Source of the DNA: Planctomycetales bacterium
GTDB lineage: Bacteria > Planctomycetota > Planctomycetia > Pirellulales > S012-138
Direction: 5' to 3'
NCBI GenBank assembly: GCA_015488215.1
Contig: WFOE01000180.1
Span: forward strand, 1 to 40,762
Length of the DNA stretch: 40,762 bases
The notes under the pieces are model-generated. The model did not search any database and was not told the origin of the DNA. It was given only the letters and a program-made list of their open reading frames with translations. The translations under genes were made by a program, and so were the position numbers. Positions 1-40,762 of this stretch are shown here, piece after piece; the first letter of the stretch is position 1, and every line of letters begins with the position of its first letter.

Positions 1-97
1 CCCCCAAGCCCCCACGCCTCTTGGTGCGGAAGCTCCCGCGCAAGGCGCAGGTCGCAAGCCGCAAGCCCCTCTGGGGTTCCCCGGCCGGGCCGAAGCC

Positions 98-1705
98 TTA
101 TCCGCCCTTTTTCTGTTCGATGGTCCAGGTGGTTCCCTGCGGGCGGTCTTCCAGACGGATGCCCAATTGGCCCAGCGAGTCGCGGATTTGGTCGGCCAGG
201 GCGAAGTTCTTTTCCTTTCGGGCCTGGGCCCTCAGGTCCACCAGCAACTGAATCAACTGCTGGGCGAGCTGGTCGCCGGCTTGGGCCTTGGGCTGCACGG
301 GACGGCGGAACAACCCCAGCACGCCGCTCAGTTCGCGCAGCACGACCGTGGCCCGGCGCAGTTCTTCCACGCGGTCCGGATCGGGCCGGGTTTCCAGTTG
401 GTGCTGTTGCACAAAGCGGTTCAGCTCGTGCAACAGCTCGAACAACACGCCGATGGCTCCGGCGGTGTTGAAGTCGTCGTCCATGTGGGCCAGGAATCGC
501 CGTCGCAGTTGGGCCACGTGCTGCAACAGTTCCGACTGGCCCGGGTCCAGCTCCCCCTCGGTCCTGCGGGTGGGGGCTTCCAACTGGTAGAAGCTCTGGC
601 CGGTAATCTGCTCGAATCGCTGGAAGTAGCGGTAGAACCGCTGCAAGCGTTCTTCCTGGCGATGGAGTTCCTGGTCGCTGAACAGGATGGGGCTGCGGTA
701 GTGGGTGGAGATCACCAGCAGCCGCACCGCCTCGGGGCTGAACCGTTCCAGCAGTTGGCGAAACGGCTGGGCACCGGTGGATTTGCTGATCTTGGCCGCC
801 GCCTGGGCTTCGGCCGATTCCTCGCCCAGGGGTCGGGTGTGCCGCCCGCCCACTTTGCCCGTCTCGTCGGCCGCCCGCATCAGCCCGTTGTGCAGCCAGT
901 AGCGGGCCAGCGGCTCGCCGGCGTAGCCTTCGGCCTGGGCGATTTCGTTTTCGTGATGAGGGAACACCAGATCCAGCCCGCCGCCGTGGATGTCGAACGG
1001 CTGGCCCAACAGGTGCTGGCTCATCACGGAACATTCGATGTGCCAGCCGGGTCGTCCGGGGCCCCAGGGGCTTTCCCAACTCGGCTCGCCCGGCTTGGCC
1101 GACTTCCAGAGGGCGAAGTCGTGGGGAGAGCGTTTCCGGGCGGCCGCTTCGCCCCCTTCGCCCTGCATTTGTTCCAGCGTCCGGTTGCTCAACTTGCCGT
1201 AGCCCGGGAGCCGCGTGACGTCGAAGAACACGTCGCCGCCGGAAACATAAGCGTAGCCGCGGTCGATTAGCTTCTGGATGTACTGAATCATGGCCGGGAT
1301 GTATTCCGTGGCCCGGGGGAAGTGGTCCACGGTGTCCACGCCCAAGGCTTCCAGGTTGTGGAAGTAATCTTCGGTCATTTCGCGGGCCAGTTCGGCCATG
1401 GGGATTCCGCGGCGGTGGCTTTCGGCGATGAGCTTGTCGTCCACGTCGGTGATATTGATCACCAGCGTCACTTCGTAGCCGCAGTAAGTGAGGTAGCGTT
1501 TGATGACGTCGAAGATGACCGGCCCGACCATGTGCCCGATGTGGCTGGGCTTATAGACCGTAGGCCCGCACAAATAGATGCCCACCCGGGGCGGATGAAG
1601 CGGCACAAACGGTTCTTTGCGGCGGGTGAGGGTGTTATAGACCTGCAACTGGGGGGCGGAGTTTTCTTCCGGGGCAGCGTCCTGGCGGGCTTGGGCTTCT
1701 AGCAT
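98..1705 (-). CDS. cysS: Cysteinyl-tRNA synthetase
   Basis: 535 aa ORF; CGPTVYKPSHIGHMVG (HIGH motif region), GWHIECSVMSQHLLGQPFDIHGGGLDLVFPHHENEIAQ, KISKS motif. Confidence 0.97.
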   Translation of the reverse strand: MLEAQARQDAAPEENSAPQLQVYNTLTRRKEPFVPLHPPRVGIYLCGPTVYKPSHIGHMVGPVIFDVIKRYLTYCGYEVTLVINITDVDDKLIAESHRRGIPMAELAREMTEDYFHNLEALGVDTVDHFPRATEYIPAMIQYIQKLIDRGYAYVSGGDVFFDVTRLPGYGKLSNRTLEQMQGEGGEAAARKRSPHDFALWKSAKPGEPSWESPWGPGRPGWHIECSVMSQHLLGQPFDIHGGGLDLVFPHHENEIAQAEGYAGEPLARYWLHNGLMRAADETGKVGGRHTRPLGEESAEAQAAAKISKSTGAQPFRQLLERFSPEAVRLLVISTHYRSPILFSDQELHRQEERLQRFYRYFQRFEQITGQSFYQLEAPTRRTEGELDPGQSELLQHVAQLRRRFLAHMDDDFNTAGAIGVLFELLHELNRFVQQHQLETRPDPDRVEELRRATVVLRELSGVLGLFRRPVQPKAQAGDQLAQQLIQLLVDLRAQARKEKNFALADQIRDSLGQLGIRLEDRPQGTTWTIEQKKGG

Positions 1706-2199
1706 GACTGGAGCAACACGACGGCTTGAGCTTCGATGGTGGTTTCACTTCCCACGGGACCGGTCCCTTCGGCGGTTTTGGCCTTCACGCTCACTTGCCC
1801 GGGGGCGATGCGCAGCGCGGCGGCCAGACGCCCGGCGATGGCCCGAGTCCACGGCGCCAGTTTAGGCCGTTGGGCAAAGACGATGCAATCCACGTTTGCC
1901 ACGCGGTAGCCGTGCCGCGGCAAGTGGGCGACCACCTGTTCCAGCAACTCGAGCGAGTCGGCGGCTCGGTAGCGGGGATCGGTATCCGGGAACCACTGGC
2001 CGATGTCACCCAGGGCCAGGGCGCCCAGCAGGGCGTCAATCAGGGCATGTATGAGCACGTCGGCATCGCTGTGGCCCTGGAGGTGGTGGTCATGGGGGAT
2101 TTCCACCCCACCCAGCCGAAGCGGCCCGCCGGGAGCCAGACGGTGGGTATCGTATCCCAGGCCGATGCGAAACGGCAGTCGTGGCGAGCTGGGTGGCAT
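1699..2199 (-). CDS. ispF: 2-C-methyl-D-erythritol 2,4-cyclodiphosphate synthase
   Basis: GLGYDTHRLAPGGPLRLGGVEIPHDHHLQGHSDADVLIHALIDALLGALALGDIGQWFPDTD is the IspF signature; stop overlaps the cysS start by 7 bp. Start taken at internal Met (2199); ORF extends to 2250. Confidence 0.94.
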   Translation of the reverse strand: MPPSSPRLPFRIGLGYDTHRLAPGGPLRLGGVEIPHDHHLQGHSDADVLIHALIDALLGALALGDIGQWFPDTDPRYRAADSLELLEQVVAHLPRHGYRVANVDCIVFAQRPKLAPWTRAIAGRLAAALRIAPGQVSVKAKTAEGTGPVGSETTIEAQAVVLLQSC

Positions 2200-2310
2200 G
2201 GGCCATCTGCACAGTTTGTGGCGGGGCGGCAACGCAGGCGCCGCCAGCAATGGCGGCTGAGCTCATTATAGAAAACCGGGGCAAACGGGCCACCGCCCGG
2301 TCAACTGGCG

Positions 2311-2338
2311 TTGACCCCCTGGGGCCAGACCCTATAAT
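2311..2338 (+). promoter_or_regulatory. Sigma70-like promoter TTGACC-N16-TATAAT
   Basis: ttgacc at 2311-2316, tataat at 2333-2338; upstream of the lipoprotein gene at 2579. Confidence 0.6.
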
Positions 2339-2438
2339 CCCGCCGCAATTCGCCCCGGCAGACCGGGGGGAATGTAACGATTTTTTGGATTTTGCTCGGG
2401 ATTTTGTTTGTTCCGCCGACCGGAGTGACCGAAACACT

Positions 2439-2513
2439 CAAGAGAGAACCCCCGGCGACCTCGGTGCCGCGCTGGCAAGTGTTTTCGGGCGTCGCATGGG
2501 AGGGTTCCTCTTG
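2439..2513 (+). ncRNA. Structured 5' leader element upstream of the 2579 lipoprotein gene
   Basis: CAAGAG(a)GAACCC (2439-2451) pairs with GGGTTCCTCTTG (2502-2513): 12 bp with one bulge. Nested GCGAC (2455-2459)/GTCGC (2491-2495) and TGCC/GGCA. Confidence 0.4.
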
Positions 2514-2578
2514 CAGGCTGCGGCAACCGGGCTGGAGGAAGTGCAAATCCACCACTTTAACCACAGGGCGCAGTAATC

Positions 2579-3724
2579 ATGCGTAGTTCACTGTTCCGAC
2601 TGGCAATCGTGCTCGGGGTGGGCGTGGGCCTGGTCGGCTGCCAGAGCTCCGGCTCCGGCGGCTTCTCGATGTGGCCGTGGCGCAAAAAGGAGGCCGAAAC
2701 CCTGGTTGAAGACCACTCCACGCCGAAGCTCCCCTCCAAACTGGCCCAGCCGCAAGTGCTCGGCCAGCAGGGCTACGGCCAGTATGCAGCCGGCGGGAAT
2801 CAACAAACCACCACGCCGCCCAGCACCAACCTGGGCACGCCCGGTGGCGGCACTCCGTATATGGCCGCAGCGCCCCAGTACGGACAAAGTACCCCGGGCA
2901 GCTACACCAGCACACCGACGACGCCGACGGCGACACGGCCTGTGGGCTATTCGGCCACTCCGCCCGCCGGAAGCGGCTACTCGGCCACGCCCAACTATCC
3001 CAGCACCGGATATCCGTCGATGATTCAAGGCGGTGGAACGACCACCACGCCCGGCTACAGCACCCAGCCCAGCGGCGGCCTGGGCACGACGCCCAACCCG
3101 ATGAGCACCACGCCCAGCTACGGCGCCCCGAGCGGAACGCCTGGCTACGGCTCGCCGTCGGTTCCGGGTGCCTCCACCAGTCCGGGAGCCGGGCTGAGTG
3201 GTGCGTCGGCAAGTCCGACAACCACCGCCCCCGGTTCGCCGCTTGTGCCCGGTGCTAGCTATCCGCCGAACCTGGGCACCCAGACCCCGGCCACGGGAAG
3301 CAGCAACCCGCTGGGACAAACCACCTACCAGCCTGGCCAGACCGGCTATCAGCCCGGGCAAACCGGCTACAACCCGCCGGCAAGCGTAACCCCCGGTTCG
3401 CTGCCTGGGATGAGTCCCACGGGCAGTACCACTTCGCCCGCTTCGACCCCGGCCACCGGCCCGGCACGAAGCAACACCCCGTACCGACCCGGCTCCACCA
3501 GCGACTACATTCCAGGAACGCTGCCTGGGGCCGGCGCTGCCGGCAGCACGACGACCACTCCCGGTGGTGCTTCCGGCGGCATTCCCAGCGGCGTGCCGCC
3601 CACACCCGGTTATGTGCCTCCGACGACGGGTGGGCTTCCGGGCCAGTCGATCAGCGGCACTTCCGGTGCTTCGCTTCCGGCGGCTCCGACCGCAGGCGAC
3701 GGGCACTCGGGCCATCAGCACTGA
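2579..3724 (+). CDS. Low-complexity Gly/Pro/Ser/Thr-rich putative lipoprotein
   Basis: MRSSLFRLAIVLGVGVGLVGCQSS: signal peptide and lipobox, followed by G/P/S/T/Y-rich repeats such as YQPGQTGYQPGQTGY. Confidence 0.8.
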   Translation: MRSSLFRLAIVLGVGVGLVGCQSSGSGGFSMWPWRKKEAETLVEDHSTPKLPSKLAQPQVLGQQGYGQYAAGGNQQTTTPPSTNLGTPGGGTPYMAAAPQYGQSTPGSYTSTPTTPTATRPVGYSATPPAGSGYSATPNYPSTGYPSMIQGGGTTTTPGYSTQPSGGLGTTPNPMSTTPSYGAPSGTPGYGSPSVPGASTSPGAGLSGASASPTTTAPGSPLVPGASYPPNLGTQTPATGSSNPLGQTTYQPGQTGYQPGQTGYNPPASVTPGSLPGMSPTGSTTSPASTPATGPARSNTPYRPGSTSDYIPGTLPGAGAAGSTTTTPGGASGGIPSGVPPTPGYVPPTTGGLPGQSISGTSGASLPAAPTAGDGHSGHQH

Positions 3725-3750
3725 TTGCTAACACCCAGCACCCACAACAA

Positions 3751-3785
3751 CCCGTGCTCCCCCCGGCGAGCACGGGTTTTTCTTT
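3751..3785 (+). terminator. Rho-independent terminator
   Basis: CCCGTGCTC (3751-3759) / GAGCACGGG (3768-3776), perfect 9 bp stem followed by tttttcttt. Confidence 0.9.
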
Positions 3786-3934
3786 GCCGTTGCGGACTCA
3801 AGGGGGCTTTTCTGCGCCGGTGGGTTCCCTGACGAGGGTTCCAGGAAAGGGGCAGTGGGTTGTGCTGATCTGCGGCTTGTGTTCGACTGGCACCAAAGGG
3901 GATTTCCGCCCCAGGCTCATGGCAAGGGGGTTCT

Positions 3935-5464
3935 ATGAATAACCGCGAATCGTGCCAATGGGTGACGCTCCAGCCGGAGCGATTCATCCCGCTGCCGCGG
4001 CATCGGCTGAAAGACGCTCTGCTGGCGGACTTTCGGCCCGGGCTGCAATCCCGATGGCGGCAGTTCTTCGAGATGCTCGAAGCGAGGATCCATTACCAGT
4101 ACCACCGTCAGATGCTGGAGATGAAAGAGGATTACCTTGTCCTTCATCCGCCGGACCCGGACCAGCACCCGGAACCGGAACAAGTGCACCAGGCCGAGCA
4201 GCGGTTCCTGCGGCACTTGTTTGCGATGATGGAGAAAGCGGAGTTCCGCCCTTTGTCCCAGGAAGCGCTGGAAGTCGCCCAACGCGAAGACTACATGTAC
4301 ATGCTGCCGTTGCAGATCGACTGGGAGCAACTCGACGGGGAGTTCCTGCAGCGCTTTCTGAACAGCCCGGACCGGGATTCCCAACACCGGTATCCCCAAC
4401 CCATCGGCGGCAAGCTGCTGCTGTTTAGCCGGGGCACGGGACTGGAACGCACCAGCGGCTATTTCTTTCTGGCCAAGCTGGACTTGCTGGTAAGCGGCCT
4501 GCTTTTGGGCCTGTTCCGTCTCCCGGGAAGGACGCTTGCCCGGCTCAAGGCGCTTCTTGCCCGGCCGAGCCGCCGCGAAGCCAAACCTGGGCCTGCGCAG
4601 GAGACACCTTCGGGCAATCCGCCGCAGGCCGAGCCGAACGATTCGATCCACGCTCCTCGCAAAGTGCAACGCATCCTGCTGCGGCACGCGCTGCGCAGTT
4701 GGCGGGCGGTGTTTCTGCCGGTGGTGATCCAGGAACCCACCTACCGCGAGCTGGTGATGATTTATCGCCTGCGCAGCGAAACCGAAGAGAGCCATCGGGC
4801 TGCCCGGCCCGCCCCGCTGCACATCAAGCTGTTTCACGAAATCCCGCACGCCGACCTGGAAGTGGTTTTCCCGGCCAAGCGCATCTCGATGAAACCAGTG
4901 GACCAGATCAAGCTGGTCGTTACCGGCAGCGTGGGGCTGCTGCTGGCCGGTTCCAAGCTAATCTTCAGCGCGGTGCTCAATCCCGTGCTGCTGCTTACCG
5001 CGCTGGCCACGGTGGCCGGGTACGGGTTCAAGCTGATTTTTCAGTTTCGCGCTTCGGTCAACCGCTACCACCAGTTGGTAACCGACGTGATGTACGCCAA
5101 GAATCGGGACAACGACCTGGGGGTCATCTTCTCCTTAATGGACGAGGTGGAAGAACAGGAGTTCCGCGAAGCGGCCCTGGCCTATTGGCTGCTGGCTACC
5201 CAGGGCCCCTTCAGCACCCAGGAGCTGGACGCCCGGTGCGAACAATGGCTCAAAGACCGGTTCGACCTGGAAGCCGACTTCGACGTGGCCGGAGCCTTGG
5301 AAAAGCTCGAACAGATGGAACTGGTCACGTACCGGGATGGGCAGTGGCACGCCGTGCCGGTGGAAGAAGCCCTGGTACGTCTGGACCGGGCCTGGGACGA
5401 CTTTTTCTGTTGTCAACAGCCGGAGCCGGACCCTTCGCGCCCCGACGCAGCCGCTGCTTCTTAA
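3935..5464 (+). CDS. DUF3754 (TMEM143-like) membrane-associated protein
   Basis: RFIPLPRHRLKDAL..., central VDQIKLVVTGSVGLLLAGSKLIF hydrophobic segment, YRELVMIYR..., VMYAKNRDNDLGVIFSLMDEVEEQEFREAALAYWLL typical of DUF3754. Confidence 0.75.
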   Translation: MNNRESCQWVTLQPERFIPLPRHRLKDALLADFRPGLQSRWRQFFEMLEARIHYQYHRQMLEMKEDYLVLHPPDPDQHPEPEQVHQAEQRFLRHLFAMMEKAEFRPLSQEALEVAQREDYMYMLPLQIDWEQLDGEFLQRFLNSPDRDSQHRYPQPIGGKLLLFSRGTGLERTSGYFFLAKLDLLVSGLLLGLFRLPGRTLARLKALLARPSRREAKPGPAQETPSGNPPQAEPNDSIHAPRKVQRILLRHALRSWRAVFLPVVIQEPTYRELVMIYRLRSETEESHRAARPAPLHIKLFHEIPHADLEVVFPAKRISMKPVDQIKLVVTGSVGLLLAGSKLIFSAVLNPVLLLTALATVAGYGFKLIFQFRASVNRYHQLVTDVMYAKNRDNDLGVIFSLMDEVEEQEFREAALAYWLLATQGPFSTQELDARCEQWLKDRFDLEADFDVAGALEKLEQMELVTYRDGQWHAVPVEEALVRLDRAWDDFFCCQQPEPDPSRPDAAAAS

Positions 5465-5641
5465 GCGGGACGCCGAAGATGGCAACCGGCCGGATTCGGC
5501 TGGAGAGCATTCTTTCCCACGTCGGGCAAAAGCAAACGAAGGATTCCGGAAAGTGGGAATCCTCCGATTGCAAGCATTGAAACCCTGGTTTCCCTGAACA
5601 TGCGCCAGATTTGCTTGACTCGAAGCGGCCGAATCGCCATG

Positions 5642-5656
5642 CTTAATTGGATTAAG
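5642..5656. promoter_or_regulatory. Perfect inverted repeat CTTAAT-N3-ATTAAG upstream of the Bax-inhibitor gene
   Basis: cttaattggattaag; possible operator. Confidence 0.3.
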
Positions 5657-5784
5657 AGTGATTCCATCAGGGGTAGTGGTTAAGCTCTCTTTCTTTCGCA
5701 GACGCAATCAGGTAATGGATGGGCGGACAGTGAGTAGGTCCGCCTCTGGTCGGAAAAGTCGAATCAACTCAAGGAGAACTAACA

Positions 5785-6531
5785 ATGTCCCAAGCGCCGC
5801 AAAGCTACGATCCCCAGCAGTATTACGCCTCGCCCCAGGCGGCGATGCCGGTCGCCCACAGCGGGGTAGCCGAAAGGGCCGCCTTCCTGCGACTGACCTA
5901 TCTGCACCTGGCCGGAGCCATTGCCGCATTCGTGGGACTGTTGGCCCTGCTGGTCAACGTCGTCCCGCCGCAGATGGTCATTGGCATGGTTTCGGGCTAC
6001 AACTGGCTCATCGTGCTGGGCGCCTTCATGCTCGTTAGTTGGATTGCCGATCGCTGGGCCCACTCGGCCACCAGCTTAGGGCTCCAGTATGCGGGATTGG
6101 CCCTCTATGTGGTGGCCGAAGCCGTCATCTTCACGCCGTTGGTGTATCTGGCCTACGTGATGGAACAGACCCACGAGCTGAGCATCATCGCCCCGGCGGC
6201 GCTGATTACGCTGTTCATCTTCGGCGGGCTGACGGCTATCGTCATGCTCACCGGGGCCGATTTTTCGTTTCTGCGAGGGATTCTCTACCTGGCCGGGCTG
6301 GTGGCCCTGGGCGTAATCGTGGCCAGTATCCTGTTCGGATTCAATCTGGGCACGCTGTTCACCGTGCTGATGATTGCCCTGGCCGCCGGATACATTTTGT
6401 ACCACACATCGGCCGTGCTGCACGATTACCGCACGGACCAGTACGTGGCCGCGTCGCTGAGCCTGTTTGCCTCCGTGGCCATTTTGTTCTGGTACGTGCT
6501 GCGGCTAGTGATGGAACTGCAACGCGACTAG
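5785..6531 (+). CDS. Bax inhibitor-1/YccA family membrane protein
   Basis: Seven hydrophobic segments; variable N-terminus followed by FLRLTYLHLAGAI...; YVAASLSLFASVAILFWYVLRL C-terminus; ggagaa RBS upstream. Confidence 0.8.
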   Translation: MSQAPQSYDPQQYYASPQAAMPVAHSGVAERAAFLRLTYLHLAGAIAAFVGLLALLVNVVPPQMVIGMVSGYNWLIVLGAFMLVSWIADRWAHSATSLGLQYAGLALYVVAEAVIFTPLVYLAYVMEQTHELSIIAPAALITLFIFGGLTAIVMLTGADFSFLRGILYLAGLVALGVIVASILFGFNLGTLFTVLMIALAAGYILYHTSAVLHDYRTDQYVAASLSLFASVAILFWYVLRLVMELQRD

Positions 6532-6558
6532 TCGATATGCCATCACCCAGCAAAAGAC

Positions 6559-6592
6559 AAACGCGGCTCCGGACACATCCCGAGCCGCGTTT
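6559..6592. terminator. Bidirectional intrinsic terminator between convergent genes
   Basis: AAACGCGGCTC (6559-6569) / GAGCCGCGTTT (6582-6592), perfect 11 bp stem with T-rich flanks on both strands. Confidence 0.88.
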
Positions 6593-6619
6593 CTTGTGCG
6601 CTTCGCTGGCCAGGAAGGG

Positions 6620-7543
6620 CTAGCGTTTTTTGAAGTTGTACTTCGGGTTGTTCACGTCAAAGTCCAAATCGGTGAACCCGTTGTTCAGCTTCAGATTCGT
6701 GTAAGTGTACTCTTCCAGCAGAATCGGTTTGCCGCCGGGAGTGGTGGGCCAACTGTAGCTTTCGTACCGGATGGGCACGTTCAGCTCCTCGTCCACGAAC
6801 ACCCGGGCGATGTGGAAGCGGAAATACTTCCGCGGCTTCGGATGCACAAACTGCATGCACACGCAGCGGCGGTTGTTCACCCGAGCTCCGCGGAACCACT
6901 GGAACTGGGCTTCGCCGCGCTGCATGTCCATGAGGCCTACTTCCAGTAGCCGCCGGGTCAGGTTGAGGATACCCACTTCGGTAATCGGGTAGCGGTTGCC
7001 GTTCATGGCCAGCATGCCGGTAGGCTTGAGCGAAACGGTGCCGAACAAGGTGTGTCGCACGCCGGTGCCGTGAGCCAACAGGTTCCCGCCGTTTTTCCCT
7101 TCCACGTAGATGACTTCCTGACCCTTTACGTCCTTGGGAGCCAGAAAATACATGTAAACGCTGAACGGGCGGTGCCTCACTTTGAGGTACATGTACTGGT
7201 AGTCCTGGAGCTTGCCTCCAATGCGTTCCCGTTTGATGAGCACGCAGGAGTAGTCGCGAATCTGCTCCAGGTGCTGCAACCCCTGCTGAGCCCAACGCAC
7301 GGCGGGAGCAAACGGGTGTTCGCCGGGCCGCGGGGTCAGATCGGGAATCTTCCCCGGCCGGTATTCGGTGCGTTCGGCCACTTTGACCGGCTGGGAAGCT
7401 CCGGGCTGGCCTTGGGCCCAAGCGGGCAACAGCGCGGCCAGAACCACCAGCAGCCAGGTAGTGCTCAGGGGCGTCCGTGCCATCGTGATTTCTTGCCTTG
7501 CAAAAGGAGGAATAGGTCGGCTCCGCCTGCGCAGTCCGTTCAA
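6620..7543 (-). CDS. DUF1571 domain-containing exported protein
   Basis: Signal peptide; LRDYSCVLIKRERIGGKLQDYQYMYLKVRHRPFSVYMYFLAPKDVKGQEVIYVEGKNGGNLLAHGTG and C-terminal TYTNLKLNNGFTDLDFDVNNPKYNFKKR typical of DUF1571. Confidence 0.82.
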   Translation of the reverse strand: MNGLRRRSRPIPPFARQEITMARTPLSTTWLLVVLAALLPAWAQGQPGASQPVKVAERTEYRPGKIPDLTPRPGEHPFAPAVRWAQQGLQHLEQIRDYSCVLIKRERIGGKLQDYQYMYLKVRHRPFSVYMYFLAPKDVKGQEVIYVEGKNGGNLLAHGTGVRHTLFGTVSLKPTGMLAMNGNRYPITEVGILNLTRRLLEVGLMDMQRGEAQFQWFRGARVNNRRCVCMQFVHPKPRKYFRFHIARVFVDEELNVPIRYESYSWPTTPGGKPILLEEYTYTNLKLNNGFTDLDFDVNNPKYNFKKR

Positions 7544-7785
7544 GGCGGAAAGCTCCGGGGGCGTGGAAAGAAGTGAACAAACCCAAGCGGTATCGCTTCC
7601 GGGGGCGGCGAGTCACCCCCGAGGGTCGCGGGGACCGGTGTACTCGGGCTACTCGCACCCTGTTTCCATTGTCGGAAGGATGGTATCGTCTTTACAGGCA
7701 AGACTCCAAGACCAGTTGCAGCTTGCCTGACTGGCATAACCCCACCAGTCCCGAAACAATCTCCCCTTTCCCCCGGCAACAGGAA

Positions 7786-8460
7786 GTGCTGCCTGTGTCC
7801 CAGAACCCGATCCAGTGGCAAGCAATCGAGTCGCTGCCCTTTGCCGAAAACTGTTACGTGCTCTACCGTTGCGACGGGAGCGATTGCGTCCTTGTGGACC
7901 CGGGCACGGAGCCGGACAAAATCCTCACCTTTCTGGAAAAGCACCGCCTGACTCCCGAGGCCGTCCTCAACACCCACGGCCATGCCGACCACATAGCGGG
8001 CAACGCCGTGATAAAGCAACGCTGGCCGCAGACGCCGCTGCTGATTGGCCGACTGGACGCTCCCAAACTGACCGATCCCCAGGCCAATCTTTCGGCCCCG
8101 TTCGGCTTGCCGCTGATCAGCCCCCCGGCAGACCGGGTGCTGGACCACGGAGAGACCGTCCGGCTGAAAACGCTCGAGCTGGAAGTGTTCCACACGCCGG
8201 GACACAGTCGAGGGCACGTGGTCTTCCTGTGTCGCGAAACCGATCCTTGGTTCGTCCTGGGGGGCGATGTGTTGTTTGCCGGGGGGATCGGCCGGTTCGA
8301 TTTTCCCGACAGCAATCAACAAGACCTGTTCCGTTCCATCCGCGAGGTGATGTTCACCTGGCCGGACGAAACGCTCGTGTTGCCCGGCCACGGGCCGCCC
8401 ACCACGATTGGCCAGGAAAAACGGTTCAATCCGTTCGTGGGTCAGACCGCGCAGCCGTAA
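7786..8460 (+). CDS. MBL-fold metallohydrolase (glyoxalase II-like)
   Basis: NTHGHADHIAGN (HxHxDH), HTPGHSRGHVVF, GGDVLFAGGIGRFDFP, LPGHGPPTTIGQEKRFNPF. ORF opens at 7573; likely start is GTG at 7786 or 7795. Confidence 0.88.
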   Translation: MLPVSQNPIQWQAIESLPFAENCYVLYRCDGSDCVLVDPGTEPDKILTFLEKHRLTPEAVLNTHGHADHIAGNAVIKQRWPQTPLLIGRLDAPKLTDPQANLSAPFGLPLISPPADRVLDHGETVRLKTLELEVFHTPGHSRGHVVFLCRETDPWFVLGGDVLFAGGIGRFDFPDSNQQDLFRSIREVMFTWPDETLVLPGHGPPTTIGQEKRFNPFVGQTAQP

Positions 8461-8527
8461 TCGCCCGGCGTCTGCTTGCCAGAAAGGTGGTGGGCAACGC
8501 AATCGGGGTTGCTCAAAAGCGGTCTAA

Positions 8528-9334
8528 CTACTCGCTTGGCGATTGCGAAGACGAGTCGGTTTCGTCGGGCCGGGGCATCCATCGTTTGCCGGCCAGGCGA
8601 GGCTGGAACTCCTCGTGCCCGGCCAGGCGAGCCATCTCCTTGAGAAAACGCAGCGTCAACTGCCGCAGTACTTCCCGGTCCCCTTCCTGGCCGTAGTAGG
8701 GGCTCAGGTCGATGGGGTCGCCCACCCGTACCCGAACTCGCGCGGTCATAAAGAAACTGCTGGCCACCGTGCCTGCGTAAGGAGCCCCGTGGATAAACAT
8801 CGGCACCACCGGAACTCGTGCGCGCAGGGCAATCAAGGCCACCCCGGGACGGGCCGGAAGCAGCAACTGGTCCGTCTCGTTGATGCGCCCTTCGGGAAAC
8901 ATGCCAATCACTTCGCCCTGTTGGGCCAGGCGGATGGCCGCTTTGGTAGCCGCGGTGTCGATTCCGGCTCGGGAAACGGGAATGCAGCCCATCACGTCGC
9001 GCAGAATCCATCCTCCTAAGGGGATGTTGAAGAACTCTCGGGCCACCATCCAGCGCACGACCCGCGACGTGGCCAGTTGGACGAAAAACTGATCCACGCT
9101 GCTGCGGTGATTGGCAATTAGAATGGCTCCGCGGCCGGGGACCAGGCGGGCCGGTCGGTCGATGGTGGCCCGCCATACGAAATGGACGTAGCCCCGCCAG
9201 ATGACGTAAAGAACATATTGCATCCGCGTGTAGCCCAAGCGGCGGCGGTCCCAGGCTACAAATACGAGCAAGGAGACAGCCAACAAGCCCAAGACACCCT
9301 GGGCCAGCAGATTGGTAGTCTGTGCATTCAGCAT
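8528..9334 (-). CDS. plsC: 1-acyl-sn-glycerol-3-phosphate acyltransferase family protein
   Basis: ILIANHRSSVDQFF (degenerate NHxxxxD), MFPEGRIN, VPVVPMFIHGAPYAGT. Confidence 0.88.
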   Translation of the reverse strand: MLNAQTTNLLAQGVLGLLAVSLLVFVAWDRRRLGYTRMQYVLYVIWRGYVHFVWRATIDRPARLVPGRGAILIANHRSSVDQFFVQLATSRVVRWMVAREFFNIPLGGWILRDVMGCIPVSRAGIDTAATKAAIRLAQQGEVIGMFPEGRINETDQLLLPARPGVALIALRARVPVVPMFIHGAPYAGTVASSFFMTARVRVRVGDPIDLSPYYGQEGDREVLRQLTLRFLKEMARLAGHEEFQPRLAGKRWMPRPDETDSSSQSPSE

Positions 9335-9530
9335 ACGACGGTTCCTTCGAGCACCCGGAGGGCTCCGGTTCCTTCCGGCCTGGGGTTCCGGCGGACTGCC
9401 CCTTAGTCCCGGGCGAAAACGTGCGTGGACTATCGTGCCTGGACTCTAATGCTGCCGGCAAAAATGAGTAGGGGGTGCCCGCAAACGCCGCGAATCGCCG
9501 CTGGAACCACCGGGGCCGACTCCGGCCAGG

Positions 9531-9570
9531 GGCTCGCTGGGTGGAGATTGCCAGACCGCCCGAGCGAGCC
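9531..9570 (-). terminator. Strong hairpin downstream of the sulfatase stop; possible terminator without a clear U-tract
   Basis: GGCTCGCT+GGGTGG / CCGCCC+AGCGAGCC (9531-9570). Confidence 0.4.
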
Positions 9571-9581
9571 GGTTTGCCGGT

Positions 9582-11051
9582 TTAGAGCTTCGGGGTGTTT
9601 TTGCCGTATTCCAGCACCAGCTTGCGTAAGCGCCGGACCACGTTGCGGTACTTGGGATCAGCGGCCAGGTTGCGGGTTTCGCCCGGGTCGTTCTGCATGT
9701 CGTAGAGTTGTTCGCCTTCGCGTCCTTCGTCCCAGAGCGTGTATCGCCACCGCAGCGTGCGGACGCTGTAGCCGTGATACACCCCGCCCCGGCGGCGGCG
9801 AAACACCTGCGTGAAGGCCGCTTCCTTGACGTGCTTGCTCGGGTCTTCCAACACCGGGCGCAGGCTCACTCCGTCCAGGTAATCCGGCGCCGGCAGCCCA
9901 CACAGATCAGCCAGCGTCGGATACAAGTCCACCAGCTCGGCCAGGGCTTGGGTTTGCTTGCCGTTGCCGGGGGCACCGGGTGCGCGGATGATAAGCGGCA
10001 CGTGGGCGGAGTTTTCAAACAGGCTCATTTTGTGCCACAGCCCGTGCTCGTACATGTGGTAGCCGTGGTCGCTGGTCATCACCACGATGGTGCGGTCGGC
10101 CAGCCCGAGCCGTTCCAACGCCTTGAGCACACGGCCCACCTGGGCATCCATGAACGAAATCGAAGCATGGTAGGCGGCGATGGCCCGGCGTCGGGTCAGG
10201 TCGTCCACCCGGTCTTCGGCCCGTTTGGCGCTGCGATAAGCCGCCCGAGGCACGCGCCGCTTGTCGTCTTCGGAAAGCTGCGGCAAAAGGACTTGTTCCG
10301 GCGGATAGAGTTCAAAGTACCGCTTCGGCGCCACGTAGGGCGTGTGCGGCCGGTAAAAGCCCACGGCCAGGAAAAACGGCCGGTCTTTGTTGGCTTCCAT
10401 CAAGCTAATGGCGGCGGTGGCCACCAGCCCGTCGGTCTGTTCGTAGTCGGTTCCTTCCATCGCCATCCAGCTCAGCGCACTGCCGTAGTTGCCCGGGATG
10501 ACCGTGAAGATGCGGTGTTCTTCCGCTTTGTCCCGTCCGGCCGGGTTGACCACATAGGACCAACTGGGCCGGTCGTCCAGCCCGCTGGTGCCTATCTGGC
10601 CGGGCACGCCGTAGTGGTACAGTTTGCCCACCCGGGCCACGAAGTATCCGTGCTTGCGGAACAGTTGCGGCAGGGTGACGGTGTTAGGGATATAGTCGCG
10701 AAAGTGGGGGTGTTCGCGGTATTTGCCCGTTTTGCGATCCCTGCCCGAGTTGGTCAGCACGCGGGTTTCGTTGGGGCGGCGTCCGGTCAGAAACGAGGTG
10801 CGACTGGGACTGCACAGCGGAAACTGGCAGTAGGCGTGGCGGAACAGGACGCCGCTTCGGGCCAGGGAGTCGATATGCGGGGTCTTCACCTGCTGGTGGC
10901 CGTAGCAGCCCAGGTCGCAGTTCAAATCGTCGGCCACAATAAACAGCACGTTGTACCGCTTGGGCTTTTCCTGGGCGACGGCCCGGGCACGGGAGACGCA
11001 TACGATTGCCGCCACAGCCAGAGCAAACAGAACGAGCAAGCGTTGTTTCAT
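9582..11051 (-). CDS. Sulfatase (iduronate-2-sulfatase-like), exported
   Basis: Signal peptide; NVLFIVADDLNCDLGCYG, PLCSPSRTSFLTGRRP (CxPxR formylglycine motif), VMTSDHGYHMYEHGLWHKMSLFE. Confidence 0.95.
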   Translation of the reverse strand: MKQRLLVLFALAVAAIVCVSRARAVAQEKPKRYNVLFIVADDLNCDLGCYGHQQVKTPHIDSLARSGVLFRHAYCQFPLCSPSRTSFLTGRRPNETRVLTNSGRDRKTGKYREHPHFRDYIPNTVTLPQLFRKHGYFVARVGKLYHYGVPGQIGTSGLDDRPSWSYVVNPAGRDKAEEHRIFTVIPGNYGSALSWMAMEGTDYEQTDGLVATAAISLMEANKDRPFFLAVGFYRPHTPYVAPKRYFELYPPEQVLLPQLSEDDKRRVPRAAYRSAKRAEDRVDDLTRRRAIAAYHASISFMDAQVGRVLKALERLGLADRTIVVMTSDHGYHMYEHGLWHKMSLFENSAHVPLIIRAPGAPGNGKQTQALAELVDLYPTLADLCGLPAPDYLDGVSLRPVLEDPSKHVKEAAFTQVFRRRRGGVYHGYSVRTLRWRYTLWDEGREGEQLYDMQNDPGETRNLAADPKYRNVVRRLRKLVLEYGKNTPKL

Positions 11052-11283
11052 GGTCAGGCAACCTCATTGCCAGCGAGGACCGCGAACCAGGGAGGGAGAA
11101 GGACAACGCCGACTATTCTGGTTCCGGCTTTTCCCGGCGGCAAGTCAAAACGCAGGCGGCTCCTGGCGGCTTCTCTGCTTTCTCTGGCTTGGGCTGCCGT
11201 TGCTTGTACATGCCGATTGCGGTTTCTAGACTGATGGGTAGTGGTGGTCGGCGAAGCATTTCCTCCAAAGCACATCGTGAGCC

Positions 11284-12183
11284 ATGGGACTACTGGATTC
11301 GCTGCGGGGGATGTTCGGTTCCTCGGGGCAGAAGAAACGCAGCCGCGGCAAGGTGGATTTGCGCCGCCGGTTCGAGCTGTTGAAGAGGGCCATCACCGGC
11401 ACGATGAGCCAGTTCTACAAAGCCCGCGACCGCGAAACCAAGGAGGTGGTGGGCCTGAAAGTGCTTGACCCGGAAAAGGTCGCCCGGTTCGAAGCCCGCT
11501 TCAAGGGCCTGAACAAACCGAGCGAAGGCGAAATTGCCGTGCGGCTCCAGCATCCGAACATCGTCCGCACGCTGGAGTACGGCATTTCGACCAACGACGA
11601 GCCGTTCCTGGTGATGGAGTACATCGAAGGGCCGCTGCTCAGCTCCGTCATCCACGGACCGGAACGCCAGATGTTCGAAGGGATGCGGATGCCGCTGGTG
11701 CGGCAGATCGCCGCCGCGGTGAAGGCAGTGCATGACGCGGAGTTCATCCACCGGGACATCTGTCCCCGGAATATCATGATTGACACGGAGCAAGGGCGTC
11801 TGAAACTCATCGACTTCGGCCTGACGGTGCCGGCCACGGAACCGTTCATGCAGCCGGGCAACCGGACCGGCAATCCGAACTACATGGCCCCCGAAGTCAT
11901 CCGCCGCCGCCGCACGGACAAGCGGGTGGACGTGTTTTCGTTCGGCATCACCATCTACGAGCTGATGACCGGCGAGCTGCCCTGGAGCCGCGGCACCACC
12001 GGCAAAGTGGCCATGGAACACGCGACAATCCCACCGCGGGACATTCGTGAGCTTCGGCCGCAGATCCACCCCGTGCTGGCCGAAGCGATCCACTGGTGCC
12101 TGGAACAGGACCCCAAACAACGCTGCCCCGACATGGAACACTTTCTGAAAAAAATCCGCGGGGTGGAGAAAGAGGACCAGTAG
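11284..12183 (+). CDS. Serine/threonine protein kinase, single soluble kinase domain
   Basis: VVGLKVL (Lys), VMEYIEGPLL, HRDICPRNIMID, LIDFGLTVP (DFG), YMAPEVIRRRRTDKRVDVFSFGITIYELMTGELPW. Confidence 0.92.
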   Translation: MGLLDSLRGMFGSSGQKKRSRGKVDLRRRFELLKRAITGTMSQFYKARDRETKEVVGLKVLDPEKVARFEARFKGLNKPSEGEIAVRLQHPNIVRTLEYGISTNDEPFLVMEYIEGPLLSSVIHGPERQMFEGMRMPLVRQIAAAVKAVHDAEFIHRDICPRNIMIDTEQGRLKLIDFGLTVPATEPFMQPGNRTGNPNYMAPEVIRRRRTDKRVDVFSFGITIYELMTGELPWSRGTTGKVAMEHATIPPRDIRELRPQIHPVLAEAIHWCLEQDPKQRCPDMEHFLKKIRGVEKEDQ

Positions 12184-12193
12184 AGAATCCCGC

Positions 12194-12748
12194 TTAGCAC
12201 ACCCGCTGACGGTATTCCTGGCACGCATCCTGCAGCGAAGGAGGGGGCGGGGGAAGTTGACGTCGCTCCTGACACCATTCCCATAACGAATCGACGTGCC
12301 GCTGACATAACCCCGGCGTGGGGAGCCGCGGGTAAGGAGAGCTTTCCTGAACCTGCTTGCCTTCCAAAAAGGCAAACCAGGTTTCGATACTCCATGTGGG
12401 AACGAAAATGGCCACTTTTTCGTCGTTCCCGCGTGGGGCAACCTGCTGGTTATGGCACGCCTGATCCAACTGGTTTTTGCGGGCTTGAACCCCGTACTGG
12501 TCGCCGTCGATGAGGACGAGCAGCCTCAGCGACTGAATGTGCGCGAACCGTGAACGAAACGCTTTCAATTCTTGAGGGAAACGTTGTTGCACAAAGTGGC
12601 TAGCGGCTCCGCGGCCTCCGGGTGCCTTAATGACGCGGATTTGCCGGTGGGAAACTCCCCGCTTTTTCAGAAATCGCCGGACAAACGTTTCCTGCTGCGT
12701 GTCTTCGCAGAGCAGAATCACGTGGACTCGTTTTGCCATGTTTCCCAT
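12194..12748 (-). CDS. TOPRIM-like (DUF4276/OLD-type) putative nuclease, partner of the AAA ATPase
   Basis: VHVILLCEDTQQETFVRRFLKKRG (acidic motif), RLLVLIDGDQYGV (DxD-like), IFVPTWSIETWFAFLEG. Overlaps the ATPase 3' end; alternative start at 12739. Confidence 0.6.
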   Translation of the reverse strand: MGNMAKRVHVILLCEDTQQETFVRRFLKKRGVSHRQIRVIKAPGGRGAASHFVQQRFPQELKAFRSRFAHIQSLRLLVLIDGDQYGVQARKNQLDQACHNQQVAPRGNDEKVAIFVPTWSIETWFAFLEGKQVQESSPYPRLPTPGLCQRHVDSLWEWCQERRQLPPPPPSLQDACQEYRQRVC

Positions 12749-13869
12749 CCCCGTGCCAGAAGTTCAGCCAGCGGCAGCACGTCTCCTGGCTGTACCAGCT
12801 CCGAGGCCCGTTTGGCGCGAATCATTCCTCCGGTTTCCCGATGGAAGAAAATGCCGGAGTCGGGTCCCAAGTAGTTAATCAGTTCCGGATGATGAGAGCA
12901 GAGCACGGCCTGGCGGATTCGCGGCCCGCAGGCTTCTTGCAGTTCCGCGAGCCAGGGCTGGATTTCGGGTAGTGCGACAAAGTTTTCCGGCTCATCCAGA
13001 AACAAAACCGTCGTCCGGTCGTGCAGGAAGGCAAGCAAGGCGTACAGCACCACCAAGGCACGCTGGCCTTCGGACAATTCGTCCAGGTAGAGCTTGGTAT
13101 CTGTGCCCGATTCGCTCCAGCCAAGTTCGACCACCCGGGCATCCCGCCCCAGCAAAGGTAGGCGGATGTCCCTCAGTCCGGGTAAAACTTCTTGCAAGCG
13201 GTTACAGAGCACTCCCAGGGCCGCAGGGTCTTCTTGCACCCGGTGTCGTAGCCAGGAAGCGAAGTTTTCCGCCCGGCGTCCCAGCAACGGGTCTTCGGCC
13301 GTGGATTCGGCACCGATGGCCCAAGGATCGATACCGCAGACCAGCATCCGCTGGCAAGTTTGCAGGAAGGCGGTCAGCTTTTTGTTGTCGTGCCGGGGCG
13401 GAATATTACCAAGGGCCGACTGGGACCAGTCTCCGGAATAGACCGGCCCGGAGGAATGGTCGTCCCGATACAACTGCACCTCGCCTTCGGCGAACCGGAA
13501 CAGCGGAGCGTTTTCCGGCAATTCGATCAGCGATTCGTGCCAGATGCGGGCCTTGCGGGCTTCCTGCTGATGCTGAATCTCCAGGCGGTACCGAACGGTG
13601 CCGAAGTCCAATTCCACGTCCAGTTCAAACGTTTGCAATGGCCGATCTTGCTGCCACCGATTCAGTGTGGTTGCAGGAAAAGCACGCAGGCTCCGGCGCG
13701 AAGCGTCCAGACGTAGCTCGCCTCGCAACAGTCTGGCGATGGTATCGATAACATCCAGCACGGAAGTTTTGCCCGTGCCGTTGGCTCCCAAAAACAGCGA
13801 AAGCTGCGCCAGTTCCAGCTCGAAGTTGACCAGGCACTTGTAGTTGTCGATGTAGATTCGCCGGATCAT
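12718..13869 (-). CDS. AAA family ATPase (RecF/OLD-like ABC ATPase)
   Basis: Walker A LFLGANGTGKTSVLD, signature LSEGQRALVVLYALLAFL, Walker B TTVLFLDEPENFVALPE, H-loop VLCSHHPELINYLG. Confidence 0.92.
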   Translation of the reverse strand: MIRRIYIDNYKCLVNFELELAQLSLFLGANGTGKTSVLDVIDTIARLLRGELRLDASRRSLRAFPATTLNRWQQDRPLQTFELDVELDFGTVRYRLEIQHQQEARKARIWHESLIELPENAPLFRFAEGEVQLYRDDHSSGPVYSGDWSQSALGNIPPRHDNKKLTAFLQTCQRMLVCGIDPWAIGAESTAEDPLLGRRAENFASWLRHRVQEDPAALGVLCNRLQEVLPGLRDIRLPLLGRDARVVELGWSESGTDTKLYLDELSEGQRALVVLYALLAFLHDRTTVLFLDEPENFVALPEIQPWLAELQEACGPRIRQAVLCSHHPELINYLGPDSGIFFHRETGGMIRAKRASELVQPGDVLPLAELLARGWETWQNEST

Positions 13870-14648
13870 TCTTCCTTACCCTTGCTGGACGGTGTGGGCG
13901 AGGACTTTTTCACAGGAGCCGCTTTCCCGGCGGTGTTGGCTTTCGTATCAGCTTTGTCGGCGGAGTGTTTCTCTTCCTTGGCCGGGCCGAACCGGGCCGC
14001 AGCGGCCACGGCCAGCGCCGTATCGCGGTAAGCGTCGTAGGTGGCTTCCAGGCAGCGCAGCTCAATCGTGTAGCGCCGCTGGCCCCGCGTGGTAACCAGG
14101 AAAAACCGCATCAGCCGCTTTCCCTTGGCCGTGGCTTCCCAGCCGTAGCTGACTCCCACGAAGTTGCCTACCTGGACCGGTCGTACCGGCACGGCCAACT
14201 TCTTGTCCCCAAGCCGCTTGGCGGCCGACTTGGCGTACTGCACTACATTGGCCGGCGTAATGTTGGTAAACGCGGCATCGTCGGCGGCCGACACGTAAAT
14301 CCGCGGATAGTTGCCCCGGTGGCAAACCAGCAGATAGTCCGGCATGCGGCGCAGCTCCCAGCCGTCCGGAGTGGGCAGTTCCAGCCGGCCCTGGTCCAGC
14401 TCCAGCGGATCGGTCAGCTTGACCGGCTTGGGCTGAGGGCGCCAGAGCGTGGTTAGCGGATCCTGGGCGGGGGCCTTCCCGGACTCGGGCGACTTTGAGG
14501 AAGAGCCCTCCTGTTTGGTTTCCGAGGAACATCCGGCCAGGAACACCGCTGCCACCATGGCCGCTGCCAGCAGCAGCATCTTGTCCCCGAGCCACCAGGA
14601 GGCACGATTCGCACCACGGGTCAGACGCATCGGTCCCTCTCCTCCCAC
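13866..14648 (-). CDS. Putative lipoprotein of unknown function
   Basis: MLLLAAAMVAAVFLAGCSSE lipobox; Lys/Ala-rich tail; stop overlaps the ATPase start (ATGA). Confidence 0.7.
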   Translation of the reverse strand: MGGEGPMRLTRGANRASWWLGDKMLLLAAAMVAAVFLAGCSSETKQEGSSSKSPESGKAPAQDPLTTLWRPQPKPVKLTDPLELDQGRLELPTPDGWELRRMPDYLLVCHRGNYPRIYVSAADDAAFTNITPANVVQYAKSAAKRLGDKKLAVPVRPVQVGNFVGVSYGWEATAKGKRLMRFFLVTTRGQRRYTIELRCLEATYDAYRDTALAVAAAARFGPAKEEKHSADKADTKANTAGKAAPVKKSSPTPSSKGKEE

Positions 14649-14754
14649 TGCGGCAAGCGATTTGCGAACCTCTTGATTCCCCGCCCCAGGCCATTCTAGC
14701 CGACCGCAGCGCGGGTGTCATTTCCTTCCGCGGTGTGTGGAGAGTTGACCGGGT

Positions 14755-15213
14755 TCAGTCGCTCAGACCTTCCACGCGAGAGAGGGCCAGAATAATCAGG
14801 GCCAGCACGGCTCCCAGTACGGCTGGCACCACCCAGCCGGCGCCGCAAGCCACGCCGATGGCTGCGGTCATCCAGATGCCCGCCGCGGTGGTCAGCCCGC
14901 GAATCTGAGCGCTGTCGGTGCTTTTGAGAATGGCTCCCGCCCCGAGAAAACCAATCCCTGAGGCGATCCCGCGCACAATCTGGCTCACGGTGTTGGCGTC
15001 CGCCCCGGCCACCTCCAACGGGATGAGCGTGAACAGGGCCGAGCCGATGCCTACCAACATGTGCGTGCGCAATCCCGCGGCCCGACCTCGCTTCTGCCGC
15101 TCGAAACCCACTAAGGCCGAAAGCACCGTGGCCAGAGCCAATCGGGAAATCACCCGCAGCAGGTGCTCGGTTCCGGCGTAGTTGAAGCCCAACCATTCCA
15201 GCCACGCTTCCAT
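14755..15213 (-). CDS. MgtC/SapB family membrane protein
   Basis: LLRVISRLALATVLSALVGFERQKRGRAAGLRTHMLVGIGSALFTLIPLEV...VRGIASGIGFLGAGAILK...GLTTAAGIWMTAAIGVACGAG. Confidence 0.95.
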   Translation of the reverse strand: MEAWLEWLGFNYAGTEHLLRVISRLALATVLSALVGFERQKRGRAAGLRTHMLVGIGSALFTLIPLEVAGADANTVSQIVRGIASGIGFLGAGAILKSTDSAQIRGLTTAAGIWMTAAIGVACGAGWVVPAVLGAVLALIILALSRVEGLSD

Positions 15214-15363
15214 GACCTTAGCTCCTTTTCGTCGCAGGGGAGGTGCTCATCCGTCACTGCCCCGGGGGGAATCTATTGTGCGAGTCTGACCGGCCCGTTC
15301 CAAGCCTTTCGGCTAGCAAGCCCACCGGCCGGGAAATAACGGGAAGGGTTTGTCTGAGTGTGA

Positions 15364-15428
15364 CACAAACCCTCCGGTATCGCTCCAATTGTCCGGCGTG
15401 GCGATTGCAGCCGGAAGTTTTTGTGACA
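15364..15428 (+). ncRNA. Candidate structured cis-regulatory RNA, copy 1 (upstream of lutB)
   Basis: Nested helices CACAAA (15364-15369)/TTTGTG (15420-15425), TCCGGT (15373-15378)/GCCGGA (15410-15415), ATCGC (15379-15383)/GCGAT (15401-15405). Shares TTGCAGCCGGAAGTTTT(T)GTGAC and GCTCCAAT with copy 2. Confidence 0.65.
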
Positions 15429-15447
15429 GGCTCTTGGCAAAGCCGCC

Positions 15448-15487
15448 GCGGTTGCAGGCATCGGCGGTTGCTGCCTGCCGGAACCGC
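15448..15487 (+). ncRNA. Strong hairpin downstream of RNA element copy 1; possible expression platform
   Basis: GCGGTT+GCAGGCA (15448-15460) pairs with TGCCTGC (15472-15478)+AACCGC (15482-15487). Competing pairing CCGCCG (15443-15448)/CGGCGG (15462-15467). Confidence 0.4.
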
Positions 15488-15573
15488 CTGGGGACTTTCC
15501 TTCCCCGGGGGTTCCTGGTACCACACTGAAAGGATAGCCCCTGATTGCTCCGTGCGCAAAACGTGTCGCCCCG

Positions 15574-17028
15574 ATGACCGACTACGCCCGCGAAGAACAT
15601 CACGAGTTTCTGACCGCCACCGAGCAGGCGCTGGCCGATCCCCAGCTTCAGAGCATGCTTGGCCGCCTGGGCGAAACGCTGGGGGCACGCAATCGCCAGG
15701 CGTTCGCCCAACTGCCCGGGGCCGACGCGCTGCGCTGGGAAGCCAAACGGATTAAGGACCAGGCTCTGGCTCAGCTTGACCAGCTCCTGGACCAACTGGC
15801 CCGGCAGATCGAAGCCCGTGGAGGTCACGTCCACTGGGCCGCCGACGGAGCAGAAGCCCGGAAGATCATCCTCTCTATCCTGGAACAGCACGGCGTGCGG
15901 AAGGTGGTCAAAAGCAAGTCGATGACCACCGAGGAAATCCACCTCAACCCGGCGCTGGAGGACTCCGGCATCCAGGTGGTGGAAACCGATTTTGGCGAGT
16001 ACATCATCCAACTGGCCGGCCAGCGCCCCTCGCACCTGGTAGCCCCGGCCATTCACATGACGGTGGAGCAGATCGCCCAGGTGCTGAGCCAGGAAAGCCC
16101 TGAGCCTTTGCCGCCGGAGCCGGAAACCTTAACCCGATTCGCCCGGCAAAAACTGCGGCAGCACTTCGCCACGGCCCAGGCGGGTATCAGCGGGGTCAAC
16201 TTCGCTGTGGCCGAAACCGGCACCGTGGTCATCATCTCCAACGAAGGCAATGCCCGGCTCACCACCACCGTGCCGCCGCTGCACATTGCCGTCATGGGCA
16301 TGGAAAAAGTCATCCCGCGGATGGAACACTTGCCGGTGTTCCTCAAAGTGCTGGCCCGGGCAGCCACTGGGCAGAAGTTGTCGGTTTATACGTCGCTCAT
16401 CACCGGCCCGCGCCGCCCGGAGGAGCTGGACGGCCCGGAGGAGTTCCACCTGGTCATCCTCGACAACGGTCGCAGCCGCATCCTGGGCGGCCCGTTGCGA
16501 GAGAGCCTGTTTTGCATCCGCTGCGGAGCCTGTTTGAACGCCTGCCCGGTGTATCGCAACGTGGGCGGACACGCTTACGGGGGAGTGTACGCTGGGCCAA
16601 TCGGGGCGGTGCTCACGCCGCTTTACGACGGACTGGACGTCAACCACCACCTGCCGCACGCCTCCAGCCTGTGCGGTGCTTGCCAGGCGGCGTGCCCGGT
16701 GCGAATTGCCATTCCGGAACTGCTCATCCGCCTGCGAGAACAACTGGTCGAAAGGAGCCAGCGCGTCCCCCGACGCGAACGGGCCGCCTATGGGCTATGG
16801 GCCTGGATGCTCCGCCGTCCTTGGGCTTACCGCCTGGCCACGTGGCTGACCACACGCAGCCTGGGCCGGTGGCGGCGCAACCGGTGGCTGACCCGACTGC
16901 CGGGCAAGCTGCACGGCTGGACCGCCCAGCGGGACTTTCCCGCCCCGGCCCCGGAACGCTTTCGCGACTGGTGGCAACGCCAGGGAAAACACGTTCCGGC
17001 CCGGGAAAAACAGCCCGGCTCCGCATAG
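15574..17028 (+). CDS. lutB: LutB-type lactate utilization iron-sulfur protein
   Basis: LUD domain plus CIRCGACLNACPVYRNVGGHAYGGVYAGPIGAVLTPLY...CGACQAACPVRIAIPELLIRLR. Confidence 0.93.
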   Translation: MTDYAREEHHEFLTATEQALADPQLQSMLGRLGETLGARNRQAFAQLPGADALRWEAKRIKDQALAQLDQLLDQLARQIEARGGHVHWAADGAEARKIILSILEQHGVRKVVKSKSMTTEEIHLNPALEDSGIQVVETDFGEYIIQLAGQRPSHLVAPAIHMTVEQIAQVLSQESPEPLPPEPETLTRFARQKLRQHFATAQAGISGVNFAVAETGTVVIISNEGNARLTTTVPPLHIAVMGMEKVIPRMEHLPVFLKVLARAATGQKLSVYTSLITGPRRPEELDGPEEFHLVILDNGRSRILGGPLRESLFCIRCGACLNACPVYRNVGGHAYGGVYAGPIGAVLTPLYDGLDVNHHLPHASSLCGACQAACPVRIAIPELLIRLREQLVERSQRVPRRERAAYGLWAWMLRRPWAYRLATWLTTRSLGRWRRNRWLTRLPGKLHGWTAQRDFPAPAPERFRDWWQRQGKHVPAREKQPGSA

Positions 17029-17119
17029 CCTCAGGCTACATAGCCCCAGACCACACCCCACTCGCCCTGATCCAGCCGGTGGAAAACCCAGGCCGGGAGA
17101 GCGTATCAGCCAGGCGTAA

Positions 17120-17145
17120 GACCGAGACCGCAGGAACTCTCGGTC
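17120..17145 (+). promoter_or_regulatory. Perfect hairpin in the lutB-lutC intergenic region
   Basis: GACCGAGA (17120-17127) / TCTCGGTC (17138-17145). Confidence 0.4.
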
Positions 17146-17185
17146 CCCAAGAGCAAACCGATTCCCACACCGAAGACCAAGCCTT

Positions 17186-17887
17186 ATGGACCGTCAGGCC
17201 TTTCTTCAGCGCGTGGCTCAGGCCGTGCGGCAAGGTGCTCGCCACCGGGTTCACGTGCCGCCGGTAGAACGCCCGGAACGGGAGCCGACTTCGCCCTCGC
17301 AGCGCTTGCGACGTTTTCTCCGCGAAGTGGAACAAGTCGGCGGCATGGCCGTCGCGTGCACCGATGCGCAGCAGGCAAAACAACAGGTGCTCACCTGGCT
17401 TCGTGCCCACGGGACCGAGTCGCTGCTGTGCTGGCAGCACCCGGTGCTGGAGCAGTTGGAGTTGGCCCAGTTCCTGGAACAACAAGGTTTGCGGCTCTGG
17501 CTGCCCGAGGAACTGCAACGGCTGCCTGAGGACCAGCGCCGCCGGGTGTTGTTTTCGGCCGGGGCGGGACTTACCGGCGTGGAGCTGGCCGTGGCCGAAA
17601 GCGGTACCATCGTGCTGCCCGCGGCGGCCCGGCAGTTCCGCTCGGCCAGTTTGCTCCCTCCGGTGGCCGTAGCCGTGGTACGAGCCGACCAGGTGGTGGA
17701 CGACCTGTTCGATCTGTTCGAGCACTGGCGAGGCGAAGACCGCTTCCCCCACTATGCGGCCTTGGTTACCGGCCCGAGTAAAACCGGGGATATCCAGCTT
17801 CAGCTCACCACCGGTGTTCACGGGCCGGGGCACTGGTACGTGCTGCTCTGGGACCCGGAACGGCAGCTCGAACCCCCTGGGCCCTGA
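17186..17887 (+). CDS. lutC: LutC-type LUD domain protein
   Basis: GVELAVAESGTIVLPAAARQFRSASLLPPVAVAVVRADQVVDDLFDLF...ALVTGPSKTGDIQLQLTTGVHGPGHWYVLL. Confidence 0.9.
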   Translation: MDRQAFLQRVAQAVRQGARHRVHVPPVERPEREPTSPSQRLRRFLREVEQVGGMAVACTDAQQAKQQVLTWLRAHGTESLLCWQHPVLEQLELAQFLEQQGLRLWLPEELQRLPEDQRRRVLFSAGAGLTGVELAVAESGTIVLPAAARQFRSASLLPPVAVAVVRADQVVDDLFDLFEHWRGEDRFPHYAALVTGPSKTGDIQLQLTTGVHGPGHWYVLLWDPERQLEPPGP

Positions 17888-18007
17888 AGCGTCCGGTTTT
17901 TCGCCACCTGGTGAGCCGGGAGCCGGAAACGTGCCGGCGCCGAAAGCCGGACAGGAACAGGAAATCGTCCTTCGGTTCTGCTTCCCCTTTCCCGCACCGG
18001 ATAGAAG

Positions 18008-19222
18008 ATGAAACTGGCCTATTTTGATTGTCTCAGCGGGATTAGCGGCGACATGACCCTGGGCGCCCTGGTCGATCTGGGCGTTCCGCTGGAAGTGCTC
18101 CAACGGGGGATCGACACGCTGGGACTGCCCGAGTGCCGTCTGGAAGCGCGCCAGGTCCACCGGCACCACTTCCGTGCAGTACACGTCGTGGTCCACACAG
18201 CCGAGGAACACCATCACCGCCATCTGCACCACATCGAGCAGATGCTCCTCGCAAGCGGCTTGCCGGAGCCGGTGCAGCAGACGGCCCTGGCAATCTTCCG
18301 CCGCCTGGGCCAGGCCGAAGCCAAAGTGCACGGCACGTCGCTAGAGAAGGTGCACTTTCACGAAGTGGGTGCGGCCGACTCGATTGCCGACATCGTGGGC
18401 ACGGCCATCGGTCTGCACCACTTGGGCGTGGAGCGGGTGGAAGCCTCGCCGGTGCCGACCGGAACGGGAACGATCCGCATCGCCCACGGCACCGTGACCG
18501 TTCCGGCTCCGGCCACGGCCGAGCTGCTGCAAGGGGTGCCGCTTCGGGCCAGTTCGATTGAGGCCGAGCTGACCACTCCCACCGGGGCGGCTATCCTCGC
18601 CGCGCTGGCCCGCCGGTTCGGCCCGCTGCCGGGGATGACGCTGCTGGGCACAGGCTACGGGGCCGGCACGCGCGACCTTGACCAGCAGCCCAACGTGCTG
18701 CGCATCCTGCTGGGCGAAACCCCTGCCGCCGAAGGTCCCTGGCAAGAAGAACCCCTCTGGCAACTGGAAGCCACAATCGACGACAGCCCCGGCCAATGGC
18801 TCGGACACGCCCTGGAACGCTTGTTGGCCAGCGGGGCCCTGGACGCCTACTGCGTGCCGGTGGTGATGAAAAAGAGCCGTCCGGGCACTTTGCTCGTGGT
18901 CCTGTGTCGCGAAGCGGAGCTGCAAACGCTACAAGCCGTGCTGTTCAACGAAACCACCACGCTGGGCGTACGCCGCTTCCCCTGCCAGCGAAGCCACCTG
19001 CCCCGGCGCCGGATCGAAGTGGCCACGCCCTGGGGCTCCGTCTCGGGCAAGTGTTACCGCACGCCGGACGGCACCGAGCGATTCGCCCCGGAATACGAAG
19101 ATTGCCGCCGCCTGGCCCAGCAGGCCGGGGTGTCGCTTCCCCAGGTGGTCCAGGCCGCGCTGGCGGCGTTCAGGCGGCAACAAGACACGCCGCAGTCGCA
19201 AGCGGGCAGCAATCCGCTTTAA
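18008..19222 (+). CDS. larC: LarC-type nickel-pincer cofactor biosynthesis protein (DUF111)
   Basis: MKLAYFDCLSGISGDMTLGALVDLGVP, VHFHEVGAADSIADIVGTAIGLHHLGVERVEASPVPTGTGTIRIAHGTVTVPAPATAELLQGVP, ELTTPTGAAIL, DAYCVPVVMKKSRPGTLL. Confidence 0.93.
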   Translation: MKLAYFDCLSGISGDMTLGALVDLGVPLEVLQRGIDTLGLPECRLEARQVHRHHFRAVHVVVHTAEEHHHRHLHHIEQMLLASGLPEPVQQTALAIFRRLGQAEAKVHGTSLEKVHFHEVGAADSIADIVGTAIGLHHLGVERVEASPVPTGTGTIRIAHGTVTVPAPATAELLQGVPLRASSIEAELTTPTGAAILAALARRFGPLPGMTLLGTGYGAGTRDLDQQPNVLRILLGETPAAEGPWQEEPLWQLEATIDDSPGQWLGHALERLLASGALDAYCVPVVMKKSRPGTLLVVLCREAELQTLQAVLFNETTTLGVRRFPCQRSHLPRRRIEVATPWGSVSGKCYRTPDGTERFAPEYEDCRRLAQQAGVSLPQVVQAALAAFRRQQDTPQSQAGSNPL

Positions 19223-19365
19223 GCAAACATGACTGCGGTGCCACCACTTGGTCAGGACGCTTCGGTTTCCGGCCGGGAAGGGTTCCGCCGGCTTTTTGGC
19301 TCCGGCTGGAGGTTTGTTTGACACCCCGGGGGCGGAACTCTAGAATCCGCGGCAGGATAAGTGTG

Positions 19366-19433
19366 GGTCACCAAGCCCTCCGGCGCCGCTCCAATCCGCA
19401 ACGGCAGTGCTTGCAGCCGGAAGTTTTGTGACC
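19366..19433 (+). ncRNA. Candidate structured cis-regulatory RNA, copy 2 (upstream of acs)
   Basis: GGTCAC (19366-19371)/GTGACC (19428-19433), TCCGGC (19379-19384)/GCCGGA (19416-19421), GCCG (19385-19388)/CGGC (19402-19405); same order and conserved loops as copy 1. Confidence 0.65.
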
Positions 19434-19526
19434 GCCTGTAAAGTGCCTCCGTATCCCGGGACCTGGGGGCAAGGTCGGTCCGGCCCGGGGAACGTGGCAA
19501 CCCAGTGCAGAAAAAGGAGTGCGTGC

Positions 19527-21470
<1,944 letters not shown>

Positions 21471-21658
21471 AAGGGGCGTGGGGGTTTGGAGGCGTGGGGA
21501 ATGGGAGGAGAGCTTCCGCACCGGGCGCGAGTACTAGCTGAGTTTTGCACACCGGAAAGCGCCGCATGCGGTGCAATCATTAGCTGCAGTTCAGGATCCA
21601 GCAGGGGTATTTGAGCGTTATTTTGGCTGGACTTTGGTTATTTCCTAAATAAATAATG

Positions 21659-21724
21659 CCAGTTAGGAGAGTCGCCCGCTACGGCGGCTCGTGAGGTTTA
21701 TCCCCCTAGCTGGCTGTTTTTTTT
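21659..21724 (+). terminator. Terminator-like stem-loop with T8 tract
   Basis: CCAGTTAG (21659-21666) / CTAGCTGG (21706-21713) with one G-T wobble, then ctgtttttttt. Confidence 0.45.
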
Positions 21725-21740
21725 GGCAGAGGGGCGCGTT

Positions 21741-21836
21741 GTGTATCTGCTCTATCTGGACGAGTCGGGTGACCCAAGTCCAAAGCCGGACACCGCCAGG
21801 GGGCGGGAAGCGGGTGGCTCGCCCCGTGCGCCCTGA
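21741..21836 (+). pseudogene. N-terminal remnant of a DUF3800-type protein
   Basis: GTG TAT CTG CTC TAT CTG GAC GAG TCG GGT GAC = VYLLYLDESGDPSPKPDT, the typical DUF3800 N-terminus; stop after 31 codons. Confidence 0.5.
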
Positions 21837-21853
21837 GAGTTGCGGCAACGCAC

Positions 21854-23717
21854 TCAGCGTCCCGAGGCGGCACGGCGAATCCAGGCGGCGGCCAACTGTT
21901 CCGGCGAAGCTCGAAACGCCGCGGCAAACGCCTGCTCGAACTCCTGCCCGGCCTGGAGCCGGCGCACCAGGGTCGAAAAACCGCGGTGGCCCAGCAGGGC
22001 TTCCACCAGTCCCAGGTGCAGCACCCGAGCATGTTCCAGGGCCATGTTGCCCGCGATGAGGTCCTTGGGACTGGAACAGGCGGCCACGGCCTCGGGCAGC
22101 AAGTCTTCCCAGCCGGGTACGCGAGGGTCTTTTTTCACCAGGCGTTTGACGGCCGCCAGCGAAAACCCCTGGGCGAACCATCGCGGCACGCCGGTGCCGA
22201 GCGATTCGGCCAGCAGTCCGGCCACCGTCTCGGTAACCAGCCCGCGCAACTGGGGATCGTTCGCATCCGCCGTAGGTGGCAGCAGGCACCCGTAGGCGTC
22301 CACCACGCTCCACCGCCAGAAGGCCCGCGTGGCAAAAGGCAACTCCGCCCGGAGCACCATCCGCGAAAACTCCGAAAGCTGGAACCGCCGCCTGAAGACG
22401 AACAACGTCATCCGCCCGCGAATGAGCGGCTTGCTCTTTTTCAGCTTCAGCAACGAGGCGATTTTGGCCAGTTGTTCTTCGGCCACCTGGGCCACTTGTT
22501 TGAGCTGTTCTTCGGGAACATTGCCCAGCAGCAGGAAGTTGGTCGTTTCCCACCGCTGGTACTCCAGACCGGGATTGGCTAGCCGCCAGTTCTTCAGCGC
22601 CAGTTCTTCGCGTTGCTTGCTCAGTTCCTGGTGCGTGGCTTTTCGGGCCCTTTCGATTTGCACCAGGGTGGCCAGCGGCATGTTTTCGTTTGGACCGTCG
22701 AAACGGGCTCCTTCGGCGATCCAGGTTTCGAACAGCTTGATCGTCTCTTCAGGCAGGGGATCGCGTCCTCCGGCGGGCATCCGCTCCCCGTCGGCCGTGC
22801 CTCGCAGTTTCTGGATCAGCAGGCTTTGCTGCGGCTTGCCCTGGACCAGCACCGGCCCGTTGGGCGAGCCACGCAGCAACCCGGCGAACGTATCCAGCCG
22901 CAGCCGTGCCCGGGGACGCCGTCCGCCGTGGCAATCGGCACACTGGCTCACCAGCACCGGGGCCAGGTCGCGAGTGAACCGCACCTTTTCCTTGCCGGTG
23001 GCTTTGACCAGCCGGGGACGAGCCGAAGCCCCGGACTGGGGCACCAGGGAAACCAACGGGGCGTCGGGCCGGGGGCCGTCGAAACGGGCTCCCTGGTCGA
23101 TCCAGCGGCGGATGGTGTCAATCTGCTGCCGGGTGAGTTTGCGGCCGTTTTGCGGCATTTCGCCTTTTTCCAAAAGCTCGATCAGGCGGCTGGTGCGGGC
23201 GCTGCCCGGGTCGATGACGCTGGCTCCACCCACGCCTCGGGCCAGGGCGGCGAAAGTGGCCATGCTGAACTGCCCGCGGGCGTTGTTGATGTGGCAGTTA
23301 CGGCACCGTGCCACCAGAATCGGCGCCACGTCCTTGACGAAGCTCACCTGCCCGGCTGACGGAAGCGGCTTGCTGGGCGGTTTGGAAAAGTCGGGCACAG
23401 GCGGCAACGGGACGCCTTTGCGTTTGAGCACCCGTCGCACGACGCGAAGCTGGGCTTCCAGGCGGCGGAAGCTGCGGCGGGCCTGGGGAGTTTTGGTCGC
23501 GGCCAAACGGTGCAGGTTCTCCTGGGCCCGTTGCAGCGCGGCAACGGCCTCCTGTCCCTTGCCCTGCAAACCCAGCCGACCGGCGGTTTTCAGGTCCTGG
23601 GCCACCTGCTGGGCCAGGGCATCAAGTTCCTGCTGGGCCACGGCCGTCGCAGGCGTTCCGGCCAGCACCAGCCCCATTGCCAAACACACGCCGAGCAACA
23701 AACCTAGGGGCCTCACC
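21854..23717 (-). CDS. Exported planctomycete cytochrome-like protein with two CxxCH motifs and a C-terminal peptidase-like domain
   Basis: VRPLGLLLGVCLAMGLVLAGTPATAVA signal; VARCRNCHINNARGQ and VSQCADCHGGRRPRARLRLDTF; C-terminus LGTGVPRWFAQGFS. GTG start at 23717 inferred. Confidence 0.75.
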
Positions 23718-24042
23718 TCTGTTTCTCCCAGCACGGGGAACGGCGGAAACGGGTACTTCCCCAGTATAAACGCACCGCCCGGGCGGTTGTACTCAACCGT
23801 GCGGGGGCCGAGCCGTGTCGAGACCACCGTATCGGTCCCCGGAAGCCGGTTCGCCATGCCAAAGTGAAAGCAGCTTTCTGCCAAAGCGGATGGGACAGCA
23901 CACTCTCATGCGACCGTGCAGTTGCTTCAGTTGCCCGCTGGGATTGGCTACAGTGGTCCATAGTCTTCTGTTGCGCTTACGGAAGGCTCGGCCAAGGGAC
24001 GGCTTGCTCCTTCGCCTCGCTTATCAGCACGAGGAATATGAC

Positions 24043-25800
24043 ATGATGCGCACCGTGGCGTTTTTACTGGCAGTACTGGCGCTCGGGCCGGGGGTTTGTC
24101 AGGCGGCCGCCGGGCAACAGCGGCCCAACGTCGTGGTCATCCTGGCCGACGACATGGGCTGGGGCGATCTTTCCCTGCACGGCAACACCAACTTGCAAAC
24201 TCCCGAGCTGGACCGCCTGGCCCGCTCCGGCGTGCAGTTGCGGCACTTTTACGTCTGCCCGGTCTGCTCGCCCACTCGGGCCGAGTTTCTCACCGGGCGT
24301 TACCATCCCCGCGGGGGCGTGATTGGTGTTACCCGCGGCGAGGAGCGGCTGGACCTGGACGAAACCACCTTGGCCCAGGTGTTCCAGCAGGCCGGCTACG
24401 CCACCGGCTGTTTCGGCAAGTGGCACAACGGCACGCAGAGCCCCTACCATCCCAATGACCGCGGGTTCGAGGAGTTCTTCGGTTTCTGCTCCGGGCACTG
24501 GGGCAACTATTTCGATCCGGTGCTGGAACACAACAACCGCCTGGTTCGTCCCCGGGGATACATTGCAGACATCATCACGGACCAGGCCATCCGGTTCATC
24601 GAGCGGCAACGGCGGCCGTTTTTCTGCTACGTGGCCTACAACACGCCCCATTCGCCGTTCCAGGTGCCGGACCGGTTTTATGAGAAGTTCCGCAATGCGC
24701 CCATCGAGCTTCGCCACCGCGACCCGATGCGCGAAGACCTACAACGCACGCGGGCCGTACTGGCCATGTGCGAGAACCTGGACTGGAACGTGGGCCGCAT
24801 CCTCCGGGCGCTGAAGCGGTGCGGCGTGGAACGGGACACCGTGGTGGTGTTCTTTTCGGACAACGGTCCCAACACCTGGCGATACAACGGGCGAATGCGC
24901 GGCCGCAAAGGCTCGACCGACGAAGGGGGCGTGCGTTCCGCCTGCTTTATTCGCTACCCGAGATTGCTCCGCCCCGGCACCGTGGTCGAAGGCGTGGCCG
25001 GAGCGGTGGACCTGATGCCCACGCTGTTGGACCTGGCTGGGATCGACCACCGCGGGGACAAGCCGCTGGATGGCATCAGCCTGCGGCCCTACTTGACCAC
25101 CGGCCGGCCGGTGCCGGGCCGGCTGTTGTTTTCGCATTTTCGGGGTCGAGTGAGCGTGCGTACCGGGCGGTTCCGGCTCGATCATCGGGGGCGGCTCTAC
25201 GACCTGGAAAGCGACCCCGAGCAGCGACACGACGTAAGCGACAAGTACCCAGCCGTGGCTCGACTGCTCCGCCGCGAAGTCCGGCGCTGGCAAGCCACGG
25301 TGCTGGCCGAAGCCCCCCGGCAGGACCCGCGCCCGTTTCCCGTGGGCGGGCGGACCGTCACCTGGATTCCGGCTCGGGACGGGGTGCCGCACGGCCGGGT
25401 GCGGCGAAGTGCTCCGGCCCCCAACTGCTCCTATTTCACCAACTGGACCCGGCCCGAAGACCGCATCACTTGGCACGTGGAGGTGCTCAAGCCGGGCCGC
25501 TACGAAGCGACCCTGTACTACGCCTGCCGCCCGGAAGACGTGCCGGTGGAGCTTCAGTTGCGGTGGAACGAGTCGAAGCTGCGGGGGCGGATCACCCAGC
25601 CGCACGATCCGCCGCTGCTTGGCCGCCGCGGGGAACGCGTCCCCCGCAAAGCGGAAAGCTACGTCAAAGACTTCCGGCCGCATAAGCTGGGCGTCATCCG
25701 GCTTTCGGCCGGCCGGGGGGAACTGGAGCTGCGGGCGGTGAAACTCTCGGGCCGGCGGGCCATCGAGCTTCGCTGGCTGATGCTCCGCCGCGTGGAATGA
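24043..25800 (+). CDS. Sulfatase (arylsulfatase A-like), exported, with C-terminal extension
   Basis: RPNVVVILADDMGWGDLSLHGN, PVCSPTRAEFLTGRY (CxPxR), VVVFFSDNGPN; ORF opens at 23815, start with signal peptide at 24043. Confidence 0.93.
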   Translation: MMRTVAFLLAVLALGPGVCQAAAGQQRPNVVVILADDMGWGDLSLHGNTNLQTPELDRLARSGVQLRHFYVCPVCSPTRAEFLTGRYHPRGGVIGVTRGEERLDLDETTLAQVFQQAGYATGCFGKWHNGTQSPYHPNDRGFEEFFGFCSGHWGNYFDPVLEHNNRLVRPRGYIADIITDQAIRFIERQRRPFFCYVAYNTPHSPFQVPDRFYEKFRNAPIELRHRDPMREDLQRTRAVLAMCENLDWNVGRILRALKRCGVERDTVVVFFSDNGPNTWRYNGRMRGRKGSTDEGGVRSACFIRYPRLLRPGTVVEGVAGAVDLMPTLLDLAGIDHRGDKPLDGISLRPYLTTGRPVPGRLLFSHFRGRVSVRTGRFRLDHRGRLYDLESDPEQRHDVSDKYPAVARLLRREVRRWQATVLAEAPRQDPRPFPVGGRTVTWIPARDGVPHGRVRRSAPAPNCSYFTNWTRPEDRITWHVEVLKPGRYEATLYYACRPEDVPVELQLRWNESKLRGRITQPHDPPLLGRRGERVPRKAESYVKDFRPHKLGVIRLSAGRGELELRAVKLSGRRAIELRWLMLRRVE

Positions 25801-25900
25801 ACCACACCGGGGCAGAGCCGAACCGCTCCACAAGTTCCCCGCACGGGAAACAGGAAAACTGTCCGTGTTGCCTGCGACTGATGCGAAAGGAGCCCCGCTG

Positions 25901-27190
25901 ATGTTCACCCGCTGGATGGCGACTCTGTTGTGCATGGTGTGCATCGGCGTGTTGCCCGTGGGACTTCGGGCCCAGGAGAAAACGCCTGCTGACCGGGCGC
26001 TGCCGGTCCACGGCGACACCCATCCGGTGCTCCGGCCGCTGGATGAGCTGATGCGCCGCTTCGTTACCGAGCACGAGCTGCCAGGGGCCGCCCTGGCCGT
26101 GGTACGCAACGGGCGCGTGGTTTACGACCGCGGATTCGGCTGGGCGGACCGCGAAGCGCGGCGACCGGTCACGCCGCAGTCGCAGTTCCGCATCGCCAGC
26201 TTGTCCAAGCCAATCACGGCCTTGGGGATTCTATTGCTGGTGGACCAGGGGCGCCTGAGACTGGACGATCCGGTGCTGCGTTACCTGCCCCAGTACCGTC
26301 CGCTGCCGGGCAAGAAGATGGATCCCCGCTGGCGGCAGATTACCATTCGCCACCTGCTTCAGCACCGGGGCGGTTGGGATCGGGACCGGTCAATCGACTG
26401 CATGTTCTATCCGGTGGAAATCGCCGTGGCCACCCAAGGACAACTGCCGGCGGGAATCGACCAGGTGATTCGCTTCATGATGGGCTGGCCGTTGGATTTC
26501 GATCCCGGCCGGCGCTATGCGTATTCCAACTTCGGCTACTGTTTGCTGGGCCGCGTGATTGAAAATCGCACCGGGCAACGCTATGCCGAATGGACGCAGC
26601 AGCATGTGTTGCGTCCGCTGGGCTGCCGCCACGTGGAGTTGGGCCGCACCCGACTTTGCCACCGGGCGGCCAACGAAGTGCGTTACTACACGCGCAACGA
26701 CCGCGTCGGCTTCTGCGTGCTGGCCGACCGCTTCGGCCAGATGGTGCCCGCCCCCTATGGCACCTTCACCATGGAAACGCTCGATTCGCTCGGCGGGTGG
26801 ATTGCCACGGCCCGAGACATGGCCGTGTTCGGTTCGGCGGTGGCTCGGGCAGCCGAAACGGGACTGCTCCGGCCGGAGACGGCCCGGGCCATCACCGCTC
26901 GGCCGCCGGGAGAACCGCAGCGGGACAAGGACGGCAAACCCAAAAAAACATACTACGGTCTGGGCTGGATGATCCGCGAAGTGGCCCCGGGCAAATACAA
27001 TCTGTGGCACACCGGCTCGCTGCCGGGCACCTCCACACTGCTGGTGGTGCGGCACGACGGGTTCGCCTGGGCAGTGCTGTTCAACATGCGCAACACGGCC
27101 AAGGGAAAACGCCTTTCCCGCACCATCGATCCCCTGGTGCACAAAGCCGTGGACCAGGTGGCTTGGGACAAACTGCCGCAGCAACCGTAG
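25901..27190 (+). CDS. Serine hydrolase, class C beta-lactamase/PBP-like
   Basis: FRIASLSKPITALGI (SxxK), RYAYSNFGYCLLGRVIE (YxN), YYGLGWMIREV...LWHTGSLPGTSTLL (HTG). Confidence 0.93.
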   Translation: MFTRWMATLLCMVCIGVLPVGLRAQEKTPADRALPVHGDTHPVLRPLDELMRRFVTEHELPGAALAVVRNGRVVYDRGFGWADREARRPVTPQSQFRIASLSKPITALGILLLVDQGRLRLDDPVLRYLPQYRPLPGKKMDPRWRQITIRHLLQHRGGWDRDRSIDCMFYPVEIAVATQGQLPAGIDQVIRFMMGWPLDFDPGRRYAYSNFGYCLLGRVIENRTGQRYAEWTQQHVLRPLGCRHVELGRTRLCHRAANEVRYYTRNDRVGFCVLADRFGQMVPAPYGTFTMETLDSLGGWIATARDMAVFGSAVARAAETGLLRPETARAITARPPGEPQRDKDGKPKKTYYGLGWMIREVAPGKYNLWHTGSLPGTSTLLVVRHDGFAWAVLFNMRNTAKGKRLSRTIDPLVHKAVDQVAWDKLPQQP

Positions 27191-27446
27191 CCGTTGAATC
27201 GGTAACGATTCGTTTCTTGGGAACCAACGGTGCCAGTACGCCGGCGAGCCGGCGACTTAAGTCGGCGGAGGAACAGCGAGCCGGGCGCAAGTTCCCCAAG
27301 CGCGATGCGGAACCGGCGTCGGTTTCTGGTGCTTTGCGCAGCAAGCTTGTGCTTGAAACCAGGGGGCTCAAGAATACACGGCGTGGGTAACGTCGAGTGC
27401 AAACTCGGCATCTCTATCCAGCGCACGAGCAGGGGGCGCGCCGCCG

Positions 27447-30158
27447 ATGCAACCATCGCGTGCTTCCCGCTGCGAGGAAGCCGGAGAGAAGTCGGACCGG
27501 CCTTCGCTCGGAGGCTCGAGGCCGCTTTGGCGCTATCACCCGCTGGTGCTCGTGCTGGTGCCGGTCTGCGTAGGGATTGTGTTTGATCGCTACCGGCCGC
27601 TTTCGCTCCGGGTGTGGCTTGTGCTGTCCGGCGCGGGGCTTTTGAGTTGGGGGGTGCTTTTCTGGTTCCGCCGCCGCGGGGTGGCCTGGGTTGCGCTGGC
27701 CGTGGCGTTGGCCGGGCTAGGGGCGGCGTGGCACCATCGCCACTGGCACGATGTGCCGCCGGACCACCTGGTTCACCTGGCCGGTTGGAACCCCCAGCCG
27801 ATGGCCCTGCGGGGACGGGTGCTCCGCGTGCCGGAAGAACCGGTGCCGCTGCCGCCTTCGCCCCTGCGGCCTCGGGCCCAGGAAAGCTGCCGCTGGGAGA
27901 TCGAAGCGGAGCAAGTGCGCATCGGCCGCCGGTGGCAAGGGTGCTCGGGCCGGGTGCGGGTGATAAGCCCCAGCCCGGGACCGGCACTGCTGCCGGGCGA
28001 CGAAGTGGAACTGCTGGGCCAGTTGGGCCGGTACGCTCCGCCGGCCAACCCGGGGCAGTGGGACCACCAGGCCCACGCTCGGGCCCAAGGCGTGCGCATC
28101 TATCTGCGCGTGCAGTATGCCGAGGCGGTCCGGCTTTGCCGCCGGGGAAGTGGACTTTCGCCGCGGCGATTGCTGGCCCTGGCCCGACAACGAGCCAAAG
28201 GGTTGCTGGCCCGGTACGTCGCTTCGGAAAACACGCCGCTTGCCGCCGCGTTGCTGCTGGGAGCACGCCGCCAGGTGCCGCATGAAACCACCGACGCCTT
28301 CTTCCGCACCAACACAATCCATTTTCTGGCCATCTCCGGGCTGCACGTGGGCATGCTGGCCGTGGTGTTGCTGGTGCTGCTGCGATGGGGGCTGCTGCCT
28401 CGCCGGGTGGCGCTGGTGCTGGTTGGCCTGGGCACGCTGGCCTACACGCTCCTGACCGGTGCGCCGCCTTCGGCCGTAAGGGCCACGGTGCTGGTGCTCA
28501 TCACCGCGGCCAGCTACTGGCTCTACCGTCCCCAGCGGCCTTGGAACACCCTGGCCGCCGCGGCCCTGGTGGTGCTGGCGCTGAATCCGGCCGACCTGTT
28601 CCGTGTAGGTCCCCAGCTTTCGTTCCTGGCCGTGGGCACTCTGGGGGCGCTTGCCCCCTGGTGGAACCGCTGGCGGCAATACGACGCTCTGGAGCGGCTC
28701 ATCCGCCAAACGCGCCCCTGGCCGGTACGCGCCGCGCGGCACCTTGGCCGGTGGCTAGGGCGAGGGTTGCTGGGGGCGAGCCTGCTCTGGCTGGTGTCGC
28801 TGCCGCTGGTGGCCCATCGGTTCCACCTGGTTGCCCCGGTGGCCGTGCCGCTGACGGTGCTGCTGACCGTTCCGGTGGCTCTGGCCCTGCTGGGCTCCCT
28901 GGGCGTGCTGCTGCTGGGTGCATGGTTCCCTCCGGGGGCGGCACTTTGCGGGCTGGTGGCCAGTTGGTCCCTGGAGGGGATACAGTCTGCAGTGCACGCG
29001 GCGGCCCAGGTGCCCGGGACCCATTGGTTCGTTGCCGGGCCGCGTCCAGTCACCGTGCTTGCGTTTTACGGTTTGCTTGCCGTGTGGTACTTGGGTTTGC
29101 GGCTCTGGGGGCGCCGGGGGCTGTGGCTGGCAATGGCCGCCTGGGCAGTGGTGCTGCTGGGAGACTGGCTCACCCCACGGCTTGCCCCCGGCCGGATGCA
29201 CCTGGCTTTCTTGAGCCTGGGGCATGGGCTTTGTACGGTCATCCATCTGCCCGACGGGCGCACGGTGCTTTACGACTGCGGGGCGATGGGCCGCCCGGAG
29301 CTGGCCGCCCGAACCGTGGCCGAATACCTGTGGCACAGCGGCCGCCGGCGCGTGGACCTGGTGGTGATTTCCCATGCGGACGTGGACCACTTCAACGCCT
29401 TGCCGCAGTTGGCTCGCTTTGTGCCGGTACGCGAGGTGGTCGTGCATCGGGGATGCTTCGACTCGGCCGACGCGGCCACCGCGTTTTTGCAACAAGAGCT
29501 GGTCCGGTTGGGCATCCCGTACCGCGAAGTCGTAGCCGGACACACGCTGTTGCAGGACCAGCAGTGGCGTCTGCACGTGTTGGCTCCCGCGTGGCCCCTG
29601 CCCGAGGGGAAAGACAACGCCCGCAGCCTGGTGGTGGAGCTGGAGTATCGCGGCCACCGCGTCCTGTTGCCCGGGGACCTGGAAGGCCGAGGGCTTGCCC
29701 GGTTGCTGGCCCTTCCCGCCCGGAGGTGCCAGGGGTTGCTGGCTCCCCACCACGGCAGCCGCAACAGCAACCCGCCGGGTCTGGCCCGGTGGTGTCGTCC
29801 TCGGTGGGTGGTCATCAGCGGGCCGCGTCCCCGGCCCGGCGAGCCGCCCCCGGCCGAAGCCGCCTATCGGGCCCACGGGGCCGTGGTGCTGCACACCGGC
29901 CGCGTCGGCGCCGTGCTGGCCGAACTTGCTCCCGAAGAAACGCGGCTGCGGGCATACGGGTTGCCGGACCGAACGTGGAGCTGGCCCGCAGCGGAAGGCC
30001 GGAACGCCAATCGGGCTGCGGCTACTCCTCGGCGAAAAGCCGGCGAAGGAACTGCATACACGGTTCCCAGGCCTGGGCCGCCTCCTCGAAATCCACCGGC
30101 ATGGTTCGCAGCGGACGGGGCAACGGCAGATCGGGGCGTACTTTCACCCGGGCGCTGA
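27447..30158 (+). CDS. comEC: ComEC/Rec2 family competence protein
   Basis: Competence domain FRTNTIHFLAISGLHVGMLAVVLL, GAPPSAVRATVLV, and MBL-like C-terminus VVISHADVDHFNALPQL, LLAPHHGSRNSNPP. Confidence 0.92.
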   Translation: MQPSRASRCEEAGEKSDRPSLGGSRPLWRYHPLVLVLVPVCVGIVFDRYRPLSLRVWLVLSGAGLLSWGVLFWFRRRGVAWVALAVALAGLGAAWHHRHWHDVPPDHLVHLAGWNPQPMALRGRVLRVPEEPVPLPPSPLRPRAQESCRWEIEAEQVRIGRRWQGCSGRVRVISPSPGPALLPGDEVELLGQLGRYAPPANPGQWDHQAHARAQGVRIYLRVQYAEAVRLCRRGSGLSPRRLLALARQRAKGLLARYVASENTPLAAALLLGARRQVPHETTDAFFRTNTIHFLAISGLHVGMLAVVLLVLLRWGLLPRRVALVLVGLGTLAYTLLTGAPPSAVRATVLVLITAASYWLYRPQRPWNTLAAAALVVLALNPADLFRVGPQLSFLAVGTLGALAPWWNRWRQYDALERLIRQTRPWPVRAARHLGRWLGRGLLGASLLWLVSLPLVAHRFHLVAPVAVPLTVLLTVPVALALLGSLGVLLLGAWFPPGAALCGLVASWSLEGIQSAVHAAAQVPGTHWFVAGPRPVTVLAFYGLLAVWYLGLRLWGRRGLWLAMAAWAVVLLGDWLTPRLAPGRMHLAFLSLGHGLCTVIHLPDGRTVLYDCGAMGRPELAARTVAEYLWHSGRRRVDLVVISHADVDHFNALPQLARFVPVREVVVHRGCFDSADAATAFLQQELVRLGIPYREVVAGHTLLQDQQWRLHVLAPAWPLPEGKDNARSLVVELEYRGHRVLLPGDLEGRGLARLLALPARRCQGLLAPHHGSRNSNPPGLARWCRPRWVVISGPRPRPGEPPPAEAAYRAHGAVVLHTGRVGAVLAELAPEETRLRAYGLPDRTWSWPAAEGRNANRAAATPRRKAGEGTAYTVPRPGPPPRNPPAWFAADGATADRGVLSPGR

Positions 30159-31071
30159 GCGGAATCTGGGCACTGGGCCCCCGGGCCAACTGCTCCTCCA
30201 CCGTCGGAGAGAGCAGGAACCGCACCAGCCGCCGGGCCGCTTCCGGGTGGGGGCTTCCGCGAATGACGCACACCGTGTTGGGAATCAGGAGCACCCCCAA
30301 CCCGTCCGGCTCCTGGTCCGGGAAAACGATTGCCACCGGATGCCCGGCCCGTACGGCCAGATGGGCGTCGTCCGTGTCGGTAATCCCCCACCACAGCCGT
30401 CCGGCGGCCACTTCCTCGGCCACGTGGCGATTGCCGGCCAGGATGCGAACCTGATTCTGCTTGATGCGGCGGTAATACTCCCGGGCCCGCTCCGTTCCCC
30501 AATGGGCGAACAGACACGCCGCGTGCGTGGCCGTGGTGCCGAACAGCGGTTTGGCCATGCCCGCCTTGCCCCGGTAACGCGGATTGGTCAGATCGAGGAT
30601 GGAGCGGGGATACGCTTCGGGCCGCAGCTTGTCGGTGTTGACGAGGAGCACCCGGGCCCGGGCGGCCAGTCCGAACCAACTGCCGTCGGCGGCGCGGAAC
30701 TGCGGGGGAAAGGATTCCGCCTCGGGAATCTTCAGCGGCTGAAGCAACCCCGCCTGCTTCAGCCGCAGCGTGTGCAGCACCTCGTTGTTCCAGAACACGT
30801 CGCACTGGGGGCGCCGTCCCTGGGCCAGAATGGCCTGGGCCAGCCCCACCGTTTTGGTCGATTCGGTGTCGTACTTCGGCAGCGGTTTCACGCCGGTTTG
30901 TTCGGCAAATTGCTCAAGCAGCGGAGCCGAAAACTCCTCGTCTAGTGCCGTATAAACGACCACTTGTTCTCCCGTGGCCGGCCAGCAGCCGCCGCCGGCC
31001 ACAAGAGCGACCAGGTAGAGCGTCCCGGCAAGCGCCGGTCGAGCCAAGCGTTCCCCGTGCTTTCTGGCCAT
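30022..31071 (-). CDS. Iron(III)-type ABC transporter substrate-binding lipoprotein
   Basis: LVAGGGC lipobox; VVVYTALDEEFSAPLLEQFAEQTGV, DVFWNNEVLHTLRLKQAGLL, ARVLLVNTDKL. Confidence 0.85.
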   Translation of the reverse strand: MARKHGERLARPALAGTLYLVALVAGGGCWPATGEQVVVYTALDEEFSAPLLEQFAEQTGVKPLPKYDTESTKTVGLAQAILAQGRRPQCDVFWNNEVLHTLRLKQAGLLQPLKIPEAESFPPQFRAADGSWFGLAARARVLLVNTDKLRPEAYPRSILDLTNPRYRGKAGMAKPLFGTTATHAACLFAHWGTERAREYYRRIKQNQVRILAGNRHVAEEVAAGRLWWGITDTDDAHLAVRAGHPVAIVFPDQEPDGLGVLLIPNTVCVIRGSPHPEAARRLVRFLLSPTVEEQLARGPSAQIPLSARVKVRPDLPLPRPLRTMPVDFEEAAQAWEPCMQFLRRLFAEE

Positions 31072-31100
31072 CGTCGCACCCGTTGCGAAGCCCGCTTGGA

Positions 31101-32072
31101 TCAGGAGAAATACACCCGCTGGGCCGTCTGGCGCAGAATCCAGCGCCGGTCCGCTTCGCTGAGGAAATCGGCCCGCTTGCGGATCAGATCAATCGAGTCG
31201 GTGTAGGTGTGGCCGTTTTGCACCTGGAAGGGGCAATCGCTGGCCCACATCAGCCGCTCGGGCCCGAACGACTCGTACACCCGGCGGAGCATCGGCAGCA
31301 GATCGGTATAAGGGGGGCGTTTCTTGCCCAGGGCGTAATAAGCCGACACCTTGACGAACGCACGGCGGTGGCGAGCCAGGCGGCAGAGGTTCTTCAGGTC
31401 CGCCGAGCGAATCTGTCCGTCAATCCCAATCCGGCCGAAGTGGTCCACCACCAGCGTGGTGTCCGGGTAACGTGTGCACATGCGATCCAGCAGCGGCAGC
31501 GCCTCGGGGTTGACCAGGGCGCAGATGGCCTGACCGGTTTCGGCTGCCGTGCGCCACATGGTGTGCATCCCGGGCGAGTCGATCCACGTTTGCAGGTCGC
31601 GGCGGCCCGGATGGATTCGGAACCCGCGCACGCCCCGGCGGAGCAGTTGCTTCATGGTTTGCCGGGGCCGGTGGTGTTCGTCGATGACGGCCACGGCGGA
31701 GAACACCCCGGGAAAACGCTCCAGGGTGTCGAGCATGTAGGAGTTGTCGAAGCCGTAGAAGCTCATCTGGATGAGCACCACGCGGTCCACTCCCACGGCC
31801 CGGGCATGGGCCAGCAGTTGCCAGGGAGTGAAGCTGGGCGGGGCCATCTGCTCGCGGCGCCAACCGGGGGCCAGCGGGTAACGCCGGGTATCGGGAGTCC
31901 AGACGTGCACGTGGGCGTCTATCCACCCGGGCCGACACGGACCGCCCAGCCCGGGCCCGGCCTGGGCCGCGGTAGCCAGCGCCATCGTGCCGGCAAGCCC
32001 CCGGCCCAGAAACGCCCTCCGCGAAAGTTCCCGCTCCCCGCCCGGAGAGAACGCAGCGCTTGGTTTCATCAT
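31101..32072 (-). CDS. Amidohydrolase family protein with Tat signal
   Basis: RRAFLGRGLAGTMALA; GWIDAHVHVWTPDTRRYPL, LVVDHFGRIG, LMWASDCPF. Start at 32072. Confidence 0.88.
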   Translation of the reverse strand: MMKPSAAFSPGGERELSRRAFLGRGLAGTMALATAAQAGPGLGGPCRPGWIDAHVHVWTPDTRRYPLAPGWRREQMAPPSFTPWQLLAHARAVGVDRVVLIQMSFYGFDNSYMLDTLERFPGVFSAVAVIDEHHRPRQTMKQLLRRGVRGFRIHPGRRDLQTWIDSPGMHTMWRTAAETGQAICALVNPEALPLLDRMCTRYPDTTLVVDHFGRIGIDGQIRSADLKNLCRLARHRRAFVKVSAYYALGKKRPPYTDLLPMLRRVYESFGPERLMWASDCPFQVQNGHTYTDSIDLIRKRADFLSEADRRWILRQTAQRVYFS

Positions 32073-32324
32073 GGCAGATTCTTGCAGACGAGGATGTTGT
32101 TGTGCGGCGAGTTGGCCTCGGCGCACCGGAACCTTACTTCTGCCTACAAAGCAAGACCAGACAGCCGGCCATCGGCGCAGCTTGCCAAGCCGCAGGCGAA
32201 CAACCACTATGATAAGAGAACCGCCGCCGGAGCCAATGAAAAACTCCCTCCGGACGGCAAGGCGGCTTCGGATGGCACTCTCATGTTCTCCAGCTTTTTG
32301 TTTTCCAGCGAAGGCACAAGCAAC

Positions 32325-33623
32325 ATGCTCCAACCAGTAGCGCCGACCCGTGCCCCGGCCTGCTCCGGCTGGAATCCCAAGGCCGTTTGCCTGCTTGCCG
32401 CGGCTGGGCTTGTTTTGTTCGGAACGCTCTGCGGTCCCTTGGCCGCCGGGGAGTCCCGACTCGTGCTGCCGCAGGAGTGCCGGGTGGCCATCGTCGGCTC
32501 CGGGCTGGTGGAACAGGCCGCCGGAGTGGGCTACTGGGAAACGGCCCTACGCGTGCTCCATCCCCGGCACAAGTTCCGCGTGCGCAATCTGGGCTGGACC
32601 GGCGATACGGTGTTCGGCGAGGCCCGAGCCGAGTTCGGCACGCCCGAGGACGGATACCGCCGGTTGCTGGAACAAGTGAAGCTGGTGCGCCCGCACCTGG
32701 TGCTGGTGGTGTACGGCCAGAACGAATCATTCGCCGGACCGGACGACTTGCTGCGTTTCCGCCGCGGGGTGCAACGGCTGCTCCGGGACCTCCGAGCCCC
32801 GCGACGACAACTGGTCGTCGTGCTGCCGCCGCGGATGGTTACTCCCACAGGACTGCCTCCGCTGCAGTGGCAGCAGCAGTATGCCGAAACACTGCGGCAA
32901 CAAGCCCGGGCTGCTGGTGCCCTGGTGGTGGACTGGTTCCATGCCGCCAGGCTCTCTTCGCCGGGGAAGAGAATCCCGCAGGCGTATGCCTCCAACGGAC
33001 TGCAACTGACCCCGTTTGGCTACTGGCTCACCGCGGCCGAGCTGGCCCGGCAGCTTGGCTTCCGCCCGGTGGCCTGGGAAGTGACGCTGGTGGTGAAAGA
33101 GGGCCGCTTGCAGGTGGAACAGGCTCGCGGAACGCAGGTTGTAGTGCCCCGGGACGGGCAGGAAAGGATGGCCTTCTCCTGCCACGACGCCCACTTGCCC
33201 CCGCCGCTTTCCCCGGGCGGTGCGAGCCGGGAGCGGGCCTCTTTGCTGCAGACGTGGCCTGGCTACAAACGCGTGCTTCGCATCAAGGGTTTGCCATCAG
33301 GGCGCTGGGCCTTGCAAGCAGCCGGGCAGCAGGTGGCCGTAGCCGCCGCGGAGCAGTGGGCCGACGGCGTGTCGCTTGCGGCCGGGCCGGAGTTCGCCCA
33401 AACCGAGCGGTTGCGGCAGTTGATCCTCCAGAAGAACCAGTGGTTCCTGCACCGCTGGCGCCCGCAGAACACCACCTATTTGTTCGGCTTCCGCAAGCAC
33501 GAACAGGGGCAGAACGCCGTGGAAGTGCCTCAGTTCGAACGCCTGGTGGAAGAGCTGGACCAGCGTCTTGATCGGCTCCAGCAGCCCCGGCGGCAGAGCT
33601 ACCAACTGGTCCGGCTGCCTTGA
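32325..33623 (+). CDS. SGNH/GDSL-type hydrolase, exported
   Basis: Signal peptide; VAIVGSGLVEQA, VRNLGWTGDTVFGEAR, LVLVVYGQNESFAG, SNGLQLTPFGYWLTA. Start 32325 or 32283. Confidence 0.75.
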   Translation: MLQPVAPTRAPACSGWNPKAVCLLAAAGLVLFGTLCGPLAAGESRLVLPQECRVAIVGSGLVEQAAGVGYWETALRVLHPRHKFRVRNLGWTGDTVFGEARAEFGTPEDGYRRLLEQVKLVRPHLVLVVYGQNESFAGPDDLLRFRRGVQRLLRDLRAPRRQLVVVLPPRMVTPTGLPPLQWQQQYAETLRQQARAAGALVVDWFHAARLSSPGKRIPQAYASNGLQLTPFGYWLTAAELARQLGFRPVAWEVTLVVKEGRLQVEQARGTQVVVPRDGQERMAFSCHDAHLPPPLSPGGASRERASLLQTWPGYKRVLRIKGLPSGRWALQAAGQQVAVAAAEQWADGVSLAAGPEFAQTERLRQLILQKNQWFLHRWRPQNTTYLFGFRKHEQGQNAVEVPQFERLVEELDQRLDRLQQPRRQSYQLVRLP

Positions 33624-33770
33624 GGGAGCGACTCACCAGCGGCCACGACTCAGGCGGCAAGCGGCACCTGGGAGAGTTTTCCGGCAGCCGGCGTGCTTCT
33701 GAATCCGGCCGCACCGGCAGGCCGATACCTGCGGTGGAACGGAATCGCCTGCCTCCGAGGAGATGCTCCC

Positions 33771-34094
33771 ATGGAAAAAACCGCCGCCCGGCGATGGTGC
33801 CCGCAGTGCCAGCAACTGGGCCGCCATGCTCCGTTGCCGCTGATGGCCGACGAAGGCCAACGCCTGCGCCAGCTTGCCAAACAGGTGCAAGGGCTTGCCC
33901 ATCGTTATTATTGTGAGAATTGCCGGGCCATCTGGCAGGCGGTCGAAGTGCCCGAGGAACTGTTGCAGCGGCTACTTGCCGCCCAGGAAGAGAATCTGAA
34001 GCTCCGGCACCAGGTGGCCATGCTGCGGTTGCTGGCAGCCCAGGCCGAATCCCCCGACCAGCAAGGTGCGGTCCCCCCCGGCAAGGCGGCTTGA
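33771..34094 (+). CDS. Small zinc-ribbon-like protein
   Basis: MEKTAARRWCPQCQQLG...YYCENCRAIW (two CxxC) followed by a helical tail; start in agatgctcccATGG context. Confidence 0.6.
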   Translation: MEKTAARRWCPQCQQLGRHAPLPLMADEGQRLRQLAKQVQGLAHRYYCENCRAIWQAVEVPEELLQRLLAAQEENLKLRHQVAMLRLLAAQAESPDQQGAVPPGKAA

Positions 34095-34156
34095 GCCATT
34101 CTGTAACGCCCGAAAAACTTGCCGATTCCGTTACAGATGCTTCGTTCTGGATAAAT

Positions 34157-34231
34157 GGTTCGTTCCCTACGGCCGATATAGCCGGAAAGAGAATCCGGTC
34201 TGTGGTCTTTTTTCGTAGGGAAGCAGGAACC
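34157..34231 (+). promoter_or_regulatory. Long hairpin sequestering the RBS and abutting the start codon of the DUF11 gene
   Basis: GGTTC+TTCCCTACG (34157-34171) pairs with CGTAGGGAA (34214-34222)+GAACC (34227-34231); ATG at 34232. Inner CCGGA/TCCGG stem and a T6 run. Confidence 0.55.
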
Positions 34232-36940
34232 ATGAAAGCGCGCGTCGGGTCGATGGCCCTGGTGGTGCTCTTGGCTGGTGGACTAGCGTTGAAAGCAGCC
34301 CCGCCGCAGCACCGGCATACGACTTCCCGAGAGTCCTCCCACGCCCACTCGCACTCCCACACCCAGGGTGCCAGCAATCCCTGGCAAGGATTGCAGCAGT
34401 TGTTGTTTGGTTCCCGAAGCAGCACCCGCCAGACGAGCCATCGGGTCCCCTCGGCCGGGCACAAGATGCGCTCTCCCCGCCGACGCGCCTCCGGCTACCG
34501 TTCGACTTATCACCAGCGGCAGCAGGGCCGGGCGGACGCGGCCCGTCACTCACACACCCCATCCCGCTCCCACCGGACCCACACCCACAGACACAATCCC
34601 AGCTCCGCGTCGCATTACCGAACCAGGGACTATGGGGAACCCACTCCGGTTGCCCCCTCGGCGGAATCCCGGCGGCGGTACGGGCGGCTTTACTCCTCGG
34701 AGCAATCTCCCGCTAAAGCCGGCAGCCGGACCAGCGCCCGCCGCGGAGCTCGTGGCCACGGCAGCACCCGAACCCGGCGGCTTGAGGTACCGGAACAGAT
34801 TGTCGAAGACCAAGGGCGCGAAACCCCGCAGCCGATCCGGCCCGCCACACTGGAAGACCCCCAAGAAGCCGAACCGCTGACCCCGGCCGAAGCAACTGCG
34901 GATTCCCAGGCCGAGCAAATCGAGAGCCGAAACGTGTCGGCTTCCTCGCGCCGTCGGCGGCTGCACAGCTCCGAGCCACGGGAAGAACCTCAACCGGTCG
35001 AAGAACCGCAGCCGGCAAGCGACCTGGCCGAACCAACTTCGCCGGCCGTTGATCCGGCCCGGCAGGAGTTTCCCGCCCCGGTGCCGCAAGCTGCGTCGGC
35101 GTCCGCCCCCGCCGTTCCGGCCGAGCCCACGCCCGTGCCGCAGGGGAGCTCTCTACTGGCCGAAGCAGCCGGACCGGCTCCGCTGCTGATGGCCGTCAGT
35201 CCCACGCTGGCGGTGCAGACCCTGGGGCCGCGCGAGCTAGTGGTGGGCCAGGTGGCTTCGTATCGCATTCGGGTCAAAAACGCCGGGCAGGTCAACGCCC
35301 AGGGGATTGTCGTTTCGGTGGACATTCCCGCTTGGGTCGAAGTGGTGCAAAGCCAGGCCGCCGAGGGCAAGGCCCAGGTGCAGCACACCGGCGGCAACCG
35401 CACCTTGCAGTGGCACCTGGACCAGCTTGCCCCCGGCAAGCAGACCGAACTGGCACTGAAGCTGCGGCCGACAGAAAACCGTCCGGTGGCCCTCAACGTG
35501 CGGTGGATTACCCAGCCGCTGGATTCCCGGCTGCAGATTGCCGTGAAAGAAGCGCGGCTGGAACTTGCACTGACCGGCCCGGACCAGGTGGAGTTCGGCC
35601 AGCGGGCGGTGTATCGCTTGACCTTCAGCAACCCCGGCACCGCAGATGCCAAGAATGTGAAAATCCGCCTGCTGCCTATCGACCCGACCGACCAGGCCGA
35701 CGAACACACCCTGGGCACCATCCCGGCCGGTGGGCGGAAAGTGGTGGAAGTGGAACTGGTAGCTCGCCGCCGCGGCACGCTCAACATCCAGGTGGAAGCC
35801 AGCGCCGAAGGTGGCGTCTCGGCCGCCAGCTCCAAGCAGGTACGCGTGCTTCAGGCCCAACTGGCCGTGGCCGTGCGAGGGCCGAAGTTCCGCTATGCGG
35901 GCACGCCGGCCAGCTACCAGATTGAAGTGGCCAACCGGGGCGACGCCGCGGCAAAGAACGTCGTGGTGGAAGCCCGGCTCCCCTCGGCCGTCGATTTTCT
36001 GAACAGCTCGCACGGAGGCCGCTACGACGAAAAACGGGGCGTGCTCCGCTGGAAACTGGGCCGCCTGGCTCCCGGCGAAGCCATCACCCTGAAAGCCAAC
36101 CTGCAGTGGACCGCCGAAGGGCAAAGCACCGTGCGGGTGGAAGCCAAAGGGGAACCGCAGCTCCAGGCCGTCGCCCGGCTGGATACCCGCGTGGTCGGAC
36201 TGGCTGATCTGGACCTGGACCTCAAAGGTCCCCACGGCGCCGCACCGGTGGGCGAGGAAATCACCTACCAGGTGATCCTCTCCAACCAGGGGACCAAAGC
36301 GGCCGAGTCGGTGTTCGTGCGGGTGCAGCTTTCGCCGCAGTTGCAGCCTCTGGGGGTGGAAGGCGTAGGCGACAAGTTCCAGATCCAAGGGACTCAGGTC
36401 AGCGCTTCGGTCGATCTGGTACCCGCCGGCAAAAAGCGCGTGTTGAAAATCCGCTGTCGGGCGCTGGAGCCGGGCAACCACGTGGTGCAGGTGCAGGCTC
36501 TGTGTCCTTCGCTGAACATCCAACTGGGCGAGCAGAAAACCACGCGCTTCTACGGGGACGAACCGCCCGCGGCCCGAACCACCGGCCTGCCCCAGCCGGC
36601 CGGGCGGCAATCGCCCGCAGGCCAGTTGGAACCAGCCCCGCTGGAACCCATTCCCGAATCGAAGCCTTCGGTCGCGCCGTCGTTGCCGGGCCAGCCGGGA
36701 ACGCAAGGGACCGTTACTCCGACCGTCCCTGCCCCGGCCACTTCGCCCGCAACGGGCGCCCTGCCTTCGCTTCAACGCCGTTACGGAGAGCCGACCCCGG
36801 TGGTGCCGCTTCCCGCCCGGAGCTCTGCCGGTTCGTCTAATCCGAGTTCAGCCAGGCCGGTACTTTCCAGTACGCCCCGTCCGGCCGAAGAACCCACGCC
36901 GGTGCTCCCTTCGCCACAGAAAGACGGCAAAGCCAACTAG
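34232..36940 (+). CDS. Large exported DUF11/CARDB-repeat surface protein with His-rich N-terminus
   Basis: Signal peptide MKARVGSMALVVLLAGGLAL; repeated YRIRVKNAGQVNAQGIVVSVDIP, YRLTFSNPGTADAKNVKIRLLP, YQIEVANRGDAAAKNVVVEARLP, YQVILSNQGTKAAESVFVRVQL. Confidence 0.85.
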   Translation: MKARVGSMALVVLLAGGLALKAAPPQHRHTTSRESSHAHSHSHTQGASNPWQGLQQLLFGSRSSTRQTSHRVPSAGHKMRSPRRRASGYRSTYHQRQQGRADAARHSHTPSRSHRTHTHRHNPSSASHYRTRDYGEPTPVAPSAESRRRYGRLYSSEQSPAKAGSRTSARRGARGHGSTRTRRLEVPEQIVEDQGRETPQPIRPATLEDPQEAEPLTPAEATADSQAEQIESRNVSASSRRRRLHSSEPREEPQPVEEPQPASDLAEPTSPAVDPARQEFPAPVPQAASASAPAVPAEPTPVPQGSSLLAEAAGPAPLLMAVSPTLAVQTLGPRELVVGQVASYRIRVKNAGQVNAQGIVVSVDIPAWVEVVQSQAAEGKAQVQHTGGNRTLQWHLDQLAPGKQTELALKLRPTENRPVALNVRWITQPLDSRLQIAVKEARLELALTGPDQVEFGQRAVYRLTFSNPGTADAKNVKIRLLPIDPTDQADEHTLGTIPAGGRKVVEVELVARRRGTLNIQVEASAEGGVSAASSKQVRVLQAQLAVAVRGPKFRYAGTPASYQIEVANRGDAAAKNVVVEARLPSAVDFLNSSHGGRYDEKRGVLRWKLGRLAPGEAITLKANLQWTAEGQSTVRVEAKGEPQLQAVARLDTRVVGLADLDLDLKGPHGAAPVGEEITYQVILSNQGTKAAESVFVRVQLSPQLQPLGVEGVGDKFQIQGTQVSASVDLVPAGKKRVLKIRCRALEPGNHVVQVQALCPSLNIQLGEQKTTRFYGDEPPAARTTGLPQPAGRQSPAGQLEPAPLEPIPESKPSVAPSLPGQPGTQGTVTPTVPAPATSPATGALPSLQRRYGEPTPVVPLPARSSAGSSNPSSARPVLSSTPRPAEEPTPVLPSPQKDGKAN

Positions 36941-36989
36941 CCGAGCAGCGGGTGGTTGGTGGCCGGTGGCGGCTCTTCCCGCCCGGGAC

Positions 36990-37772
36990 TTATACGGCCG
37001 CAGGCACCAGCCCGTGCAAAGCGGCTCCCACGGCGTAGGCCAGCGCGGCGGCCAAAGCGCCCAGCAGCAAGGTTTCCACCGCCGCGGCCCAAAGCGGCCG
37101 GTGTAGCACGTAGCCCTTGATCGCCCCGATGATAGCAAAGGCCAGTCCGGTCATCGCCAGGCTGGCGGCAAAGAGCGTCCCGGCCGGGGAATGGAGGCTC
37201 ACTGCATAGGGCACCAGCGGCACGGCCCCCACCAGCACAAAAGCCAGGAAGGTCACGCCCGCGGCTTTCCACGGATGGGGCGTCTCCAGCGGCAAGCCCC
37301 ATTCGTCCGTGAGCATCGTGTCGATCCACACTTGCTTGTTGCTGGTGATGACCTCGACAATCCGTTCCAGCAGCTCGCCCTGGAAGCCTTTCTTGGCGAA
37401 AATCTGGCGGATTTCTTCGCGTTCCCCGTCGGGCACGTGGCGGATGTGGTGTTCTTCCAGCTTGCGCATCCGCTGGATGAGCTGCTGCTCGGCCTTGGTG
37501 GAAAGATAGTTGCCCGCGGCCATGCTGAACCCGTCGGCCAGCAGGTTCGCCAGTCCCAGCACCAGTACCACAGCCGAGGAAAGCTCCGCTCCGGTCACAC
37601 CGGCCACTACGGCGAAGGTGGTCACTACGCCGTCTAGGGCTCCCAGCACAAAATCGCCCAGGTAGCTGTGCCGTGTGGCTTCGGCCAGCCGGGCCTGAAT
37701 GGCCGCCGGAGTGTGCATTTCTTCCAGCGGCTCGGCCGCAGGGCGGCGCAACCAGGAAAAAAACCAGAACAT
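36990..37772 (-). CDS. VIT1/CCC1 family transporter
   Basis: HSYLGDFVLGALDGVVTTFAVVAGVTGAELSSAVVLVLGLANLLADGFSMAAGNYLSTKAEQQ. Confidence 0.92.
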   Translation of the reverse strand: MFWFFSWLRRPAAEPLEEMHTPAAIQARLAEATRHSYLGDFVLGALDGVVTTFAVVAGVTGAELSSAVVLVLGLANLLADGFSMAAGNYLSTKAEQQLIQRMRKLEEHHIRHVPDGEREEIRQIFAKKGFQGELLERIVEVITSNKQVWIDTMLTDEWGLPLETPHPWKAAGVTFLAFVLVGAVPLVPYAVSLHSPAGTLFAASLAMTGLAFAIIGAIKGYVLHRPLWAAAVETLLLGALAAALAYAVGAALHGLVPAAV

Positions 37773-38116
37773 GACGAGGAACCTTTGCTTGCAGGAAAAA
37801 GAGCCCCTGGCTGTTCTGCAGCACCGACAGTAGCCAGGAAGCAATTTATGCCACCTTGGACTGGGCGCAAACAGGGATTAAGCCCGGGGAGCCCACGTCT
37901 CGATGTCGCTTATGCCCCGGGGAAGTGGCCTGAGGGCACTCTCGCATGACAGTTCCACCCCCAGGCGGTTAAGATAAAGGAAGCCTTGAGCCAACGGCCC
38001 TTTGGACGCCGGGGCCCGATGGTTGCCGCCAGTGGAACCTCTCCTTGAGGGAAGAAGCCTGCTGCCGCTGTTCCTGCCCATTTGGGAACCGCCCCTGTTC
38101 CTGGAGCGATTCTGCT

Positions 38117-39946
38117 GTGAGGTTTTTGCCGTGGTCGAACAGGCTGCTTCCGCTGTTCGTTGCAGCGGTCTTTTATCGCGGGCCGGTCTTGTTCTCCGAC
38201 GACCGGCTTACCGGTGGCCAGAGCGAGCCGCCGCCGCGGGAGTTGCCGCATCCTTCGCCGGTCGATCTGTGGCTTGATGCCGCGGGCAGTCGGGCTACCG
38301 TGGCCTGCTACCACACCGGCAGCGTGGCCCTGGTGGATTTGAATTCCGGCCGGGTGCTCGACAGCCGTCGGGCCGGGCGCCGTACGGCTGCCGTATGGAT
38401 GAACCCGCAGGGCACCCTGGTGCTGGCCACCGGCATGCATTCCGGCACACTGCACCGCTTTCAGGTGGAGCAGGACCGCCTGGTGCCCGAGGGCACGTTG
38501 TTTTTGGGATTCGGGCCGCGCGGGCTGGCCGTCGATCCGGACCGGCAACTGGCCTATGTGGCCTTGGAAACCGGCTCGGCCGTGGCCGTGGTGGACCTGA
38601 AAAACTGGCGACTGGTGCGGCGCGTGCCGGTGGGGGCCTGGCCGCGGTGGCTGGCTCTTTCGGGCGATTGCCACACGCTTGCCGTCGGCTGTAGTGGTTC
38701 GCGGCGTGTGGTGGTGCTGGACGTGCCGCAGGGAAAGGAACGCTTTTCGGTGCTGTTTGAAGGAATCAACTGCGGCATGATGCAGGTGGATGCCCGCGGC
38801 CACTACGTCTACGCCCCCTGGATGGTGTACCGGCATAATCCCATCACCCCGGCCAACATCCGCCAGGGCTGGGTGTTGGCCAGTCGGTTGGGACGGATCG
38901 ACCTGCGGCGAAAGACACGCCGCCAGGTGCTTTCGCTGGACGAACGGGGCAGGGCGGTGGCCGATCCGCACGGCGTGGCCCTGGACCCCCGGGAGCGGTG
39001 GATTGTCTGCACCAGCTCGGGCACCGGCGAGCTGCTCGTATTCCGCAATCGCAATCTGCCCTTTGGGCGTTTTTCCGGCCAGGGAGACCACATCGACCCG
39101 GCTCTGGCTCGGGACCGGGAGCGTTTCTACCGGCTTCCCCTGGGCGGACGCCCCCTGGCGGTGCGTTTTCTGCCTTCGGGAGCTCAGGTGGTGGTGGCCA
39201 ACTACCTGCGCGACGCGTTGCAGGTGGTGGACCTGGAAGAGCGGAAAGTCGTGCGCGAGATTGCTCTGGGCGGGCCGTCCCAGCCGGGGCCAATCCGCCG
39301 CGGCGAGGCCATCTTCTACGACGCCCGCCGCTCCCTGGACCAGTGGTACAGTTGCCATAGCTGCCACTACGAAGGCGGGGTGAACGCCGTGACGATGGAC
39401 ACCCGCAACGACGGGACCAACCGCACGTTCAAAACGGTGCTGCCGCTGTTTCATCTGGAACGCACCCCTCCCTGGACCTGGCACGGCTGGCAGAAGGACC
39501 TGCGGGCGGCCATGCACAAGTCGCTTACTGACACGATGCAGGGGCCTCGCCCTCGGGCCCAGGACGTCGAGGACCTGCTGGCCTATTTGCGGTGGATCAC
39601 CCCGCCGCCTAACCCGTACCGGCAGGCCGCTTCGGCCGATGCGGCCGTCCAGCGGGGGCGCAAGCTCTTTTACGGCAAAGCCGGCTGCGCCCAGTGCCAC
39701 GCCGGAGATGACTTCACTGACGGCGAGGTGCACGACGTGGGCACCGGCAGTCCCAAGGACGCCTATTCGGGCTACAACACGCCCTCACTGCGTAACGTCT
39801 ATTACCGCGCGCGACTGATGCACCACGGGCGAGCCCGGTCGCTGCTGCAGGTGCTGACCGAATACCACCGGCCGGAAGAAACCGGCGGCGAGGCGCTTTC
39901 GCCCCAGGAAGTGGCCGACCTGATTGCTTTCCTTCGGACGCTGTGA
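38117..39946 (+). CDS. YVTN beta-propeller fused to a di-haem cytochrome c peroxidase-like domain
   Basis: WLDAAGSRATVACYHTGSVALVDLNSGRVLDSRR repeats; WYSCHSCHYEGG and GCAQCHAGDDFTDGEVHDVGTGSPKDAYSGYNTPSLRNVYYRARLMHHGRA. GTG start 38117 inferred. Confidence 0.82.
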   Translation: MRFLPWSNRLLPLFVAAVFYRGPVLFSDDRLTGGQSEPPPRELPHPSPVDLWLDAAGSRATVACYHTGSVALVDLNSGRVLDSRRAGRRTAAVWMNPQGTLVLATGMHSGTLHRFQVEQDRLVPEGTLFLGFGPRGLAVDPDRQLAYVALETGSAVAVVDLKNWRLVRRVPVGAWPRWLALSGDCHTLAVGCSGSRRVVVLDVPQGKERFSVLFEGINCGMMQVDARGHYVYAPWMVYRHNPITPANIRQGWVLASRLGRIDLRRKTRRQVLSLDERGRAVADPHGVALDPRERWIVCTSSGTGELLVFRNRNLPFGRFSGQGDHIDPALARDRERFYRLPLGGRPLAVRFLPSGAQVVVANYLRDALQVVDLEERKVVREIALGGPSQPGPIRRGEAIFYDARRSLDQWYSCHSCHYEGGVNAVTMDTRNDGTNRTFKTVLPLFHLERTPPWTWHGWQKDLRAAMHKSLTDTMQGPRPRAQDVEDLLAYLRWITPPPNPYRQAASADAAVQRGRKLFYGKAGCAQCHAGDDFTDGEVHDVGTGSPKDAYSGYNTPSLRNVYYRARLMHHGRARSLLQVLTEYHRPEETGGEALSPQEVADLIAFLRTL

Positions 39947-40105
39947 ACTTACTGCCTGAACAAGCCGAAGGGGGCGCAAACTGCGCCGCACAAGGAGCGG
40001 TGCGGCTGCGGCGAGTCGAGAACGCTTGGCACGATGCGGGGGCAGGCGATATTCTGAAACGGCAAGTTTCCGGTCCGGGCCTCCCCCTGCGAGGAGCTTC
40101 CCCCG

Positions 40106-40453
40106 ATGAAAATGGTCATTGCCGTCATTCAGCCCACGAAGCTCACCGCGGTGCGCGAGGCACTGGCCAAGATCGAAGTGACCCGAATGACCGTCTGCGA
40201 CGCCCTGGGCTTTGCCCGCCAGCGGGGTCAGACGGAAATGTACCGCGGCCACGAGTACAAGACCCAACTGCTGCGTAAGGTCGAGTTGCAGATTGTGGTT
40301 AACGACGATTTTCTCCAGCGCACCGTGGACACCATCCTGCAAGTGGCCCGCACCGGTCCCGAAGGCAACATCGGCGACGGCAAAGTGTTCATTCTGCCGG
40401 TGATGGAAACCATCGAGATCGGCGACGCCTCCCGCGGCCCGGGAGCGGTGTGA
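40106..40453 (+). CDS. glnB: PII family nitrogen regulatory protein
   Basis: MKMVIAVIQPTKLTAVREAL, GFARQRGQTEMYRGHEY (T-loop with Tyr), KVELQIVVNDDF, ARTGPEGNIGDGKVFILPV. Confidence 0.9.
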   Translation: MKMVIAVIQPTKLTAVREALAKIEVTRMTVCDALGFARQRGQTEMYRGHEYKTQLLRKVELQIVVNDDFLQRTVDTILQVARTGPEGNIGDGKVFILPVMETIEIGDASRGPGAV

Positions 40454-40548
40454 GTGCCGAGCCAGTCGTGTTGAGCACGCTGGATGATCGGCAATTCGGA
40501 CGGTCCGACTCCACGGTCGGGCCTACGCAAAAGCCAACAACTGCTCTC

Positions 40549-40762
40549 TTACCGCGAACGCCGCGCCTGCCCGGCGGCCAGGTGGCGCCGGGCCACATCC
40601 AGCGCCGCTTGCAGCATGGGGTCGTCGCGCCCGGGCGCGTGCAGTCGCGGCAGCTCTTTCAGGTCCACCGGCCGGGCCGCTTGCTGCACTTTCACGTGCG
40701 GTTCCACGCCCACCAGGGAAAACGGGCGTCCGGCCGGGGAGTAGAACCGCGCGGTGGTAAGC
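40549..40762 (-). CDS. C-terminal processing peptidase (S41) C-terminus, truncated by the window edge
   Basis: Reverse-strand translation ...LTTARFYSPAGRPFSLVGVEPHVKVQQAARPVDLKELPRLHAPGRDDPMLQAALDVARRHLAAGQARRSR*. Confidence 0.65.
   Translation of the reverse strand, partial: LTTARFYSPAGRPFSLVGVEPHVKVQQAARPVDLKELPRLHAPGRDDPMLQAALDVARRHLAAGQARRSR

What the first reader, a model, noticed from the sequence alone, without database searches (positions are those of the whole stretch)
12194..13869. Overlapping AAA-ATPase/TOPRIM-like gene pair: candidate compact anti-phage or DNA-transaction module
A 383-aa ATPase has Walker A GANGTGKT, signature LSEGQ, Walker B VLFLDEPE and an SHH H-loop. Its 3' end overlaps by 22-31 bp a 184-aa protein with TOPRIM-like acidic motifs (LLCEDTQQE, LIDGD) and WSIETWF. 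OLD nucleases fuse ATPase and TOPRIM; PARIS (AriA/AriB) splits an ATPase and a DUF4435 TOPRIM protein. Here the small partner looks closer to DUF4276-like proteins, so this may be a separate two-gene variant. The overlap implies coupled translation and a complex.
Basis: partly seen in the sequence, partly recalled or inferred. Interest (0 to 1): 0.65.

Follow-up and report, generated by a model that had tools for sequence, protein, structure and literature searches.

The report
Divergent two-gene ATPase–TOPRIM defence candidate
Two overlapping bacterial genes encode an ATP-using switch protein and a small nuclease-like partner that always travel together and sit as a removable insert among ordinary genes; they look like a distant, untested branch of a known kind of virus-defence module.

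Summary
On the minus strand, a 383-aa OLD/Rad50-like ABC ATPase (13869..12718) overlaps a 184-aa protein by 22 bp from the conserved start (31 bp from the first ATG). The small protein has no Pfam or NCBIfam match. Its confident AlphaFold model gives an OLD TOPRIM domain as the top solved match, weakly (E 6.6e-3). Profile comparison ties it to DUF4276 (score 57 against at most 16 for shuffles) and to RloB. TOPRIM acids E15 and D81 and a further E122 are invariant in 20 sequences. All 20 other loci found carry both genes, adjacent, in the same order. The pair is rare and patchy (10 of 297 genomes of the order). It is missing from the same site in a same-genus relative (54 nt against 1,682 nt between the flanking stops), so it is an accessory cassette. 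DUF4276 proteins are what PADLOC calls HEC-01B, and all 12 examined have a similar ATPase directly upstream, so the architecture is known. The pair's ATPases form their own clade (100/100). Verdict: a divergent variant of the HEC-01/AbiL/PARIS kind, probably an ATPase sensor holding a TOPRIM nuclease in check. Defence function and nuclease target are inferred, not shown.

The parts
12718..13869 (-). Gene A: 383-aa OLD/Rad50-like ABC ATPase (proposed sensor and restrainer)
   Evidence: Pfam AAA_21 5e-17 and AAA_15 2e-13; PADLOC HEC-01A 3e-25; AlphaFold pLDDT 87, Foldseek PtuA/Rad50 about 1e-13 to 1e-11; Walker A, signature, Walker B and H-loop invariant or nearly so in 11 homologues
12194..12739 (-). 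Gene T: TOPRIM-like small protein, 181 aa from the conserved ATG (184 aa from the ATG at 12748); proposed nuclease effector
   Evidence: E15, D81 and E122 invariant, D83 19/20, W124 19/20 in 20 homologues; pLDDT 91.6; Foldseek top hit OLD TOPRIM 6nk8; profile match to DUF4276 at 95%
12718..12739 (-). 22-bp overlap of A and T (31 bp if T starts at 12748)
   Evidence: Direct reading; junction survey over 21 loci
13866..13869 (-). 4-bp ATGA overlap between the stop of the upstream lipoprotein-like gene and the start of A
   Evidence: ORF coordinates; flank table
12159..14000 (.). Interval without counterpart in the same-genus relative G027, where the flanking genes are neighbours; contains the whole pair

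Best explanation
The pair is a horizontally moving two-gene immune or toxin-antitoxin-like cassette of the OLD-ATPase plus TOPRIM kind, a divergent branch of PADLOC's candidate system HEC-01 (ATPase + DUF4276). Shown here: two proteins with these folds or motifs, catalytic acids conserved, strict linkage and order, translational-coupling-type overlaps, patchy distribution and empty sites. Inferred from PARIS and AbiL: the ATPase assembles and holds the TOPRIM protein inactive; a phage-made signal changes the ATPase's state; the TOPRIM protein is freed or activated and cuts nucleic acid (host tRNA as in AriB, or DNA as in OLD/GajA) using E15 and D81/D83, stopping phage growth or the cell. The overlap keeps toxin and restrainer made together.
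For: Pair linkage and order in all 21 loci holding T with a clear match, and an ATPase nearby in 3 of 4 weak ones. TOPRIM assignment: model, Foldseek rank 1 OLD TOPRIM plus other OLD and topoisomerase II entries in the top 50, profile match to DUF4276 score 57 against at most 15.9 in 40 column shuffles and 11.8 reversed, and to RloB 39.5 against at most 17.2, invariant acids. ATPase. DUF4276 proteins are PADLOC HEC-01B, and 12/12 DUF4276 loci have an ATPase directly upstream. Accessory status: 10/297 genomes of the order, 12/392 sampled over the phylum, 1/397 in the phylum of the Acidimicrobiia relative, empty sites for the window and for the aroDE-aroK insertion. Defence context: in L042 the pair lies between hsdS and hsdR of a type I restriction operon; in L002 it is next to a phage-type integrase. 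Mechanistic precedent: PARIS (PMC12409363); AAA-neutralised TOPRIM_OLD toxins and AbiL (PMC10440598).
Against: Most loci, the window included, lie among housekeeping genes and not defence genes. No copy of T was found in phage, viral or plasmid collections. Foldseek for T does not pass E 0.001 and TM is only about 0.38. No experiment exists; the HEC-01 source preprint is not held here, and no validation of HEC-01 was found.
Confidence: 0.72

Rival explanations
1. A selfish or stabilising toxin-antitoxin cassette without a dedicated anti-phage role: T is toxic, A neutralises it, and the pair persists by addiction.
For: Naked 1.7-kb cassette in ordinary operons; AAA proteins neutralise TOPRIM_OLD toxins in NetFlax tests (PMC10440598); F. 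nucleatum AbiLii is toxic in E. coli (PMC3985639).
Against: Insertion inside a type I restriction operon, and profile relatives in defence catalogues. The two readings overlap: the NetFlax authors speculate that such pairs are abortive-infection systems.
Confidence: 0.15
2. A housekeeping or DNA/RNA-repair ATPase-nuclease pair recruited for cell physiology, as reported for the archaeal OLD-class protein Cran1.
For: Housekeeping neighbours in most loci; non-defence roles exist for OLD-family ATPases (Cran1, PMC12796447, abstract).
Against: Patchy presence in few genomes, empty sites in close relatives, different neighbours at nearly every locus, and one ATPase copy with an in-frame stop: not what an essential function shows.
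Confidence: 0.08
3. A PARIS-like guard system that senses a phage anti-restriction protein and fires when restriction is blocked.
For: PARIS AriA senses Ocr (PMC12409363); one relative sits between hsdS and hsdR; AriA models match A.
Against: Only one of 21 loci was found with a restriction operon next to it; T shows no match to the one DUF4435 sequence compared.
Confidence: 0.05

Closest known systems
HEC-01 (PADLOC Hma-embedded candidate 01: ATPase HEC-01A + HEC-01B, which here matches DUF4276)
   Same: Gene order ATPase then TOPRIM-like protein, directly adjacent; similar protein sizes; A matches HEC-01A at 3e-25, T matches HEC-01B PDLC04202 at 1.7e-6
   Different: T falls below Pfam DUF4276 detection, whereas most planctomycete DUF4276 proteins tested hit HEC-01B far better, down to 1e-75; the ATPases form a separate clade with support 100/100
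AbiL (AbiLi ATPase + AbiLii, RloB family) and RloA/RloB
   Same: Bicistronic ATPase-first; RloB-type TOPRIM partner; one pair lies in a type I restriction operon, as RloB family members do; A matches AbiLi at 3e-15
   Different: T matches RloB only by profile-profile (79%), not by HMM; RloB-linked ATPases lie outside the pair's clade
PARIS (AriA/AriB)
   Same: Two-gene ABC ATPase + TOPRIM effector
MADS mad3/mad4
   Same: The mad3 ATPase model matches all 11 A proteins (best 8e-22); the mad4 model matches 2 T members weakly
   Different: MADS is a larger methylation-linked system (own knowledge); no other MADS gene was recognised beside the pair in the window
OLD nucleases, Gabija GajA, Septu PtuA
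   Same: ATPase fold; TOPRIM catalytic acids for OLD and GajA
   Different: OLD and GajA fuse the TOPRIM to the ATPase; PtuA pairs with an HNH nuclease, not TOPRIM

Membership tests
TOPRIM domain | Conserved E after strand 1 and DxD after strand 3 on a beta/alpha core | tested here: met
   E15 20/20, D81 20/20, D83 19/20; strands E10-14, E37-41, E75-79, E112-115 with intervening helices
TOPRIM domain | Structural match to solved TOPRIM domains | tested here: inconclusive
   Top PDB hit is the OLD TOPRIM region 6nk8, E 6.6e-3, probability 0.91, TM about 0.38; other OLD and topoisomerase II entries in the top 50, mixed with unrelated folds
DUF4276 (PF14103) | Score above the Pfam gathering threshold | tested here: not met
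   No DUF4276 hit in any of 12 T proteins
DUF4276 (PF14103) | Profile-profile homology with shared motifs | tested here: met
   hhalign 95%, score 57 against at most 16 in shuffles; acids and E-x-W motif align
HEC-01 (PADLOC) | ATPase matches HEC-01A models | tested here: met
   3.1e-25; several HEC-01A models match 9 to 11 of 11 pair ATPases
HEC-01 (PADLOC) | Partner matches HEC-01B models | tested here: inconclusive
   PDLC04202 1.7e-6 over 117 of 184 residues; 5 of 12 members match it at E 0.1 or better; PADLOC's own cut-offs were not available
HEC-01 (PADLOC) | Adjacent genes, ATPase first | tested here: met
   21/21 pair loci and 12/12 DUF4276 loci
HEC-01 (PADLOC) | Anti-phage activity | not testable with these tools
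   HEC-04 of the same series is reported active against T4 and T5 (PMC12111858); no test of HEC-01 found
PARIS | AriB partner of the DUF4435 family | tested here: not met
   No Pfam hit; hhalign probability 0.6% against a single DUF4435 sequence
AbiL / RloAB | RloB (PF13707) partner | tested here: not met
   No Pfam RloB hit; only remote profile similarity, 79%
OLD nuclease | ATPase and TOPRIM in one chain | tested here: not met
   Two separate ORFs in every locus

The most novel reading that the evidence does not exclude
A distinct OLD-type immune module that does not live in defence islands but spreads as a bare two-gene cassette into ordinary operons (for example between aroDE and aroK, or onto the stop codon of a lipoprotein gene), borrowing host transcription and start-stop overlaps, with a TOPRIM effector whose nucleic-acid target differs from those of OLD and AriB.
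Probability: 0.12. Interest if true: 0.6.

Novelty: new variant of a known kind. Interest (0 to 1): 0.42.

Why it matters
It adds an unannotated, well-delimited lineage to the two-gene ATPase-TOPRIM defence kind and links T, DUF4276 and RloB as one group of small TOPRIM partners. It shows that such pairs can lie outside defence islands, where island-based surveys would miss them. If active, it offers a compact system of about 560 residues in all for asking what TOPRIM effectors of the DUF4276 type cut; no paper in the held library mentions DUF4276 at all.

Tried and rejected
Carriage by phages, viruses or plasmids: no T relatives in phage records, plasmids or three viral-contig scans. The two plasmid ATPase hits are about 23-25% identical; only one (H2) was opened, and its listed downstream neighbour is too small to be T. 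Solved-structure search with the T profile gave only designed proteins. DUF4435/PARIS membership of T: no signal, but tested against one sequence. A recurrent third gene: all-against-all comparison of neighbours found none beyond antisense frames of the pair and a few families shared by two loci. A site-specific insertion mechanism using ATGA: 4-bp overlaps occur at one flank in some loci (window, L013, L014, L015, L016), but gene starts are uncertain and such overlaps are common in operons, so I do not claim it. In the first DUF4276 alignment one sequence (L078) was taken on the wrong strand; the comparison was repeated without it and improved.

Full report
OBSERVATION. Both genes are real and lie on the minus strand: A, 13869..12718, 383 aa; T, 12748..12194, 184 aa. 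T's homologous start is the ATG at 12739, because relatives begin at that residue, so the working overlap is 22 bp. In 21 loci the usual overlap is 4 bp (ATGA/GTGA) or 8 bp. The window's is longer because the ancestral ATGA reads ATGG, so A runs 7 codons on to the next stop; those residues are disordered in the model. A's own start overlaps the stop of the upstream lipoprotein-like gene by 4 bp.

WHAT THE PROTEINS ARE. A is an OLD/Rad50-type ABC ATPase: AAA_21 5e-17, AAA_15 2e-13; its model (pLDDT 87) matches PtuA and Rad50 at E about 1e-13 to 1e-11. T has no Pfam or NCBIfam match at E 1. Its model is confident (pLDDT 91.6); the best solved structure is the OLD TOPRIM region 6nk8 (E 6.6e-3), with further OLD and topoisomerase II entries in the top 50. 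No hit passes E 0.001, so this alone is not proof. The profile of T aligns with DUF4276 at 95% probability (score 57; 40 column shuffles give at most 15.9, the reversed profile 11.8) and with RloB at 79% (39.5 against at most 17.2). The aligned motifs are the strand-1 glutamate, the DxD and an E-x-W. In 20 T proteins E15, D81, E122, E135 and S171 are invariant, D83 is conserved in 19 and W124 in 19. I take T as a TOPRIM protein of the DUF4276/RloB group.

LINKAGE AND DISTRIBUTION. T relatives occur in 10 of 297 genomes of the order, 12 of 392 drawn over the phylum (three of these rest on weak partial matches only), one Acidimicrobiia MAG contig at 51% identity and no other of 397 genomes of that phylum. 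All 20 well-matched loci besides the window have A directly before T; three of four weak ones also have an ATPase nearby. The ATPases of these pairs form one clade (100/100) apart from those next to DUF4276, RloB and DUF4435. The loci were chosen by T, so this shows that the T and A lineages travel together. The Acidimicrobiia copy falls inside a strongly supported seven-member clade with the window (99/99), which suggests transfer between phyla; misbinning of that 9.5-kb MAG contig is not excluded.

AN ACCESSORY CASSETTE. In same-genus G027 the flanking lipoprotein-like gene and kinase (the kinase 83% identical) are neighbours with 54 nt between their stops, against 1,682 nt in the window, and no remnant of A or T is found. 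In L016 the pair sits between aroDE and aroK; in same-genus G044 these are about 109 nt apart without the pair, and several other genomes of the family also lack it there. Direction (gain or loss) was not formally inferred, but two unrelated sites and patchy presence favour gain.

NEIGHBOURHOOD. The window is not a defence island: sulfatase, Ser/Thr kinase, MgtC, LUD proteins, acetyl-CoA synthetase and similar genes. Most other loci are alike. A PADLOC scan of 75 neighbours shows little beyond one restriction-type context in the rows listed: in L042 the order is hsdM, hsdS, A, T, hsdR. In L002 the pair lies beside a phage-type integrase.

COMPARISON WITH KNOWN SYSTEMS. PADLOC scores A as HEC-01A (3e-25) and T as HEC-01B (1.7e-6). 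Planctomycete DUF4276 proteins score as HEC-01B, mostly far better (to 1e-75), so HEC-01B covers the DUF4276 family, and 12 of 12 DUF4276 loci have an ATPase directly upstream. The pair is thus a divergent branch of the HEC-01 kind. HEC systems are Hma-embedded candidates; HEC-04, an ATPase-TOPRIM fusion, protects E. coli against T4 and T5 (PMC12111858). No test of HEC-01 was found; the source preprint is not held. In PARIS the ATPase AriA holds TOPRIM AriB and frees or activates it on sensing a phage protein, and AriB cuts tRNA (PMC12409363). NetFlax experiments report AAA proteins neutralising TOPRIM_OLD toxins, and AbiL has the same two-gene layout (PMC10440598).

MECHANISM. Shown by sequence: ATPase motifs and fold, conserved TOPRIM-type acids, linkage, overlap, accessory status. 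Inferred: A restrains T, a phage signal switches A, T cuts nucleic acid. Whether T cuts DNA or RNA cannot be told from these data. About 72% for this reading, 15% for a plain addiction module, 8% for a cellular role, 5% for a restriction-guard variant.

VERDICT. New variant of a known kind; interest moderate. What is new is the lineage, its invisibility to Pfam/NCBIfam and its habit of sitting in ordinary operons; what is not new is the architecture.

Noticed in passing
L016:8786-10452: The pair is inserted in the shikimate operon between the aroD/aroE fusion and aroK, with a 4-bp ATGA overlap into aroK; the same-genus relative lacks it.
   Followed up: yes
L042:363-9984: Type I restriction operon hsdM-hsdS-A-T-hsdR with the pair in the middle.
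   Followed up: partly
L019:8895-10596: The ATPase gene has an in-frame TAA near residue 78, so this copy may be decaying or hold a sequencing error.
   Followed up: partly
L002:909-5069: A 1386-aa protein without Pfam match lies just upstream of the pair in the Acidimicrobiia contig; nature unknown.
   Followed up: no
window:13866-14648: The lipoprotein-like gene carries a Lys/Ser-rich C-terminal tail absent in G027 but similar in G051, ending on the ATPase start.
   Followed up: partly
G004: One relative holds six DUF4276 matches in one genome, suggesting expansion of HEC-01-type pairs in some planctomycetes.
   Followed up: no
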